In this document: positions 1 to 64,000 of the stretch, piece after piece
Numbering within the stretch: position 1 is the stretch's first letter
Layout of the letters: the number at the start of each line of letters is the position of its first letter
Assembly: GCF_001984575.1 (NCBI RefSeq)
Contig: NZ_LZNS01000001.1
Span: 1,568,754-1,632,753, forward strand
Direction of reading: 5' to 3'
DNA from: Streptomyces sp. MP131-18
GTDB taxonomy: Bacteria; Actinomycetota; Actinomycetes; Streptomycetales; Streptomycetaceae
Length of the DNA: 64,000 bases
The notes under the pieces: generated by a model
Database searches by the model: none
What the model was told of the DNA's origin: nothing
What the model saw: the letters and a program-made list of their open reading frames with translations, nothing else
Made by a program: the position numbers and the translations under genes

Positions 1-26
1 CCATGGACGTCAAGGAGATGCAGTGA
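1..26 (+). CDS. possible 3' end of an upstream gene (partial)
   Basis: A frame entering from the left edge reads MDVKEMQ and stops with a TGA that overlaps the GTG start of the next gene (GTGA). This is the usual coupled arrangement of a fadA-fadB type pair. The few visible residues do not identify a thiolase or any other family, so the existence of the gene is inferred only from the overlap. Confidence 0.25.
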
Positions 27-2161
27 GCGACGCGCAGGCGACCGCAGAGGTGTTGAGGGGCGCCGCCGAGGCGTTCCCCGACGAGGTGGTCACCGAGGCC
101 AGGGTGCGCCATCTGGACCTGCCGCTCGGCGGGGGGCGGTTCGCCCTCATCACCCTGGACAACGGGTTCGACCACACCAAACCGACCACGTTCGGGCCGC
201 GTTCGCTGGCCAATGTCGACGCGGCGATCGACCAGGTCGAGGCGGAGGCCGCGGCGGGTGAGATCGTCGGGGTCGGGCTGACGGGGAAGCCGTTCGTCTT
301 CGCCGTGGGCGCCGACCTCAAGGGCGTGAAGGTACTGCGGCGGCACGAGGAGGCCCTGACGATCGGGGTCGGCGGGCACGACGTGTTCCGCCGCCTCGCG
401 GCGCTGCCGGTGCCGACGTTCGCCTACTACAACGGTGCCGCGCTCGGCGGCGGTGTCGAGGCGGGGCTGCACTGCACGTACCGGACGGTGTCGGCGGCGG
501 TGACGGCGTTCGCGCTGCCCGAGGTGTTCCTCGGCCTGGTGCCCGGGTGGGGCGGCTGCACTCTCCTGCCGAACCTGATCGGCGCCGACCGGGCGGTCAC
601 GGTCATCATCGAGAACGCCCTGAACCAGAACCGCATGCTGAACGGTCAGAAGGTGTACGAGCTGGGCATCGCCGATGCCCTGTTCGAGGCGGCGGACTTC
701 CTGGAGCAGTCCCTGCTGTGGACCTCGGCCGTGCTGCGCGGCGAGATCGAGGTGGCCCGCCAGGACCCGGACCGCGGCGAGGCATGGGACCGGGCCGTGG
801 CGCGCGGCCGGGAGATCGCCGACGGCAAGGTACACGGGGCCGCGCCGGCCGCCTACCGTGCGCTCGACATCATCGAGCAGGTGCGCAACGGGGACCTGCG
901 GGCCGGGTTCGCGGCGGAGGACGTGGCGCTCGCCGACCTCATCATGGGCGACGAACTGCGGGCCGGTCTGTACGCGTTCGATCTGGTGCAGCGCCGTGCC
1001 AAGCGCCCGGTGGGCGCGCCGGACAAGTCGCTGGCCCGGCCGGTGACGAAGGTCGGGATCGTCGGCGCGGGCCTGATGGCCTCGCAGCTCGCGCTGCTGT
1101 TCGCGCGCCGCCTTGAGGTGCCGGTGGTACTCACCGACATCGACCAGGAGCGGATCGACAAGGGCGTGGCCTGGGTCCACGAGCAGGTCGACTTCCTGCT
1201 GCTGAAGGGCCGCGTCAACCAGGACAAGGCCAACCGGCTGAAGGCCGCGGTCACCGGCTCGCTGGACAAGGCGGAGGCGTTCGCGGACGCGGACTTCGTC
1301 ATCGAGGCGGTCTTCGAGGAGCCGGCCCTCAAGCGGCAGGTGTTCGCGGAGCTGGAGGCCGTGGTGCCTGAGCACGCGATCCTGGCGACCAACACCTCGT
1401 CGCTGTCGGTCACCGGAATGGCCGCGGAACTGGCCCACCCGGAGCGGGTGGTCGGATTCCACTTCTTCAACCCGGTGGCCGTACTGCCGCTGCTGGAGGT
1501 CGTGCGGGCCGAGCGCACCGACGACGCGTCGCTGGCAACGGCGTTCGCGGTGGCCAAGAAGCTGAAGAAGTCGGCGGTGCTGGTGAAGGACGCGCCGGCG
1601 TTCGTCGTCAACCGCATCCTGACCCGCTTCATGGGGGAGGTCCTCGGCGCCATTGACGAGGGCACGCCCGTGGAGGTGGCCGACCGGGCGCTGGCGCCGC
1701 TCGGCCTGCCGATGTCGCCGATCGTGCTGCTCGACCTGGTGGGGCCCGCGGTGGCGCACCACGTGGCGGGCACGCTCAGCGCCGCGTTCCCCGAGCGTTT
1801 CCGCGTCTCGGCCAATCTCGGCCGCGTCGTCGAGGCGGGCAAGCGCACGCTGTACGTGCACGACGCGGGCAAGCCCGAGCTTGACCCCGAGGTGGCGGCG
1901 CTGTTCGAGGTCGGCGACGCGGTGCAGAGCGAGGAGCAGGTCCGCGCGCGGGCGCTGGACGCGATCGCCGAGGAGATCGGCCTGATGCTGGAGGAGGGCG
2001 TGGTCGCGGAGGCGCAGGACATCGACCTGTGCCTGCTGACCGGTGCCGGCTGGCCGTTCCACCTGGGCGGCATCACCCCCTACCTGGACAGCTCCGGAGT
2101 CTCGCGGCGCGTCCTGGGGCGGCGGCTGCTGCCCGCGGGCGTGGCGAGCGTTCCCGAGTGA
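23..2161 (+). CDS. fadB: fatty-acid oxidation complex alpha subunit (enoyl-CoA hydratase / 3-hydroxyacyl-CoA dehydrogenase)
   Basis: Bifunctional beta-oxidation enzyme of 712 residues that hydrates enoyl-CoA and oxidises the 3-hydroxyacyl-CoA with NAD. The N-terminal crotonase domain (about residues 20-300) has the oxyanion-hole stretch around GKPFVFAVGADLKG and the glycine-rich NGAALGGGVE. The dehydrogenase half starts near residue 340 with the Rossmann motif VGIVGAGLMA and carries the HFFNPV signature, followed by the C-terminal 3HCDH domain. The GTG start has AAGGAG five bases upstream and overlaps a preceding stop. The length is typical for actinobacterial FadB. Cytoplasmic; in other streptomycetes the partner thiolase lies directly upstream, outside this window. 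A strong hairpin follows the stop. Confidence 0.93.
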   Translation: MSDAQATAEVLRGAAEAFPDEVVTEARVRHLDLPLGGGRFALITLDNGFDHTKPTTFGPRSLANVDAAIDQVEAEAAAGEIVGVGLTGKPFVFAVGADLKGVKVLRRHEEALTIGVGGHDVFRRLAALPVPTFAYYNGAALGGGVEAGLHCTYRTVSAAVTAFALPEVFLGLVPGWGGCTLLPNLIGADRAVTVIIENALNQNRMLNGQKVYELGIADALFEAADFLEQSLLWTSAVLRGEIEVARQDPDRGEAWDRAVARGREIADGKVHGAAPAAYRALDIIEQVRNGDLRAGFAAEDVALADLIMGDELRAGLYAFDLVQRRAKRPVGAPDKSLARPVTKVGIVGAGLMASQLALLFARRLEVPVVLTDIDQERIDKGVAWVHEQVDFLLLKGRVNQDKANRLKAAVTGSLDKAEAFADADFVIEAVFEEPALKRQVFAELEAVVPEHAILATNTSSLSVTGMAAELAHPERVVGFHFFNPVAVLPLLEVVRAERTDDASLATAFAVAKKLKKSAVLVKDAPAFVVNRILTRFMGEVLGAIDEGTPVEVADRALAPLGLPMSPIVLLDLVGPAVAHHVAGTLSAAFPERFRVSANLGRVVEAGKRTLYVHDAGKPELDPEVAALFEVGDAVQSEEQVRARALDAIAEEIGLMLEEGVVAEAQDIDLCLLTGAGWPFHLGGITPYLDSSGVSRRVLGRRLLPAGVASVPE

Positions 2162-2176
2162 CGCGGGACTTCGCGG

Positions 2177-2214
2177 GAACGGCGGCATCCGGCCCTGGCC
2201 GGGTGCCGCCGTTC
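2177..2214 (+). terminator. intrinsic terminator-like hairpin after fadB
   Basis: GAACGGCGGCA (2177-2187) pairs perfectly with TGCCGCCGTTC (2204-2214), and the loop itself contains a second CCGGCC/GGCCGG stem. It starts 16 bases after the fadB stop. There is no U tract, as is common in streptomycetes. Confidence 0.75.
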
Positions 2215-2328
2215 GTCGTGGACAAACTTCTGCGGATTTCCCGGCGTGGAGCGATGAGTCAGGGAAAGGGCGCGGGTCTTATTGTGTGACGGCCCACGAG
2301 GGCCGGCCACGAGAGAGAAGAGGCCACC

Positions 2329-2739
2329 GTGTCGACCAAGATCTTCATCAACCTGCCCGTGCAGGACCTGCCCCGCTCCCGGGACTTCTTCACCAAGCTG
2401 GGCTACTCCTTCGACCCGCAGTTCTCGGACGAGAACGCCGCCTCCCTGGTGATCAGCGACAACATCATCGTGATGCTGCTGGTCGAGTCGTTCTACGGGA
2501 CGTTCACGAAGAAGAAGATCGCCGACGCCCACGAGACGTCGGAGGTGATGCTCGCGCTGAGTGCCGACAGCCGCGAGCAGGTGGACGAGCTGGTGGACCG
2601 GGCGCTGGCCTCGGGCGGGCAGCCGACCGGCGAGACGCAGGACCACGGGTTCATGTACGGGCGCGCCTTCGAGGACCCGGACGGCCACCACTGGGAGGTC
2701 ACCTGGATGGACATGTCCGCGGTGCAGGAGCAGAGCTGA
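2329..2739 (+). CDS. VOC-family (glyoxalase/bleomycin-resistance fold) protein
   Basis: A 136-residue single vicinal-oxygen-chelate protein. The start IFINLPVQDLPRSRDFFTKLGY and the end DPDGHHWEVTWMDM are the two typical ends of the family, with paired beta-alpha-beta-beta-beta units between. Proteins of this type bind a metal and act on small molecules or sequester drugs; the substrate cannot be read here. The GTG start is preceded by the purine-rich GAGAGAAGAGG. It stands alone between a terminator hairpin and the convergent dxs gene. It resembles the short DUF1338-unrelated 'extradiol dioxygenase-like' VOC proteins common in actinobacteria. Confidence 0.85.
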   Translation: MSTKIFINLPVQDLPRSRDFFTKLGYSFDPQFSDENAASLVISDNIIVMLLVESFYGTFTKKKIADAHETSEVMLALSADSREQVDELVDRALASGGQPTGETQDHGFMYGRAFEDPDGHHWEVTWMDMSAVQEQS

Positions 2740-2786
2740 GCACGGCCGGGGGCCCGCGGGGGTGGCGCGGGGCCGTCCGGCCGTGC
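2740..2786. terminator. shared terminator-like inverted repeat between convergent genes
   Basis: GCACGGCC (2740-2747) and GGCCGTGC (2779-2786) flank a GC-rich loop in the 60-base gap between the VOC gene and dxs, which converge here. It could serve both genes. The loop is long (31 bases), which lowers confidence. Confidence 0.45.
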
Positions 2787-2799
2787 CGGGCGGTCCTGG

Positions 2800-4719
2800 T
2801 CAGTCGGTGGTGAGGCGCGAGGCCTCTTCGGTGTCCTCGTACCGGCTGTCGAGGCGGGACACCAGGCCGGTGATCTGGCGGGCGATGTCAGGTCCTGTGA
2901 GGCCGATTTCGGCGAGCACCTGTTCGCGGCTGCCGTGTTCGAGGAAGCGGGCCGGGATGCCGAAGTCGCGCAGGGGGATGTCGACGCCGGCGTCGCGCAG
3001 GGCCTGCGCCACGGCCGAGCCGACGCCGCCCGCGCGGCTGTTGTCCTCCACCGTGACGACGACCCGGTGGCGTTCGGCCAGGGCGGGCAGCTCCGGGTCG
3101 ACCGGCTTGACCCAGCGCGGGTCGACGACGGTGGAGGTGATCCCCTGGCGGCCGAGCAGCTCGGCCGCCTCCAGGCAGACGGGGGCCAGCGCGCCGATGG
3201 ACACCAGGAGCACGTCGGGCCGGTCGCTGCCGGGGTGGCGCAGGACGTCCATGCCGCCGACGGTGCCCACGGCGGGCACGGGGGCGGCGACCTTGCCGCG
3301 GGAGTAGCGCACGACGGTGGGCGCGTCCTTCACCTCGACGGCCTCGCGGAGCTGGGCGCGCAGCTGGTCGGCGTCACGGGGAGCGGCGAGGCGCAGCCCG
3401 GGCACGCACTGGAGGATGGACATGTCCCACATGCCGTGGTGCGAGGCCCCGTCGGGCCCGGTGATCCCGGCCCGGTCCAGGACGAACGTGACGCCGCAGC
3501 GGTGCAGCGCTACGTCCATCAGCAGCTGGTCGAAGGCGCGGTTGAGGAACGTCGCGTAGACGGCGAAGACGGGGTGCAGCCCGCCGGTGGCGAGCCCCGC
3601 GGCGGAGACCGCGCCGTGCTGCTCGGCGATGCCGACGTCGAAGACCCGGTCGGGGAACGCCTCGGCGAAGGCGTGCAGGCCGACGGGGCGGAGCATGGCG
3701 GCGGTGATGGCCACGATGTCCTCGCGCTCGTGGCCGAGCTTGAGGATCTCCTCGCCGAAGACGGAGGTCCAGTCGGCGCCCGAGGCGGCCACGGGCAGGC
3801 CGGTGTCCGGGTGGATGACGCCGACCGAGTGGAACTGGTCGGCCTCGTCCTCGCGGGCGGGCTGGTAGCCGCGGCCCTTCTCGGTGAGGCAGTGCACGAT
3901 GACGGGGCCGCCGAAGCGCTTGGCGCGCTGGAGGGCGGACTCCAGGGCTTGGAGGTCGTGCCCGTCGATCGGGCCGACGTACTTCAGGCCCAGGTCCTCG
4001 AACATCCCCTGGGGGGCGATGACATCCTTCAACCCCTTCTTGGCGCCGTGCAGGGTCCCGTAGAGGGGGCGCCCGACGACGGGGGTGCGGTTGAGCATCT
4101 GCTTGCCGCGGGCGAGGAAGCGCTCGTAGCCGTCGGTGGTGCGCAGGGTGGCGAGGTGGTTGGCCAGACCGCCGATGGTGGGCGAGTAGGAGCGTTCGTT
4201 GTCGTTGACGACGATGACGAGCGGCCGGTCCTTGGCGGCGGCGATGTTGTTCAGCGCCTCCCAGGCCATGCCGCCGGTGAGCGCGCCGTCGCCCGTGACG
4301 GCGACCACGTGCCTGCCGTTGTCCTTGAGCTGGTTGGCCTTGGCGAGCCCGTCGGCCCAGCCCAGAACGGTCGAGGCGTGACTGTTTTCGATCACGTCGT
4401 GCTCGGATTCGGCCCGCGAGGGGTACCCGGACAAGCCGCCTTTCGCCCGAAGCGCGGAGAAGTCACGCCTGCCGGTGATCAGCTTGTGCACGTAGCTCTG
4501 GTGTCCGGTGTCCCACAGAATCCGGTCCGCGGGTGAGTCGAACACGCGGTGGAGCGCGATGGTCAGCTCGACGACGCCCAGGTTGGGGCCGAGGTGGCCA
4601 CCGGTTCTGGCGACCGCGTCGATGAGGAAGGAGCGGATCTCCCCGGCGAGCCGGGTCAGTTGCTCGAAGGTGAGCCGGTCGAGATCGCGCGGTCCCGAGA
4701 TACGGGTCAGCAGCGGCAC
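2800..4719 (-). CDS. dxs: 1-deoxy-D-xylulose-5-phosphate synthase
   Basis: First enzyme of the MEP isoprenoid pathway: condenses pyruvate and glyceraldehyde-3-phosphate using thiamine diphosphate. The 639 residues show the thiamine-diphosphate/Mg motif [16 protein letters not shown], the N-terminal [16 protein letters not shown], the central pyrimidine-binding domain with [10 protein letters not shown], and the C-terminal transketolase domain. Full family length. The GTG start at 4719 has AAGGAGG ideally spaced upstream. Cytoplasmic homodimer by family. It is monocistronic: convergent with the VOC gene downstream and separated from the transporter operon upstream by a terminator hairpin. Streptomycetes often carry two dxs copies; whether this is the only one cannot be told here. 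Confidence 0.97.
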
Positions 4720-4827
4720 CGTTCCTCCTTGCGGTCGGGGGCTTCGACGGATGGCCGTCCGACGAGTTTAGTGTTCCCTCCTGGACCCCCATGGTCTCAG
4801 GATGCGAGATACGTCACCAACGCGCCA

Positions 4828-4858
4828 CAGCCCGGGCCGCATGGCGCAGCCCGGGCTG
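4828..4858 (-). terminator. terminator hairpin of the xylFGH-like operon
   Basis: CAGCCCGGGC (4828-4837) pairs perfectly with GCCCGGGCTG (4849-4858) around an 11-base loop. It lies just past the stop of the permease gene on the minus strand and separates it from dxs. Confidence 0.75.
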
Positions 4859-4870
4859 ATCAGTGACCGG

Positions 4871-6172
4871 TCATGTTCGCCCGGCTGTTCGTTGTGTGCG
4901 CCGGGAGACCGAGTCGAGAACGACCGCGATCAGCAGGACGGCACCCGTGATCATGTACTGGATCTCGCTCGACATGCCCATGAGGTTCAGCCCGGTGGTG
5001 ATGGACTGGATGACCAGCGTGCCGAGCAGGGCCGACCAGACCCAGCCGCGTCCGCCGAAGAGGCTCGTGCCGCCGATGACCGCGGCGGCGATGACGTTCA
5101 TCAGCAGATTGCCGGAGCCCAGGTTCTTGGCGGCGCCGCCGGACTGGGCGGCGAAGAACAGACCGCCGAACGCCGCGAGGGTACCCGCGATGGTGAAGAC
5201 GGTCATCCGGACGCGTTCCACGTTGATGCCGGCGCGGCGCGCCGCCTCCGCGTTGCCGCCGACGGCAAAGATCTGCCGCCCGTAGGTGGTGCGGCGGACC
5301 ATGAAGTCGGCGAGCAGCAGCACCGCGAGGAAGATGACCAGCGCGAGCGGGAGGCCGCGGTGCTGGTTGAGGGTGTAGGCGGTGATGAACGCCGCGGCCG
5401 CCACCAGGCCGCCGCGCAGCAGGATCTCGCTCGTCGGCCGGGTGGGCAGCCCCGCGGCCTGGCGGCGGCGCTCGTGGCGCCACAGTGCGAGGAGGTAGCC
5501 GGCGGTGATGACGGTGGCCAGCGAGTACGCGGCGGCGATATCGCTGAAGTAGAAGTCGCGGAAGTCGCGGACCAGGCTGTCGCGCGGCGTGTTGATGGTG
5601 CCCTCGTCGCCCATCACCCAGATCTGCAGGCCGCTCCAGCCGAGGAAGCCGGCCAGGGTGACGACGAAGGCGGGGACGCCGATTCTGGCGAAGAAGAAGC
5701 CGTGGATGGTGCCGACGACGGCACCGGCACCGAGCGCGAGCAGGATGGCGAGCAGGTCGTTCACGCCGTGCGTGACCGAGAGCACCGCCCAGATCGCCGC
5801 GGAGAGTCCGGCCATGGAGCCGATGGACAGGTCGATCTCGCCCAGCAGGAGGACCAGGACGATGCCCACGGCCATGATGCCGGGGCCCGCGATGTAGATG
5901 GCGATGTTGGTCAGGTTGCGCGGGGTGAGGAAGCTGCCGGTCTCGGCCTCGAAGATGATGGCGATGAGGATGACGCCGACCACGACGGGGATGGAGCCGA
6001 GTTCGCCGCCCCGTATCCGGCGGCGGAAGTCCTCCAGGTAGCCGGCCAGACCCCGTTCGCGTACCAGCAGCCGCGGGTCGGGGGCGGGGTCCGCGCCCGG
6101 CGCGGTGGCGGGTGAGTCCTGTGCCGTGGCCGGCCCGGGGGACGCCTGCTTCTCGCGAGGGACGTCGCTCAC
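4871..6172 (-). CDS. xylH: sugar ABC transporter permease, XylH type
   Basis: Membrane permease of a monosaccharide (ribose/xylose class, CUT2) ABC importer, 433 residues. Many hydrophobic segments are visible from about residue 55 on, with family signatures LLLGEIDLSIGSMAGL near residue 110 and NAEAARRAGINVERVRMTVF in the cytoplasmic loop that contacts the ATPase. The N-terminal 50 residues are a polar, Ala/Pro-rich cytoplasmic tail. The GTG start overlaps the stop of the ATPase gene (GTGA), so the two are translationally coupled. The gene order xylF-xylG-xylH next to a ROK regulator matches the xylose transporter of S. coelicolor (SCO6009-SCO6011); xylose as substrate is inferred from that. 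Confidence 0.88.
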   Translation of the reverse strand: MSDVPREKQASPGPATAQDSPATAPGADPAPDPRLLVRERGLAGYLEDFRRRIRGGELGSIPVVVGVILIAIIFEAETGSFLTPRNLTNIAIYIAGPGIMAVGIVLVLLLGEIDLSIGSMAGLSAAIWAVLSVTHGVNDLLAILLALGAGAVVGTIHGFFFARIGVPAFVVTLAGFLGWSGLQIWVMGDEGTINTPRDSLVRDFRDFYFSDIAAAYSLATVITAGYLLALWRHERRRQAAGLPTRPTSEILLRGGLVAAAAFITAYTLNQHRGLPLALVIFLAVLLLADFMVRRTTYGRQIFAVGGNAEAARRAGINVERVRMTVFTIAGTLAAFGGLFFAAQSGGAAKNLGSGNLLMNVIAAAVIGGTSLFGGRGWVWSALLGTLVIQSITTGLNLMGMSSEIQYMITGAVLLIAVVLDSVSRRTQRTAGRT

Positions 6173-7038
6173 GGTGCCTCCTGCGTTTCTTCCGTGCCGG
6201 TGGCGCCGTCGGCGCCGTCGGCGCCGTCAGTGCTGTCTTCCGACGCCCGTTCCTGCTCCCGCTCTTGCTCCGGGGTGGTCCTGCGCTGCCTGCGCACCAC
6301 GGCGTTGTCGGCCGCGCCGGTGATCGCGGAGATGATCTGCTCGCCCGTGGTGGTGGCGGCGGAGAAGACGCCGTTGTTCCGGCCGAGCCGCAGCACGATG
6401 ATGTCGTCGGCGACGGCCTGGACCTCGGCCATGTTGTGGCTGATGAGGATGACGGCGAGGCCGCGGTCGCGCAGCCGTTCGACGAGATCGAGGACCTGCG
6501 CCGTCTGCTCGACGCCGAGGGCCGCGGTGGGCTCGTCGAGGATGACCACCTCGGGGGAGCCGACCAGGGCGCGGGCGATGGCGACGACCTGCCGCTGGCC
6601 GCCGGAGAGGGACGCGACGGGAATGCGCACGCTGGGGATGCGGATGGACAGGGTGTCCAGCAGTTCCTTCGCGCGCTGTTCCATCGCGACCTGGTCGAGG
6701 ATGTGGCGGCTGCGTATTTCCCGGCCGAGGAAGAGGTTGGCGACGACGTCGAGGTTGTCGCACAGCGCGAGGTCCTGGTAGACGGTCGCGATGCCCAGTT
6801 CCTGGGCGTCGTGGGGGCGGGTGATGCGGACGGGGTCGCCCTTCCACGTGATGGTGCCCGAATCGATGGGGTGGACCCCGGCGATCGTCTTCACGAGGGT
6901 GGATTTCCCGGCTCCGTTGTCACCCACCAGGGCGGTGACTTCGCCGGGGCGGATCTCCAGGTCGACGTCGGTGAGCGCCTGGACGGCGCCGAACCGCTTG
7001 GAGACGCCGCGCAGGGCCAGGACGGGTGCGGCGGTCAA
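6169..7038 (-). CDS. xylG: sugar ABC transporter ATP-binding protein, XylG type
   Basis: ATPase subunit of the CUT2 importer, 289 residues. Visible are Walker A GDNGAGKST, the Q-loop VYQDLAL, signature LSGGQRQVVAIARAL, Walker B VVILDEPTAAL and the H-loop SHN. Unlike E. coli XylG it has only one ATPase domain, so it would work as a homodimer, as is usual for actinobacterial members. The last 40 residues are an acidic low-complexity tail with repeated GADGADGA. The start is TTG at 7038, supported by AAGGAGG five bases upstream. A stable hairpin in the gap from xylF may reduce its expression relative to the binding protein. Confidence 0.9.
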   Translation of the reverse strand: MTAAPVLALRGVSKRFGAVQALTDVDLEIRPGEVTALVGDNGAGKSTLVKTIAGVHPIDSGTITWKGDPVRITRPHDAQELGIATVYQDLALCDNLDVVANLFLGREIRSRHILDQVAMEQRAKELLDTLSIRIPSVRIPVASLSGGQRQVVAIARALVGSPEVVILDEPTAALGVEQTAQVLDLVERLRDRGLAVILISHNMAEVQAVADDIIVLRLGRNNGVFSAATTTGEQIISAITGAADNAVVRRQRRTTPEQEREQERASEDSTDGADGADGATGTEETQEAP

Positions 7039-7076
7039 CTGAACCTCCTTGCATGAGGGTGTCCTTGCGCCCGGCC

Positions 7077-7107
7077 TGCCGCCGGCCGGTGATGGCGGCC
7101 GGCGGCG
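7077..7107 (-). terminator. hairpin between xylF and xylG (likely attenuator)
   Basis: TGCCGCCGGCC (7077-7087) pairs perfectly with GGCCGGCGGCA (7097-7107) around a 9-base loop, in the 165-base gap between the binding-protein gene and its ATPase gene. Such hairpins commonly protect the 3' end of the binding-protein message or partly terminate transcription. Confidence 0.6.
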
Positions 7108-7203
7108 GCACGGCGGGCGCAGGGCCCGGGCCGTCCGGGTGACGGGGGACGGCCTTCGGGAGTGGTGGTGCGGTGCGGCGGCCCGGTGGCCGGGCCGGCC
7201 GGC

Positions 7204-8310
7204 TCAACCGAGTCCGGCCTCCTCGCATGCCTGGGCGAAGTCGTCGGTGCAGATGTCCTCGACCGTGTAGAAGTCGTCGGCGATGACGGTGTCCGTGATG
7301 TCGTCGACGGTGACGGCGACCGGTTCGAGCAGCGCACTGGGGACGCCCTGCTCGGTCGGGCTGTCGACGCTGTCCGGGGTCAGTTCGGAGAAGTCCTCGT
7401 CGTTGAGGAGCCGGACGGCGATCTCCGCGGTGGTCTCGGCCTCGATCCGCAGGGCCTTGTAGATGGTGAACGTCTGCTCACCGGCGACGATGCGCTGAAG
7501 GCCGGCGAGCTCCGCGTCCTGGCCGCCCACGGGGACGTCCGTGATGCCGGCCGAGTTCAGCGCGGTGATGACGCCGGCGGCCATGCCGTCGTTGGCGACG
7601 TAGACCCCGTCGATGTTCTCCTCGCCCAGGGACTCGATGGCCGCGGTCATCTCCTCGTTGGCCGTGGCGGCCTCCCAGCCCGGGATGTCCTGCTCGAAGA
7701 CGACCTCGACGGTGCCGTCCAGAACGGAGTGGGCGCCGCGCTTGAACATCGGGGCGTTCGGGTCCGTGGGCGAGCCGTTGATCATGACGACGTTGGCGCC
7801 CTCGGCCTCGTCGCCCAGGGCGGCGAGCAGGGACTCGCCCTGGAGCCGGCCGACGCGCTCGTTGTCGTAGGAGACGTAGGCGCTGATCGGGCCCTCGGCG
7901 AGCCGGTCGTAGGCCACGACGGGGACGCCCTCGGCGGCCGCGTCCTCCACCCAGCTCGCGGTGGCCGAGGCGTCCACGGGGTCGAGGATGATCACGTCGA
8001 CACCCTGGGTGAGCAACGCGTCGAACTGCTGCTTCTGGAGGTTGGTGTCCTCACTGGCGTTGCTGTATTGGACTTCGCACTCCGCACACAGCTCGGCGAT
8101 TTTGCCCTCGATATAGGGACGGTCGAAGGACTCATAACGCGTGGTGGCGTCCTCGGGCAGCAGCAGGCCGATGGTGCCGCCGGACTCACCGCCGTTGCCC
8201 TCGTTCCCCTCGTCGTCGTCGCCGCCGCCTGCCTCGCCACAGGCGGCCAGGGCAACCGTCAGGGCGATGGACGCGGCTCCCGCGGCGAGAACTCTCAGAT
8301 GTTGACGCAT
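7204..8310 (-). CDS. xylF: sugar ABC transporter substrate-binding lipoprotein, XylF type
   Basis: Extracytoplasmic sugar-binding protein (periplasmic-binding-protein type I fold), 368 residues from the chosen ATG. A lipoprotein signal peptide ends in the lipobox LAAC followed by an acidic Gly/Asp-rich linker. The mature part contains VDVIILDPVDASATASWV and the repeated Asp/Asn contacts typical of ribose/xylose binders. An upstream in-frame ATG at 8340 would place 10 charged residues before the signal peptide and has no ribosome binding site; the 8310 ATG has GGAG six bases upstream. It heads the operon and is followed by a hairpin before xylG. Confidence 0.9.
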   Translation of the reverse strand: MRQHLRVLAAGAASIALTVALAACGEAGGGDDDEGNEGNGGESGGTIGLLLPEDATTRYESFDRPYIEGKIAELCAECEVQYSNASEDTNLQKQQFDALLTQGVDVIILDPVDASATASWVEDAAAEGVPVVAYDRLAEGPISAYVSYDNERVGRLQGESLLAALGDEAEGANVVMINGSPTDPNAPMFKRGAHSVLDGTVEVVFEQDIPGWEAATANEEMTAAIESLGEENIDGVYVANDGMAAGVITALNSAGITDVPVGGQDAELAGLQRIVAGEQTFTIYKALRIEAETTAEIAVRLLNDEDFSELTPDSVDSPTEQGVPSALLEPVAVTVDDITDTVIADDFYTVEDICTDDFAQACEEAGLG

Positions 8311-8363
8311 AGTTGGCTCCGCCTCCCGGTTGGGCCGCATACCGCGGCCATGGGTCGGCTGAG

Positions 8364-8392
8364 AGCTAACTCCGCCTGCTTCTTGCCGTCAA
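8364..8392 (-). promoter_or_regulatory. candidate promoter of xylFGH
   Basis: On the minus strand TTGACG (8387-8392) and TTAGCT (8364-8369) are separated by 17 bases, a good match to the housekeeping streptomycete promoter, 53 bases upstream of the xylF start. A perfect 10-base palindrome AACCCGGGTT (8399-8408) sits directly upstream of the -35 and could be an operator. Confidence 0.5.
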
Positions 8393-8472
8393 TACATAAA
8401 CCCGGGTTCAACCAAACCGATACCTTCCTTCACGACTGAAACGAAGGTTTCGGCAAACAATTACAAGGGTAG

Positions 8473-8507
8473 AAAGCATCGCCCCACATGTTCGGAAGCG
8501 ACGCTTT
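8473..8507. terminator. hairpin with T-rich flank downstream of the ROK gene
   Basis: AAAGCATCGC (8473-8482) pairs with GCGACGCTTT (8498-8507) with one mismatch and a 15-base loop, in an unusually AT-rich spot between the ROK gene and xylF. The plus strand continues with a T-rich run. It may terminate the minus-strand ROK transcript; an internal palindrome AAGCGACGCTT makes an operator an alternative. Confidence 0.45.
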
Positions 8508-8554
8508 TCTTTGTTTTTCGTTGGATTTACTTCTTAACTCTTCAACGAGGCCGG

Positions 8555-9739
8555 TCAGGCCGTGGCACCGACCGGCCCGAGCAACATGCCGTCGCCCATC
8601 TCGCGCAGCACCAGCGCCAGCGCGCCGAGCACCTCCGCCCGGCCGCCGAGCGCCCCCGGCACCAGGGACAGCTGGCGGGCCGCGCTCGGTATGGCGTAAC
8701 GGCCGACCGAGTCGCGGATCGGCCCGAGAGCGATCTCGCCCGCCTCGGCGAGATCCCCGCCGAGGACGATGCGGCTGGGGTTGAGCAGATTGCACAGCTG
8801 CGCGACGCCGGTCCCGATGTGGCGGCCGATGTCGGCGACCACCCGGCGGCAGCCGGGATCGCCCTCGCGGGCCAGCTGCACGACCCGGTGCATCGTCAGG
8901 TCCTGGCCGTGGCTCGCGTGCAGCAGCGGGAGCACGTGCCGGGCCGCGGTGAACGTCTCCAGGCAGCCGCGGTTGCCGCACCGGCAGACCGGGCCCGACT
9001 CGTCCAGCGTGATGTGGCCGATCTCCCCCGCCGTTCCTCCGGGGCCGCGGTAGATCTGCCCGTTGATGACCAGGCCGGCGCCGACACCGCTGGCCACCTT
9101 GATGTACGCCAGGTCGCCCGAGCCGCGCCCGCTGCCCCAGACGAACTCGCCCAGCGCGCCGAGATTGGCGTCATTGTCCACATGGACCCTGACGCCCGTG
9201 CGCGCGGCCAGCTCCTCGCGCGGATTGGTGCCGCGCCAGCCCGGCAGGATCGCGGTGGAGCCGAGCGCCCCGGTCTCCACGTCGATCGGTCCCGGAACGC
9301 CCAGGCCGATGCCGATGATCTTCGCGCGGTCGACGCCGGCCACCCCGAGCAGCCGGGCGACCAGCTTCTCGGCCCGGCCGAAGCCCTGGTCGGCGGAGGA
9401 GTCCACGTCGAACGGCTCGGCCTCCTCGGCCAGCACCTGGTGGGCCAGATTGCCCACGGCCACGCGCAGATGGGAGTGCCCGAAGTCGACGCCGACGACG
9501 ATGCCCGCGTCGCTGGAGAGCGACACGCTCCGCGCCCGCCGGCCGCCGGCCGAGGTGGTGCGCACCTCGACGGTGCCAAGCTCCTTCAATTCCCGAACAA
9601 TATTGGACACCGTCGCCGCGGACAGTCCCGTGGTCCTGGCGATGTCCGCCTGGGTCAGTGAACCGGCCGCCCGCACGGCGCGGACCACCCTCTCCAGGTT
9701 GGCCCGGTGCAGCGAGGACTGCGACCCCGGAGTCTCCAC
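8555..9739 (-). CDS. rok7B7: ROK-family transcriptional regulator, Rok7B7 type
   Basis: Sugar-responsive regulator of 394 residues. An N-terminal winged helix-turn-helix (about residues 10-70, LTQADIARTTGLSAATVSNIVREL) is followed by an actin/hexokinase-like ROK domain with the phosphate motif VVGVDFGHSHLRVAVG, the zinc-binding segment CRCGNRGCLET and the ROK signature before it (GGTAGEIGHIT). The GTG start is used. It stands between the xylFGH-type and ngcEFG-type transporters exactly as SCO6008 (Rok7B7) does in S. coelicolor, where it controls xylose uptake and carbon catabolite regulation. The same role is inferred here. Transcribed in the same direction as both transporters. Confidence 0.9.
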   Translation of the reverse strand: METPGSQSSLHRANLERVVRAVRAAGSLTQADIARTTGLSAATVSNIVRELKELGTVEVRTTSAGGRRARSVSLSSDAGIVVGVDFGHSHLRVAVGNLAHQVLAEEAEPFDVDSSADQGFGRAEKLVARLLGVAGVDRAKIIGIGLGVPGPIDVETGALGSTAILPGWRGTNPREELAARTGVRVHVDNDANLGALGEFVWGSGRGSGDLAYIKVASGVGAGLVINGQIYRGPGGTAGEIGHITLDESGPVCRCGNRGCLETFTAARHVLPLLHASHGQDLTMHRVVQLAREGDPGCRRVVADIGRHIGTGVAQLCNLLNPSRIVLGGDLAEAGEIALGPIRDSVGRYAIPSAARQLSLVPGALGGRAEVLGALALVLREMGDGMLLGPVGATA

Positions 9740-9910
9740 GGCTCACTCCACTTCCCGTCTCGGGCGGGCGCCACGGTGGGCCCGCCGGCCGCTCCGACAG
9801 CGGTAGGAGACGGCGCCGGGCCCACTATATGAACTCAAGGGCTGGCGTGGGAGAACAGCAGGGAAACCGCTTGCCCTTCCGAGGTGTCGAGGTGTCCGGG
9901 AATGGCCTTG

Positions 9911-10774
9911 CTACCGCACCGCGCCCGCCGTCAGCCCCGTCTGCACCTGCCGCTGGAAGGTGATGTAGACGACCAGGACCGGCAGCATCGCCATCGTCAC
10001 GCCCGCGTACAGCGCACCCCAGTCGCCCTCGTAGCCCTGCTGCACCATCAGCGCGGCCAGTCCCTGCGGCAGCACCGCATCGTCCGGGTCGCCGATGTTC
10101 AGCACCCTGGGCAGGACGAACTGGTTCCACTGGCCGAGGAAGTTGAAGATCCCGATGCTGATGAGTCCGGGCTGGGCCATCGGCATCATGATCTGGAAGA
10201 ACGTCCTGGTGTGCGACGCGCCGTCCAGGGTGGCCGCCTCCTGCACGCCGGTGGGCAGGGTGCGGAAGAAGGAGACCAGGAAGAAGATGGTGAACGGCAG
10301 CGAGTAGGCGATGTAGACGATGATGAGGCCCTGCCGGGTGTTCAGCAGACCGAAGTTGTTCAGAATGAAGAAGAGCGGCACCAGCGCGAGGAACACCGGA
10401 AACATCATTCCGCCCACGAACAGCAGGTGGATGAGGCGGTTGCCGCGGAAGGTGAACCGCGCCAGGACGTAGGCCGCCATGGAGCCCAGGAGCATCGTGC
10501 CGGTCAGCGATCCCGCCAGGATGATCAGCGAGTTCATGGTGTAGCGGCCGATGTCCGCGTTGGTCCACGCGTTGGTGAAGTTGTCCCACTCCAGGCCCGT
10601 GGGCAGGCCGAACGGGTCCGAGACCAGGTCCGCGTGCGGGCGGAGACTGGAGATCACGACCCAGATCAGCGGCCCGGCGGCCAGGATGACCCACACCACG
10701 AGGAAGGAGTGGGCGAAGACGTTGAGCACACCGCCGGTACGCTCGCCGGCTTCTCTGTGCTGCTGCTCGCTCAT
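9911..10774 (-). CDS. ngcG: carbohydrate ABC transporter permease (MalG type)
   Basis: Inner-membrane permease of a CUT1 oligosaccharide importer, 287 residues with six predicted membrane spans. The EAA loop is visible near residue 190 as EAATLDGASHTRTFFQIMMPMAQPG, with an atypical tail. Its start is preceded by a GGAG-like site (TCACCTGGGGAGATC). It lies 25 bases behind the MalF-type partner. The locus order binding protein-permease-permease without an own ATPase gene is typical of streptomycete CUT1 systems that share the MsiK ATPase. By position this corresponds to the third gene of the S. coelicolor NgcE locus (SCO6005-SCO6007) for chitobiose uptake. Confidence 0.85.
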   Translation of the reverse strand: MSEQQHREAGERTGGVLNVFAHSFLVVWVILAAGPLIWVVISSLRPHADLVSDPFGLPTGLEWDNFTNAWTNADIGRYTMNSLIILAGSLTGTMLLGSMAAYVLARFTFRGNRLIHLLFVGGMMFPVFLALVPLFFILNNFGLLNTRQGLIIVYIAYSLPFTIFFLVSFFRTLPTGVQEAATLDGASHTRTFFQIMMPMAQPGLISIGIFNFLGQWNQFVLPRVLNIGDPDDAVLPQGLAALMVQQGYEGDWGALYAGVTMAMLPVLVVYITFQRQVQTGLTAGAVR

Positions 10775-10799
10775 GCGAAGATCTCCCCAGGTGAGGCGT

Positions 10800-11825
10800 T
10801 CAGTACTCGATCCGATCCCGGCGGCCCACGAGCATCATCAGCACCGAGAAGACGAGGGTGACGAGGAATAGGGCCACGCCGATGGCGGTGGCGTAGCCGG
10901 CCTGGCCGTCGCGGAACGCCTTCTCGAAGAGATAGGTCGGCACGACGTCCATTCCGTGCTCCGGCACCATGACGTTCACCAGCGCAAAGGCGTCCAGGGC
11001 CTGGATGCCCATGTAGATCCAGCCGGTGCGGATCGTCTCCCAGGTCAGCGGGAACGTGATGCGGAAGAACGTCACGGTCCGCCCGGCACCGTCGAGCAGC
11101 GACGCCTCGTAGATCTCCCGGGGGATCGAGCTCATCGCGGCCGAGAACAGCACCACGTAGAAGCCGACGAAGGACCAGCACAGCACGGCCAGCACGCACC
11201 ACAGCGCCAGGTCGCCGCCGAGCCAGTCCTCCTGGCGCCAGGAGTCGAGGCCGACCGCGCCGAGCCCCTCGTTGAGGATGCCGCTGCGCGGGCTGTAGAT
11301 GCGGGCGAAGATCACCGCGATGATCGCCAGGGACAGCACCTGCGGGAAGAAGTAGACGATCTTGTAGAAGCGGGAGCCGAAGACCCCGGAGACCGTCTCG
11401 TTGCTCCGCTGCCTGCCGCCCGCGTTCACCATGTAGGCGAAGAACAGGCCGAGGGAAAGCGTGATGACGGGCGCCAGGACGAGCAGCACCAGGCTGTTGC
11501 CCATGGCGTCCCAGAACTTGTCGTCGTTCCAGAGGCGTTCGTAGTTCTCGAAACCGGTGAACGTGTAATTGCTGCTGAAACCCGACCAGTCCGTCATCGA
11601 GTAGTAGAACGCCTGGAGAAATGGCGACACCACGAAGAGCAGATAGACCAGCAGCGGCAGCGAAAGGAACCAGGTGATGAACCGGTACTTGTCCAGCGTC
11701 CGGTAACGCCGGTCGTACCGCACGCGCTGGGGAGTGAGCCGGGGCGGCAGGAAGAACGCCGCCGCTAGGTGCAATCTGGTGGTGGGAGGCAGGCTCGCGG
11801 CCTCCCGTTCTTTGCGGACTTCCAT
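10800..11825 (-). CDS. ngcF: carbohydrate ABC transporter permease (MalF type)
   Basis: Second permease of the CUT1 importer, 341 residues. A long N-terminal cytoplasmic segment (about 45 residues, rich in Arg and Pro) precedes six membrane spans; the EAA loop appears as EIYEASLLDGAGRTVTFFRI with the following TFPLTWETI. It would pair with the downstream permease to form the channel and use a shared ATPase (MsiK), none being encoded here. The start ATG at 11825 follows the solute-binding protein gene by 16 bases with GGAGGGG upstream, so the three genes form one operon. Confidence 0.87.
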   Translation of the reverse strand: MEVRKEREAASLPPTTRLHLAAAFFLPPRLTPQRVRYDRRYRTLDKYRFITWFLSLPLLVYLLFVVSPFLQAFYYSMTDWSGFSSNYTFTGFENYERLWNDDKFWDAMGNSLVLLVLAPVITLSLGLFFAYMVNAGGRQRSNETVSGVFGSRFYKIVYFFPQVLSLAIIAVIFARIYSPRSGILNEGLGAVGLDSWRQEDWLGGDLALWCVLAVLCWSFVGFYVVLFSAAMSSIPREIYEASLLDGAGRTVTFFRITFPLTWETIRTGWIYMGIQALDAFALVNVMVPEHGMDVVPTYLFEKAFRDGQAGYATAIGVALFLVTLVFSVLMMLVGRRDRIEY

Positions 11826-11841
11826 ACCGCCCCTCCCCCGG

Positions 11842-13260
11842 TCAGATGTGCTGGAACTTCGTGATCGAGTCGTCCTGAGCCGTGGCGTCGGCGGCCCGCT
11901 GGCAGCGGGTGATCGCCTCGTCGGGCTCGATCTCGCCGGCCATCATGGCCGCGATGGCGCCGCCGATCTCCTCGTTGTTGAGCTGGCGGTACCAGTCGGG
12001 CATCCGGGGGATCAGCAGATTGTCGCCCGCGGCGGCCAGGGTCTCGCTGGCACTGGTGAGGCCGGGCGGCAGGGTGAGCCCGTCGGCGGCGCCGCGCACG
12101 CACGTCAGGGAGGAGACCAGCTCGGTGAAGTTCCGCGTGGACTCGGCGCCGAGCATGATGCGCAGGAATTCAAGACCGCCCGGGACATTGGCCGCATCGG
12201 CGGGGACGAAGAACGGCTCGCTGCCCGACGCCCAGATCGTCTCGAAGGGCATGGCGTCGGAGGAGTCCAGGCTGGTGGGCGGCCCCACCGCCATCTCGAA
12301 GTCCTCCGGGGTGTTCTGCGCGGACTCGTTCTCCACCCAGGAGCCGTTGGGGATGAACAGGGCCCGGCCCTGGTTCCACTCGTCCTGCGACTCCTCGTGG
12401 GTCAGCCCCGGGCTGCCCTGGAGGATGTAACCGCGCGCCGCCAGCTCGTAGTACGCCTCGAACGCGGCGCGGACCGCATCGTGGCGCCAGGCGTTGGGCT
12501 CCAGGTTGTCAATGGCACGCAGGACATCGGCGCCGCCGATCTTCCCGATGAACGGGTAGAGCGTGAAGTTGAAGTAGTAGGGATAAACGCCGGGATAGGT
12601 CCAGCCGGCGATGCCCTCCTGCTTGGCCTTCTCGCATACGGCGATCATCTCGTCCCACGTGCGCGGATACTCCACCTCCAGCCGTTCCAGCGCGGTACGC
12701 GAGTACCACTGGCCGTAGACGGTGTAGGCGTAGTTGAACTGGTAGACGGGGTCGCTGCCGAACTGGCCCATCTCGACGACGCCCGGCATCAGCGTGTCCC
12801 GGACCGTGACCGAGGGGTCGTCGAGGGACGGCGCGTCCAGCAGCTCGGTGAGGTCGTGCACCTGATCGTTGCGGAGCAGCGCGGCGATGTCCATGGCGTC
12901 CGCACCGCTGTTGTTGATGACGTCCGGCGGGTCGCCCTGCACCATGCGGGGCTGGAGCCTGGTCCGGATCTCGGTGGTCTTGGTGTGGTCGACGGAGCCG
13001 TAGCTGCCCTGGTAGATCTCCTCGGCGTCGAGGGCGTACTGGTCGCCGAAACCGCCGTCGAAGATGACGACTTCGAGCTCGGCGTCCGGGCTGACGCCGA
13101 ACGGATTGGAGTCGGTGGCCTCCTGACGCTCGACGCTGTCGCCGTCGTCGCCGCCACTGGCACAGGAGGACAGGGCACCGACGGCCGGGATGGTGAACAG
13201 CCCCGCCGCTGCGGACCTCCTGATCAGCGTGCGGCGGTTGAGGTACGGACTGGAAGTCAT
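11842..13260 (-). CDS. ngcE: carbohydrate ABC transporter substrate-binding lipoprotein, NgcE type
   Basis: Extracellular binding protein of 472 residues. The N-terminus NRRTLIRRSAAAGLF carries an arginine pair and a hydrophobic core ending in LSSC, so it looks like a twin-arginine-exported lipoprotein; this settles the start at the ATG 13260, which has GAGGA upstream. The remainder matches family 1 extracellular solute-binding proteins (GGFGDQYALDAEEIYQ, aromatic-rich WTYPGVYPYYFNF). Gene order places it with NgcE of S. coelicolor (SCO6005), a binding protein for N-acetylglucosamine oligomers; the substrate is inferred from context and from the DasR-like operator 58 bases upstream. Confidence 0.87.
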   Translation of the reverse strand: MTSSPYLNRRTLIRRSAAAGLFTIPAVGALSSCASGGDDGDSVERQEATDSNPFGVSPDAELEVVIFDGGFGDQYALDAEEIYQGSYGSVDHTKTTEIRTRLQPRMVQGDPPDVINNSGADAMDIAALLRNDQVHDLTELLDAPSLDDPSVTVRDTLMPGVVEMGQFGSDPVYQFNYAYTVYGQWYSRTALERLEVEYPRTWDEMIAVCEKAKQEGIAGWTYPGVYPYYFNFTLYPFIGKIGGADVLRAIDNLEPNAWRHDAVRAAFEAYYELAARGYILQGSPGLTHEESQDEWNQGRALFIPNGSWVENESAQNTPEDFEMAVGPPTSLDSSDAMPFETIWASGSEPFFVPADAANVPGGLEFLRIMLGAESTRNFTELVSSLTCVRGAADGLTLPPGLTSASETLAAAGDNLLIPRMPDWYRQLNNEEIGGAIAAMMAGEIEPDEAITRCQRAADATAQDDSITKFQHI

Positions 13261-13317
13261 GTTCAAGTCCTCGCCTTCACAAGGGACGCGGGCGGTAGGT
13301 CGCCGCCGGAATCCCCG

Positions 13318-13333
13318 ACAGGTATAGTCCACT
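13318..13333. promoter_or_regulatory. DasR-responsive-element-like operator upstream of ngcE
   Basis: ACAGGTATAGTCCACT matches 13 of 16 positions of the classical dre palindrome ACTGGTCTAGACCACT bound by the GntR-family regulator DasR. It lies 58 bases upstream of the ngcE start, the right position for repression of a GlcNAc or chitobiose transporter. The match was made by eye against a remembered consensus. Confidence 0.6.
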
Positions 13334-13409
13334 TGGCGCGGCCGCGAAAGATCGCGGACTGGATCGCCCACAGGCTTTTCCGAGTTGAGATCTCCGCGAC
13401 ACACAGCGA

Positions 13410-13441
13410 GGCCGCCCTCCTCAAGGAACGGGAGGGCGGCC
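13410..13441 (-). terminator. terminator of the aconitase gene
   Basis: GGCCGCCCTCC (13410-13420) pairs perfectly with GGAGGGCGGCC (13431-13441) around a 10-base loop, about 70 bases past the aconitase stop on the minus strand. Confidence 0.8.
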
Positions 13442-13512
13442 CCGGTGGCGTGCGGCGATGACTCCGCGTCGCCGGTGTCCCGGCGTCGGACGGACGCCGG
13501 GAAAGGTGTCGG

Positions 13513-16314
<2,802 letters not shown>

Positions 16315-16366
16315 CTAAGCTGGCCGCCGGGGGCGATGCGGTGGCAGCGTCGTCCTGTCACCAGAT

Positions 16367-16382
16367 ATCTCGATGTCGAGAT
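16367..16382. promoter_or_regulatory. palindromic operator candidate, acnA side
   Basis: TATCTCGA-TG-TCGAGATA is a perfect palindrome with 8-base arms when flanks 16366 and 16383 are counted, 133 bases upstream of the acnA start. It sits in an AT-richer patch and shares the ATCTC...GAGAT ends with the site near murA2. The form resembles MarR-family operators, but no MarR gene is present in the window. Confidence 0.5.
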
Positions 16383-16410
16383 AACCCTAACGCATGCGCG
16401 CCCGCGGCTC

Positions 16411-16548
16411 ATGCGCAAGACCGCCCGCGTCGCCGCCCCGGCGGCCGTGCTCGGGGCGGGCCTCGCGCCGGCGGCGCCGACCTCGGGCGCGTCGCCGCAC
16501 ACGGCGAGTCAGGACGATCCGGCGCCGCAAAGCGGGGAGGGCGGGTAA
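16411..16548 (+). CDS. possible small secreted peptide
   Basis: A 45-residue frame starting MRKTARVAAPAAVLGAGL, a short positively charged start and an Ala-rich hydrophobic core that could be a signal peptide, followed by a small polar tail ending SGEGG. The ribosome binding site is not convincing. The surrounding DNA is so GC-rich that open frames arise by chance, so this is a candidate only. No family recognised. Confidence 0.25.
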   Translation: MRKTARVAAPAAVLGAGLAPAAPTSGASPHTASQDDPAPQSGEGG

Positions 16549-16798
16549 AGCCTGCGCCGGCCGGGGTGCGGCCGGATCGCGCAACCGGGCGGACCGCCGT
16601 ACGGGGGTCCGCGCCGCCGCCGGCGGCCGGGACCGTTCCGCTCGGCCCCGGTGTTCAGGCCCGACACGCCGCCGCGGCCCGGAAGGGGGACGCTCCCGGC
16701 CGTCGCTCGTCCGAGTGGGCCGCACGGCCGTCCGCGGGACGGCGACACGCCGACGCTCCGGCGCGTCATCACCCGAACGGCCCCCACCGACACGCCTC

Positions 16799-16814
16799 AT
16801 CTCATATGTGAGAT
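16799..16814. promoter_or_regulatory. palindromic operator candidate, murA2 side
   Basis: ATCTCA-TATG-TGAGAT, with its right end 12 bases before the murA2 ATG, overlapping a possible -10 element TAAGCT (16814-16819). It has the same outer ends and total length as the palindrome on the acnA side. Because the MurA-like protein carries its own XRE DNA-binding domain, autoregulation is an attractive reading. Confidence 0.5.
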
Positions 16815-16826
16815 AAGCTCGATAGC

Positions 16827-18356
16827 ATGATCGATGACTACCTCGCCCGGATCGGTCAGCTCATTCGGGACGCACGCCAACATCGCGGCTGGACGCAGGT
16901 ACAGCTCGCGGAAGCACTCGGGACCAGCCAGAGCGCGGTCAATCGCATCGAGCGAGGCAATCAGAACATCAGCCTTGAGATGATCGCGCGCATCGGCGAA
17001 GCCCTGGACAGCGAGATCGTCTCGCTCGGCTACGCCGGCCCGATGCATCTGCGGGTGGTCGGCGGACGGCGGCTGCACGGCAGCATCGACGTCAAGACGA
17101 GTAAGAACGCCTGCGTCGCGCTGCTCTGCGCCACCCTGCTCAACTCGGGCCGCACCGTGCTGCGCCGGGTCGCCAGGATCGAGGAGGTCTTCCGCATCCT
17201 CGAAGTCCTCGGCTCGATCGGCGTCCGCAGCCGCTGGATCAACGAGGGCGCCGACCTGGAGATCATCCCCCCGGCCGAGCTGGATCTCGACGCGATCGAC
17301 CACGAGGCGGCGCGCCGCACCCGGAGCATCATCATGTTCCTCGGTCCGCTGCTGCACCGCATGGACCACTTCAAGATCCCCTACGCGGGCGGCTGCGACC
17401 TGGGCACGCGCACGGTCGAGCCGCACATGATGGCGCTGCGGCGCTTCGGACTCGACGTCACCGCGACCGAGGGCATGTACCACGCCACGGTCAACCGGCA
17501 GATCGGGCCGGAGCGGGCCATCGTGCTGACCGAGCGCGGGGACACCGTCACGGAGAACGCGCTGCTCGCCGCCGCCCGCCACGACGGGGTCACCGTCATC
17601 AGGAACGCGTCGTCCAACTACATGGTCCAGGACCTGTGCTTCTTCCTTGAGCAGCTCGGGGTGCGGATCGACGGGGTCGGCACGACCACGCTCGCCGTGC
17701 ACGGCGTGCCGGAGATCGACCGGGACGTGGACTACTCGCCCTCGGAGGACCCGGTCGAGGCGATGAGCCTGATCGCCGCCGCGGTGGTCACCGAGTCGCA
17801 GCTGACGATCCGCCGGGTGCCGCTGGAGTTCCTGGAGATCGAGCTGGCCGTTCTGGAGGGTATGGGCCTGGACCACGATCTCGGCCCCGAGTACGCGGCG
17901 GACAACGGACGCACCCGGCTGGCCGACCTGACGGTGCGGCCCTCCAAGCTCGAAGCGCCGATCGACAAGATCCACCCGATGCCGTTCCCCGGCCTCAACA
18001 TCGACAATGCGCCGTTCTTCGCGGCCATCGCGGCCTCGGCGCACGGCTCGACGCTGATCCACGACTGGGTCTACGACAACCGCGCCATCTACCTCACCGA
18101 CCTCAACCGTCTGGGCGGCCGGCTCCAGCTGCTCGACCCGCACCGGGTGCTGGTGGAGGGCCCGACGCGGTGGCGGGCGGCCGAGATGATGTGCCCGCCC
18201 GCGCTGCGGCCCGCGGTGGTCGTCCTGCTGGCGATGATGGCCGCCGAGGGGACCTCCGTCCTGCGGAACGTCTACGTCATCAACCGCGGCTACGAGGATC
18301 TGGCCGAGCGGCTGAACTCGGTGGGTGCGCAGATCGAGACGTTCCGGGACATCTGA
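16827..18356 (+). CDS. murA: UDP-N-acetylglucosamine 1-carboxyvinyltransferase with N-terminal XRE domain
   Basis: 509-residue fusion. Residues 8-66 form an XRE/Cro helix-turn-helix (WTQVQLAEALGTSQSAVNRIERG); residues 75-505 are an EPSP/MurA-type enolpyruvyltransferase. The Lys/Asn pair of the active site is seen in VKTSKNA (K90, N94) and the catalytic, fosfomycin-targeted cysteine in AGGCDLGTRTVEPH (C190); the Asp base lies in FPGLNIDNAPF. It may therefore be an active second MurA for peptidoglycan precursor synthesis with built-in DNA binding, as known for the SCO5998-type copy. No Shine-Dalgarno is visible before the ATG, so a leaderless or near-leaderless message is possible. A terminator hairpin follows. 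Confidence 0.9.
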   Translation: MIDDYLARIGQLIRDARQHRGWTQVQLAEALGTSQSAVNRIERGNQNISLEMIARIGEALDSEIVSLGYAGPMHLRVVGGRRLHGSIDVKTSKNACVALLCATLLNSGRTVLRRVARIEEVFRILEVLGSIGVRSRWINEGADLEIIPPAELDLDAIDHEAARRTRSIIMFLGPLLHRMDHFKIPYAGGCDLGTRTVEPHMMALRRFGLDVTATEGMYHATVNRQIGPERAIVLTERGDTVTENALLAAARHDGVTVIRNASSNYMVQDLCFFLEQLGVRIDGVGTTTLAVHGVPEIDRDVDYSPSEDPVEAMSLIAAAVVTESQLTIRRVPLEFLEIELAVLEGMGLDHDLGPEYAADNGRTRLADLTVRPSKLEAPIDKIHPMPFPGLNIDNAPFFAAIAASAHGSTLIHDWVYDNRAIYLTDLNRLGGRLQLLDPHRVLVEGPTRWRAAEMMCPPALRPAVVVLLAMMAAEGTSVLRNVYVINRGYEDLAERLNSVGAQIETFRDI

Positions 18357-18377
18357 TGCGCCGCCCGTCCCACGGGC

Positions 18378-18405
18378 CCCCCGCGGGGCGGAGGGTCCGC
18401 GGGGG
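18378..18405 (+). terminator. terminator hairpin after murA2
   Basis: CCCCCGCGG (18378-18386) pairs with CCGCGGGGG (18397-18405) around a 10-base loop, 22 bases past the murA2 stop. Confidence 0.65.
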
Positions 18406-18543
18406 CATACTGGGGGGAGTCACGATTCGGTCGCGTTTTCCTCACCGGACCGGCCAATTCCGCCGGGCCGCATGACCCGGGGCGTTCCGGGGGATCGTGC
18501 TCACAGGACCGGTGAACACCCGGCTGCGGTGAGGAGTTCCGTC

Positions 18544-18819
18544 ATGGACCAGGCACTGGACAACAGGCTGGACAAGAGGCTCGACAACAAGGCGACCGGG
18601 CGGACGCTCGTCCTCTTCGGCGCCACGTTCGTGCTCGCGGTGCTCGCTTCCCCGGTGTTCGTGCTCTACGAACTGCTGCTCGGCGCCTTCGGCCTGGTCG
18701 CCACGGGCCTGCTCACCCGCGGCAGGGAGGGCACCAAGGCGCGGGCGGCCACCGTCGTCTTCGCCGGGCTGCTGGCCGGGAGCCTGCCGTACCTGGCCGC
18801 CGCGCCCTTCGTCTCATGA
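18544..18819 (+). CDS. small membrane protein of unknown function
   Basis: 91 residues: a polar start with a near-repeat LDNRLDKRLDNK, then two hydrophobic spans (about residues 21-55, possibly a hairpin, and 68-88). The ATG is preceded by GAGGAG eight bases upstream. It converges with the GNAT gene so tightly that the two stop codons share TCATGA. No family recognised; likely a streptomycete-specific inner-membrane protein. Confidence 0.7.
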   Translation: MDQALDNRLDKRLDNKATGRTLVLFGATFVLAVLASPVFVLYELLLGAFGLVATGLLTRGREGTKARAATVVFAGLLAGSLPYLAAAPFVS

Positions 18820-19659
18820 CGGCAGGCGCAGCGCCACCCGGTCGCTGACGGGCCGGTAGCCGAGGCGCTGGTAGAGCGCGTTGGTCGTCGCATTCGCCAC
18901 ATCGGTGAACAGCACGATCTCCTCCGCCCCTGCCGCCAGGGCACGGCTGCCCGCCGCCGCGGTGACAGCCGCGGCATAGCCGCACCGGCGGTGTTCCGGC
19001 GGGGTGTAGACGAAGGCGACGCGCACGGTGCCCTCGATGCGCCGGGTCAGGGTCGCCATCGCGGCCGGAGCGCCGTCCTGGTGCTCCCAGAGCACGATGC
19101 CGTCGTGGCGCAGGCGGTCCTCGACGACCCCGGCCGCCGTGGCCGTCGGCATGCCGACCTCCGCGCAGAAGGCCGTGGCCCAGGCCGTCAGCAGGGCGCG
19201 GTCCGCCGCCGTGGCGCTCCTGGCCCGGCCGTGCGGGGCGGGCTCGGGCGCCGCGGGCGTGCCCAGCCGGTACAGCCGGGACCCGTAGGCGACGGCGGTC
19301 CCCGGGCCCCACGCCCGGGTGAACGCCGCGGCGGACTCCGCCGGCAGTTCGATCGCGGTGGGGGCGTGCTCCCCCACCGCTCCGGCCAGCAGTCCGGCCA
19401 GCGGCGCCACGGCGGACGCGGGGAGTCCGCTGACCTGCAGGCCGCCGGGCGGCGCGTGCACCAGCGCGGCCAGAACCCGGCCGTCCGCCTCCTGCCACCA
19501 GCCGAGCCAGGGCGGCGGCGCGCCGGCGGCCCGGCCGGCCGGGCGCCGCAGCGCGTCGGTGAGCGTGAGGAGGACCGTGTGCTCGACGGGCCGGGAGACG
19601 AGGAAGTCGCCGGCCGCCGCTACGAAGGCCCCGGCGTCATGCGTGGTGCGCCAGCTCAT
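18814..19659 (-). CDS. GNAT-family N-acetyltransferase
   Basis: 281 residues. The C-terminal half has the GNAT acetyl-CoA signature VAFVYTPPEHRRCGYAAAVTAAAGSRAL and the closing strand-helix VLFTDVANATTNALYQRLGYRPV. The N-terminal half (PVEHTVLLTLTDALRR) is a divergent first domain, as in two-domain acetyltransferases of actinobacteria. The start at 19659 is chosen because the protein begins MSWRTTHDAGAF there; upstream in-frame sequence is Cys/Arg-rich and unlike protein. Substrate unknown; cytoplasmic. Confidence 0.85.
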   Translation of the reverse strand: MSWRTTHDAGAFVAAAGDFLVSRPVEHTVLLTLTDALRRPAGRAAGAPPPWLGWWQEADGRVLAALVHAPPGGLQVSGLPASAVAPLAGLLAGAVGEHAPTAIELPAESAAAFTRAWGPGTAVAYGSRLYRLGTPAAPEPAPHGRARSATAADRALLTAWATAFCAEVGMPTATAAGVVEDRLRHDGIVLWEHQDGAPAAMATLTRRIEGTVRVAFVYTPPEHRRCGYAAAVTAAAGSRALAAGAEEIVLFTDVANATTNALYQRLGYRPVSDRVALRLPS

Positions 19660-19756
19660 CGCCCCATCGTGGACGCCCGCACGCCCGGCGCACCACATCT
19701 TTTGCGCGCGGGCGTCCGGGCCGCGCGCCGACCGGACGGGCGCTGAGCACTGAGCG

Positions 19757-21025
19757 CTACCAGGGCAGGTCCCTGACCTGCTGCACGCACAGCACCAGGA
19801 AGAGCACGCCAGAGGCAAGCAGCATCACGTTGCTGAGTGGCCCGTTGCGCCACTGGCGCGGCACGCGGTCGGTGTTCAGCAGCCACAGCAGGGTCAGCGC
19901 GAGGAACGGCATGAAGAACGCGCCGAGCACGCCGTAGGTGAGGATCAGTCCGATCGGCTGGTCGAGCCACAGCAAGCCCATCGGGGGGAACGTCAGCCAC
20001 AGCAGGTAGGCACGGAACGGCCGGGAGCGCTCCCTGTCCTCCTCGGGCACGGCGAGGGTGGGCTTGACGTGGCCGAGGAAGTCGGTGAACAGCAGGCTGA
20101 CGCCGTGCCAGACGCCGATCACCGAGCTGAAAGAGGCGGAGAAGAAACCGATCAGGAACAGCTTTGCGGTGACCGTGCCGAAGCGTTCCTCCAGCACGTC
20201 GCCGATGTCGAGCAGGCCGCGGTCCCCCTGGCTCAGGGCGAGGTCGGCGGCGTTCAGCAGCTCCGCGCCGATCACCAGCATGGCGACGACGAACAGGCCG
20301 GTGGTGGCGTACGCGACGCGGTTGTCCAGGCGCATCATCGGCATCCACGACGGGCCCCGCCAGCCCTTGGCCGTCACCCAGTAGCCGTAGGCGGCCAGCG
20401 TGATCGTGCCGCCGACGCCGCCCATGAGGCCGAGCGTGTACAGCACCGACCCGTCCGGCAGGGTCGGCACCAGGCCCGCGGCGAGGGCGCCGGAGTCGGG
20501 GCCGATCCGGATGGCGATGCCGACGACGACCACGAACATCACGCCGACGAAGGCCATCATCAGCTTCTCGACGACGGTGTACCGGTTGAACCAGACGCAC
20601 ACGAGCCCGAGCAGCCCGGCGATGATGCCCCAGGTGCGCAGCGAGGGGCCGTCGGGGAAGAGGGCCACCAGCGGCAGCGCGCTGGCCGACATCGCGGTGG
20701 CGCCGTAGACGAAGCCCCAGACCACGATGTAGATGCCGAAGTACACCGCGGTCCAGCGGCCGAGGCCGCGCCAGCCCTCGAAGATCGTTTGGCCGGTGGC
20801 CAGGTGCCACCGGCCGGTGGCCTCCGCGAGGGAGATCTTGATCAGGCAGCCGAGCACCGCGGCCCACACGAGCGTGTAGCCGTACCGTTCGCCGGCCACG
20901 GCCGTCGCGACCAGATCGCCCGCGCCCACTCCGGTCGCCGCGACCACGAGGCCCGGGCCTATCAACCGCCAGCGGCTCCTGGGCGGTTCGGTCTGCTCAT
21001 GCGTCGTCTTCGCCACGCCGGACAT
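19757..21025 (-). CDS. Nramp-related transporter lacking canonical metal-binding motifs
   Basis: Integral membrane protein of 422 residues with about eleven hydrophobic spans and the overall Nramp/SLC11 layout. The first span reads GPGLVVAATGVGAGDLV where classical Mn/Fe transporters have DPGN, and the sixth-span region reads GGVGGTITLAAYGYW in place of the MPH-type motif. The metal ligands of MntH are therefore missing, so the cargo may be another ion (for example Mg) or a non-metal. Start ATG at 21025 with a weak GGGGCAGG upstream. It stands alone on the minus strand, divergent from the ClpN-like gene. Confidence 0.82.
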   Translation of the reverse strand: MSGVAKTTHEQTEPPRSRWRLIGPGLVVAATGVGAGDLVATAVAGERYGYTLVWAAVLGCLIKISLAEATGRWHLATGQTIFEGWRGLGRWTAVYFGIYIVVWGFVYGATAMSASALPLVALFPDGPSLRTWGIIAGLLGLVCVWFNRYTVVEKLMMAFVGVMFVVVVGIAIRIGPDSGALAAGLVPTLPDGSVLYTLGLMGGVGGTITLAAYGYWVTAKGWRGPSWMPMMRLDNRVAYATTGLFVVAMLVIGAELLNAADLALSQGDRGLLDIGDVLEERFGTVTAKLFLIGFFSASFSSVIGVWHGVSLLFTDFLGHVKPTLAVPEEDRERSRPFRAYLLWLTFPPMGLLWLDQPIGLILTYGVLGAFFMPFLALTLLWLLNTDRVPRQWRNGPLSNVMLLASGVLFLVLCVQQVRDLPW

Positions 21026-21074
21026 CCTGCCCCGGCGCGCACCGTTTGATTAGCACACGCCAATAACGGATGAG

Positions 21075-21111
21075 CCGGTGCACGCCGGTGCACGCCGGTG
21101 CACGCCGGTGC
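21075..21111. repeat. tandem 10-base repeat CCGGTGCACG, 3.7 copies
   Basis: Three exact copies (21075-21104) plus seven further bases, in the divergent gap between the Nramp-like gene and the ClpN-like gene. The unit contains the palindrome GTGCAC, and the 10-base period keeps copies on one face of the helix. Confidence 0.9.
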
Positions 21112-21131
21112 CCTTCCGCCGCGAACCTGAA

Positions 21132-21162
21132 GGGGTTATCTTGGGGTTATCCCATAACCCCA
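21132..21162. promoter_or_regulatory. operator candidate of the RHH/ClpN gene
   Basis: GGGGTTAT occurs at 21132-21139 and again at 21143-21150 (11-base period). The second copy forms a perfect inverted repeat with ATAACCCC: arms TGGGGTTAT (21142-21150) and ATAACCCCA (21154-21162), spaced by 3 bases. The site ends 19 bases before the start codon. Such direct/inverted arrays are typical of ribbon-helix-helix repressor binding sites, and the gene encodes an RHH-like domain. Confidence 0.6.
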
Positions 21163-21181
21163 CCAGAGAGGCGGTACTTCC

Positions 21182-21937
21182 ATGCCCAAGATCAACGTCT
21201 ATCTGCCGGACGAGCTGGCGGAGGCCGTCAAGGACACCGGCATCCCCGTCTCAGCCGTCTGCCAGCGCGCCCTGGAGCAGGCCGTGCGCCGCATCACCGC
21301 GATCCGCGAGAGCACCGCGGACACGTTCGACCCCGAAGACCCCACGGCGCTGGTCAGCTTCACCCCGCGCGCCAGGAGCGCGATCAAGCACGCCCAACGG
21401 CTGGCCGCGGCAGAGAACGGCGCGGTGATCACCACGCGCCACCTGCTCGACGGCGTCCTGGCCGAGGAGGGAAACCTCGCGCTGCGCGTCCTGGACGTGC
21501 TGGAGGTCGCCCCGGCGACGGTGCGTCAGGAGCTGGCCCGCCGCGGCGGCGAGAGCGGCCGCGAGCCTGGCGGGCCCGCGTTCAGCACCGCCGCGGCCAA
21601 CGCCCTGGAGATGACCACCACCGAGGCGACCGGCCTCGGCCACAATTACATCGGCTGCGAGCACCTGTTGCTCGGCATGATCAGCGAGCCGGAGGGCACC
21701 GCGGGCCGCACGCTGCGCGCCCTCGGCGCCGAGTACCGGCTGGCCCGCCGCGCGGTCAACGCCGCCCTCGCCGGCTACGTGCACCTGCGCGCCCAGACCG
21801 CCGCGGCCGCCCCCGGAGCGGCCGCGGCGGGGGCCGGTGCCCTCGCGGAGGTGGTCAAACGGGAGCTGGCACCGCTGGTCGAACGCCTGGAGCGGCTGGA
21901 GCGGCAGGTCGGCCCCGAGCCGGGCGCCACGCGATGA
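21182..21937 (+). CDS. ribbon-helix-helix-like / Clp N-terminal domain protein
   Basis: 251 residues without an ATPase domain. The first 45 residues (KINVYLPDELAEAVKDTGIPVSAVCQRAL) look like a ribbon-helix-helix DNA-binding fold: a short strand then two helices. Two ClpA/ClpC-type N-terminal repeats follow (FTPRARSAIKHAQRLAAAENGAVITTRHLL, about 58-115, and FSTAAANALEMTTTEATGLGHNYIGCEHLL, about 133-190), then an Ala-rich linker and a short C-terminal coiled-coil-like end. A ClpN repeat pair without AAA module suggests a substrate- or phosphoarginine-sensing regulator rather than an unfoldase. Probably autoregulated through the GGGGTTAT palindrome upstream. Function otherwise unknown. Confidence 0.8.
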   Translation: MPKINVYLPDELAEAVKDTGIPVSAVCQRALEQAVRRITAIRESTADTFDPEDPTALVSFTPRARSAIKHAQRLAAAENGAVITTRHLLDGVLAEEGNLALRVLDVLEVAPATVRQELARRGGESGREPGGPAFSTAAANALEMTTTEATGLGHNYIGCEHLLLGMISEPEGTAGRTLRALGAEYRLARRAVNAALAGYVHLRAQTAAAAPGAAAAGAGALAEVVKRELAPLVERLERLERQVGPEPGATR

Positions 21938-21977
21938 TTCCGCCGGCCGCCGACCCGTTCGCGGCATACTTCCCCGG

Positions 21978-23343
21978 GTGTTCCTGACGATATCCGCGGC
22001 CGGCGACGCCGGCCGCCCCGCCACAGACCTGGGCTTCCTGCTGCACAAACACCCGGAAAAGGCCCAGGAGTTCAGCACGTCAGCAGGCACGGCCCACGTC
22101 TTCTACCCGGCGGCGGACGAACGGCGCTGCACCGTGGCCCTGCTGCTCGATGTCGACCCGGTCGCACTCGTGCGCGGGCGCGGGCGCGGGGCCGCGCCCG
22201 ACGCCACGCTCGCCCAGTACGTGAACGACCGCCCCTACGCGGCCTCCTCACTGCTCGCGGTCGCGCTCGGCCAGGTGTTCCGCACCGCGCTGCGCGGCGA
22301 CTGCGCGGCCCGCCCCGAGCTGCCGGGGCGGGCGCTGCCGCTGCGCGTCGAGGTGCCCGCGCTCCCCGCGCGCGGCGGTGCGGACGTGGTGCGGCGGCTG
22401 TTCGAGCCGCTGGGCTGGGCGGTGACGGCGGTGCCGGTCGCGCTGGACGAGACGTTCCCCGAATGGGGCGACTCCCGGTATCTGCGGCTGACGCTGACCG
22501 GCACGGCCACGCTGTCGGCCGCGCTGCGCCAGCTGTACGTGCTGCTGCCGGTGCTCGACGCGGCCAAGCACTACTGGATCACGGCGGAAGAGGTGGACAA
22601 GCTGCTGCGGGCCGGGGACGGCTGGCTGGCTGGCCGGGCACCCGGAGCACAGGCTGATCGTCGACCGCTACCTGGCCCACCGCACCGCCCTGACCAGGCA
22701 GGCGCTGACGCGGCTCGAACTGGCGCGGCTCGCCGAGCTGGACGACGGCGCCGTCGAGGAGCTGGACAACGCCGTCGCCGACGGCCAGGACGGCACCGCG
22801 GACGAGGACCCGGCGGCCGGGGAGGGCGCCGGGGCCCCGGTGCCGCTCGCCGTCCAGCGGCGCACCGCGGTCCTCGACGCGCTGCGGGCGAGCGGCGCGA
22901 GCCGCGTGCTCGATCTCGGCTGCGGCGGCGGGCAGTTGCTGGGCGCGCTGCTGGCGGAGAAACGGCTGACGGAGGTCGTCGGCATGGACGTCTCGGCGCG
23001 CGCCCTGGCCGCGGCCCACCGGCGGCTCGGCGTGGACCGCATGCCGGAGCGGCAGCGCGCGCGGCTCCGGCTGATCCAGGGCTCGCTGGTGTACACCGAC
23101 GCACGCCTGGAGGGCTACGACGCGGCCGTGCTGTGCGAGGTGATCGAGCACGTGGACCCGCCGCGGCTGCCCGCGCTCGCCCACGCCGTGTTCGGCGCGG
23201 CCCGGCCCGGGACGGTGATCGTCACCACGCCGAACGCCGAGTACAACAGCCGCTGGGAGACGCTGCCCGCCGGGCAGTTCCGGCACACCGACCACCGTTC
23301 GAGTGGACCCGGGCCCAGTTCGCCGCCTGGGCCACCGAGGCGC
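21978..23343 (+). pseudogene. hen1: 3'-terminal RNA ribose 2'-O-methyltransferase Hen1, frameshifted and truncated
   Basis: Hen1 methylates the 3'-terminal ribose during bacterial RNA repair with Pnkp. The recognisable protein is split over frames: an N-terminal domain from GTG 21978 (FLTISAAGDAGRPATDLGFLL...) to DGWLAG near 22634; then, after a shift, GHPEHRLIVDRYLAHR onward with the methyltransferase motifs VLDLGCGGGQLL and CEVIEHVDPPRL (metal ligands E, E, H) and TPNAEYN; then at about 23298 a second shift into FEWTRAQFAAWATE. The first break is explained by one extra GGCT unit at 22620-22631, the second by one missing base. The last 30-40 residues of normal Hen1 are absent and the sequence runs directly into a Pnkp fragment. 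Confidence 0.82.
22620..22631 (+). repeat. hen1: GGCT tetranucleotide repeat causing the hen1 frameshift
   Basis: Three tandem GGCT units followed by GGCC. Removing one unit restores the frame and gives DGWLAGHPEHRL, the expected protein. Either slipped-strand expansion or a sequencing/assembly error. Confidence 0.75.
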
Positions 23344-23998
23344 GCTCGGCGCGGCGGCGGAGCGCGGTGTCGACGTGGCGTCCCTCGCCGCGCGGCAGCG
23401 GGAACGCGCCGCGGACGCCGAGGCCTTCACGGCGGCGTACCGCACGTACTGCCGGCCCACGGGCGAGGGGCTCGACGGCGTGCGCATCGCGCCGTTCCAG
23501 CTCCTGGCCTCGGAGGGGCGTTCGCTCGCCGCGCTGCCGCACGACGAGCAGCTGGCGCTGATCGACCGCGTGGTGGAGCGTGACCCGCTGTTGTCCACGA
23601 CCCGGCGGCTGGCGGTGGACACCGGGGACGAGGCGTCGGTGGCCGAGGGCGTGCGCTGGTGGCTCGGCCTGACCGCGGACGGCGGCGAGGGCATGGTCGT
23701 CAAGCCGCGCGCGGCGTACGTGCGGGGCGCGGACGGGCGGCTGGTCCAGCCGGGCATCAAGTGCCGCGGCCGGGAGTACCTGCGGATCGTCTACGGCCCC
23801 GAGTACACGCGCCCGGAGAACCTTGGGCGCCTGCGGCAGCGGAGCCTGGGCCACAAGCGGTCGCTGGCCCTGCGCGAGTACGCGCTGGGTCTTGAGGCGC
23901 TGGACCGGGTCGCGGCCGGCGAGCCGGTGTGGCGCGTGCACGAGGCAGTGTTCGCCGTACTGGCGCTGGAGTCCGAGCCGGTGGACCCGCGCCTGTAG
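23344..23998 (+). pseudogene. pnkp: C-terminal remnant of polynucleotide kinase-phosphatase Pnkp
   Basis: About 215 residues in a third reading frame that match only the end of the adenylyltransferase (ligase) domain of bacterial Pnkp: RIAPFQLLASEG, the nucleotidyltransferase motif GGEGMVVKP, GIKCRGREYLRIVYGPEYT and the C-terminal RQRSLGHKRSLALREYALGLEALD. The kinase and phosphatase domains and the adenylated lysine of the ligase domain, normally some 600 residues upstream, are gone. The fragment follows the Hen1 piece with no intergenic DNA, so one deletion joined the two genes. Functional RNA repair from this locus is very unlikely. Confidence 0.82.
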
Positions 23999-24072
23999 CC
24001 GCGAACGGCCGGGGTCCCGGCGTGTATTGACGGGTGTGCGGCGGTTCTGACAGCGTGCCGCGGGGGGCGAGC

Positions 24073-24753
24073 ATGAGTCTTTTCGGGCAAGACCCCTTCC
24101 TGGACGCGCTGGCGCGCGAGGACCGCCGCGCGCTCCTCGCCGCGGGCGCACCCCGGAGCTACGCGCCGGGCGATGTCATGGTGCGCGAGCGTGACACCAC
24201 CACCTTCGTGCTGGCGATCCTCAGCGGCTGGTCCGTCGTCTCGGTCGGCACCGAACGCGGGACCCGGCTGATCCTCGCGCTGCGCGGCGCGGGCGAGGTG
24301 GTCGGCGACCTGGCGGCCGTGGACCAGCATCCGCGCAGCGCCACGGTCACCGCGCTCGGCCCGGTGGAGTGCGTGGTGTTGCCGGGCGAGCGGTTCCGTC
24401 GGTTCCTCTCCGCCCGCCCGGCCGCGACGCAGCTGATCATGCGCCAGCTGTCGGCGCGGCTGCGCAGCGCGGACGTGGAACGGCGTTCGCTGGCCTCGGA
24501 GCCGGTGCTGCAACGGCTGGCGGCACGCCTGGTCGAGTTGGTCGAACGGGCGGGGCGGCAGGCGCCCGAGGGGGTCGTCGTCGACCTGCCGCTCCCCCAG
24601 CACGACTTGGCCGCCGCGGTCGGCGCGACCAGGGAGGCGGTCGCCAAGGCGCTGCGGCTGCTGCGCGGTCAGGGGCTCGTGGAGACGGGCACCCGGCGGC
24701 TGGTGGTGAAGGACATCGGCGTGCTGCGCCTGCTGGCCGCGGGCCGCGACTGA
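24073..24753 (+). CDS. Crp/Fnr-family transcriptional regulator
   Basis: 226 residues. Residues 8-125 form a cyclic-nucleotide-binding beta-roll (LAGAPRSYAPGDVMVRERDTT-like start, then GEVVGDLAAVDQHPRSATVTAL), and residues 150-220 the winged helix-turn-helix (LPLPQHDLAAAVGATREAVAKALRLLRGQGLVE). The phosphate-cassette Arg/Ser seen in true cAMP binders is not clear, so the ligand is uncertain. The ATG at 24073 is chosen because the upstream in-frame start at 24034 lies before a GGGGGG ribosome site. It lies between the decayed RNA-repair locus and the cyclase-like module on the same strand. Confidence 0.85.
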   Translation: MSLFGQDPFLDALAREDRRALLAAGAPRSYAPGDVMVRERDTTTFVLAILSGWSVVSVGTERGTRLILALRGAGEVVGDLAAVDQHPRSATVTALGPVECVVLPGERFRRFLSARPAATQLIMRQLSARLRSADVERRSLASEPVLQRLAARLVELVERAGRQAPEGVVVDLPLPQHDLAAAVGATREAVAKALRLLRGQGLVETGTRRLVVKDIGVLRLLAAGRD

Positions 24754-24943
24754 CCGCGCGCGGGGGGGCGCACGAACCAAGCGGGGGCGCGCGCGACGGG
24801 GGCGCGCGATGGTGGCGTGCGCCCCGAATATCACCTCAATCGGCGCCGGTTGTGTAAACGGCTACATCGCGCCCTCCGCATCCGCGCCACGCTGTTTCCC
24901 GAACGACCCACTCACCGGGCGGCGAAGGCGGCAGGGGGACAGC

Positions 24944-25759
24944 GTGGCCAGTACGGAAGAACGGGCCGTGTACCGGCTCGTGGTCTGCGGGGACGTCAAG
25001 GATTCCGGACGGTTGAATCTCGGCGCGAAACTGCGGATGCGCGAAAGTCTCTACCAGGTGTTCCAGGACGCGCTCGACGCCGTCGACGTGGGACCGGAGC
25101 AGGTGGACGTCATCGATCGGGGCGACGGGCTGCTGCTGTCGTTCGAGCCGGGGGTGCCGCCCGCGCTGATCGCGGGCGTGTGGCTCGAGGAGGTGCGGCA
25201 GGGCCTGATCGAGCGCAGGCCCGTGCTGCACGACCGGCTGCGGATGCGGCTCGCCATGCACCAGGGCCCGGTCTCGCACGACGGCAGGGGCCCCGTCGGC
25301 CGGGCCGTCGACCTCGCCTGCCGGCTGTGCGACTGCGATCCGGCGCGGCGCGTCCTCGACGCCTCCGACAGCGATCTGGTGCTGGTCGTCTCCGACCCCT
25401 TCCACGGCGCGGTGATCGCGGACAGCGTCGGCGAGCGGTTCGTCGAGCCGGAGGCGTACCGGCCGTTCCGCGTCTCGGTGAAGGAGACGGACGAGATCGC
25501 CTGGTTCCGCGTTCCCGGGCTGCCGGTGCCGCCTGACCTGACGGGGGGAGGCGGCACCGGCACCGCCCCCGGCGGGGCGCCGCCCGCGCCGGAAGGGCGC
25601 GAGCCCGGCGCGGCGGGCGGCGATACGGAACGCGACCTGTCGCGGTACCGCATCGACGTGCACGACGGGGACAGCACCGTGGTGTCGGCCCGCACCATCG
25701 AGGGCGGGCTGACCATCAAGCACGGCAACCGCTCGCGCCGCGACGGGCAGCAGCAGTGA
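24944..25759 (+). CDS. class III nucleotidyl-cyclase-fold protein with C-terminal amyloid-like motif
   Basis: 271 residues. The N-terminal 190 show the cyclase homology pattern: VVCGDVKDSG (first metal-Asp position), DVIDRGDGLLLSF (second Asp), RLAMHQGP and GRAVDLACRL; the transition-state Asn of the usual NLAAR is Asp here, so activity is uncertain. A Gly/Pro-rich linker (about 200-230) leads to a C-terminal segment VHDGDSTVVSARTIEGG (from about residue 239) that resembles bacterial amyloid signalling sequences. The GTG start has AGGGGGA upstream. Its stop overlaps the start of the next gene by four bases. Neither family name nor function is established. Confidence 0.72.
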   Translation: MASTEERAVYRLVVCGDVKDSGRLNLGAKLRMRESLYQVFQDALDAVDVGPEQVDVIDRGDGLLLSFEPGVPPALIAGVWLEEVRQGLIERRPVLHDRLRMRLAMHQGPVSHDGRGPVGRAVDLACRLCDCDPARRVLDASDSDLVLVVSDPFHGAVIADSVGERFVEPEAYRPFRVSVKETDEIAWFRVPGLPVPPDLTGGGGTGTAPGGAPPAPEGREPGAAGGDTERDLSRYRIDVHDGDSTVVSARTIEGGLTIKHGNRSRRDGQQQ

Positions 25760-28068
25760 GCGAGGACGGACAGGACGCGGACGACGCGAAGGGCAGACCC
25801 CCCGAGGGCGGCGGTCCGAAGGGCGGCGCCAAGGACGAGGGGAAGGACGACGGCGGCCGGGAGGGCAAGGAGAACCGGTTCTCCGGTGCGCACGCCGGCC
25901 CGCGGGACGGCGCACACGGCGCGGGCGCCGTGCACGCCGTGCGCCAGGCACGCGCCAACTACACCACCGTGCACGGGAGCAGCACGCTGGTCGACAGCTC
26001 CCGCATCGACCGGGTACAGGTCGGCGACACCCACCACTATCACTACGGGCCGCGCACCGCCCCCCTGGTGACCGGCGCGGTGACCACCGAGGAACTGCGG
26101 CGCCTGCGCCTGGTGTTCGCGCCGCCGCCCGAGTACCCGGCGCTGCTCGACCACCTCCGCGGGCGCCGCGTGCTCGCGCTGTGCGGCGACCCGGGCAGCG
26201 GGCGCGGCTGCACGGCGGTGTCCCTCCTGGACGAGGTGGCACACGGCGCGGTGGAGCGCATGGACCCGCGCACCGAACTGTCCGCGCTGTCCGGCGACGC
26301 CATCCGGGAGGGCCACGGCTACGCCCTCGAACTGGCCGGCGGCACCGGCCGCCCCGCCGAGCTGCACCTGGACCGGCTGGGTGCCCTGCTGGCCGAGCGC
26401 AACGCCCATCTGGTCCTGGTCGTGGACGCCGGGGACCTGGGCGACGCGTTGCTGCGCGGCCGGTACGGAAGGCTGTTCCTGCCGCCCCCGCCGCAGGAGG
26501 TGCTGAAGCGGCATGTGGCCTCGCTGGTGAAGGGCGAGGAACGGCGCACGCACGCCCTGGGCGTCGCGGAGCGCGACGACGTGCGCGGCGCACTCGGTCT
26601 CACGCGCCTGCGCCCGCGCGAGGCGGTCGCGCTGGCCGGGCTCCTGGCCCGGCACGCCGGCGGCGACCTGGACGACGCGGGCCTGCTCGCCGAGTGCACG
26701 CGCTTCGCGCCCCGGCAGGCCGCGCTGTGGTTCGCCGGTGCGGGCCGGGGCGCGACCCTGCGCGCGGCGCTGCCGACGCTGCGGCCCGCGGCGCTGCGCC
26801 TGGGCCTTGCGGTGTACGACGGTGCCCCCTTCAGCGTGGCCGCCGAGGCCGCCGAGGCGCTGACCTGGGAGCTGGCCACGACCCTCGCCCCGGGGCGGAC
26901 GCCGGGCCGGCCGCTGTTCACCGAGGATCTGCGGGCCCGGCTGACCGCGGCCCGCGCCGGGCTCGGCACGGGCGAGGTCTCCCTCGGCGACGACCAGGTG
27001 CCGGTGCGCACCGTGCGGTTCGAGGGGCGGGGCCTGCCCTGGGCGGTGCTCTCCCACGTCTGGGAGGAGCACCACAACGCCCGCGGCCCGATGTGCCGGT
27101 GGCTGAACGCCCAGTGCGACGACCCACGCCCACTGGCCTGGGTGCCGGCCGCGCTCGCGGCGGGCGCGCTGGCCACCCTGGACTTTCCGTTCGCGGAGGC
27201 CGAACTGCTGATGCCGCTGGCCGGCTCCGAGTCCGGCACCCAGCGGCTCGCCGCCGCCACCGCCCTGGCCCAGACCGCCCGCACCCCGCGACTGCGGCCC
27301 GTCGTCGCGTCCCTGGTGCGGGGGTGGGCCGAGGACGGCAACGAGCTGCTGCGCAGCACGGCCGCCCTGGTCCACGGCTACGGAACGGTGGCCGGTTCCG
27401 TGGCCCGTTCGCTGGACGCGCTCGGCCCGCTCTCCGAGCCGGGGGACGACGCGGCGCCCGAGGCCGCCTGGGCGCAGTTGCAGGACGTGTCCTACAGCGT
27501 GGTGCGGCTGGCCGCGGGTGCCGAACCGGACACCGTGCTGCGGCGGCTCGGCCAGTGGCTCGGGGACCGGCGGATCGGCCGCAGGGACCTCGCGCTGCTG
27601 AGCATCATCCAGCTGACGGGAAGCCGCACCTGGCAGCTGTGGGGTCTGGACGAGCAGCCGGAGCTCGAAGCCCACCAGAACTGGCCGCTGACGGCCGCGC
27701 TGATCGCGGCCGGACCCGAGCGGGCACCGCTGCTCGCCGATCTGGTGTGGGCCGGGCTCGACACCGCCAGGTCGCGGGACGCGCTGCTCGTGGGCTTCAG
27801 GTCGTGGATGCGCCGGTCGGCGCGGAACGCGGAGCTGCTCGACGCCCTCTGCGCGTTCCTGCCGCTGCTGGTGAGCGGCCCGGCCGACGCCGCACGGCTG
27901 CGGGCCCTGGTGACGCGGCTCGCCCGCGACCCGGACGAGCCGATCCCGCCCGCGACGGTCGAACGGCTCGGCGCGGCCCTGGGCGCCGGGCCAGGGCCGC
28001 GCCCCGGCGGCCGGGACACTCCCGCCGCCCCCACACCGAGCACGCGCAGAAGGGAATCGACCGTATGA
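25756..28068 (+). CDS. large P-loop NTPase-like protein of unknown function
   Basis: 770 residues. Residues 1-60 are charged, Gly-rich and disordered. VHGSSTLVDSSRIDRVQVG (72-90) is a beta-prone segment similar to the end of the preceding protein. A Walker A-like GDPGSGRG (144-151) has Arg where Lys is usual, and LVLVVDAGD (219-227) fits Walker B. The rest is helical, Leu/Ala-rich and repeat-like (about 400-740), as in the sensor half of STAND/NLR-type ATPases. It is coupled to both neighbours by GTGA and ATGA overlaps. I read it as an NLR-like regulator; the degenerate P-loop leaves ATP hydrolysis in doubt. Confidence 0.7.
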   Translation: MSEDGQDADDAKGRPPEGGGPKGGAKDEGKDDGGREGKENRFSGAHAGPRDGAHGAGAVHAVRQARANYTTVHGSSTLVDSSRIDRVQVGDTHHYHYGPRTAPLVTGAVTTEELRRLRLVFAPPPEYPALLDHLRGRRVLALCGDPGSGRGCTAVSLLDEVAHGAVERMDPRTELSALSGDAIREGHGYALELAGGTGRPAELHLDRLGALLAERNAHLVLVVDAGDLGDALLRGRYGRLFLPPPPQEVLKRHVASLVKGEERRTHALGVAERDDVRGALGLTRLRPREAVALAGLLARHAGGDLDDAGLLAECTRFAPRQAALWFAGAGRGATLRAALPTLRPAALRLGLAVYDGAPFSVAAEAAEALTWELATTLAPGRTPGRPLFTEDLRARLTAARAGLGTGEVSLGDDQVPVRTVRFEGRGLPWAVLSHVWEEHHNARGPMCRWLNAQCDDPRPLAWVPAALAAGALATLDFPFAEAELLMPLAGSESGTQRLAAATALAQTARTPRLRPVVASLVRGWAEDGNELLRSTAALVHGYGTVAGSVARSLDALGPLSEPGDDAAPEAAWAQLQDVSYSVVRLAAGAEPDTVLRRLGQWLGDRRIGRRDLALLSIIQLTGSRTWQLWGLDEQPELEAHQNWPLTAALIAAGPERAPLLADLVWAGLDTARSRDALLVGFRSWMRRSARNAELLDALCAFLPLLVSGPADAARLRALVTRLARDPDEPIPPATVERLGAALGAGPGPRPGGRDTPAAPTPSTRRRESTV

Positions 28069-29234
28069 ACGCGCACACCTGGAATCAGCCGCAACCGCCT
28101 CAGCACCTGCCGCAGCCGAGACCGATCCACCCACCGCAGGCCCGGCCCGGTTTCGCGGCCCAGCGGCCCGCCATGCCCGCCCCACCCACCACACCCGCCG
28201 CACCGGCCCCGCCCGTGCAGGAGCTCGCGGGCCCGTTCCTGCGGGAGTACGCGCCGTCCTGGCCGTTCCGGCACCCGAGCGCGCAGGTGGCCTCGGTGCT
28301 GTTCTTCCGCGGCAGACAGCCGCGCGTGGTCCTGCCCGAGGGACAGGAGGGCGTCTGGCCGCTGCGGCTGCTGCGCCGCCCCTACGCGGTGTTCGAGATA
28401 CAACTGGGCACGCACACGCTGTCGTTCCACATGCGGCTGCCGGCCGCGGACAGCGTCTCGTTCTTCCCCGTGCGGGTGGGGGTGGCGTGGCGCGTGGCGG
28501 ACCCGCTGCGAGTGGCCAGGGAGCAGGTGTCGGACGTGGCCAAGCTGCTGGCGCCGCTGTGGGAGGAGCGGCTGAAGGACATCTCGCGGCGGTTCCCGAT
28601 CACCCAGGCCGAGCAGGTGGACACGGCGGTGCGGCAGGAGCTGAGCGGCAGTGACCTGGGCACCCGGTACGGCATCGAGCTGGAGGTGTTCGTCGACATC
28701 ACGCCGGACGAGCTGACGATCAAGCACGCCGGCGAGGTGCTGAGGGCCCAGCACGGCCAGGCCATGGAGCGGCTGGAACAGCAGCTTCAGCTCATGAAGA
28801 ACGAACACGAGCGGACCGTCGTCCGCGAGTGGGCGACGCACTTCCAGCAGGCGATGTCGCAGGGCGACACGGCGGTGATGGCCGAGCTGATGGCGCGCCA
28901 CCGCGACGACATCCCCGGCATCAGGAGCATGCTGAAGAACGAGCAGCTGACGGCCAGACGGGACGGCATGGAGCTGCTGTCCCGGCTGATCGAGGGCGGC
29001 ATGCTGGAGTCCTGGCAGCTCGGGGACCAGGCGCAGGCCGTGGTCGACTTCGTGCGGCAGGGCACGCAGCGGATGATCGACACCGCGGCGCGCCGGACGA
29101 CGCCCGACCCCGGGGTGGCGGGCGGCGAACTGCCCGAGGCGCGGCGTGAGGTGTTCTGGCAGACGCAGCAGGAGACGCAGGAGACCGAGGACCCCGCGGA
29201 CGGCGGGGGGCCGGGCCGCAGAATGGACCCATGA
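28065..29234 (+). CDS. band-7/SPFH-like protein
   Basis: 389 residues. The first 50 are Pro/Gln-rich (PQPPQHLPQPRPIHPPQ). Residues 60-230 resemble an SPFH/band-7 domain: FFRGRQPRVVLPEGQEGVWPL, the strand VGVAWRVADPLRVAREQV and IELEVFVDITPDEL. A helical region with heptad character follows (EVLRAQHGQAMERLEQQLQLMKNE, 235-330), then an acidic tail. No clear membrane span or signal peptide is seen, so it may be a peripheral scaffold. The ATG overlaps the NTPase stop (ATGA), and its own stop overlaps the arginine deiminase start the same way. Confidence 0.68.
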   Translation: MNAHTWNQPQPPQHLPQPRPIHPPQARPGFAAQRPAMPAPPTTPAAPAPPVQELAGPFLREYAPSWPFRHPSAQVASVLFFRGRQPRVVLPEGQEGVWPLRLLRRPYAVFEIQLGTHTLSFHMRLPAADSVSFFPVRVGVAWRVADPLRVAREQVSDVAKLLAPLWEERLKDISRRFPITQAEQVDTAVRQELSGSDLGTRYGIELEVFVDITPDELTIKHAGEVLRAQHGQAMERLEQQLQLMKNEHERTVVREWATHFQQAMSQGDTAVMAELMARHRDDIPGIRSMLKNEQLTARRDGMELLSRLIEGGMLESWQLGDQAQAVVDFVRQGTQRMIDTAARRTTPDPGVAGGELPEARREVFWQTQQETQETEDPADGGGPGRRMDP

Positions 29235-30463
29235 CCTTCCATGTCGACTCCGAGACCGGGCGGCTGCGCCGAGTGATCCTCCACCGCCCCGGCCTCGAAC
29301 TGAAACGGCTCACGCCGACGAACAAGGACGAGCTGCTCTTCGACGACGTGCTGTGGGTGCGGCGGGCCCAGCAGGAGCACGACATCTTCGCCGAGCTGCT
29401 GCGGTCCCGCGGCGTCGACGTGCGGCTGTTCGGGGACCTGCTGACCGAGAGCCTGGACGTGCCCGCCGCGCGGGCCCTGGTCCTCGACCGCGTCTTCGAC
29501 GAGCGCGAGTACGGTCCGCTGGCCACGGACCGGCTGCGGGGGGTGTTCGACGGGCTGCCGACGGCGGAGCTGGCCGAGGTGCTGATCGGCGGCATGACGA
29601 AGCGGGAGTACCTGGAGCGGTACGAGGAGCCGGCCTCGGTGCGGTTCCACGTGATGGACCTGGACGATTTCCTGCTCAATCCGCTGCCCAACCACCTCTT
29701 CGCGCGGGACACCTCGGCCTGGGTGTACGACGGGGTGGCGATCAACGCGATGCGCTGGCCCGCCAGGCACCGGGAAAGTGTGCACTTCGAGGCCGTGTAC
29801 GGCCACCACCCGCTGTTCGCCGGCCCCGGCGCCGGTGACTTCCACATCTGGTCGGAGGGACTCGGTGCGCACCCGTCCACCATCGAGGGCGGGGACGTGC
29901 TGGTCATCGGCAACGGCGCGGTGCTGGTGGGGCTGAGCGAGCGGACCACGCCGCAGGCGGTGGAGCTGCTGGCCCGCCGGCTGTTCGCGGCCGGCTCGGC
30001 GCGCGTGATCGTTGCGCTGGACATGCCGAAGCGGCGGGCGTTCATGCACCTGGACACGGTGCTGACGATGGTCGACGGGGAGACGTTCACCCAGTACGCG
30101 GGGCTCGGGATGCTGCGCTCGTACACGATCCAGCCGGGCTCCGGGGACGAGGAGCTGAAGGTCACCGACCACCCGCCGGAGCACATGCACCGGGCCATCG
30201 CCGCCGCGCTCGGCCTCGGTGGCATCCGGGTGCTGGCCCCGGTCCAGGACGTGCACTCGGCCGAACGGGAGCAGTGGGACGACGGTTGCAACGTGCTGGC
30301 GGTCGAACCGGGCGTGGTGGTGGCCTACGAGCGGACCGTCACCGCGAACACGCATCTGCGCGAGCACGGCTTCGAGGTGCTGGAGATCCCGGGCAGCGAG
30401 CTGGGACGCGGCCGGGGCGGCCCGCGGTGCATGAGCTGTCCCGTGGAACGGGACGCCGTATGA
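29231..30463 (+). CDS. arcA: arginine deiminase
   Basis: Hydrolyses arginine to citrulline and ammonia. The 410 residues contain the N-terminal RVILHRPGLELKRLTP, FARDTSAWV, the EGGDVL segment, HLDTVLTMVD with the catalytic His, and the C-terminal nucleophile in GGPRCMSCPVERD. Full length. The ATG overlaps the stop of the band-7-like gene (ATGA), and no Shine-Dalgarno precedes it, so translation probably depends on coupling to the upstream module. Ornithine carbamoyltransferase, which consumes its citrulline, follows after 94 bases with its own promoter. Cytoplasmic. Confidence 0.94.
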   Translation: MTFHVDSETGRLRRVILHRPGLELKRLTPTNKDELLFDDVLWVRRAQQEHDIFAELLRSRGVDVRLFGDLLTESLDVPAARALVLDRVFDEREYGPLATDRLRGVFDGLPTAELAEVLIGGMTKREYLERYEEPASVRFHVMDLDDFLLNPLPNHLFARDTSAWVYDGVAINAMRWPARHRESVHFEAVYGHHPLFAGPGAGDFHIWSEGLGAHPSTIEGGDVLVIGNGAVLVGLSERTTPQAVELLARRLFAAGSARVIVALDMPKRRAFMHLDTVLTMVDGETFTQYAGLGMLRSYTIQPGSGDEELKVTDHPPEHMHRAIAAALGLGGIRVLAPVQDVHSAEREQWDDGCNVLAVEPGVVVAYERTVTANTHLREHGFEVLEIPGSELGRGRGGPRCMSCPVERDAV

Positions 30464-30483
30464 GCCTGTACCGCCGTCCGCCC

Positions 30484-30522
30484 CTGGCGCGATCTGCATA
30501 CTCATGTAGAATTCCGCATACT
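30484..30522 (+). promoter_or_regulatory. argF promoter with GCATACT direct repeat
   Basis: A perfect streptomycete -10 TAGAAT (30507-30512) lies 17 bases after a weak -35 CTGGCG (30484-30489). GCATACT occurs at 30496-30502 and 30516-30522, exactly 20 bases apart, flanking the -10. ArgR boxes in actinobacteria are AT-rich paired sites over arg promoters, so this is a candidate ArgR operator. Confidence 0.5.
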
Positions 30523-30557
30523 ATTTCAACAAGATCCGCGCGACGTACGGAGTCGAT

Positions 30558-31556
30558 ATGGCGACAGAGCTTTCGGGCCGCCACCTGCTCAAGGAGCTCG
30601 ACCTCACCCCCGAGGAGTTCCGCTCGCTCATCGCCCTGGCCACGGAGCTGAAGGCGGCCAAGCAGTCGGGCAGCGAAACCAGGGCCCTGACGGGCAAACA
30701 CATCGCGCTGGTCTTCGAGAAGAGTTCGACGCGCACGCGCTGCGCGTTCGAGGTGGCCGCCGCGGACCAGGGCGCGGCAACCACCTGCCTCGACCCCTCC
30801 GGCTCGCACATCGGCCGCAAGGAGTCGGCACGCGACACGGCCCGCGTGCTCGGCCGCATGTTCGACGCGATCCAGTACCGGGGCAGCGCCCAGCGCACCG
30901 TGGAGGAGCTGGCCGCGCACGCGGGCGTTCCCGTCTACAACGGACTGACGGACGAGTGGCACCCGACCCAGATGCTGGCCGACGTGCTGACCATGGCCGA
31001 GCACGGGCCGGGGCCGCTGGAGCGGACGGCCTTCGCCTACCTCGGCGACGCCCGCAACAACATGGGGAACTCCTACCTGGTCACCGGCGCTCTGCTCGGC
31101 ATGGACGTGCGCATCGCAGCCCCCGCGCAACTGTGGCCGGACGCCGCGGTGCAGGCGGAGGCCAGGCGCCTGGCCGGGGAAACGGGTGCGCGGATCACGC
31201 TCACCGAGGACGTGGCCGAGGGCGTGCACGGCGCCGACTTCGTCGCCACCGATGTGTGGGTCTCCCTCGGCGAGCCCCAGGAGGTATGGGACGAACGGAT
31301 CGCGCTGCTGCGCCCCTACGCGGTGACCGGGGACGTGCTGCGCGCCACCGGCAACCCGGACGTGAAGTTTCTGCACTGCCTCCCCGCGTTCCACGACCTG
31401 GGCACCGAGGTCGGCCGGGAGATCCACGCGCGGCACGGCCTGGACTCGCTCGAAGTCACCGACGAGGTCTTCGAGTCCGAGCGGTCGATCGTCTTCGATC
31501 AGGCGGAGAACCGGCTGCACACCATCAAGGCCCTGATGGTCGCGACCCTCGGCTGA
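30558..31556 (+). CDS. argF: ornithine carbamoyltransferase
   Basis: Transfers carbamoyl phosphate to ornithine, or runs backwards in the arginine deiminase pathway. 332 residues with the carbamoyl-phosphate motif SSTRTR, HPTQ and the ornithine loop HCLPAFHD, plus [19 protein letters not shown] precedes the ATG by five bases. It has its own promoter but follows arcA closely. The enzyme may be catabolic (arcB) or biosynthetic (argF); position next to arcA allows either, and the rest of the arginine cluster is not in the window. Confidence 0.93.
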
Positions 31557-31865
31557 CCAGGCAAACGCCGCCCCCGCGGGCGCCGGGTGCGTGCCGGGTG
31601 CGTGCCGGGCGCGTGCCAGGGGGCCGTCGTCCGAACGTTCCGGGTGCGCGCACATCGTCCGGCGCATACGTCAGTTCACGTGAAGGACGCGTTCCGGTCG
31701 CACACGGGATCTACATTACCTGCGCGGGGCGGCCACGGACTTGGGGGGCCGCGGCGGACAGAGGGCTTGGCACCGGCCGCTCCTCGTGCACACCTCGCGG
31801 GTGCGCCATGCGGCTCCCGAAGCCGCCGCCCGCCCACGAACCGACCGAACGAAGGACGTCATTCC
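31557..31865. other. 309-base intergenic region argF / secreted protein
   Basis: Starts with a short repeat in which GTGCCGGG/GTGCGTGCCGG recurs at about 10-base spacing (31585-31615). It holds a perfect palindrome TTCACGTGAA (31675-31684) and a possible -10 TACATT (31712-31717), plausible control elements for the downstream secreted protein. No gene seen. Confidence 0.45.
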
Positions 31866-32510
31866 GTGCGAAGAAAAGCCGCTGTACTCCTGTCCCTCTG
31901 CGGCCTGCTGGCCGTGTCGACGCTCGGCGCCACGGCCGCCTCCGGGGCGCCGCAGACCGACGACGACGCGCCCGCGCCGGCCGGCTGGGAACGCGTCGAC
32001 ACGCAGCTCCTCAACGAACTGCTCGCCGACGACGGCGCCGCCCCGCTCAACGCCTCGGCCGACGAGCCGGAGGAGCTGCCCTGGGCCGTCCAGTCCGTGA
32101 ACACCGGCCTGTTCGTCGCCTCGGAGCAGCGCTACGCCGAGCCGTACACGGGCGTGCTGCGCGCCCGTTCCGACTCGGTCGGCGGCGGCTGGGAGCAGTT
32201 CGACATCTACTTCGACGATGCCTCGGAGACCGTCACGCTGACCTCGCGGGCGAACGGCCTGAACGTGGCCACCGAGCGCAACTTCACGGGCGCGTCGAAC
32301 GGAGTGCTGCGCGCCCGCTCCGAGGGCGTCGGCAGCTGGGAGCGGTTCGTCCTCTACTACCACGACGACCTCCAGACCTTCGCCTTCCGCTCCGTGGTCA
32401 ACGACCTCTTCGTCGCCACGGAGCAGAACAACACCGGCTCGCTCCAGAACGTGCTGCGGGCCCGCTCCGACTGGATCAACGGCTCCTGGGAGCAGTTCTA
32501 CCTTTTCTGA
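31866..32510 (+). CDS. secreted three-repeat (fascin-like beta-trefoil) protein
   Basis: 214 residues. A Sec signal peptide (RRKAAVLLSLCGLLAVSTLGATAASGAP) fixes the GTG start. After an acidic linker come three clear repeats of about 45 residues: AVQSVNTGLFVASEQ..., TLTSRANGLNVATER... and AFRSVVNDLFVATEQ..., each followed by VLRARSD/E and WE(Q/R)F. Three repeats of this length with 'NGLFVATE' turns match fascin/ricin-type beta-trefoils. Secreted, possibly carbohydrate- or actin-fold-binding; no catalytic residues visible. GAAGGA lies upstream of the start. Confidence 0.78.
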   Translation: MRRKAAVLLSLCGLLAVSTLGATAASGAPQTDDDAPAPAGWERVDTQLLNELLADDGAAPLNASADEPEELPWAVQSVNTGLFVASEQRYAEPYTGVLRARSDSVGGGWEQFDIYFDDASETVTLTSRANGLNVATERNFTGASNGVLRARSEGVGSWERFVLYYHDDLQTFAFRSVVNDLFVATEQNNTGSLQNVLRARSDWINGSWEQFYLF

Positions 32511-32531
32511 GGCGGACGGCGGACGGCCGCC

Positions 32532-32560
32532 CGCGGCGGCGCCGAGGGGGCGCCGCCGCG
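32532..32560. terminator. bidirectional terminator hairpin
   Basis: CGCGGCGGCGCC (32532-32543) pairs perfectly with GGCGCCGCCGCG (32549-32560) around a 5-base loop, between the convergent secreted-protein and isochorismatase-like genes. Confidence 0.8.
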
Positions 32561-32598
32561 CACACGGCCCAACGGGCCGAACGGGCCGGACGGCCCGG

Positions 32599-33144
32599 TC
32601 ACCGGGCGCCGCGGGCACTGCCCGCGGCGCCGTTCCCGTCGAACGTCACCGTTTCCGGGGCCGCGACCACCACGCCCGCCGCCCGCAGCGTCGCCTCGAT
32701 CTCGCGCGGCACACCGGCCCGCAGGCTGGCGTGCGCGCCACGCACCAGTACCACCCGGTGGCCGCGGTCGAGCGCGGCGAGCGCGGTGGCCCGCACCACC
32801 GACTCGCTGTGCATCCCGGCCACCACCACCTCGGCCCCGACCGGGACCAGGCCGGCCAGGCCGCTGCCGGCGAAGGCATCCGGCCGGGTCCTGTGCACGA
32901 CGGGCTCGCCGTCGAGCGGGCGGAGGAGCGGCTCGTGCCCGCCCGGAGGTCCGGCGGCGCCGGTGTCCTCCCCGGCACCGGCCTCGCGCACATGGATGAC
33001 GACCGCGCCCGCGGTGCGCGCCCGCCGCAGCAGGTCCCCGATCACGGCGGAGACGGAGGAGAGGGCCGGACCACCGGGCGCGGGCGTGGGGGCGGGGTCC
33101 GACGGGGTCATGGATAAGTCGAGAAGAAGCAGCACAGGGGCCAT
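32599..33144 (-). CDS. isochorismatase-like protein without catalytic residues
   Basis: 181 residues with the fold order of cysteine hydrolases: LLLLDLSM at the start (Asp retained), VVIHVRE, then VVHRTRPDAF where the family has a catalytic Lys, and VVVAGMHSESVVRATALAALDRG where the family has the nucleophile Cys (SE-x-CV). Here these are Arg and Val, and the whole protein contains no cysteine. It is therefore probably a pseudoenzyme, perhaps a binding protein. The ATG at 33144 starts MAPVLLLLDLS; further upstream in-frame sequence is not protein-like. Confidence 0.75.
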   Translation of the reverse strand: MAPVLLLLDLSMTPSDPAPTPAPGGPALSSVSAVIGDLLRRARTAGAVVIHVREAGAGEDTGAAGPPGGHEPLLRPLDGEPVVHRTRPDAFAGSGLAGLVPVGAEVVVAGMHSESVVRATALAALDRGHRVVLVRGAHASLRAGVPREIEATLRAAGVVVAAPETVTFDGNGAAGSARGAR

Positions 33145-33311
33145 CGACGCAGGGTAGCAACCGCCCTCCGACGCCAACTTCCGCGGAGGGCCTAAGCGTT
33201 GCTCTGCACGGCGGCATCCCGACGGGCCCCGCGCCGGGTTTGCCCCACCCGACGAGGCGGACGTCGTGGCGCGCCAGGGCCGCCCGGTCAGCGCGCGACG
33301 GGACAGGACCG

Positions 33312-33872
33312 TCACGGTGCGAAGGCGGTCGCGTTTTCCCCGACCCACTGGGCGAACGTCCGGGCCGGACGTCCGGTGACCCGCTCCACCGTGGGCAGCA
33401 CGGTGTACCCCGCTGCGGGCGGATCGGTGCGCATGGCGAGGAAGAAGGCGACGTCCTCGTCCGAGAAACCGGCACCGCGCCACTGCGCGACGGCCTCCTC
33501 CCGGGACAGCTCGGCGTACCGCACCTCGCGGCCGAGGACCTCGGCGAGGGTGCGGACCTTGTCCCGAACGGTCAGCGCCTCGGGGCCGGTCAGCCAGTAC
33601 TCCTGGCCGCCGTGCCCTTCGGCGGTCAGCGCCGCAGCGGCGACGGCGGCGATGTCCGCCTCGTGGATCATCGCGCTGCGAGCCTCGGGGAACGCCTCGC
33701 GCACGACACCGTCCTTCCGCACGGAATCCGCCCACTCCAGCGCGTTGGACATGAACTCCACGGGTGCGAGCCGCGTCCAGACGAAGCCGCCGTCCGCCGC
33801 CGCCCCGGCGGCCAGGGCCTCGTCCAGCGGGGTCGCCTCGGTCTCGCCCTTGAGCACGGTGATCCGCCGCAC
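33312..33872 (-). pseudogene. NmrA/SDR-type NAD(P)-binding protein, N-terminally truncated
   Basis: 186 residues from a GTG start, corresponding to the C-terminal two thirds of NmrA-like atypical short-chain dehydrogenases: SGVRRITVLKG, RLAPVEFMSNALEW, the VIHEADIAAVAAAAL-like IHEADIAAVAAAALTAEGH and WLTGPEALTVRDKVRTLAEVLG. The N-terminal Rossmann strand and GxxGxxG motif are missing; the frame stays open upstream only into Gly-rich sequence before the next gene's stop at 33988. Without the nucleotide site it should not work as an oxidoreductase. Probably a deletion remnant. Confidence 0.65.
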
Positions 33873-33987
33873 GCCGGAGCGCCGCGCGAGAGCCGCGATC
33901 TCCCGCCCGTTGGCCAGGGGCGAGAAGTCCGCGCCGCCACCGCCGAGCGGTGAACCCCCCGCGCCCCGGCCGACGCCGCGGGCGCCG

Positions 33988-34689
33988 TCAGGACGTCCTG
34001 ACCAGAGGCCGCCAGTACTGCTTGTCCTCCCGGTCCCGCACCACGAACCCGAGCTTCTGCACCTCCTCCCTCAACTCCGCCACGTCATCGCCGTGCTTCT
34101 TCCTCAGCGCCGTCTCCCTCGCCCTCAGCACGGCATTGGCCGCGGGCGGCAGATCCGGGGTGCCCGGCACCCACCGGCGGTACAGCTCGGCGTAAGGATC
34201 GCTCTGCCCGGCCCACCGGTAGCCGTGCTCCTGGAAACCCCGCGCGAGTGCGGCCGGGCTGCTTTCGTGCCGCTCACGCAGCAGCTCGCGCGACGCCGGG
34301 TCGAGGATCACCAGCTGCTTGCCGTCGACGAACACCGCGTCCACGTCGGAGCGGGCTATGCGGCGTGACATGCCGTCCTTGTCGAGCCGTATCTCCCCGT
34401 CCACAAGCGTCACCTTCAGACAGGAGGCCAGGGCGAGGGCGGCGAACCCGAGCCCGAGCAGCAGCCCCGCGGCGGCGAGCGCCACCGCCACCCACGGCCC
34501 GTCGAACGAGGCGATCAGCTCGAAGGGACCCTGCATCGGCGCCCACGGCCGGTCGGCCAACCAGCCGGCCACCGGCGGCAGCACAGCGCCGAACAAAACG
34601 CCGAGCACCGGGGCGCCCACGATGATCAGCAGCCGGTCGCGGAGGGAGAGCCCCAGCACCGTAGGTCCTGTCGTCTTGCCGTACTCCAT
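33988..34689 (-). CDS. YqeB-like membrane protein
   Basis: 233 residues. After MEYGKTTGPTVLGLSLRDRLLI come two membrane spans (about 19-43 and 60-88), then a cytoplasmic domain with VTLVDGEIRLDKDGMSRRIARSDVDAVFVDGKQLVILD, a PH-like beta pattern, and a helical end with a charged coil. This looks like the YqeB family of small membrane proteins in actinobacteria, function unknown. The ATG at 34689 begins at the conserved MEYGKTT; upstream in-frame sequence overlaps the divergent hydrolase. Only a weak ribosome site (GGTGAC). Confidence 0.68.
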   Translation of the reverse strand: MEYGKTTGPTVLGLSLRDRLLIIVGAPVLGVLFGAVLPPVAGWLADRPWAPMQGPFELIASFDGPWVAVALAAAGLLLGLGFAALALASCLKVTLVDGEIRLDKDGMSRRIARSDVDAVFVDGKQLVILDPASRELLRERHESSPAALARGFQEHGYRWAGQSDPYAELYRRWVPGTPDLPPAANAVLRARETALRKKHGDDVAELREEVQKLGFVVRDREDKQYWRPLVRTS

Positions 34690-34782
34690 GCCGTCACCGT
34701 AAGTGACCGCAGGGCCACGGCACAGTAGTCCAAGGTCTTGTTCCCACCCGACTTTCGTCAACTTTAGTTGTAGGGTCTGCGC

Positions 34783-35565
34783 GTGTCCCTTCCCCTCCTC
34801 TCCCACGACACGGCCGGAGAAGGCCCCGCATTGCTGCTGCTGCACTCCGCCGTCTGCGACCGGCGGATGTGGGACCCGCAGTGGCGGATGTTCCTCGACG
34901 CCGGATTCCGGGTACTCCGCTGCGACTTCAGAGGCCACGGCGACACCCCCGCGCCGGACGGCCCCTACCGGGACGCCACCGACGTGTGCGACCTGCTCGA
35001 CGCCCTGGGGGTGGCGGAAACGGCGGTCGTCGCCTCGTCCTCCGGCGGCGCGGTGGCACTCGAACTGGCCGCCCGCCGGCCGGAACGGGTCACCGCGCTG
35101 GTGCTGCTGAACACCGGCTCACCCGCCCACCCGCCCTCGGCAGCGCTGCGCGGCATCGCCTCCCGCGAAAGGGCACTGATCGAGGCCGGGGACGTGGCCG
35201 GCGCCGTCGAACTCGGCGTGCACACCTGGCTCGGCCCCGAAGCGGACGCGAACACCCGGGCCGTGGTGCGGCTGATGCGGCGCCGCGCCCTGGACATGCG
35301 GCCCGCCGCGGAGGACGCCGGGCGGGCCGGGGCAGCGGCCTTCCGCCCCGAGGACGTCAAGGCGCCCACGCTCGCCGTATCGGGCGCGCACGACCTGCAC
35401 GACTTCCGGCAGGTCGCCGCCGGGCTGCCAAACCTCCTGCCCGCCGCCGAGCACGTGGAGCTGCCGTGGGCCGGGCACCTGCCGAATCTGGAACGCCCGG
35501 CGGAAACCGCCCTGCTCGTCCTGGACTTCGTCGAGCGGCACACGGCCGGGGCGCGGGGGCGCTGA
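34783..35565 (+). CDS. alpha/beta-hydrolase
   Basis: 260 residues of the alpha/beta-hydrolase fold. The oxyanion region is LLLLHSAVCDRRMWDPQ, the nucleophile elbow is ASSSGGAVA, the acid lies in VSGAHDLHDF and the base in WAGHLPNLERP. It resembles small carboxylesterases or 3-oxoadipate enol-lactonase-like enzymes; the substrate is unknown. GTG start with AGGG upstream, in an AT-rich promoter region shared with the divergent YqeB-like gene. It converges with the GrpB-type gene only three bases downstream. Confidence 0.85.
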   Translation: MSLPLLSHDTAGEGPALLLLHSAVCDRRMWDPQWRMFLDAGFRVLRCDFRGHGDTPAPDGPYRDATDVCDLLDALGVAETAVVASSSGGAVALELAARRPERVTALVLLNTGSPAHPPSAALRGIASRERALIEAGDVAGAVELGVHTWLGPEADANTRAVVRLMRRRALDMRPAAEDAGRAGAAAFRPEDVKAPTLAVSGAHDLHDFRQVAAGLPNLLPAAEHVELPWAGHLPNLERPAETALLVLDFVERHTAGARGR

Positions 35566-35568
35566 CGG

Positions 35569-36105
35569 TCAGTCCTCCCAGACGTCCACCCGCGGCAGGC
35601 CCCTGGCCTCGCGTTCGCGGTCGATGAGGCGCTGGATCACCTCCGTCTTCCCCTTCGTGTACTCAAGGCTGCTCCGCCGCTCGGCGGCCAGCCTGCGCTT
35701 CACCGCTGCGTACTCCGCCGCGGCCTCCGGATGCGCCCGCAGGTGGTCGCGCAGGAGCCGTTCGTTGCGCGTGGGCCAGGAGGCGGCGGTGACGACGTGG
35801 AGGTGGAACGCGCGCCGCCCGGCGCCGTCCGCGCGGTAGTAGAAGAAGCGGCCGGTCATGCCCGTCTCCTCGGGCACGTAGCCGAGCCGCGCCAGCACGG
35901 CTGCCCGTTCCGGTGTCACCTGCTCCAGCGTGTCGACGGACGCCATCAGGTCGATGATCGGCTTGGCCGCCAGCCCGGGGACGGACGTGCTGCCCACATG
36001 CTCGATCGCGCGGAAGAGTCCGGGCAGCGCCGCGGTCAGTTCCTCGCCCGCGCGCCCGGCCAGCGCGGCCCAGGCGGGGTCGTGGTCTGCTATCACCATG
36101 GTCAC
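35569..36105 (-). CDS. GrpB/UPF0157 nucleotidyltransferase-fold protein
   Basis: 178 residues. EHVGSTSVPGLAAKPIIDLMASV near residue 36 is the GrpB signature with the GS motif of nucleotidyltransferases; FHLHVVTAASWPTRNERLLRDHLRAHPEAAAEYAAVKRRLA is the conserved C-terminal half. Some relatives are fused to dephospho-CoA kinase; this one is single-domain. The activity of the family is not firmly known. Starts with the ATG of MTMVIADHDP. Single gene. Confidence 0.87.
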   Translation of the reverse strand: MTMVIADHDPAWAALAGRAGEELTAALPGLFRAIEHVGSTSVPGLAAKPIIDLMASVDTLEQVTPERAAVLARLGYVPEETGMTGRFFYYRADGAGRRAFHLHVVTAASWPTRNERLLRDHLRAHPEAAAEYAAVKRRLAAERRSSLEYTKGKTEVIQRLIDREREARGLPRVDVWED

Positions 36106-36256
36106 GGGCCAAGCCTAGAACCCGGTGTCGGTTGCTCACCCTGGCCGGCCGCAGGGCAACGGGCCCGAGAGCCGCGTTCACGCCGGGCCATCCCCGTGGT
36201 GGACCGGCGCGCGGGGACCGCGGTGCGGGTCGGCCGGAGCGGCCGGCCCGCGGTGT

Positions 36257-37219
36257 TCAGCGGGCCGGTTGCCTCCCCTCACTGGTGACGCGGACGAACG
36301 GATCGGCGGCGGCCGGATCGGTCAGCGAACCGTAAACAGCGGGGCGGCGGAAGGAGTTGCCCCAGGTCTCGCGCCTGCGGTAGGAGCGCAGGGCCCCGAG
36401 GTCGAACACCGCCGGGTAGACACCGGCGGCCTCCCCCGCCTCCACCACGAGCATGTCGCGCGCCCCTTCGGGACCGAACGCCATGCCGTCGAAGGCCACG
36501 GAGTGCCCCCAGCCGGGCCCCGCATAGTTCGCCATGGCGACGCCGACCATGTTCTCGTACGCACGCGACTGGAATTGAGCGATCCGATTCCGTTCCAGAT
36601 CACAGGCGTTGGGCGTGAGAATGATTTCCGCCCCGGCGAGCATCAGCGCCCGGGCGCTCTCGGGGAACTCGCGGTCGTAGCAGATCATCGCGCCGATCCG
36701 GACCTCGCCGACCGCGGTGTCCAGCGTGCATACCCCGAAGGAGTCGCCGGGTGTGAGAGCGGCTTCCGGGACGGAGAACGCGCAGGTGTGCACCTTCGCA
36801 TGGGTGAGGACCGGTCGGCCGTACCGGTCGATGAGCGAGACGGAGTTGCGCGGCGGCCCGTCCCAGGCTTCGAGATAGGTCAGCGCGATGGCCATGCCCA
36901 ACTCGGCGGCGAGCGAACGGAAGTGGGCGACGAACGGCGAGTCCGCGGCGACGGGCTCGCCGCGCCAGACCACACGGTGGTCCGGCACCTCGACGGGTGC
37001 CGCGCCCCGCCACAGGTCAGGGTGCCGGTACACATTCTCCGCGGCCCCGCCGAAGGGGACGGCGGTCTCGTAGCCGTTGCTCCACATCTCGGGGAACAGC
37101 GCGATGTCCGCGCCGAGCGCCTTGGCCCGGCGGCAGGCGGCCTCGCCCGCCCGGCGGTTGGCGTCGAGGTCGTGCCCCGGCGGGTCGAGCTGGAGCAGGG
37201 CGATGGTCAGTGCAGGCAT
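36257..37219 (-). CDS. carbon-nitrogen hydrolase (nitrilase superfamily)
   Basis: 320 residues with the Glu-Lys-Cys triad: E in LFPEMWSNG, K in THAKVHTCAF and the nucleophile C in MICYDREFPESAR. It hydrolyses a C-N bond in an amide or carbamoyl compound; relatives include N-carbamoylputrescine and other amidases. ATG 37219 is chosen because AAGGAG lies upstream and the protein then starts MPALTIALLQLD. Cytoplasmic. It stands alone, behind a 548-base region without a gene. Confidence 0.88.
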   Translation of the reverse strand: MPALTIALLQLDPPGHDLDANRRAGEAACRRAKALGADIALFPEMWSNGYETAVPFGGAAENVYRHPDLWRGAAPVEVPDHRVVWRGEPVAADSPFVAHFRSLAAELGMAIALTYLEAWDGPPRNSVSLIDRYGRPVLTHAKVHTCAFSVPEAALTPGDSFGVCTLDTAVGEVRIGAMICYDREFPESARALMLAGAEIILTPNACDLERNRIAQFQSRAYENMVGVAMANYAGPGWGHSVAFDGMAFGPEGARDMLVVEAGEAAGVYPAVFDLGALRSYRRRETWGNSFRRPAVYGSLTDPAAADPFVRVTSEGRQPAR

Positions 37220-37767
37220 GATGCAGACTCCTTCGTGGCTGGCAGTGGCGGTCACGAAGGAGCGGCGGGGGTCCCCTGGCGCGGGGACGGCGTCAACGCA
37301 TGCGTTCACTGTAATGCGCCCAGCCGGAGGGCATGGGCATGATTACTCGTCGGCCGCCTCACCCGAAGGCCCGGCGCACGATCCGCACGCGCAGACGTTC
37401 CGGGTCGCCGGCTGACGGCGGAGGCACGGACCGCGCCCGGCCCATACGCGGGGAGGCGGGGTCGCCGCGCGCGGTCCGTCGGAGGGGATCGGGACCTCTG
37501 CCCTGCACAGCGGGGGTACCGGCTCCTGCTCCCACCGGGGAGTCTGCCGGAAAGTCACTCGTACTCCAGCAGCGCACAGACAATTTCAGTCGCGATGTGT
37601 GTTGACTCAGCTACCAAACGATGAATTTCTCGACTCACGTGACGCTACTGCCACCTGGCCGCACGGACCCCCCTCCGCCACGTACCGGACAAAACGGAAG
37701 GCTTGCAACACGACCGGAAATCACGGCCGGGTGCACGTGCCGAAGCGCCAGGCCCCGGAGAACTTCG
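37220..37767. other. 548-base region without a recognised gene
   Basis: Codon usage in the short open frames here is not protein-like. The stretch 37560-37640 is clearly less GC-rich than its surroundings and includes TTGACT (plus strand) without a good -10. I see no RNA gene, no repeat and no clear promoter; it may be a remnant of lost genes. Confidence 0.5.
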
Positions 37768-38652
37768 TCATGAGTCATCCGCCGCGCCGACCACGGCCGC
37801 CAGCTCCGCGATGCCGCGCGGCCCCACCCGGCAGCAGCCGCCGACCAGCCGCGCGCCCGCCGCACACCACTCCCCCGCCAGCGCGGCGGGCCCCGCGGCG
37901 GGGCCGCGCCACGTGCGGCGCGCGGCGTCCCACCCCTCGCCGCTGTTCGGATACGCCACGGCCGGCTTCCCCGTGACCGCGACCGCCAGTCCGACCGCCT
38001 CGGCCACCTCCCGCGGCTGACAGCAGTTGACACCCACCGCCACCACCTGTTCCTCCCCCGCCGCCACCGCGAACGCCTCCGCCAGCGGCTGCCCCGCCCT
38101 GGTACGGCCGTTCGCCACCGTGTACGACAGCCACACCGGCACCCCGCAGCCGCGGGCCGCCGCGAGCAGCGCCTCCGCCTCCCGCACATCCGGCACCGTC
38201 TCGAGCGCCAGCACGTCGGGGCCGGCCGCGGCCATCGCCTCGATCCGCGGCCGGTGGAAACGCACCAGCTCCGCCCGGCTCAGCCCGTAACGGCCGCGGT
38301 ACTCGCTGCCGTCCGCGAGCACCGCGCCGTACGGCCCGACCGAGGCCGCGACCCAGCGCGCCCCCGCGGCCCTGGCCAGCCGCACGCTGTCGCCGAACAG
38401 CCGGACCGCGGCGGCCCTGCCGATCCCGCGGCGGGCGAAGCCCTCGAACGACGCCTGGTAACCGGCCGTCGTCACCACCTGCGCGCCGGCGCGCACATAC
38501 GCCGCGTGCGCCCGCACGATCTGCTCCGGCTCCTCGGCGAGCACCCGCGCCGTCCAGAGTGCGTCGCGCAGGTCGCAGCCCTGGTCCTGAAGCTGGTTGG
38601 ACAGGCCGCCGTCCAGGACCAGGGGGTGCGCACCGAGCCGGGGGAACGTCAC
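37768..38652 (-). CDS. mmuM: homocysteine S-methyltransferase (MmuM type)
   Basis: 294 residues. Zn-binding cysteines are visible in AVGVNCCQPREV and near the end in LVGGCCRVGPRGI; the N-terminus LVLDGGLSNQLQDQGCDL and TTAGYQASFEGF are the family start. It methylates homocysteine using S-methylmethionine or S-adenosylmethionine. The GTG start overlaps the stop of the LLM oxidoreductase gene (GTGA), so both are made from one message. Cytoplasmic. Confidence 0.9.
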   Translation of the reverse strand: MTFPRLGAHPLVLDGGLSNQLQDQGCDLRDALWTARVLAEEPEQIVRAHAAYVRAGAQVVTTAGYQASFEGFARRGIGRAAAVRLFGDSVRLARAAGARWVAASVGPYGAVLADGSEYRGRYGLSRAELVRFHRPRIEAMAAAGPDVLALETVPDVREAEALLAAARGCGVPVWLSYTVANGRTRAGQPLAEAFAVAAGEEQVVAVGVNCCQPREVAEAVGLAVAVTGKPAVAYPNSGEGWDAARRTWRGPAAGPAALAGEWCAAGARLVGGCCRVGPRGIAELAAVVGAADDS

Positions 38653-39572
38653 GACAGCTGCGGCTTGACCTGTCCCGCGATCAGTTCCAGATGCGCCAGG
38701 TCGTCCAGGTCGAGGATCTGGAGGTAGATCCGCGAGGCGCCGATCTCCGCGAAGCGGCCGATCTTGTCCACGACCTCGGCGGGCGAGCCCGCCAGCCCGT
38801 TGCGCCGCAGCTCGTCCACGTCCCGGCCGATGACCGCCGCCCGCCGGGCCACTTCGGCATCGTCCCGGCCGACGCACGCCACCAGCGCGTTGGAGTACAC
38901 CAGGTCGTCCGGCTTGCGTCCGGCCTCCTCCGCCGCCCGGCGCACGCGGTCGAACTGCGCCGCGCTGTCCTCGGCCGAGGCGAAGGGAATGTTGAACTCG
39001 TCCGCGTACCTGGCGGCCAGGCGCGGCGTGCGCTCCTTGCCCATGCCGCCGACCAGCACCGGCACCCGCGACTGCACGGGCTTCGGCAGTGCCGGCGAGT
39101 CCTCGATCCGGTAGTGCTCGCCGTCGAAGGAGAACGTCTCGCCCTCCGGGGTGCCCCACAGTCCGGTGATGATCTCCAGCTGCTCCTGGAGCCTGGGGAA
39201 CTTCTCGCGCGGGAACGGAATCCCGTACGCCGCGTGCTCGGCCGCGAACCAGCCCGCGCCGAGGCCGAGCTCGACGCGCCCGCCGGACATGGCGTCCACC
39301 TGGGCGACCTGAATGGCCAGCACGCCCGGCAGCCGGAAGGTGGCGGCCGTCATCAGCGTGCCGAGCCGGATGCGGGAGGTCTCCCTGGCGAGCCCGGCCA
39401 GCGTCAGCCAGGCGTCGGTGGGCCCGGGCAGCCCGTCGGCACCGCCCATCTGCAGATAGTGGTCGGAGCGGAAGAACGCGTCGAAGCCCAGGTCTTCCGT
39501 GGCCTTGGCGACGGACAGCAGGGTGTCGTAGCTTGCGCCCTGCTGCGGTTCGGTGAAGATACGCAGATCCAT
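38649..39572 (-). CDS. F420-dependent LLM-class oxidoreductase
   Basis: 307 residues of the luciferase-like (TIM barrel) family: MDLRIFTEPQQGASYDTLLSVAKATEDLGFDAFFRSDHY, then GGRVELGLGAGWFAAEHAAYGIPFP and VPVLVGGMGKERTPRLAARYADEFN. The group usually uses coenzyme F420, abundant in streptomycetes. Substrate unknown. The second of two close ATGs (39572) is chosen because GGAG is spaced 10 bases from it and only 2 from the first. Coupled with the downstream methyltransferase gene. Confidence 0.9.
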   Translation of the reverse strand: MDLRIFTEPQQGASYDTLLSVAKATEDLGFDAFFRSDHYLQMGGADGLPGPTDAWLTLAGLARETSRIRLGTLMTAATFRLPGVLAIQVAQVDAMSGGRVELGLGAGWFAAEHAAYGIPFPREKFPRLQEQLEIITGLWGTPEGETFSFDGEHYRIEDSPALPKPVQSRVPVLVGGMGKERTPRLAARYADEFNIPFASAEDSAAQFDRVRRAAEEAGRKPDDLVYSNALVACVGRDDAEVARRAAVIGRDVDELRRNGLAGSPAEVVDKIGRFAEIGASRIYLQILDLDDLAHLELIAGQVKPQLS

Positions 39573-39660
39573 GGACCCCATTCTCCGCGCTCGGGAAGGA
39601 GGGGCCGAGGGCGGGATCACCCGGCGCGCCGGACCGCCGCCGCCCGGCCGCCCTCCGCGC

Positions 39661-42345
39661 TCAGATCACCGAGTGCTTCTCGTCCATCCGCACCCGCAAA
39701 TGGCTGTTCTCGCGGTGGTTGAGGTCTTCGAGCACCGCGCGCGCCTGCATCTCCTCCAGGTGGGCCGCGGACTCCCGGCCCAGACCCCGCAGCGCCGCCG
39801 CGAGCCAGGTGCGCTGCTGCGCCACCACGAACGGGTCGAACGGCTGCTCGGCCGCATGCCCGAGCGCCCGGTCCACCCAGCGGGCGGCCTCCTCGAACTC
39901 GCCGACCTCCAGGTGGTATTCGGCGAGCACACCGGCGGCGATGGTCCGTTCGTAGGGCAGCGGCGCCGTCTCGTAGTTGCGCGTCAGCAGGCGGTGCGCC
40001 GCCGCGTGATTGCCGAGGAACAGCTGGCAGCGGCCCAGATTGTTGATGATCTGCGGCTGGAACTCGCCGATGCCCGCCGCCCGCACCTCCGCGAGCGTCC
40101 GCTCCGCCACCTCCACCGCCTCGGCGATCCGCCCGGCCGAGCCGAGGCAGGGCACCAGGTTCAGCGTCGTGGCCAGCGCCTCCGCCCGCTCGCCGACGGA
40201 ACGGAAGAGACCGATGCTGCGCCGCAGCAATGCCCCGCCCTCGTTGCCGCGGCCCTGCTGCCCCGCGGCCTTGCCCAGCTGCCCGAACGCCACCGCCTGG
40301 GCGAACCGGTCGCCCCTGCGCCGCCCGACCTCCAACGCCAGCTCGCACAGCTGCCGCTGGGCGCGCCAGCACAGCCGCATCCCGAAGTAGCTCTCCAGCG
40401 CGCGCACACTCTCCAGCGCGAACGTCGACAGCGGGCGCCCGCCCAGCTCGCCGCCGCCGTCGTACTCGGGCGCGGCCAGCTGGCGGGCCAGCGACAGCAC
40501 GTCGTCCAGCGCCTCGTCCGCCCACGGCAGCGACTCGTCCACCGACGTGAACAGCCGCCCCTGCGGGTAGCGGTCCGCGCCCGCCTGGTAGCGCCTGCGG
40601 TAGTGCTCGGCCAGCGCCAGTGGCCCGTTCACCCGGTGCAGCGAGCCCAGGTACCAGCGCGCGAGCTCCGCGAGCCGCGCGGTGATCCGGTCATGCGGCA
40701 CCCGCGCCGCCTGCCACGCCGCCGCGGCGCGCACCAGGTCGTGCAGCGCGTACACACCGGGCCGCGGGCTCCCCGCGATCTGCGCATCGGCCAGCCGGTC
40801 GAGTGCCTGCCTGGCCTCGGCGGCGGAACAGCCGACCAGCGCGGCGACAGAACCGGCGCTGAACGACCGGACCGCAGCGGCGCCGAGCAGCGGGAACATC
40901 GCGGCGGCCCGCTGGTCCTCCGGCTCGCGCGAGGCGGCGAGCTGGTCGATGCTCACCATCAGACTCGCCCGCAAATCCAGGTCGGGCGCGGTCAGTTCGT
41001 CCATGCGCCGCCGCTCGTCGGCGAGCACGGCCGTGAAGTCCGCCACCCGCCAGCACGGCCGCGCGGCCATCCTGGCCGCCACGATCCGCAGCGCGAGCGG
41101 CAGCCGGCCGCACAGCTCGACCAGCTCCTCCCACTCCGACCGGGTACCGCGCTCCCCGGTCCCGCCCGCCACCGAGCGCAGGAACGTCACCGCCTCCTCG
41201 GTGGTCAGCGGCGTCAGGTGCAGGTGGTGGCCGCGGTGCAGCCCGGTCAGCGCCGTGCGGCTGGTCACCACGGCCGCACAGCCCGGCTCCGTCGGCAGCA
41301 GCGGCGCCACCTGCGCCGCGTCGAGCGCGTTGTCGAGCAGGATCAGCACCCGGCGCGCGTGTAACTGCTCCCGGTAGAACGCGTCGGCGGCGTCGGCGTC
41401 CTGCGGCACCTCCTTGACCGGCGTGCCGAGCGAGGCGAGCAGGACGCGCCGCGCCTCCGCCACGTCGAGCGGCACGTTCCGCGGATCGGCACCGCGCAGG
41501 TCGACATACAGCAGGCCGTCGGGGTACCGGTCCTCGACCTCCCGGGCCGCGCGGACCGCAAGTGTCGACTTGCCGACTCCGCCGGGGCCGTCGATCAGGC
41601 AGACCGCGGGCGCGCCGAGCGCGCCGCCGAGCCACCCCCTGATGCAGCCCAGCTCAAGAGCGCGGGCGACGAACGTGGCGCTGCCGGGCGGGAAGACCGC
41701 CCGGTGCGCGGCCTGCCCGCCGGGATCGGCGGGCAGGCCGCCGCCGGCCGACGCGTCGAGCGCCAGACGGCGCAGGCGCAGGCGCGACGGGTGGGCGCGC
41801 GCCTGCGCCACCAGCTCGTCGGCGATCTCGGCGTGGCGGCCGAGCGCGATCAGCAGCTCGTACCTGTCCTCGGCGGCGCACAGCCGCAACTCGTCGAGCG
41901 CGGGCAGCTCGTTCGCGCGCAACGGCCCCTCCGGCAGGCCGTCGAGGGGCGTGCCGCGCCACAGCGCCAGCGCCTCCGACAGCGCCCGCTCGGCCCGCCG
42001 CGGATCGGCCGTGCCGACGGTGCGCGCCAGCCGCAGCGCCTCGTGCACCCGGCCGACGTCCGTCTCGGACGGCTCGACGGCCAGCAGGAACGCGCCAGGC
42101 AGGGTGCGCAGCCGCCCCGCGGGCAGTGCCCGGCGCAGCCGCCGCACGTAGTCGCACAGTGTCGCCCCGGCGCGTGCGGGCTGCCGCACGCCCCACAGGC
42201 GAGCGGCCAGCTCGGGCCCCGGCACCTCCTGCCCGGGGCGCAGCGCGAGCGCGGCCAGGAGCGCGCGCAGCCTGGGGGCGGTCACGGGCAGCGGGGTACC
42301 GTCGTCCGCCGCCACCTCCAGCGGGCCGAGGAGCCTGATGTCCAA
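39661..42345 (-). CDS. AfsR/SARP-family regulator with NB-ARC and TPR regions, one TTA codon
   Basis: 894 residues. Residues 1-90 are an OmpR-type winged helix (MDIRLLGPLEV, AARLWG, DYVRRLRRALP); 95-200 a bacterial transcriptional activation domain that ends early: after RHAEIADELVAQARAHPSRLRL the last helices are replaced by GGGLPADPGG. An NB-ARC ATPase follows with Walker A DGPGGVGKST (252-261), VLILLDNA and the GLPLAL-type RLPLALRIVAARM, then TPR-like helices to the end. Such proteins activate secondary-metabolite genes. Leu328 is encoded by TTA (41362-41364), the rare bldA-dependent codon. TTG start with GGTGGGGG upstream. No biosynthetic cluster is visible here. Confidence 0.88.
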   Translation of the reverse strand: MDIRLLGPLEVAADDGTPLPVTAPRLRALLAALALRPGQEVPGPELAARLWGVRQPARAGATLCDYVRRLRRALPAGRLRTLPGAFLLAVEPSETDVGRVHEALRLARTVGTADPRRAERALSEALALWRGTPLDGLPEGPLRANELPALDELRLCAAEDRYELLIALGRHAEIADELVAQARAHPSRLRLRRLALDASAGGGLPADPGGQAAHRAVFPPGSATFVARALELGCIRGWLGGALGAPAVCLIDGPGGVGKSTLAVRAAREVEDRYPDGLLYVDLRGADPRNVPLDVAEARRVLLASLGTPVKEVPQDADAADAFYREQLHARRVLILLDNALDAAQVAPLLPTEPGCAAVVTSRTALTGLHRGHHLHLTPLTTEEAVTFLRSVAGGTGERGTRSEWEELVELCGRLPLALRIVAARMAARPCWRVADFTAVLADERRRMDELTAPDLDLRASLMVSIDQLAASREPEDQRAAAMFPLLGAAAVRSFSAGSVAALVGCSAAEARQALDRLADAQIAGSPRPGVYALHDLVRAAAAWQAARVPHDRITARLAELARWYLGSLHRVNGPLALAEHYRRRYQAGADRYPQGRLFTSVDESLPWADEALDDVLSLARQLAAPEYDGGGELGGRPLSTFALESVRALESYFGMRLCWRAQRQLCELALEVGRRRGDRFAQAVAFGQLGKAAGQQGRGNEGGALLRRSIGLFRSVGERAEALATTLNLVPCLGSAGRIAEAVEVAERTLAEVRAAGIGEFQPQIINNLGRCQLFLGNHAAAHRLLTRNYETAPLPYERTIAAGVLAEYHLEVGEFEEAARWVDRALGHAAEQPFDPFVVAQQRTWLAAALRGLGRESAAHLEEMQARAVLEDLNHRENSHLRVRMDEKHSVI

Positions 42346-42381
42346 GGGAAACCCCCACCGCCGACGCCGTGGACCACCACT

Positions 42382-43746
42382 CTACTGGGCGGCGGGCGGG
42401 GATTTGAGGGGCTGGAGCACGGCGACGCACTCCAGGTGGTGGGTCATCGGGAAGAGGTCGAACGCCCGCAGGAACCTGGGCACATAGCCGGCCGCGCGGA
42501 AGTGCGCCAGGTCGCGCGCCAGCGCCGCCGGGTCGCACGCGACGTAGGCGATGCGCCGGGCGCCGAGTTTGGTGACGCGCTCCACCACGTCGCGGCCCGC
42601 GCCGGCGCGCGGCGGGTCGAGGACGATGAGGTCGGCGCTGGTGATTCCGGTACGGGGCAGCACCTTGGACACCGTGCCCTGCTCGACGCGGACCCGCGGG
42701 AAGTCCGCGAGATTGTGCCGGGCGTCCTGGACGGCCCGCCCGGAGACCTCGATGCCCAGCACCGCGCCGCGCTCCCCCAGCCGGTCGGCGAGCGCCCCGG
42801 CGAACAGACCGGCCCCGCAGTACAGGTCGAGGGCGGTTTCGCCCTTGCGCGGAGTGAGGCCCCGCATCACCGCGTCCACCAGCAGCCCGGCGGCCTCCCG
42901 GTGGCCCTGCCAGAAGCCGCCGCCCGACACCCGCCAGGTGCGGCCGTCGGCGCGTTCGCGCACGAACGCCCGGCCGTGCACCCGGTGTACCGGCGGCTCG
43001 CCGCCGCGTTCGCGCCCCTCCTCGGCGCGCATCACCGACACCGGCCGGTCCAGCTCCACCAGCGGCAGCCGGTGGCCGGGACGCGGCGTGAGGACCACGA
43101 GCCGGTCGTTCGAGCCGGTGGCCGCCGCGGCCTCGACGGAGGCGATACCGGGCCAGGTGCGCCGTTCGATGCCCAGCTCCGTGACGCCTTCTGCGGCGAT
43201 CAGGCAGCGGTCGACGGGCTCCACCTCGTGCGAGCGGTGGCGGCGCAGCCCCGCGCGGCCGTCCTCGTCGACCGCGTACTGCACGCGCGTGCGCCAGCCC
43301 GGGACCTCGCCCGCGCCGGCCTTGTCGCCCGGGGCGGGCTCGACGGTGCCGTCCCAGCCGGCCTCCTCGGGGGTCAGCCCGGCGAGCGCCCGCAGCTGCT
43401 CGGCGAGGACGTCGGCCTTCAGCCTGCGCTGCGCGCCCGGCTTGACGTGCTGCCAGTCGCAGCCGCCGCAGCGTCCTGGCCCCGAGAACGGGCAGGGCGC
43501 GGGGACGCGGTCCTTCGCGGCGTCCAGCACGCGCACGGCGTCGGCGCGCAGGTAGCGGGAGTCCTCCCGCCCCTCGGTGACGCGCACGACCACGCGCTCT
43601 CCCGGCAGGGTGTGGCGGACGAACAGGACCCGGCCCTCCGGGGTGCGGGCCACGCAGTGCCCGCCGTGCGCCACCGGGCCGATCTCGACCTCGTACTCCT
43701 GGCCCACCAGGGAGGCGGCCTTGGGCGAGGGATCTGCGGTGGGCAT
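42382..43746 (-). CDS. class I RNA uracil-C5 methyltransferase (RlmD/TrmA type)
   Basis: 454 residues. An N-terminal TRAM/OB domain (YEVEIGPVAHGGHCVARTPEGRVLFVRHTLPGERV), an iron-sulphur-type cysteine cluster (CPFSGPGRCGGCDWQH), and a methyltransferase domain with DLYCGAGLFAGALADRLG, LDPPRAGAGRDVV and a catalytic Cys in VACDPAALARDL. It makes 5-methyluridine in rRNA or tRNA. ATG start at 43746. It lies 40 bases downstream of the potassium permease stop on the same strand. Confidence 0.9.
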   Translation of the reverse strand: MPTADPSPKAASLVGQEYEVEIGPVAHGGHCVARTPEGRVLFVRHTLPGERVVVRVTEGREDSRYLRADAVRVLDAAKDRVPAPCPFSGPGRCGGCDWQHVKPGAQRRLKADVLAEQLRALAGLTPEEAGWDGTVEPAPGDKAGAGEVPGWRTRVQYAVDEDGRAGLRRHRSHEVEPVDRCLIAAEGVTELGIERRTWPGIASVEAAAATGSNDRLVVLTPRPGHRLPLVELDRPVSVMRAEEGRERGGEPPVHRVHGRAFVRERADGRTWRVSGGGFWQGHREAAGLLVDAVMRGLTPRKGETALDLYCGAGLFAGALADRLGERGAVLGIEVSGRAVQDARHNLADFPRVRVEQGTVSKVLPRTGITSADLIVLDPPRAGAGRDVVERVTKLGARRIAYVACDPAALARDLAHFRAAGYVPRFLRAFDLFPMTHHLECVAVLQPLKSPPAAQ

Positions 43747-43786
43747 GGGGGGGTGCTCCGAACGTCGGCGACAGCGGCGTTCCAGT

Positions 43787-45808
43787 CTACGGGCGCCTGA
43801 TCCGGTGCCCGTGGCCGCGCCGGACGGCGCCCGGCACGTGCAGCGGGTGGCGCCGCCCGATGCGGGCGCGGGCGGCCTCGGCCGAGTGCAGCTGCCAGGG
43901 CACGGAGGTCACGGTGACGCCCGGGGTCAGCAGGAGCCGCGCCTTGAGGCGCAGCGCGCTCTGGTTGTGCAGCAGCGTCTCGTACCAGTGGCCCACCACG
44001 TACTCGGGAATGATCACGCTGACGACGTCGTCGGGGTGGGTGTGCCGCAGCTTCTTGACGTAGAGGACGAAGGGGTGGGTGATCTCGCGGTAGGGGGCAT
44101 CGAGGATTTCGAGCGGCACGTCGATGTGCCGGCGCCGCCAGTCCTCCGTCAGCCGCCGGGTGTCGTCCGGGTCGATGGCGATGGTGACGGCGGTGAGACT
44201 GCCGGCGCGCAGCAGCTTGGCGTAGGCGAGGGCGCGCAGCGTCGGCTTGTGGACCCGGGAGACCAGGACGACGGCGTGCACCTGGGAGGGCCGCATGTCC
44301 AGCCGGTCCTCCGGAACGTCCACGGCCAGTTCGTCGGCGACCCGTTCGTAGTGGCGTCTGATCGCCGTCATCACCGCGTAGAACAGGGCCATGCCGAGGA
44401 GGGACACCCAGGCGCCGTGGCTGAACTTGGTGAGCAGGACGATCACCAGGACCAGCGCGCACAGCGCCGCGCCGAAGCCGTTGAGCGCCCGCACGCGGTG
44501 CATGCGCCGGCGCGCGGCCGGATCGCGCTCGTCGGCGAGCAGGCGGTTCCAGTGCCGCACCATGCCGCTCTGGCTGAAGGTGAACGAGACGAAGACCCCG
44601 ACGATGTACAGCTGGATCAGCTGGTTGGCGTCGGCCCGGAACGCGACGACCAGCAGGGCGGCCGGCAGCGTGAGGAACACGATGCCGTTGCTGTAGGCGA
44701 GGCGATCCCCGCGGGTGTGGAGCTGGCGCGGCAGGTAGCGGTCCTGGGCGAGGATGGAGCCGAGGACGGGGAAGCCGTTGTAGGCGGTGTTGGCGGCGAG
44801 GAAGAGGACCAGCGCGGTGGCCGCGGCCAGGCAGAGGAACGGCACGGAACCGTCGCCGAGGACGGCGATGCCGACCTGCGCGATGACCGGGTCCTGGTGG
44901 TGGGCGGCGCCCGCGGGCTCGCCGTCGATCAGCAGGTCGCGGGCGGGGTCCTCGGCGAGGCGGACATCCGTGTGGAGGGCGAGGGCGACGATGCCGGCGA
45001 ACATGGTGGTGGCCAGGGCGCCCATCACGGCCAGCGTGGTGGCGGCGTTGTGACTTCTGGGCTCGCGGAAGGCGGGCACCCCGTTGCTGATGGCTTCCAC
45101 CCCGGTGAGCGCCGCGCAGCCGGAGGAGAACGCACGAAGCAGCAGGAACCCCATGGCCAGTCCGGAGAGGCCGGTCTGCTGGGGAACGATCTCGTACCCG
45201 GCAGTCGGCGCGCTCATCGTGTCGCCGAGCACGAGTGCACGGAACGCGCCCCAGGCCACGGTGCCGAGGACGCCGATGACGAACGCGTAGGTGGGGATGG
45301 CGAACAGCCGTCCCGACTCCTTCGCCCCCCGCAGGTTCATCAGCATCAGCAGGGCGATGACGGTCAGCGCGCTCAGCACCTGGTTGTGCTGCACGAAGCC
45401 GACGGCCGAGCCCAGGTTGTCCACCCCGGCCGAGACGGACACCGCGACGGTGAGCACGTAGTCGACGAGGAGGGCGCCGCCCACCGTCAGCCCCGCGCGG
45501 CGGCCGAAGTTGCCCGAGACGACGGCGTAGGCGCCGCCGCCGCCCGGGTAGGCGTGCACCGTCTGCCGGTAGGACGCCACGACGGTGATCATCAGCAGGA
45601 CGACGGCCGCGGTGATCCAGGCGCTGTGCGGGTAGGCCGCCACCCCGGCGATGGACAGGACGAGCAGGATCTCGCCGGGGGCATACGCGACGGAGGACAG
45701 CGGGTCGGACGCGAACACGGGGAGGGCGATGCGTTTGGGCAACAGCGTCTTGCCCAGGGAGTCGCTGCGCAGGGCACGGCCGAGGAACAGCCGCTTCGTG
45801 CGATCCAT
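43787..45808 (-). CDS. APC-superfamily permease, KimA-like potassium transporter
   Basis: 673 residues with about twelve membrane spans: ALPVFASDPLSSVAYAPGEILL in the first span and YPGGGGAYAVVSGNFG in the third are family marks, followed by a C-terminal cytoplasmic domain from about residue 480. The closest characterised relatives are KimA-type K+/H+ symporters, regulated by c-di-AMP in Firmicutes. It is divergent from two TrkA/RCK proteins and near kdp, which supports potassium as cargo. The ATG at 45808 (MDRTKRLFLG) is the family start; no Shine-Dalgarno is present because a palindrome occupies that place. TTG 45829 is an alternative. Confidence 0.83.
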   Translation of the reverse strand: MDRTKRLFLGRALRSDSLGKTLLPKRIALPVFASDPLSSVAYAPGEILLVLSIAGVAAYPHSAWITAAVVLLMITVVASYRQTVHAYPGGGGAYAVVSGNFGRRAGLTVGGALLVDYVLTVAVSVSAGVDNLGSAVGFVQHNQVLSALTVIALLMLMNLRGAKESGRLFAIPTYAFVIGVLGTVAWGAFRALVLGDTMSAPTAGYEIVPQQTGLSGLAMGFLLLRAFSSGCAALTGVEAISNGVPAFREPRSHNAATTLAVMGALATTMFAGIVALALHTDVRLAEDPARDLLIDGEPAGAAHHQDPVIAQVGIAVLGDGSVPFLCLAAATALVLFLAANTAYNGFPVLGSILAQDRYLPRQLHTRGDRLAYSNGIVFLTLPAALLVVAFRADANQLIQLYIVGVFVSFTFSQSGMVRHWNRLLADERDPAARRRMHRVRALNGFGAALCALVLVIVLLTKFSHGAWVSLLGMALFYAVMTAIRRHYERVADELAVDVPEDRLDMRPSQVHAVVLVSRVHKPTLRALAYAKLLRAGSLTAVTIAIDPDDTRRLTEDWRRRHIDVPLEILDAPYREITHPFVLYVKKLRHTHPDDVVSVIIPEYVVGHWYETLLHNQSALRLKARLLLTPGVTVTSVPWQLHSAEAARARIGRRHPLHVPGAVRRGHGHRIRRP

Positions 45809-45810
45809 GC

Positions 45811-45827
45811 GCTCACGGTACGTGAGC
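45811..45827. promoter_or_regulatory. palindrome at the translation start of the KimA-like gene
   Basis: GCTCACG-GTA-CGTGAGC is a perfect inverted repeat with 7-base arms, ending two bases before the ATG on the minus strand, where the ribosome binding site should be. As RNA it forms a hairpin over the initiation region; as DNA it could be an operator in the 83-base divergent promoter region. Confidence 0.5.
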
Positions 45828-45891
45828 AACGGACCGCAACCGGACAGTTCGGCACCCCGACCGGTAGCGTGGTCCGCAGCGAAGGAGGCCT

Positions 45892-46554
45892 ATGCACATC
45901 GTCATCATGGGCTGCGGCCGGGTCGGCGCGACCCTGGCCCGGATCCTCGAGGAACGGGGACACTCGGTCGCCGTCATCGACCGCGACCCGACTGCGTTCC
46001 GCCGGCTCGGCTCCCGGTTCGGCGGGCGGCGGGTGACCGGCCTCGGCTTCGACCAGGACACGCTGCGCGAGGCGGGCCTCGCCGACGCGGGCGCCTTCGC
46101 CGCCGTGAGCAGCGGCGACAACTCCAACATCATCGCCGCGCGGGTGGCGCGCGAGGTGTTCGACGTGGAGAACGTCACCGCCCGGATCTACGACCCGCGG
46201 CGGGCCGAGGTGTACGAGCGGTTCGGCATCCCGACGGTGGCCACCGTTCGCTGGACGGCCGACCAGATGCTGCGCCGACTGCTGCCCGCGGGCGCCGAGC
46301 CGCTGTGGCGCGATCCGAGCGGCGGGGTGCAGCTCTCCGAGGTGCACGTGGCGGCGTCCTGGCTCGGGCACCGGGTGAGCGCGTTCCAGGAGCGGACGGG
46401 CGTGCGGGTCGCGTTCCTGACCAGAATGGGCGAGGCGATGCTGCCGACCGCGCAGACGGTGCTCCAGGAGGGCGATCTGGTGCACGTGATGATGTACAGC
46501 GATCAGGTCGCCGAGGTGGAAGCGGCGTGCCTGCTCGGCCCGGCGGATTCGTGA
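45892..46554 (+). CDS. trkA: TrkA-family (RCK) potassium channel/transport regulator 1
   Basis: 220 residues: RCK_N Rossmann domain with IVIMGCGRVGATLARILEERGHSVAVIDRD and an RCK_C domain from about residue 140. It binds NAD(H) or nucleotides and gates a K+ transporter, probably the divergently encoded KimA-like permease. GAAGGAGG precedes the ATG. A second, related gene follows after 13 bases, so they may form a heteromer, as known for paired CeoB/CeoC-type proteins in actinobacteria. Confidence 0.93.
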   Translation: MHIVIMGCGRVGATLARILEERGHSVAVIDRDPTAFRRLGSRFGGRRVTGLGFDQDTLREAGLADAGAFAAVSSGDNSNIIAARVAREVFDVENVTARIYDPRRAEVYERFGIPTVATVRWTADQMLRRLLPAGAEPLWRDPSGGVQLSEVHVAASWLGHRVSAFQERTGVRVAFLTRMGEAMLPTAQTVLQEGDLVHVMMYSDQVAEVEAACLLGPADS

Positions 46555-46567
46555 AGGGAAGCGCCGC

Positions 46568-47266
46568 ATGAGAGTGGTGATCGCGGGGGCCGGGGCGGTG
46601 GGCCGTTCGGTGGCGGCGGAGCTGCTGGAGAACGGGCACGAGGTGCTGCTCATCGACAAGTCGCCCCAGGCGGTCTCGGTGGAGCGGGTGCCCGAGGCGG
46701 AATGGCTGCTCGCGGACGCCTGCGAGATCTCCGCGCTGGACGAGGCCGCGCTGGAACGCTGCCAGGTGGTGATCGCGGCCAGCGGCGACGACAAGGTCAA
46801 CCTGGTGGTGTCGCTGCTCGCCAAGACGGAGTACGGCGTGCCGCGCGTGGTGGCCCGGGTCAACCACCCGAAGAACGAATGGCTGTTCAACGACGCCTGG
46901 GGCGTGGACGTCGCGGTCTCGACGCCGCGTCTGATGTCCGCGCTGGTGGAGGAGGCGGTGAGCATTGGCGACCTGGTGCGGCTGATGCGCTTCAGCCAGG
47001 GCGAGGCCAATCTGGTCGAGCTGACGCTCCCCGAGGGTGCCGCGCTCGTCGGCACCCGGGTCGGCGAGGTTGCCTGGCCGCAGGACACCGCCCTGGTCAC
47101 GATCATCCGCGGCGCCCGCGTCCTGATCCCCGACCCGGACGACGCCCTGGCCGCGGGCGACGAGCTGCTGTTCGTGGCGGCCCCGGCCAGCGAAAGCCGA
47201 CTGGAGGACCTGCTGTCGCCCCGCGGTCAGAAGAGGCCCCGCGAAGATCTGAACGACAGGGCCTAG
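46568..47266 (+). CDS. trkA: TrkA-family (RCK) potassium regulator 2
   Basis: 232 residues: RCK_N VVIAGAGAVGRSVAAELLENGHEVLLIDKS, then RCK_C with VELTLPEGAALVGTRVGEVAWPQDTALVTIIRGARVLIPDPDDALAAGDELLFVA. Only moderately similar to its neighbour. AAGGGAAG upstream of the ATG. Its stop TAG is shared with the convergent DUF3159 gene through CTAG, giving a 4-base overlap of stop codons. Confidence 0.93.
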   Translation: MRVVIAGAGAVGRSVAAELLENGHEVLLIDKSPQAVSVERVPEAEWLLADACEISALDEAALERCQVVIAASGDDKVNLVVSLLAKTEYGVPRVVARVNHPKNEWLFNDAWGVDVAVSTPRLMSALVEEAVSIGDLVRLMRFSQGEANLVELTLPEGAALVGTRVGEVAWPQDTALVTIIRGARVLIPDPDDALAAGDELLFVAAPASESRLEDLLSPRGQKRPREDLNDRA

Positions 47267-48024
47267 TCTCCGGCCTGGACCTGGGGCGGTGGGCCGGTGG
47301 CGGGCTCCGGGTCCTCCGGGGCCGTCCCGGCCTGTGCGGCGGCCTTTTCCCGCTTCTCCCGCGCCTCGCGCTCCTCCCACTCCGCGATCACGTCGATCGG
47401 GGCGGGGGCCTTCACGAGGATGATCCAGGTCAGGTAGACCGCCAGCAGGAACGGCGGGATGCCGAGTGCCACCCGCAGCCAGCCCAGCTGGGTGGCGTCC
47501 CCCCAGAAGTAGATGGGGAAGGTGATGGCCGACTTGGCGAGCAGGATGGCGCCCCACACGTAGCTGGCCTTCGTGTAGGCGACCTTGCGCCCGGGGTTGC
47601 GGGTGCGCCACGAGAGGTTTTCGCGGAAGACGGGGCCGAGGACCAGCCCGAGCAGCGGGACGCCCGCGAGCGAGGTCACGACGTACGCGACGCCCAGACC
47701 GAGCGTGTACAGCATGCCGGGCAGATAGAAGTTCTTCGCGTCGCCCGACATCATCGCGAAGACCGCGCCGAACGCCACACCGAAGACACCCCCGAAGGCG
47801 TGCTTCGCGGTGTCCCGGCGGATCAGCCTGGCCAGGGCCAGCACCGCGGACAGGCTCAGCGCGAGGACGGCCGAGACGTTGATGCTCCGGTTGATCGTAT
47901 AGCTGAGGACGAAGATCAGGCCGGGAACGGTGGTCTCCACCATGCCGCGGACCCCGCCGAACGCCTCGAAGAACGCGGCCCGGGTCGCGGCCTCGTCCAC
48001 CTCTTCCGGTGCCCCTGCGTTCAC
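47263..48024 (-). CDS. DUF3159 membrane protein
   Basis: 253 residues with about six hydrophobic spans between residues 30 and 205 (ETTVPGLIFVLSYTINRSINVSAVLALSLSAVLALARLI; KHAFGGVFGVAFGAVFAMMSGDAKNFYLPGMLY) and a charged, Ala/Glu-rich tail. This is the actinobacterial DUF3159 family, function unknown; it is commonly found beside the OB-fold and TrkA genes. GTG start four bases behind the OB-fold gene stop, so both are co-transcribed. Confidence 0.87.
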   Translation of the reverse strand: MNAGAPEEVDEAATRAAFFEAFGGVRGMVETTVPGLIFVLSYTINRSINVSAVLALSLSAVLALARLIRRDTAKHAFGGVFGVAFGAVFAMMSGDAKNFYLPGMLYTLGLGVAYVVTSLAGVPLLGLVLGPVFRENLSWRTRNPGRKVAYTKASYVWGAILLAKSAITFPIYFWGDATQLGWLRVALGIPPFLLAVYLTWIILVKAPAPIDVIAEWEEREAREKREKAAAQAGTAPEDPEPATGPPPQVQAGD

Positions 48025-48028
48025 TCGG

Positions 48029-48418
48029 CTACTCCTCTTCCCGCGGTTGCAGCTGGTATCGGGGATTGAACAGCACCGGGCGGCCCTGTGTCACCGCGAT
48101 CCGCCCGACGGCGACCAGCGATCTGCCGGGCTCCACGCCGGCGATGGCACGCCGCCCCAGCCAGACGACGTCCAGGAAGGCGGTGCCGTCGTCCAGCTCG
48201 GCCTGGAGTGCGGGCATCCCGGCAACCGTCCGCTCGGTCACCGTACGCAGCGTACCGCTCACCCTGACGACGCGGCGGTCCACGGCCTCCCCGGCGCACT
48301 CGCGGATACGGGTGCAACCGGCGTCGGGCGGCTCCGGGTCCGGCGTCAGGTCGTCCCCGCCACCGGGCTCGGAACGTCCGAGCAGCCGCCGCAGCCAGCC
48401 GCGGCCCTCCGCACCCAT
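48029..48418 (-). CDS. OB-fold nucleic-acid-binding domain protein
   Basis: 129 residues. After MGAEGRGWLRRLLGRSEP comes a linker, then an OB-fold: VDRRVVRVSGTLRTVTERTVAGMPALQAELDDGTAFLDVVWLGRRAIAGVEPGRSLVAVGRIA. Relatives are small single-strand or RNA-binding proteins, often called anti-codon-binding-like, of unknown role. The ATG at 48418 is preferred over an upstream in-frame start at 48445. It shares its message with the downstream DUF3159 gene and perhaps with kdpDE upstream. Confidence 0.83.
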   Translation of the reverse strand: MGAEGRGWLRRLLGRSEPGGGDDLTPDPEPPDAGCTRIRECAGEAVDRRVVRVSGTLRTVTERTVAGMPALQAELDDGTAFLDVVWLGRRAIAGVEPGRSLVAVGRIAVTQGRPVLFNPRYQLQPREEE

Positions 48419-48457
48419 GCCATCAGCGTAACGTGGCCGCGCCATCCGTCTGCTCCG

Positions 48458-49138
48458 TCAGCGTTCGAAGCGGTAGCCCATGCCGGGCTCGGTGATCAGG
48501 TGCCGGGGCGCCGAGGGGTCGGCCTCCAGCTTGCGGCGCAGCTGCGCCATGTAGACCCGCAGGTAGTTGGTCTCGGTACCGTACGCGGGGCCCCAGACCT
48601 CCTGGAGCAGCTGGCGCTGGCTGACCAGCCGCCCGGTGTTGCGGATCAGGACTTCGAGCAGGTGCCACTCGGTGGGGGTCAGCCGCACGTCCCTGCCCCC
48701 CCGGTGGACCTTCTTGGCCGCGAGGTCGACGGTGAACCCGCCGGTCTCCACGACCGCCTCGTCCTCGGCAGAGCCGGGCTCGGCCCGGCGGACCGCGGCT
48801 CGCAGCCTGGCCAGCAGTTCGTCCATGCCGAACGGCTTGGTGACGTAGTCGTCCGCGCCCGCGTCCAGCGCCTCCACCTTCTCGTCCGAGGTGTGCCGCG
48901 CGGACAGCACGATGATCGGTACCCGCGTCCAGCCGCGGATGCCGGTGATGACCTGCACGCCGTCCATGTCCGGCAGGCCGAGGTCGAGGATGACGACATC
49001 CGGGTGCCGGTCCGCGGCGAGCCGGAGCGCGGACGCGCCGTCCGCGGCGGTGTCCACCTCGTACTTGCGCGCCTTGAGGTTGATGACGAGCGCGCGGAGG
49101 ATCTGTGGCTCGTCATCGACTACGAGCACCCGGTGCAT
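48458..49138 (-). CDS. kdpE: response regulator KdpE
   Basis: 226 residues. Receiver domain with acidic pocket VVDDE and phospho-acceptor D52 in VILDLGLPD, switch residues in PIIVLSARHTSDEKV, KPF lysine; OmpR-type winged helix with LTPTEWHLLEVLIRNTGRLVSQRQLL and the C-terminal LEADPSAPRHLITEPGMGYRF. It activates kdpFABC on potassium limitation or osmotic stress. It overlaps the kdpD 3' end by 26 bases in the standard D-E order. Confidence 0.95.
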   Translation of the reverse strand: MHRVLVVDDEPQILRALVINLKARKYEVDTAADGASALRLAADRHPDVVILDLGLPDMDGVQVITGIRGWTRVPIIVLSARHTSDEKVEALDAGADDYVTKPFGMDELLARLRAAVRRAEPGSAEDEAVVETGGFTVDLAAKKVHRGGRDVRLTPTEWHLLEVLIRNTGRLVSQRQLLQEVWGPAYGTETNYLRVYMAQLRRKLEADPSAPRHLITEPGMGYRFER

Positions 49139-51671
49139 GGGCCGCCTTCCGTTCCGTCTGTCGTGCCGTGGGCAGGGTGATCACCATGGTCAGCCCGCCG
49201 CCGGGGGTGTCCTCGGCGTCCAGCGTGCCGTGCATCGCCTCGACGAAGCCGCGGGCGACCGCGAGGCCGAGCCCGACGCCGTTGCCGCGGGGCGTGTCGC
49301 CGTGCCGCTGGAACGGCTCGAAGATCCGGTCCTTGTCGCTGTCGGGAACGCCGGGTCCGCGGTCGACCACGCGCACCTGGACCTGCTCGCCCAGCGCGTC
49401 GGCCCGCACCAGCACGGGCTTGCCCGGCGGGCTGTACTTCACGGCGTTCTCCACAACGTTCGCGACGCTGCGCTCCAGCAGGCCGGGGTCGGCGGCGGCG
49501 AACGGCAGCGATTCGGGGATGTCCAGCTCGACGACGCTGACATCGGACAGGCCGCCGAGCGCGCGCGGCACGACCTCGTCGAGGTCGATCTCGCGCAGCA
49601 GCGGCTCCACGGTGCCGGTCTGGAGCCTGGACATGTCCAGCAGGTTGCCGACGAGCTGGTCGAGGCGGTCGGCCCCCTGTTCGATGCTCTCCAGCAGGTC
49701 CGCCTCGTCCTCCTCCGACCAGGCGACGTCGTCGGAACGCAGACTCGACACGCTCGCCTTGATGGCGGCGAGCGGCGTGCGCAGATCGTGGGAGACGGCG
49801 GCGAGCAGGGCGGTGCGGATGCGGTTGCCCTCGGCCAGCTTGTGGGCGCGTCCGGCCTCGTCCTTCAGCCGCTGGCGGTCCAGGATGGCCGCCGCGTGGG
49901 CGGCGAACGCGGTCAGCACCCGCCGGTCCTCGGCCGGCAGGACCCGGCCCGAGAGCGCCAGCATGGTGTGCTGGCCGATCGGCACGTCCACGTCGGCGTC
50001 GTCCGGCGTGTTGACGGGCTTGGCGCCACCGTTGACGGAGACGCTGCCGACGCAGGCCCACTTGCGCCGGTCGAGGTCGCGTTCGAGCAGCGCCGCCGTC
50101 TCCATGCCGAAGGTCTCCCTGGCGCGTTCCAGCAGCGCGCCGAGGGTGTCGTCGCCGCGCAGGACGCTGCCGGCCAGCAGCGTCAGCGTCTCGGACTCCG
50201 CGCGCAGCCGCGCGGCCTGGTGCGTGCGGCGGGCCGAGCGGTCCACGACGGTCGCGACGGCGACGGCGATGGCGAAGAAGACGACGATGGCGACGATGTT
50301 GTGGCCCTCGGCGATATCCCACTGGTGGGTGGGTCTGGCGAAGTAGTAGTTGAGCAGCACGGTGCCGAAGGTCGCGGAGACCAGCCCCGGCCAGAGACCG
50401 CCGACCAGGGCGGCGAGGACCGTGAAGGACAGGAACAGCAGCACGTCGCTGGCGAACTCGGCGCCCGGCGACGGCTCGGACAGTGCCCAGGTCATCAGCA
50501 GCGGCCCGGCAATGCCGATCAGCCAGCCGCTGAGCGTGCGGGAGCGGCCCAGGCGCGCGCCGCGCGCGACGGGCAGGCCGCGGCCCTTGGCCACCTCGTC
50601 GTGGGTGACGATATGCACGTCGATGGAGCCGGACTCGCGGGCCACGATGGCCCCCACCCCGGGCCCGAAGATGTACTGCCAGGACTTGCGGCGGCTGGAG
50701 CCGAGCACGATCTGGTTGGCGTTGACGCCGCGGGCGAAGTCGAGCAGCGAGCCGGGCACGTCGTCGCCGATGACGTGGTGGAACGTGCCGCCGAGCTGCT
50801 CGACCAGGGTCCGCTGGGCGGCCAGCTCGCGCGGCGAGGCCGAGGTGAGGCCGTCGGCCCGGGAGATGTACACGGCGAGGATCTCGCCGCCCGAGCCCTT
50901 GGCCGCCATGCGGGCGGCCCGCCGGATCAGGGTGCTGCCCTCGGGCCCGCCGGTGAGGCCGACGACGATGCGCTCCCTGGCGTGCCAGGTGGAGCGTATG
51001 CCGTGCTCGTTGCGGTACTGCTGTAGGTAGGCGTCGACCCGGTCGGCGGTCCACAGCAGGGCCAGTTCGCGCAGCGCCGTGAGGTTGCCGGGGCGGAAGT
51101 AGTGGGCGAGGGCGGCGTCCACCTTGTCGGGGGCGTAGATGTTGCCGTGGGCCATGCGCCTGCGCAGGGCCTCGGGGGCCATGTCCACCAGCTCGATCTG
51201 GTCGGCCCGCCGGACGACCTCGTCCGGGACCGTTTCGCGCTGGCGCACACCGGTGATGGACTCCACCACGTCGCCCAGCGACTCCAGGTGCTGGATGTTG
51301 ACGGTCGACACCACGTCGATCCCGGCGTCGAGCAGCTCGTCGATGTCCTGCCAGCGTTTGCCGTTGCGCCCGCCCGGCACGTTGGTGTGGGCCAGCTCGT
51401 CCACCAGGGCGACCTTGGGCTCCCGCTGGAGCACGGCATCGACGTCCATTTCGGTGAATACGCTGTCGCGGTACACGACCTCCCGCCGCGGCACCTGCTC
51501 CAGGCCGTGCAGCAGCACCTGGGTGCGGGGGCGCTCGTGGTGCTCCACGAGCGCGACCACGATGTCCGTGCCACGCTCCGCGCGCCGGTGCGCCTCCGAG
51601 AGCATGGCGTACGTCTTGCCCACTCCCGGAGCGGCCCCGAGGTAGATCCGCAGCTTGCCGCGTCGTGCCAT
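49113..51671 (-). CDS. kdpD: sensor histidine kinase KdpD
   Basis: 852 residues. The N-terminal KdpD domain has Walker A GAAPGVGKTYAML and VDELAHTNVPGGRNGKRWQDIDELLDAGIDV; a universal-stress-protein domain spans about 225-350 (IVVGLTGGPEGSTLIRRAARMA), followed by four membrane spans (about 385-490), a GAF-like region, the HisKA box AAVSHDLRTPLAAIK and an HATPase with ENAVKYS and GVGLGLAVARG. It senses K+ or turgor and controls KdpE. The ATG start follows kdpC after 121 bases that contain a terminator, so kdpDE probably also has its own promoter. Confidence 0.96.
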   Translation of the reverse strand: MARRGKLRIYLGAAPGVGKTYAMLSEAHRRAERGTDIVVALVEHHERPRTQVLLHGLEQVPRREVVYRDSVFTEMDVDAVLQREPKVALVDELAHTNVPGGRNGKRWQDIDELLDAGIDVVSTVNIQHLESLGDVVESITGVRQRETVPDEVVRRADQIELVDMAPEALRRRMAHGNIYAPDKVDAALAHYFRPGNLTALRELALLWTADRVDAYLQQYRNEHGIRSTWHARERIVVGLTGGPEGSTLIRRAARMAAKGSGGEILAVYISRADGLTSASPRELAAQRTLVEQLGGTFHHVIGDDVPGSLLDFARGVNANQIVLGSSRRKSWQYIFGPGVGAIVARESGSIDVHIVTHDEVAKGRGLPVARGARLGRSRTLSGWLIGIAGPLLMTWALSEPSPGAEFASDVLLFLSFTVLAALVGGLWPGLVSATFGTVLLNYYFARPTHQWDIAEGHNIVAIVVFFAIAVAVATVVDRSARRTHQAARLRAESETLTLLAGSVLRGDDTLGALLERARETFGMETAALLERDLDRRKWACVGSVSVNGGAKPVNTPDDADVDVPIGQHTMLALSGRVLPAEDRRVLTAFAAHAAAILDRQRLKDEAGRAHKLAEGNRIRTALLAAVSHDLRTPLAAIKASVSSLRSDDVAWSEEDEADLLESIEQGADRLDQLVGNLLDMSRLQTGTVEPLLREIDLDEVVPRALGGLSDVSVVELDIPESLPFAAADPGLLERSVANVVENAVKYSPPGKPVLVRADALGEQVQVRVVDRGPGVPDSDKDRIFEPFQRHGDTPRGNGVGLGLAVARGFVEAMHGTLDAEDTPGGGLTMVITLPTARQTERKAAHAPGARSR

Positions 51672-51761
51672 GACTCCATTCTCGTCCCCCCGCCGCGGAT
51701 CACCCGGCGATCGGGTGCCGGGCGGCCGTCAGGGTCCCGTATGAAATGCGCCTGCCCCGGC

Positions 51762-51787
51762 CCCGGGGCGGCCCCCGCCGCCCCGGG
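51762..51787 (-). terminator. terminator after kdpFABC
   Basis: CCCGGGGCGG (51762-51771) pairs perfectly with CCGCCCCGGG (51778-51787) around a 6-base loop, five bases past the kdpC stop on the minus strand. It separates the transporter operon from kdpDE. Confidence 0.8.
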
Positions 51788-51792
51788 CCCGC

Positions 51793-52410
51793 TCACCGGG
51801 CGGTGAGCTCGCGCAGCGCGAGGTTCAGCTCCAGGACGTTGACCCGCTCGTTGCCGAGGAAGCCGAGGTCGCGGCCCCGCGTGTGCTCCTCGACCAGCCG
51901 CGCCACGTCCTCGCGCGGCAGGCCGTTCGCCTCGGCGACGCGGTCGGTCTGGAGCCGCGCGTAGGCGGGCGAGATGTGCGGGTCGATCGCGGACGCGGAG
52001 CCGGTGACGGCGTCCCGCGGGACCTCGTCCACGGACACGCCGTTGAACGCCGCGACCTGCTCGCGGGCCTCGCGGACCTCTCCGAGCAGCGTCGGGTCGC
52101 TCGCGCCGAGCTGGCTCGAACCGGTGGCGAGCGGGTCGTAGCCGCCGTGCGAGGGCCGCGGCTGGAACCAGTGCGGGTCGGGGTCGCCGTCCGCGTCGTT
52201 CCAGGTCTGGCCGATGAGCGCGGAGCCGACCTCGCGGCCGTCCGCCTCGGCCATCGAGCCGTTCGCATGGCCGGGGAAGGCCGCCTGCGCCACCCCGGTG
52301 ATCAGCAGCGGGTAGGCCACGCCGGTCAGCAGGGTGAGGACGAGCACGGCCCGGACGGCGGCGAGCAGGGGGCGGACCGTGGTGCGGAGGTCGAGGGACA
52401 TGTGGATCAC
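51793..52410 (-). CDS. kdpC: K(+)-transporting ATPase subunit KdpC
   Basis: 205 residues: one N-terminal membrane span ([29 protein letters not shown]), then the conserved [26 protein letters not shown] and [30 protein letters not shown]. It assists ATP binding by KdpB. The GTG overlaps the kdpB stop (GTGA); an internal ATG at 52401 is an alternative start. Last gene of the operon. Confidence 0.95.
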
Positions 52411-54512
52411 CCGATGCCTGGGATGAGGGAGAGGAGCAGGTCGATGAGTTTGATGCCGATGAACGGGGCGATCAGGCCGCCGATCCCGTACCTGCCGAGG
52501 TTGCGGCGCAGCATGCGGTCGGCGCCGAGGGGGCGGTAGGCGACGCCGCGCAGCGCGAGCGGCACCAGCGCCACGATGATCAGCGCGTTGAAGACGACCG
52601 CCGCCAGGATGGCGGACTCCGGCGAGGAGAGCCCCATGATGTTGAGGTGGTCGAGGCCCGGGTATGCGGCGGCGAACATGGCCGGGATGATCGCGAAGTA
52701 CTTCGCGACGTCGTTGGCGAGCGAGAAGGTCGTCAGGGCACCGCGCGTGATCAGCAGCTGCTTACCGATCTGGACGATGTCGATCAGTTTGGTCGGATCG
52801 GAGTCCAGGTCGACCATGTTCGCGGCCTCCTTGGCCGCGGAGGTACCGGTGTTCATGGCGACGCCGACGTCGGCCTGCGCGAGCGCGGGCGCGTCGTTCG
52901 TTCCGTCGCCCGTCATGGCCACCAGCCGGCCGCCGGCCTGCTCGCGCTTGATGAGGGCCATCTTGTCCTCCGGCGTGGCCTCGGCCAGGAAGTCGTCGAC
53001 GCCCGCCTCCGCGGCGATGGCCTCGGCGGTCCTGGCGTTGTCGCCGGTGATCATGACGGTTCTGATGCCCATGCGCCGCAGTTCGGCGAACCGTTCGCGC
53101 ATGCCGTCCTTGACGACGTCCTTGAGGTGGATGACGCCCAGCACCCGGGCGGCCCCGGCGCGGTCCTCGGCGACGAGCAGCGGGGTGCCGCCCTGCCCGC
53201 TGATGGCCTCCACGGCGCCGAGGACGGCGCCCGGCACGGTGCCGCCGAGCCCGGTGACCCACGCGGTGACCGCGCCCGCGGCGCCCTTGCGCACGCGCAG
53301 CGTGCCGGTGTCCACGCCGGACATGCGGGTCTGCGCGGTGAACGGGACCCAGGCCGCGTCCGGCACCTGGTCCCGGCGGCGGGCCGGGAGACCGTGGCGG
53401 TCGGTGGCCAGGGCCACGACGGACCTGCCCTCCGGCGTCTCGTCGGCGAGCGAGGACAGCAGGGCCGCCTCGGCGAGGTCGGCCTCGCGCACACCGGCGG
53501 CGGGCCGGAACCCGGCCGCCTGCCGATTGCCGTGCGTGATGGTGCCGGTCTTGTCGAGCAGCAGGGTCGACACGTCGCCCGCGGCCTCGACGGCCCGCCC
53601 GGAGGTGGCCAGCACGTTGCGCTGGACCAGCCGGTCCATGCCGGCGATACCGATGGCGGACAGCAGCGCGCCGATGGTGGTGGGGATGAGGCAGACCAGC
53701 AGCGCGGTGAGCACCACGAGGGACTGCTCGGCGCCCGCGTACACGGCGAACGGCTGGAGCGTGACCACGGCGAGCAGGAAGACGATGGTGAGGCTCGCCA
53801 GCAGGATGTTCAGGGCGATCTCGTTCGGCGTCTTCTGCCGGGCGGCGCCCTCGACGAGGGAGATCATCCGGTCCAGGAAGGTGTCGCCCGGCCTGGCGGT
53901 GACGCGGACGACGATCCGGTCCGAGAGCACCCGCGTGCCACCGGTGACGGCGGAGCGGTCGCCCCCCGACTCGCGGATGACGGGCGCCGACTCGCCGGTG
54001 ATCGCCGACTCGTCCACGGAGGCGACGCCCTCGACGACGTCGCCGTCGCCCGGTATGACGTCCCCCGCCTCGCAGACGACCCGGTCGCCGACGGCCAGCG
54101 CGGTCCCCGGCACCCGTTCCTCGCCGCCGTGGGTGAGGCGGCGGGCGACGGTGTCGGTGCGGGCCCTGCGCAGCGAGTCGGCCTGGGCGCGGCCGCGGCC
54201 CTCGGCGACGGCCTCCGAGAGATTGGCGAACAGGACGGTCAGCCACAGCCAGGCCGCGATCGTCCAGCCGAACCAGTCCCCGGGGTCGGTGGCGGCCAGC
54301 ACGGTGGTCAGGACGGAGCCGATCTCGACCACGAACATCACCGGGGCGGAGATCATCAGCCGCGGGTCGAGCTTGCGGAACGCCTCGGGCAGCGAGGCCC
54401 ACAGCAGGCGCGGGTCGAATACGCCGTGGGCGGTGCGGGCGCCGGGCGCGGAACGCCCCGACCGCGGCGGGCCCGCCGCGGTTTCCGGTCGTACGGGGGT
54501 CGAGGTGCTCAT
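52407..54512 (-). CDS. kdpB: K(+)-transporting P-type ATPase subunit KdpB
   Basis: 701 residues. P-type ATPase with phosphorylation motif DKTGT (D320), actuator TGES, hinge [18 protein letters not shown] and the membrane spans expected of class IA enzymes, including [20 protein letters not shown]. It couples ATP hydrolysis to K+ uptake through KdpA. The N-terminal 40 residues are polar. ATG overlaps the kdpA stop. Confidence 0.97.
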
Positions 54513-56173
54513 ACCGCGAGTCCTTCCGCGAGCGGGCCGAGAGAGAGCGCGGGGAAAAAGGTCAGCCCGGCGACGACGACGGTGCCGGCGACGAGCATTC
54601 CGGCGAACAGCGGCCGGTGGGTGCGGAGCGTGCCCGCCGTGACGGGCACCGGTTGCTGCTGGGCGAGCGAGCCGGCCAGCGCGAGGACGAAGACCATCGG
54701 CAGGAACCGCCCGAGCAGCATCGCGAAGCCGAGCGTGGTGTTGAAGAAGCCGGTGTCCGCACCGAGGCCGGCGAACGCGCTGCCGTTGTTGTTGGCCGCG
54801 GAGGCGTAGGCGTACAGGACCTCGGAGAAGCCGTGCGGCCCGGCGTTCGTCATGGCCTCCTCGCCGTCGGGCAGCGCCATGGCCACGGCGGTGCCGGTCA
54901 GCACCAGGGCGGGCGTGATGAGGATGGCGCAGGCGGCGAGCTTGATCTCCCGGGGACGGAGCTTCTTGCCCAGGTACTCGGGGGTGCGGCCCACCATGAG
55001 GCCGGAGATGAAGACCACGATCACGGCCATGATCAGCATGCCGTAGAGCCCCGAGCCCACGCCGCCGGGCGCGACCTCGCCGAGGACCATGCCGAAGATC
55101 AGCACGCCGCCGGAGAGGCCCTGGTAGGAGTCGTGGAAGGAGTTGACCGAGCCGGTGGAGGTCATGGTCGTCGAGACCGCGAACAGCGAGGAGGCGCCCT
55201 CCCCGAAGCGCTGTTCCTTGCCCTCCATCGAGCCGCCGGCCAGCTGCGAGGCCGTGCCGGGGGCCTGCCGCTCCACGACGGTGACGGCGATGACGCCGGC
55301 CAGCCAGATGACGCCCATCGCGGCGACGACGGCGTAGCCCTGCTTCACATTGCCGACGAGCCGCCCGAACGTGCGCGGCATCGAGAACGGGATGGCCAGC
55401 AGCAGGAAGATCTCCAGCAGGTTGCTCAGCCCGCCGGGGTTCTCGAAGGGGTGCGCGGAGTTGGCGTTGTAGAAGCCGCCGCCGTTCGTCCCCAGGTTCT
55501 TGATGGCCTCCTGCGAGGCGACGGGCCCGCCGGGGATCTGCTGGGCGGCGCCGGTGAGGGTCTGGACCTCCTGCGGCCCGGCGAAGCTCTGCACGGCGCC
55601 GAGGGCCACCAGCACCACCGCGGCGAGCGCGGCGATCGGCAGCAGGATGCGGATGGTGCCGCGGACCAGGTCGGACCAGAAGTTGCCCAGTTCGCCGGTG
55701 CGGAAGCGGGCGAAACCGCGGACCAGGGCGATGGCGACGGCCAGGCCGACGGCGGCCGAGACGAAGTTCTGCACCGCGAGGCCACCGGCCTGGACCAGGT
55801 GGCCCATGGCCGACTCACCCGCGTAGGACTGCCAGTTGGTATTGGACACGAACGAGACGGCGGTGTTGAACGCCTGGTCGGGCGGGATCGGGTCGAAGCC
55901 GAGCGACAGCGGCAGACGGTCCTGGAGCCGCTGGAAGGCATAGAGGAACAGCACGCCCACGGCCGAGAACGCGAGCACCGCGCGCAGGTAGGACGGCCAG
56001 CGCATCTCGGCATCGGGGTCGGCGCCGATCGCGCGGTAGACCCAGCGTTCGGCACGCAGGTGGGTGCGGGAGGAGTAGACGGCGGCCATGTAGTCGCCGA
56101 GGGGGCGGTGCACGAGGGCGAGCGCCACGATCAGGGCGGAGATCTGGAGCACGTCCGCGAGGGTGTGGTTCAT
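54509..56173 (-). CDS. kdpA: K(+)-transporting ATPase subunit KdpA
   Basis: 554 residues, about ten membrane spans. Potassium-selectivity-filter-like loops are seen in [43 protein letters not shown] and [13 protein letters not shown]. This is the channel-like subunit of the high-affinity K+ pump. ATG start directly follows kdpF by nine bases. Confidence 0.97.
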
Positions 56174-56182
56174 CGGCGGTGC

Positions 56183-56272
56183 TCAGAACCTCTCCGGGAA
56201 CAGCAGGGCCAGCACGAGGTAGCCGAGCAGGACGGCGGCCACGCACAGGCCGGCGACGTTCTCCGCGGTCAC
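56183..56272 (-). CDS. kdpF: K(+)-transporting ATPase subunit KdpF
   Basis: A 29-residue single-span peptide, MTAENVAGLCVAAVLLGYLV then a short LALLFPERF end, matching KdpF, which stabilises the KdpFABC complex. GTG start overlapping the stop of the small gene upstream (GTGA). Confidence 0.9.
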   Translation of the reverse strand: MTAENVAGLCVAAVLLGYLVLALLFPERF

Positions 56273-56352
56273 AGCTTCGCCACCCCTCGGGCGACGAGGG
56301 CCACCAGCGCGAAACCCGCGCCGGTGGCCAGGACGAAGACCACATCGGCCAT
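56269..56352 (-). CDS. 27-residue membrane peptide preceding kdpF
   Basis: MADVVFVLATGAGFALVALV then ARGVAKL: one hydrophobic span with a basic end. A good AGGAG site six bases before the ATG and the 4-base overlap with kdpF show it is translated as the first gene of the kdp operon. It is shorter than any named Kdp subunit; it may be an extra accessory subunit or a coupling leader. Similar small frames may precede kdpF in other streptomycetes (from memory, unchecked). Confidence 0.72.
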   Translation of the reverse strand: MADVVFVLATGAGFALVALVARGVAKL

Positions 56353-56428
56353 CGGTTGCTCCTGAGCAAAAAGGGTCGGAAAAGGACTGACCCCTTCAGG
56401 GAACCTCTGTTCCAAAGCGATGGGAGCA

Positions 56429-56469
56429 CCGTTGACGGGCCTCTGACGTGGGCCCGTCCCCCGTTGACG
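56429..56469 (-). promoter_or_regulatory. phased TGACG repeats upstream of the kdp operon
   Basis: CCGTTGACG occurs at 56429-56437 and 56461-56469 (32-base spacing, three helical turns), with a further TGACG at 56444-56448; the three TGACG copies start at 56433, 56444 and 56465. They lie 77-117 bases upstream of the operon's first ATG, where KdpE-type regulators bind direct repeats. Confidence 0.45.
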
Positions 56470-56508
56470 TCATGCATACGGCGCCGGGGGCGGCACGGCG
56501 CGGACGCC

Positions 56509-56787
56509 TCATTCGCGGGGCGCGCGGGAGCGGCGCAGGCGCCGCTGAACGACGACCAGATCGACCACCGCGACCACGGAGAGCAGCGCGCAGGCCAGCG
56601 TCAGGGTGCCGAGGGCACCGGGGCCGGGGCTGTCATCACTGTCCGTGTTTGCCCACCAGATGCAGAACAGCACCGTCAGGGCGAGGAAAACCGGCAGGAA
56701 GATACCCGAAAGCAGCCGACGCAGCCGCAGGGCGCTGAAGGCGGTCACCGGCTCGGTGCCGGTCCGCCGGTGACGCAGGTGGTCCAT
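56509..56787 (-). CDS. small membrane protein, DUF6343-like
   Basis: 92 residues: MDHLRHRRTGTEPVTAFSAL, then two membrane spans (about 26-48 and 62-82) and a basic end RRLRRSRAPRE. The RTGTEPVTA-SALRLR start resembles the streptomycete DUF6343 family of unknown function. The ATG follows AGGGAGGAGG, but that site is folded into a perfect hairpin. Confidence 0.7.
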   Translation of the reverse strand: MDHLRHRRTGTEPVTAFSALRLRRLLSGIFLPVFLALTVLFCIWWANTDSDDSPGPGALGTLTLACALLSVVAVVDLVVVQRRLRRSRAPRE

Positions 56788-56812
56788 GGCGGCCTCCTCC
56801 CTGGAGGCCGCC
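56788..56812 (-). promoter_or_regulatory. hairpin over the ribosome binding site of the DUF6343-like gene
   Basis: GGCGGCCTCC (56788-56797) and GGAGGCCGCC (56803-56812) form a 10-base perfect stem with a 5-base loop, abutting the start codon. In the minus-strand RNA the loop and 3' arm contain the Shine-Dalgarno sequence, so initiation should depend on opening this stem. Confidence 0.6.
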
Positions 56813-56871
56813 GGGTACCCGCCCCCCGGCCGGCGACACACGGCCTTCTCCGGCGGGGCGGGCCGGGGAAC

Positions 56872-57639
56872 CTAGCGGACCTCGGAGATCTCCGGGCCGC
56901 GGCGCAGCTTGTCCAGGCCGCCGGCGAAGCGGGAAACCTGCGGGCCGCCCTCCTCCGCCTGCTCCTGCTTGACGCCGTCGGGCACCATCTGCGCGTCCTG
57001 GGGCAGCTTCAGCACGATCGGGTCGCGCGGCGCCATCGGGGACTCCCCGCGCACCACGACGGTGTCGCGGAAGATCTGCTCCAGGAGCCCCGCGGCCTGC
57101 GGCTGGACCGCGCCCTGGCCGGAGATCACGCCACGCAGGAACCAGCGGGGCCCGTCGACGCCCACGAAGCGCACGACCTGCATGCCGCGCTTGCCGTCCG
57201 GCAGCTGGACCGGCACCCGGGCCCGCAGCTCCCAGCCGAGCGGCCCCTCGATCTCGTCGATCACGCCGCCCTGCTGCGTGATCCCGGCCGCGATCTCCTC
57301 GCGCACCTCGCCCCAGATGCCCTCGCGCCGGGGAGCGGCGAATGCCTGGAGCTGGATCGCGCTGTCCTTGACCACGACGGTCGCGGCCACGATGGCGTCG
57401 CCCGCGACCTCTACGCGCAGCTCCATGCCCTGCACGCCGGGGACGAAGAGACCGCCGAGATCGACCCGGCCCTCCGCCGGACTGCCCGGCACCTCGTCGA
57501 GGTCCCAGGGCCCGTCGGGCCGCGGCGCGGGCTCCAGCTTGACCCGCTCCGCTTCATCCGCGTCCGGGGTCTCCTCCTCCGAGGCGGTCTCGACCGCTTC
57601 CTCGGGGTCCTCGTTCCGCTTGCGACGACGTCCGAACAC
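56872..57639 (-). CDS. DUF3710 protein
   Basis: 255 residues: a basic start FGRRRKRN, an acidic region to residue 45, then the conserved GPWDLDEVPGSPAEGRVDLGGLFVPGVQGMELRVEV and GPRWFLRGVISGQGA. DUF3710 is conserved in actinobacteria beside dut; its role is unknown, cytoplasmic by composition. The GTG 57639 follows the dut stop by one base (TGACGTG), so both are co-transcribed. Confidence 0.88.
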   Translation of the reverse strand: MFGRRRKRNEDPEEAVETASEEETPDADEAERVKLEPAPRPDGPWDLDEVPGSPAEGRVDLGGLFVPGVQGMELRVEVAGDAIVAATVVVKDSAIQLQAFAAPRREGIWGEVREEIAAGITQQGGVIDEIEGPLGWELRARVPVQLPDGKRGMQVVRFVGVDGPRWFLRGVISGQGAVQPQAAGLLEQIFRDTVVVRGESPMAPRDPIVLKLPQDAQMVPDGVKQEQAEEGGPQVSRFAGGLDKLRRGPEISEVR

Positions 57640-57640
57640 G

Positions 57641-58168
57641 TCATTGTCCTTTCCGGTCGGCAGTCCCGCCGGGACCGACCGCAGCAGCATAGGTGTTGTG
57701 CGCGCCGGCATGGCCGCCCGTGGAGCCGAAACCCCCCGTGGCCCGCGCGGACCCCGGCAGCTCCGCGACCTCGTGAAATCGCACCGTCTCCACCCGCTGG
57801 ACGACGAGCTGGGCGATCCGGTCGAACGGCTGGAACCTGACGGTCTCCCGCGGGTCCAGATTGATCACGATGACCTTGATCTCTCCACGGTACCCGGCGT
57901 CGATCGTGCCCGGGGCGTTCACCATGGCCACCCCGCACCGGGCGGCGAGCCCGGAACGTGGGTGCACGAACGCGGCGTACCCGTCGGGGAGGGCGATCGA
58001 AACACCCGTCGGCAGCACGGTCCGCTCGCCGGGGGCCAGCTCGGCTGCGGCCGTGGTGACCAGATCGACCCCGGCGTCGCCGGGGTGCGCCCGGGCGGGG
58101 ATGGGAACTGCCGGATCGATCCGCCGGATCAGGATGTCTACCGGGGCTTGGCTCACAGGGGCACTCAC
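57641..58168 (-). CDS. dut: deoxyuridine 5'-triphosphate nucleotidohydrolase
   Basis: 175 residues, trimeric dUTPase. All five motifs are present: HPGDAGVDL, VHPRSGLA, GTIDAGYRGEIKV, RIAQLVV and GFGSTGGH. It removes dUTP and makes dUMP. Two nearby GTG starts (58168, 58156) are possible; the first has the better context. Divergent from the DUF3093 gene with only 57 bases between. Confidence 0.95.
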   Translation of the reverse strand: MSAPVSQAPVDILIRRIDPAVPIPARAHPGDAGVDLVTTAAAELAPGERTVLPTGVSIALPDGYAAFVHPRSGLAARCGVAMVNAPGTIDAGYRGEIKVIVINLDPRETVRFQPFDRIAQLVVQRVETVRFHEVAELPGSARATGGFGSTGGHAGAHNTYAAAVGPGGTADRKGQ

Positions 58169-58225
58169 GGTGCAGACCCTACCGCCGCCGGGGGCCGCGG
58201 GAGGCGAGCCTGCCATGCTTGGGCC

Positions 58226-58678
58226 ATGAAGCCGTATGACGAGCGACTTACCGTGCCGAGGACCTGGTGGCTGATGGCACTGTTCGGCGTGATTCTGCTG
58301 GGCGTCGCGCTGGTCCCCCTCGGCCCCGTGGCGCTGCTGTGCGGCCTCGCCGCCGGTGGCGCGCTGGCCGGGGTGGCCCTGAGCACGTACGGCTCGGCAC
58401 GCATCCGCGTGGTGGCCGGCTCGCTGGTCGCGGGTCAGGCCAGGATTCCGGTCACGGCCCTGGGCGAGGCCCGGGCTCTCGACGCCGACGAGGCCCGCGC
58501 CTGGCGGACTCATCGTGCGGATGCCCGGGCTCATATGCTGCTCCGCGCCTACATCCCGACGGCTGTGCGGGTCGAGGTCACGGACCCCGGCGATCCGACG
58601 CCGTATCTCTACCTGTCGACCCGCAGGCCGGACCGGCTGACGGCGGCGCTGGCTGCCGCCCGCCCGGACGTGGCATAG
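58226..58678 (+). CDS. DUF3093 membrane protein
   Basis: 150 residues: YDERLTVPRTWWLMALFGVILLGVALVPLGP, two close membrane spans to about residue 60, then a cytoplasmic PH-like domain (IRVVAGSLVAGQARIPVTALGEARALDADEARAWRT). This is the DUF3093 family found beside dut in actinobacteria, function unknown. ATG start. Convergent with the DUF4193 gene. Confidence 0.87.
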   Translation: MKPYDERLTVPRTWWLMALFGVILLGVALVPLGPVALLCGLAAGGALAGVALSTYGSARIRVVAGSLVAGQARIPVTALGEARALDADEARAWRTHRADARAHMLLRAYIPTAVRVEVTDPGDPTPYLYLSTRRPDRLTAALAAARPDVA

Positions 58679-58697
58679 CCGCGACCCGGGCGGGCGT

Positions 58698-58997
58698 TCA
58701 GGCCGCGCAGTCGCGGCAGATCAGCTGACCATCCTTCTCCGTGGCGAGCTGCGAGCGGTGGTGGACGAGGAAGCAGCTCATGCAGGTGAACTCGTCCGCC
58801 TGCCGCGGCAGCACCCGCACCGACAGCTCCTCGTTCGACAGGTCGGCACCGGGCAGCTCAAGCCCTTCCGCCTGCTCGAACTCGTCCACGTCGACCGTGG
58901 ACGCCGACTTGTCGTTCCGCCGGGCCTTCAGCTCCTCAATGCTGTCCTCGTTGACATCATCGTCGGTCTTGCGTGGAGTGTCGTAGTCGGTTGCCAT
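58698..58997 (-). CDS. DUF4193 zinc-ribbon-like protein
   Basis: 99 residues: an acidic N-terminal half (TDDDVNEDSIEELKARRNDKSASTVDVDEFEQAE) and a C-terminal CMSC ... CRDC pair that should bind zinc. DUF4193 is highly conserved in actinobacteria and related to RNA-polymerase- or dksA-like small proteins only by general shape; role unknown. ATG preceded by GGGGGAGAACGA. Confidence 0.9.
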   Translation of the reverse strand: MATDYDTPRKTDDDVNEDSIEELKARRNDKSASTVDVDEFEQAEGLELPGADLSNEELSVRVLPRQADEFTCMSCFLVHHRSQLATEKDGQLICRDCAA

Positions 58998-59226
58998 TCG
59001 TTCTCCCCCTCCGGGTGTCTGTGGTATCTCCAGCGCACGTAACGCGCGGGGGGTCGGACTTTGTGCCCGACCCGAGGCGGAGATTTTGCCTCACATCAAG
59101 TGGTGTTACTCAATCGACACCCAACCGAACGCCTGAAGAGGTGATCATTCCGGCTGCCGATCGGGCCGCTAACGGGCCAAAACGCCTGCTGCGGCCCCGT
59201 GGATGCCCGGCCCTCCGGGCACCCGT

Positions 59227-59242
59227 ATGTGATTGATCACAT
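59227..59242. promoter_or_regulatory. 16-base perfect palindrome between DUF4193 and cutS
   Basis: ATGTGAT-TG-ATCACAT, 7-base arms and 2-base centre. It has the TGTGA/TCACA half sites of Crp-type operators but with a 4-base instead of a 6-base spacer. It lies 230 bases upstream of the DUF4193 start and just past the cutS stop. Confidence 0.45.
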
Positions 59243-59269
59243 CTCCTTCTTTCCCGCCTCGGCGTCTTC

Positions 59270-60532
59270 TCAGACCGGGATGACCACGCACATGACGAGT
59301 CCACCGGTCTCCCGCGGCTCGGCGCGCACGTAGCCCCCGTGGGCACGCGCGACCGAACGAACGATGGACAGGCCGAGACCGACACCCTTGTCGCTGCCTG
59401 TGCGCTGGGTGCGCAGCCGCCGAAAAGGCTCGAACATATTATCGACCTCATAGGCGGGCACCACCGGACCCGTATTCTCCACCACGAGGACCGCCTGTCC
59501 GTGCCTGGCCTCCGTCTCCACCCGGACCCAGCCGCCCTCGGACACGTTGTACCGCACCGCGTTCTGTACGAGGTTGAGCGCCACCCGCTCCAGCAGTACC
59601 CCGTTCCCGTGGACGTACAGCGGCGGTCTGGCGCCGGTCAGCTCCACGCCGCGGGTCCTGGCCTCCCCGCGCGTCTGCTCGACCGCCTGCCCGGCAACCT
59701 CGGCCAGGTCCACCGGCTTGCGGTCCACCAGCTCGTTCTCACTGCGGGCCAGCAGCAGCAGGCCTTCCACCAGCTGCTCGCTGCGCTCGTTCGTCGCGAG
59801 GAGGGTGTTGCCCAGCTGCGTCACCTCGGGCGACGCGTTCGGATCGGACAGCTGCACCTCGAGCAGCGTGCGGTTGATGGCCAGCGGCGTGCGCAGCTCG
59901 TGCGAGGCGTTGGCCACGAAGCGCTGCTGCGCGGTGAACGCCCGGTCGAGCCGGTCCAGCATCTCGTCGAACGTGTCGGCCAGCTCCTTCAGCTCGTCGT
60001 CCGGCCCGTCCAGCTCGATGCGCCGGTGCAGGTCGGAACCGGCCACCCGGCGGGCGGTGCGGGTGATCCGGCCCAGCGGGGACAGCACCCGACCCGCCAT
60101 CACATAGCCGAACGCGAAGGCCGCGACCGCGAGTCCGAGCAGCGCGAGCAGCGAGCTGCGCAGCAGCTGGTCCAGGGCGATGGCGCGCTGCCTGTCCGTG
60201 CACTCGGCAAGCCACTCCTCGAACTCGTTCTCCTGCATGGGCCCCGGCGTCGCCGGGCACACCGGCGAGGTGATCACCTCGGTCGTGCCCGCGGGGAACG
60301 TGAAGGGCAGCTCGGTCCCCCGTTCGAGGGCGCGGGCGGCGAGCAGGTAGATGATCGTCAGCAGCACCACGCCCGCGATCAGGAACATCCCGCCGTACAG
60401 CAGGGTCAGCCGAATCCTGATGGTCGGCCGCAGCCAGCCGTGCGGCCGGTCGTCCTCGTGCGGGTCCCACTGCGGCTTCGGCGGGGCGGCCGGCATCGGT
60501 GGTGTGGAGGGCGGCGAAGGGGACGAGGCCAT
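59270..60532 (-). CDS. cutS: sensor histidine kinase CutS
   Basis: 420 residues. Proline-rich cytoplasmic start, membrane spans at about 42-66 and 126-146, and an extracellular sensor of about 60 residues that contains exactly two cysteines (C92, C111). HAMP region, HisKA box NASHELRTPLAIN (H211), HATPase with NLVQNAVRYN and GVGLGLSIVRSVA. CutRS of streptomycetes influences antibiotic production and has been linked to extracytoplasmic protein folding; the cysteine pair fits a redox or disulphide sensor. ATG starts three bases after cutR ends. Confidence 0.92.
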   Translation of the reverse strand: MASSPSPPSTPPMPAAPPKPQWDPHEDDRPHGWLRPTIRIRLTLLYGGMFLIAGVVLLTIIYLLAARALERGTELPFTFPAGTTEVITSPVCPATPGPMQENEFEEWLAECTDRQRAIALDQLLRSSLLALLGLAVAAFAFGYVMAGRVLSPLGRITRTARRVAGSDLHRRIELDGPDDELKELADTFDEMLDRLDRAFTAQQRFVANASHELRTPLAINRTLLEVQLSDPNASPEVTQLGNTLLATNERSEQLVEGLLLLARSENELVDRKPVDLAEVAGQAVEQTRGEARTRGVELTGARPPLYVHGNGVLLERVALNLVQNAVRYNVSEGGWVRVETEARHGQAVLVVENTGPVVPAYEVDNMFEPFRRLRTQRTGSDKGVGLGLSIVRSVARAHGGYVRAEPRETGGLVMCVVIPV

Positions 60533-60535
60533 GGC

Positions 60536-61189
60536 TCAGATCCGGTACCCGGCGCCGGGCACGGTGGTGATCACCGGCGGATCGCCCAGCTTGCGGCGCA
60601 GCGTCATGACGGTGACCCGCACCACGTTGGTGAACGGATCGGTGTTCTCGTCCCACGCCTTCTCCAGCAGCTGCTCTGCCGAGACGACGACGCCCGCGCT
60701 GCGCATCAGCACTTCGAGCACCGCGAACTCCTTGGGCGCCAGCTGCACCTGCCGCCCGTCCCTGTGCACCTCGCGGCGGTTGGGGTCCAGGGTGATGCCC
60801 GACCGTTCGAGCACGGGCGGCAGCGGAGCGGTGGCGCGGCGGCCCAGGGCCCGCACGCGGGCGATCAGTTCGCTGAAGGCGAAAGGCTTTGGCAGATAGT
60901 CGTCCGCGCCGATCTCCAGGCCCTCCACCCGGTCGCTGACGTCCCCCGAGGCCGTCAGCATCAGGACCCGGGTGGCGCGGCCCAGCTCCACGATGCGCCG
61001 GCAGACGTCGTCGCCGTGCACCAGTGGCAGGTCGCGGTCGAGGACCACGACGTCGTAGTCGTTCAGATCGACGCGCTCGGTGGCGGCGGCCCCGTCGTAC
61101 ACGACGTCCACCGCCATGGCCTGGCGGCGCAGCCCGGTGGCCACCGCGTCAGCGAGCAGTTGCTCGTCCTCGACGACGAGTACGCGCAC
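60536..61189 (-). CDS. cutR: response regulator CutR
   Basis: 217 residues. Receiver with VVEDE and phospho-acceptor D51 (VVLDRDLPL), TAS and KPF switch residues; OmpR-type winged helix LAPKEFAVLEVLMRSAGVVVSAEQLLEKAWDE ending VPGAGYRI. Forms an operon with cutS downstream. A GGTAA direct repeat about 80 bases upstream may be its own binding site. Confidence 0.93.
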   Translation of the reverse strand: MRVLVVEDEQLLADAVATGLRRQAMAVDVVYDGAAATERVDLNDYDVVVLDRDLPLVHGDDVCRRIVELGRATRVLMLTASGDVSDRVEGLEIGADDYLPKPFAFSELIARVRALGRRATAPLPPVLERSGITLDPNRREVHRDGRQVQLAPKEFAVLEVLMRSAGVVVSAEQLLEKAWDENTDPFTNVVRVTVMTLRRKLGDPPVITTVPGAGYRI

Positions 61190-61494
61190 GTCATGGCCCT
61201 TCTCTCACAGAATCCGCTTGGCGGGACAGCGGCCGGCCGGCCCCGCGACCATCCTGCCCTGCCCCCGGGTAAACGAGCGGTAAGTGCGCCGGGCGGGGAC
61301 GGGGCGGGCGAAATTCTGTGGTGGGCAGGTTTCCCCTCGCGGCCCGCCGGGGAGGAGAGGCACACACCCCGCGACCACGCCCGAGAAGGCGGCAAGCCAG
61401 TCCTCCGCGCTGCCGACCGTTTCGAGGGTCCGCTGTGGCCGCACCCACCCCCGGCACCCCCCAGTGCCGCCGATCGAAGACGAGGGGGCGCACC
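61190..61494. other. 305-base divergent region cutR / small protein
   Basis: Holds the promoters of cutRS and of the small plus-strand gene. GGTAA occurs at 61268-61272 and 61279-61283 (11-base period; TTACC-N6-TTACC on the minus strand), the spacing used by OmpR-type regulators such as CutR. Nothing else recognised. Confidence 0.5.
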
Positions 61495-61656
61495 TTGGAC
61501 GCGTTCACCGCTGGGATTCTTCAGCGCATCGAAAGCACCGAGTCCGATCTGCACCGCGCTCGTGAGGCCGGAGACGTGTTCACGATGGATGTGGAGCAGG
61601 CCGAGCTGGACGACCTGCGCCGACTGGCGGCGGAACACGGCGTGCACGTCGGCTAG
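61495..61656 (+). CDS. small conserved alpha-helical protein
   Basis: 53 residues from a TTG start (LDAFTAGILQRIESTESDLH... to ...LAAEHGVHVG), all helical with heptad-like spacing, so a short coiled coil. GAGGGGGCG precedes the start. The same kind of protein, as I recall, sits beside cutR in other streptomycetes; function unknown. Confidence 0.7.
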   Translation: MDAFTAGILQRIESTESDLHRAREAGDVFTMDVEQAELDDLRRLAAEHGVHVG

Positions 61657-61724
61657 GACCGTCTGACACTTCGGCAGCGGCGCCCCCGGGGACGGGCCCG
61701 GGGGCGTCGTCGTGTCCCGCCCCG

Positions 61725-62552
61725 TCACTCGTGGCTGTCGTGCCAGGCGCCCAGCTCGTCGAGCAGCGGCTGGAGTTCCGCGAACACGCCGGGCGTCGCG
61801 GCCACGGCCAGGTCGCCGTCCGGGCGCAGGCCGGGCCGGCCGCCGGTCACGGCGCCCGCCTCCCGGGCGATGAGGTCGCCCGCGGCCAGGTCCCAGGGCG
61901 CCAGGCCGCGTTCGTAGAAGCCGTCGAGCCGCCCACCCGCCACGTCGCACAGGTCGATAGCCGCGGAGCCGGAACGCCGGATGTCGCGCACCCGCGGGAT
62001 CAGCCGGCGGGCGACGGCGGCCTGCGCGGTGCGCACGGTCGCCACGTAGTTGAAGCCCGTCCCGATCAGCGCCTGGTCCAGCGGCGGCGAGGGCCGCGGG
62101 CGCAGCGGCTCGCTGCTCCCGTCCGCGGCCGTGCGGAACGCGCCGCCGCCCAGCAGCGCGTGGTAGCTCTCGCCGCGCATCGGGGCCGCCACCGCGGCGG
62201 CGACCGCCTCGCCGTCCACCTCGGCGGCGATGGACACGGCCCACTGCGGCAGCCCGTAGAGGTAGTTGACGGTGCCGTCCAGGGGGTCGACGACCCACCG
62301 GACGCCGCTGGTGCCGCCGCTGACGCCCCCCTCCTCGCCGAGGAAGGCGTCGTCGGGGCGCCGTTCCGCGAGGAAGCCGGTGATCAGCCGCTCGGCGGCC
62401 AGGTCCATCTCGGTGACGACGTCGATGGGGCTCGACTTGGTGGCCGCGACGCCGAGATCGGCAGGACGGCCGTCGCGCAGCAGCCGGCCGGCCCGGCCGG
62501 CCGCCTCCCGGGCGAGGGCGAGCAGAAGTTCCGGTGCGGGTCGGTCGGACAA
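61725..62552 (-). CDS. inositol monophosphatase-family phosphatase
   Basis: 275 residues with the Li-sensitive phosphatase metal motifs GEEGG, DPLDGTVNY and WDLAAGDLIAREAG. Hydrolyses inositol phosphate or a related phosphomonoester (histidinol phosphate is possible in actinobacteria). TTG start at 62552, 12 bases after the ferrochelatase stop, so probably the same operon. Confidence 0.93.
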   Translation of the reverse strand: MSDRPAPELLLALAREAAGRAGRLLRDGRPADLGVAATKSSPIDVVTEMDLAAERLITGFLAERRPDDAFLGEEGGVSGGTSGVRWVVDPLDGTVNYLYGLPQWAVSIAAEVDGEAVAAAVAAPMRGESYHALLGGGAFRTAADGSSEPLRPRPSPPLDQALIGTGFNYVATVRTAQAAVARRLIPRVRDIRRSGSAAIDLCDVAGGRLDGFYERGLAPWDLAAGDLIAREAGAVTGGRPGLRPDGDLAVAATPGVFAELQPLLDELGAWHDSHE

Positions 62553-62564
62553 GGTGGGCGCTCC

Positions 62565-63692
62565 TCAGGCGTAAGGGCTGTCGACGCCGGCGGCTGCCGG
62601 CTTGGCCTGGCGGCCCGGGCAGCAGCCGACGGGGCAGATGTCGTGGCTGGGTCCCAGCGCGCCGGGCGCGCAGCGCCCGGGGCTTTCGCCGCGCTCGGTC
62701 GCGGCCCGTTCCAGCACCAGGTCGCGTACGGCGGCGACGAACCGCGGCTCCGCGCCGACGGTGGCGGACCTGACGGCGGGCAGCCCCAGTTCCTTCGCGA
62801 CGGCCATGGCCTCGGTGTCGAGGTCGTAGAGGACTTCCATGTGGTCGGAGACGAAGCCGATGGGCACCATGACGACGCCGGGCGCGCCCTCGTCGTGCAG
62901 GGCGGCCAGGTGCTCGCAGATGTCAGGTTCGAGCCAGGGGATGTGGGGGGCGCCGCTGCGCGACTGGTAGACCAGCCGCCAGGGGTGTTCGCTGCCGGTG
63001 GCCTCGCGCACGGCGGCCGCGACCTGGCGGGCGGCGTCCAGGTGCTGGGCCACGTAGGCGCCGCCCGGGCCGTGCGCGGCGGGCGGTCCCGAGGTGTCGG
63101 CCGCGGCGTCCGGGATGGAGTGGGTGCTGAACGCCAGGTGCGCGCCGCCGCGGACCTCCTCGGGCAGCCGGGCCAGCGCGGCCAGGACACCGTCGGCCAC
63201 CGTCTCCAGGAACCCGGGGTGGTTGAAGTAGTGCCGCAGCTTGTCCACGCGCGGCAGTTCGAGCCCTTCGGCCGCCAGGGTGGCCAGTGCGCCGGCCAGG
63301 TCCTCGCGGTACTGGCGGCAGCCGGAGTAGGAGGCGTAGGCACTGGTGGCCAGGGTCAGGACGCGGCGGCGGCCGTCGCGGACCATGTCGCGCAGCGTGT
63401 CGGTGAGGTACGGGCCCCAGTTGCGGTTGCCCCAGTAGACGGGCAGGTCCAGGCCGTGCGCCGCGAAGTCGGCGCGCAGCGCGGCCAGCAGCGTACGGTT
63501 CTGCTCGTTGATGGGGCTGACGCCCCCGAAGAGGTGGTAGTGCGCGCCCACTTCCGCCAGCCGTTCGCGCGGGATGCCGCGGCCCCTGGTGACGTTCTCC
63601 AGGAACGGCAGGACGTCGTCGGGGCCTTCGGGACCGCCGAAGGACAGGAGCAGCAGGGCGTCGTACGGGTGCGGGTCGGTGGCGCGATCCAT
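62565..63692 (-). CDS. hemH: ferrochelatase (coproporphyrin type)
   Basis: 375 residues. Inserts Fe(II) into the porphyrin ring; in actinobacteria the substrate is coproporphyrin [25 protein letters not shown] at the start, [11 protein letters not shown], the active-site His in STHSIPD and the Glu in [15 protein letters not shown] cysteine in [10 protein letters not shown] and three in ICPVGCCPG match the [2Fe-2S] ligands of actinobacterial enzymes. ATG 63692 ([10 protein letters not shown]) is chosen over an upstream start at 63755, which adds unlike-protein residues. Confidence 0.95.
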
Positions 63693-64000
63693 GTCCCCGA
63701 TCCTGCCACCCGCGGTGCGCGGGCCCGACGGCACCGCCCCGTGGGTGCGGGTCACACCGCACGCATGCCTTCTTTACCGAAAGTTCCGCCATTCGCCACT
63801 GCCCACACAACCCGCGCACGCGATCGGCGCACCGGCGGTCCGGGACACTCGCGAAGGTCCCGCGACGCGTTCCCTGTGAGGCTTGTCACCCGTGCGGGCG
63901 GAGATCGGAAGGCCGTGCGGCGGGCCAACTCCCTTGTGCGGCGAAAACTTCCGCGGCGCGGCGCCCTGTTCGCGTGGCCCCAATGGAGTAGTGTGAAATT
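63693..64000. other. 308-base region at the right edge
   Basis: Upstream region of ferrochelatase (minus strand) and possibly of a plus-strand gene beyond the window. It contains a Crp-like site TGTGA-GGCTTG-TCACC (63875-63890). No gene is recognised. Confidence 0.5.

What the first reader, a model, noticed from the sequence alone, without database searches (positions are those of the whole stretch)
24944..30463. Candidate new system: cyclase-fold protein, NLR-like NTPase and band-7-like protein coupled to arginine deiminase
Four consecutive genes overlap by GTGA, ATGA and ATGA, so they are expected to be translated as one unit. The first three match no named operon I know. Their domain types (nucleotide-cyclase fold, degenerate P-loop regulator with helical repeats, SPFH-like scaffold) are those seen in signalling and conflict systems. 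A nearby decayed RNA-repair locus makes the area look like an accessory island. Arginine depletion as an output is an inference only.
Basis: partly seen in the sequence, partly recalled or inferred. Interest (0 to 1): 0.82.

Follow-up and report, generated by a model that had tools for sequence, protein, structure and literature searches.

The report
NLR-cyclase-SPFH signalling module beside arcA
This stretch of a Streptomyces chromosome holds a conserved signalling module (a cyclic-nucleotide switch, an enzyme that looks able to make cyclic nucleotides, an NLR-like protein and a membrane-scaffold-like protein) that elsewhere usually ends in a known antiviral membrane-effector gene; here that last gene is missing and an ordinary arginine-breakdown gene has become its neighbour.

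Summary
The four overlapping genes exist as described, and the three unknown ones form a real module. Of 80 named loci kept, 12 are deletion forms; of the other 68, 66 have the cyclase, 67 SPFH, and 56 of 64 informative ones PycTM. Arginine deiminase is not a component: it is near-universal (217 of 219 genomes) at a pnkp-arcA-arcB locus where the module inserts, and the nearest relative keeps PycTM between SPFH and arcA. Two new features: a 16-bp Crp-type operator before the cyclase (72 of 87 distinct loci with at most one mismatch; one exact copy in the genome), and matching tail motifs on the cyclase C-terminus and NLR-like N-terminus of one locus (z 11.7, 0 of 10,000 permutations; controls z -1.5 to 2.2), the pattern of NLR amyloid signalling. 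Best reading: an NLR-gated, Pycsar-like system. The window copy lacks PycTM, its own motif pair is not significant alone, and function is untested.

The parts
24073..24753 (+). Crp/Fnr-type regulator with cNMP-binding and HTH_Crp domains; first gene of the module
   Evidence: Pfam PF00027 8e-18 and PF13545 1.3e-15; same-strand homologue upstream of the cyclase in 23 of 27 fetched modules, 3 of the other 4 at contig ends, and in 62 of 68 named loci, 2 of the others at contig ends; phosphate-cassette R-S kept in the alignment
24851..24866 (+). Crp-type operator TGTGTAAACGGCTACA (TGT-N10-ACA) before the cyclase
   Evidence: exact; 0.02 expected per window; only exact copy in the 7.96 Mb genome; 77 of 92 loci (72 of 87 distinct) with at most 1 mismatch; 0 background hits up to 2 mismatches in 1.83 Mb
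24944..25759 (+). class III nucleotide cyclase-like protein with low-complexity C-terminal tail
   Evidence: family profile hits PDB class III cyclases, E 1.9e-6; metal Asp D17 in 25 of 26, D61 in 26 of 27, Arg R127 in 27 of 27, window included
25646..25726 (+). tail motif of the cyclase (residues 235-261)
   Evidence: position; tails matched to the NLR-like tail across loci, not significant for the window pair alone
25756..28068 (+). NLR-like protein: degenerate P-loop (Lys to Arg) NTPase-fold domain plus HEAT-like repeats
   Evidence: Arg for the Walker A Lys in 25 of 26 members, window included; model pLDDT 81.5, pTM 0.78; fold matches SAMD9, Avs5, NOD2, PP2A-A
25957..26049 (+). N-terminal tail motif of the NLR-like protein (residues 68-98)
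   Evidence: region has pLDDT under 50 in the model
28065..29234 (+). SPFH/band-7 fold protein; about its last 10 codons align to the arcA leader of the nearest relative
   Evidence: fold; junction
29201..29230 (+). approximate deletion junction: DNA homologous to the relative's arcA leader, now inside the SPFH reading frame; PycTM lost here
   Evidence: blastn of the window against L123; local alignments; no PycTM match in 22001-33000
29231..30463 (+). arcA, arginine deiminase: native neighbour, not a module component; the genome's only copy found
   Evidence: PF02274 3.5e-109; single match at E up to 1e-30 in own genome, 217 of 219 genomes have one
30558..31556 (+). arcB/OTC, native neighbour of arcA
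   Evidence: PF00185 / PF02729; next gene after arcA in 17 of 20 arcA loci

Best explanation
The locus is a copy, which has lost its effector gene, of a conserved Streptomyces module: Crp - operator - cyclase - NLR-like protein - SPFH scaffold - PycTM. Proposed mechanism: the NLR-like protein, probably an ATPase-dead sensor, senses an insult (phage or envelope stress). It assembles, and through its N-terminal motif it templates the matching C-terminal motif of the cyclase. The clustered cyclase makes a cyclic mononucleotide. In intact modules the messenger opens PycTM in the membrane, with the SPFH protein as membrane scaffold, giving growth arrest or cell death. The same messenger is read by the Crp protein, which acts on the dedicated operator before the cyclase and so tunes the operon. 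In the window PycTM has been deleted, and the deletion placed the only arcA found in the genome directly behind the SPFH gene, so arcA is probably now co-expressed with the module. SHOWN: gene content and order, conserved overlaps, operator conservation, cyclase active-site conservation, P-loop K to R, SPFH fold of the model, matched tail motifs at family level, absence of PycTM. INFERRED: NLR sensing, amyloid-type contact, messenger identity, Crp binding, membrane killing, defence role, arcA co-expression.
For: Module: 27 fetched modules and 80 named loci; 5 loci are in both samples. PycTM: 18 of 18 proteins tested match PF18967, 17 of them directly behind the SPFH gene; one SPFH-PycTM fused frame, L142. 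Cyclase. NLR-like fold. SPFH. Operator; clade II variant TGTG-N8-CACA about 100 bp upstream in 8 of 10 clade II loci, with no other occurrence in those 179 kb; a site is kept in 11 of 11 cyclase-less deletion loci scanned. Matched motifs: 41 dereplicated loci, own 53.3 vs permuted 32.3 (sd 1.8), z 11.7, 0 of 10,000; clade I z 6.2, clade II z 5.4, each 0 of 10,000; controls z -1.5 to 2.2; first test 33 loci, 0 of 20,000. Deletion. Literature frame: Pycsar = cyclase + PycTM or PycTIR (PMC11224242, passages); NLR N-terminal / effector C-terminal amyloid motif pairs (PMC12261475, passages).
Against: No experiment. The cyclase is not recognised as PycC: each of two PADLOC PycC models matches only 1 of 27 members at E up to 0.01. 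The window pair of motifs is not significant alone (1509 of 20,000 shuffles; own partner ranks 38th of 93, and 17th the other way round); over all loci the own partner is the single best match in only 10 of 41, and one shuffled control reaches z 2.2 (172 of 10,000). PycTM is absent from the window, from 8 of 64 informative named loci and from 8 of 25 informative loci of the first sample. In L054 the two tails share 0.89 DNA identity, so DNA copying within the operon may explain part of the matching. The fold match of B to NLRs has low TM-scores, and HEAT repeats match many unrelated proteins. One fetched module (L035) has lost both metal Asp. Non-defence signalling is not excluded.
Confidence: 0.58

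Rival explanations
1. A developmental or envelope-stress signalling operon, not a defence system: the same parts (Crp, cyclase, NLR-like protein, SPFH, PycTM) adjust membrane state or morphogenesis in multicellular streptomycetes.
For: One clade sits in 9 fetched loci in the same place, between rpsL-rpsG and rpoC-rpoB (gene identities by Pfam for L047 only); 27 of 61 genomes of the genus have a module; outside the genus it is rare (2 of 198 genera, with only 3 candidates scored per genome); no PADLOC match for A, B, C.
Against: Diversifying matched motifs, NLR-like architecture and a PycTM effector are typical of conflict systems; several different insertion sites and repeated losses.
Confidence: 0.27
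2. One reading: arginine deiminase is the output, the module acting through arginine depletion.
For: In the window arcA overlaps gene C by 4 bases and is the genome's only copy found.
Against: arcA is core, and 13 of 16 arcA loci without the module next to it have pnkp just upstream; no arcA in the stretches fetched around 27 other modules; in L123 the order is SPFH-PycTM-arcA; the window junction is explained by loss of PycTM.
Confidence: 0.04
3. The window copy is a non-functional relic: deletions removed PycTM here and most of pnkp next door, and the remaining genes are decaying. (This is about the window copy only and can hold together with the best explanation for the family.)
For: PycTM absent; hen1-pnkp broken; weak tail-motif match in the window.
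Against: All remaining reading frames are intact, the cyclase metal Asp and Arg are kept, and the operator is exact.
Confidence: 0.35
4. The cyclase/NLR tail similarity is a by-product of DNA duplication or gene conversion inside the operon and not a functional contact.
For: L054 tails share 0.89 DNA identity, and in L049 12 of 13 identical residues use the same codon.
Against: The ten other clade II pairs have 0.51-0.76 DNA identity over the aligned stretch, with synonymous codon differences (e.g. 12 of 44 identical residues in L056, 12 of 33 in L048); matching holds in clade I alone (z 6.2).
Confidence: 0.15

Closest known systems
[quoted passage not shown] PycC + PycTM/PycTIR)
   Same: class III cyclase with conserved metal Asp plus, in most relatives, a PycTM effector gene in one operon
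   Different: cyclase not matched by PycC models (each of two models 1 of 27 members); an NLR-like protein, an SPFH protein, a Crp regulator and a dedicated operator are added; the window copy lacks PycTM; nucleotide unknown
NLR-associated bacterial amyloid signalling (BASS motifs; Dyrka et al. 2020, seen only as described in passages of PMC12261475)
   Same: short matching motifs at the N-terminus of an NLR-like protein and the C-terminus of an adjacent-gene effector
   Different: here the effector is a cyclase and the P-loop is degenerate; assignment to any of the 10 BASS families was not tested
GAP1-N2 GTPase/tubulin/vWA conflict systems of actinobacteria (Kaur et al. 2020, PMC7159879)
   Same: in many relatives the module is followed by vWA, Tubulin_2 and further genes, with a DO-GTPase2-like gene (below the Pfam cut-off) in one locus tested, resembling that system
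   Different: the five-gene module also stands alone (21 loci without vWA); none of these genes is found in the window; GAP1 identity not confirmed by Pfam
cNMP cyclase - Band 7 architectures in VMAP/vWA ternary systems (Kaur et al. 2020)
   Same: cyclase and SPFH/Band 7 coupled in actinobacterial conflict systems
   Different: there fused in one vWA protein with MoxR partners; here separate genes with an NLR-like protein
Avs/STAND NLR-like defence proteins
   Same: P-loop domain plus helical repeats; Avs5 and NOD2 among best fold matches
   Different: degenerate P-loop; no fused effector recognised; low TM-scores

Membership tests
Pycsar | class III-type cyclase with conserved metal-binding Asp | tested here: met
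   profile E 1.9e-6 to class III cyclases; D17 25 of 26, D61 26 of 27
Pycsar | cyclase belongs to a known PycC clade | tested here: inconclusive
   window protein: no PADLOC match; each of two PycC models matches 1 of 27 family members, E 0.005-0.008
Pycsar | PycTM or PycTIR effector in the operon | tested here: not met
   met in most relatives (56 of 64 informative named loci), but no PycTM in the window locus; PycTIR was not searched
Pycsar | makes cCMP or cUMP | not testable with these tools
   needs biochemistry
NLR/STAND NTPase | P-loop NTPase domain followed by superstructure-forming repeats | tested here: met
   model and fold matches; low TM-scores, and Z 10-12 for repeats may be only a common arrangement
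NLR/STAND NTPase | intact Walker A GxxxxGK[ST] | tested here: not met
   Lys replaced by Arg in 25 of 26, window included
NLR-associated amyloid (BASS) signalling | matching motif at receptor N-terminus and adjacent effector C-terminus | tested here: met
   family level z 11.7; window pair alone not significant
NLR-associated amyloid (BASS) signalling | motif forms amyloid and templates | not testable with these tools
   needs biochemistry
SPFH/band 7 | SPFH fold | tested here: met
   Foldseek ranks 1-35 SPFH family, VIA Z 10.6; whole-model TM-scores 0.18-0.33; Pfam Band_7 below cut-off
SPFH/band 7 | membrane association | not tested
   no membrane-segment prediction was run on gene C
GAP1-N2 GTPase-centric system | tubulin, vWA and GAP1/GTPase genes in the locus | tested here: not met
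   no match in the window's called genes to models built from the relatives' vWA, Tubulin_2, GAP1-like and DO-GTPase2-like genes; Tubulin_2 and vWA present in relatives
Crp-regulated operon | Crp-type operator adjacent to a Crp gene | tested here: met
   the consensus TGTGA-N6-TCACA is recalled; binding not tested

The most novel reading that the evidence does not exclude
An NLR-like pseudo-NTPase switches on a class III cyclase by heterotypic, diversifying amyloid-type motifs, giving a receptor-gated, Pycsar-like cyclic-mononucleotide immune pathway with an SPFH membrane scaffold, a PycTM pore and a Crp feedback on its own dedicated operator; in the window strain the effector was lost and the only arcA found in the genome was captured into the operon.
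Probability: 0.4. Interest if true: 0.9.

Novelty: new variant of a known kind. Interest (0 to 1): 0.77.

Why it matters
How Pycsar cyclases are triggered is open: one paper proposes direct binding of phage components or a pH change (PMC11224242, passages). This module offers a candidate dedicated sensor that seems wired to the cyclase by matching tail motifs, and adds a possible transcriptional read-out of the messenger through Crp and one operator. Each step is directly testable in laboratory Streptomyces. It would join two bacterial immune themes, NLR motif templating and cyclic mononucleotide signalling. I saw no description of this five-gene combination in the listings of the ten paper searches or in the passages read; the library covers open-licence PMC papers only, so it may be described elsewhere.

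Tried and rejected
Arginine depletion as output: rejected.

vWA/Tubulin_2/GTPase genes as core parts: rejected as core, since in 21 of the 68 non-deletion loci PycTM is followed by another gene and not by vWA.

SPFH tails as a third motif partner: no clear signal (z -1.5 to 1.6).

PycTM remnant in the window: none found by tblastn or profile. Two solo PycTM genes lie on other contigs of the genome; not linked to this locus by any evidence.

Assigning nucleotide specificity of the cyclase: not attempted.

First genome-contig scan with gene C alone found nothing; plasmid searches gave 3 matches to C at 31-35% identity and none for B. The phylum search scored only 3 candidates per genome, so the distribution outside Streptomyces is a lower bound; 5 of the 80 named loci carry names other than Streptomyces.

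Limits of the counts: gene calls in relatives come from my own codon-usage caller; starts are sometimes too short, which inflates some gaps. Relatives were capped at the best 80 of 135, and flanks at about 8-10 kb, so arcA further away is not seen. Five loci occur in both samples: the 92 operator loci are 87 distinct ones, where 72 have at most 1, 74 at most 2 and 76 at most 3 mismatches. Rows dropped before counts: 2 of 28 B homologues (L032, L046) from the alignment behind the P-loop count, 3 of 28 C homologues from A2, loci without SPFH from the 41-locus motif test. Fold matches below Z 13 for helical repeats may be only a common arrangement.
Full report
Observation. The coordinates, overlaps and frames are as stated. 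Genes A, B and C have no Pfam or NCBIfam match above cut-off and no PADLOC match; arcA and arcB are clear. The window lies in a 7.96 Mb genome, contig C1 1568754-1632753.

The module is real and larger. Gene C has matches in 31 of 61 genomes of the genus. Of 34 stretches fetched around these hits, 27 carry B homologues, in 26 genomes; with the window's own that is 27 of 61 genomes. The other 7 stretches hold no B homologue. The Crp gene P0006 stands upstream on the same strand in 23 of the 27; 3 of the other 4 end at a contig border and one (L060) lacks it there. In 17 of the 27 a gene of about 105-200 residues follows C; these 17, and one PycTM gene elsewhere in L060, all match PF18967, PycTM (18 of 18). 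Two loci end at a contig border after C and 8 have no PycTM there (tblastn negative for the 6 of these 8 tested, L032, L035, L039, L047, L050, L051, and for L175, the same locus as L043). After these genes come either an M48 peptidase, in a clade sitting beside rpsL-rpsG and rpoC-rpoB (9 loci; Pfam check on L047 only), or vWA, Tubulin_2 and further genes, or unrelated genes.

Second sample. A scan with the clade I alignment found 135 relatives; the best 80 were kept, 5 of which are loci of the first sample. Twelve are deletion forms (NTPase followed by a GAP1-like gene and arcA). Of the other 68: cyclase directly upstream 66 (2 contig ends); Crp second upstream 62 (2 contig ends); SPFH directly downstream 67; PycTM next 54 (4 contig ends). 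In the ten others, L127 has PycTM without a called SPFH gene, L142 has it fused to SPFH, and eight have none by tblastn. So 56 of 64 informative loci have PycTM. In 21 loci PycTM is followed by a gene other than vWA. Gap -4 occurs in 53 of 66 (cyclase-NTPase), 50 of 67 (NTPase-SPFH) and 28 of 54 (SPFH-PycTM).

arcA is a neighbour. It is present in 217 of 219 genomes. In 20 arcA loci fetched, 4 were chosen because a module lies about 14-18 kb upstream on the same strand; of the other 16, pnkp is the next gene upstream in 9 (64-390 bp), one or two small genes lie between in 4, and 3 have no pnkp. The nearest named relative, Streptomyces sp. ACA25 (L123), has Crp-cyclase-NTPase-SPFH-PycTM-arcA-arcB; it is the only one of the 68 with arcA inside the fetched flank. 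Window homology to its SPFH runs to residue 383 of 389, and blastn homology to its arcA region starts 30 bases before arcA (alignments). Loss of PycTM therefore explains the ATGA overlap. Own-genome search finds one arcA only, so arcA expression may now depend on the module (inference).

Cyclase. The 27-member profile matches class III cyclases in the PDB (best E 1.9e-6). Metal Asp D17 is kept in 25 of 26, D61 in 26 of 27, Arg R127 in 27 of 27; the exception for both Asp is L035. PycC models match weakly: each of two models hits 1 of 27 members.

NLR-like protein. Walker A Lys is Arg in 25 of 26. The model (pLDDT 81.5, pTM 0.78) matches SAMD9, Avs5, NOD2 and HEAT-repeat proteins by Foldseek, and AAA+ domains (residues about 100-320) and HEAT proteins by VIA-align (Z about 10-12). 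TM-scores are low and such Z values can reflect a common arrangement, so 'NLR-like' is an architecture statement.

SPFH protein. Foldseek ranks 1-35 are SPFH-family entries (rank 30's title does not say so); VIA Z 10.6 to prohibitin. The model is middling (pLDDT 77, pTM 0.51). Pfam Band_7 is weak.

Operator. TGTGTAAACGGCTACA lies at 24851-24866; 0.02 matches are expected in the window. Upstream of the cyclase in 92 loci, 77 have it with at most one mismatch, 79 with two and 81 with three; no match up to two mismatches elsewhere in 1,827,600 bases of these loci. After removing 5 loci present twice: 72, 74 and 76 of 87. In 37 of the 77 sites with a called Crp gene (34 of 72 distinct) it lies wholly beyond the Crp stop, in the rest it overlaps the stop, so coding constraint does not explain it. 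It is the only exact copy in the genome; two 2-mismatch hits are at noise level, as the backward control gives 7. Clade II has TGTG-N8-CACA about 100 bp upstream in 8 of 10 loci, with no other occurrence in their 179 kb. All 11 deletion loci scanned keep a site, allowing one free position more. Similarity to the Crp consensus is recalled, not from a call.

Matched tails. The cyclase C-terminus and the NLR-like N-terminus of one locus carry similar short motifs, often rich in Gly, Asn, His and Gln, identical over 25 residues in L056. In 33 dereplicated loci own pairs score 62.8 vs 38.7 permuted (0 of 20,000). With 60-residue tails in 41 dereplicated loci: 53.3 vs 32.3, z 11.7, 0 of 10,000; clade I alone z 6.2, clade II alone z 5.4; SPFH tails and shuffled tails give z -1.5 to 2.2. 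The own partner is the single best match in only 10 of 41. Codon comparison shows synonymous divergence in most clade II pairs and, in L054, near-identical DNA. In the window the pair is not significant. This is the arrangement described for NLR amyloid signalling motifs (PMC12261475, passages). The permutations keep some relatedness between loci; the clade-wise tests and the controls argue that this is not the cause.

Literature. Read as passages: PMC7159879 (sections 24 and 29), PMC8195603, PMC11224242, PMC12261475. Others only as search listings. None of what I saw describes this five-gene set; Kaur et al. report cyclase-Band 7 fusions and Crp-linked conflict systems.

Verdict. A module common in Streptomyces that I could not find named, which works most likely like a receptor-gated Pycsar, seen here in a copy that lost its effector. 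The arginine link is accidental.

Noticed in passing
21978-23995: hen1-pnkp RNA-repair pair is broken: Hen1 changes frame near residue 217 and only Pnkp residues 623-842 match.
   Followed up: partly
L205 7462-7917 (G000:C2) and L206 8569-9009 (G000:C3): Two solo PycTM genes in the window's genome on small contigs with genes that look, by eye, like FtsK/Tra mobile-element genes; possible effectors in trans.
   Followed up: partly
L137, L144, L150, L161, L164-L167, L172, L176, L180, L193: Twelve loci where the NTPase gene directly precedes a GAP1-like gene and arcA, with no cyclase, SPFH or PycTM gene called (L193 starts inside the NTPase); a Crp-type site is kept in all 11 scanned, and short cyclase remnants were found in 4 of them.
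   Followed up: partly
L047-L053, L055, L061: A divergent clade of the module sits between rpsL-rpsG and rpoC-rpoB, an unusual place for an accessory system (Pfam check on L047 only).
   Followed up: partly
L106-L109 with L034-L036, L038: Long island module - vWA - Tubulin_2 - unknown - DO-GTPase2/GAP1-like - arcA, mostly with pnkp upstream, resembling the actinobacterial GAP1-N2 tubulin systems of Kaur et al. 2020.
   Followed up: partly
L142 4641-6842: SPFH and PycTM in one 733-residue frame; could be a real fusion or a frameshift in a draft assembly.
   Followed up: no
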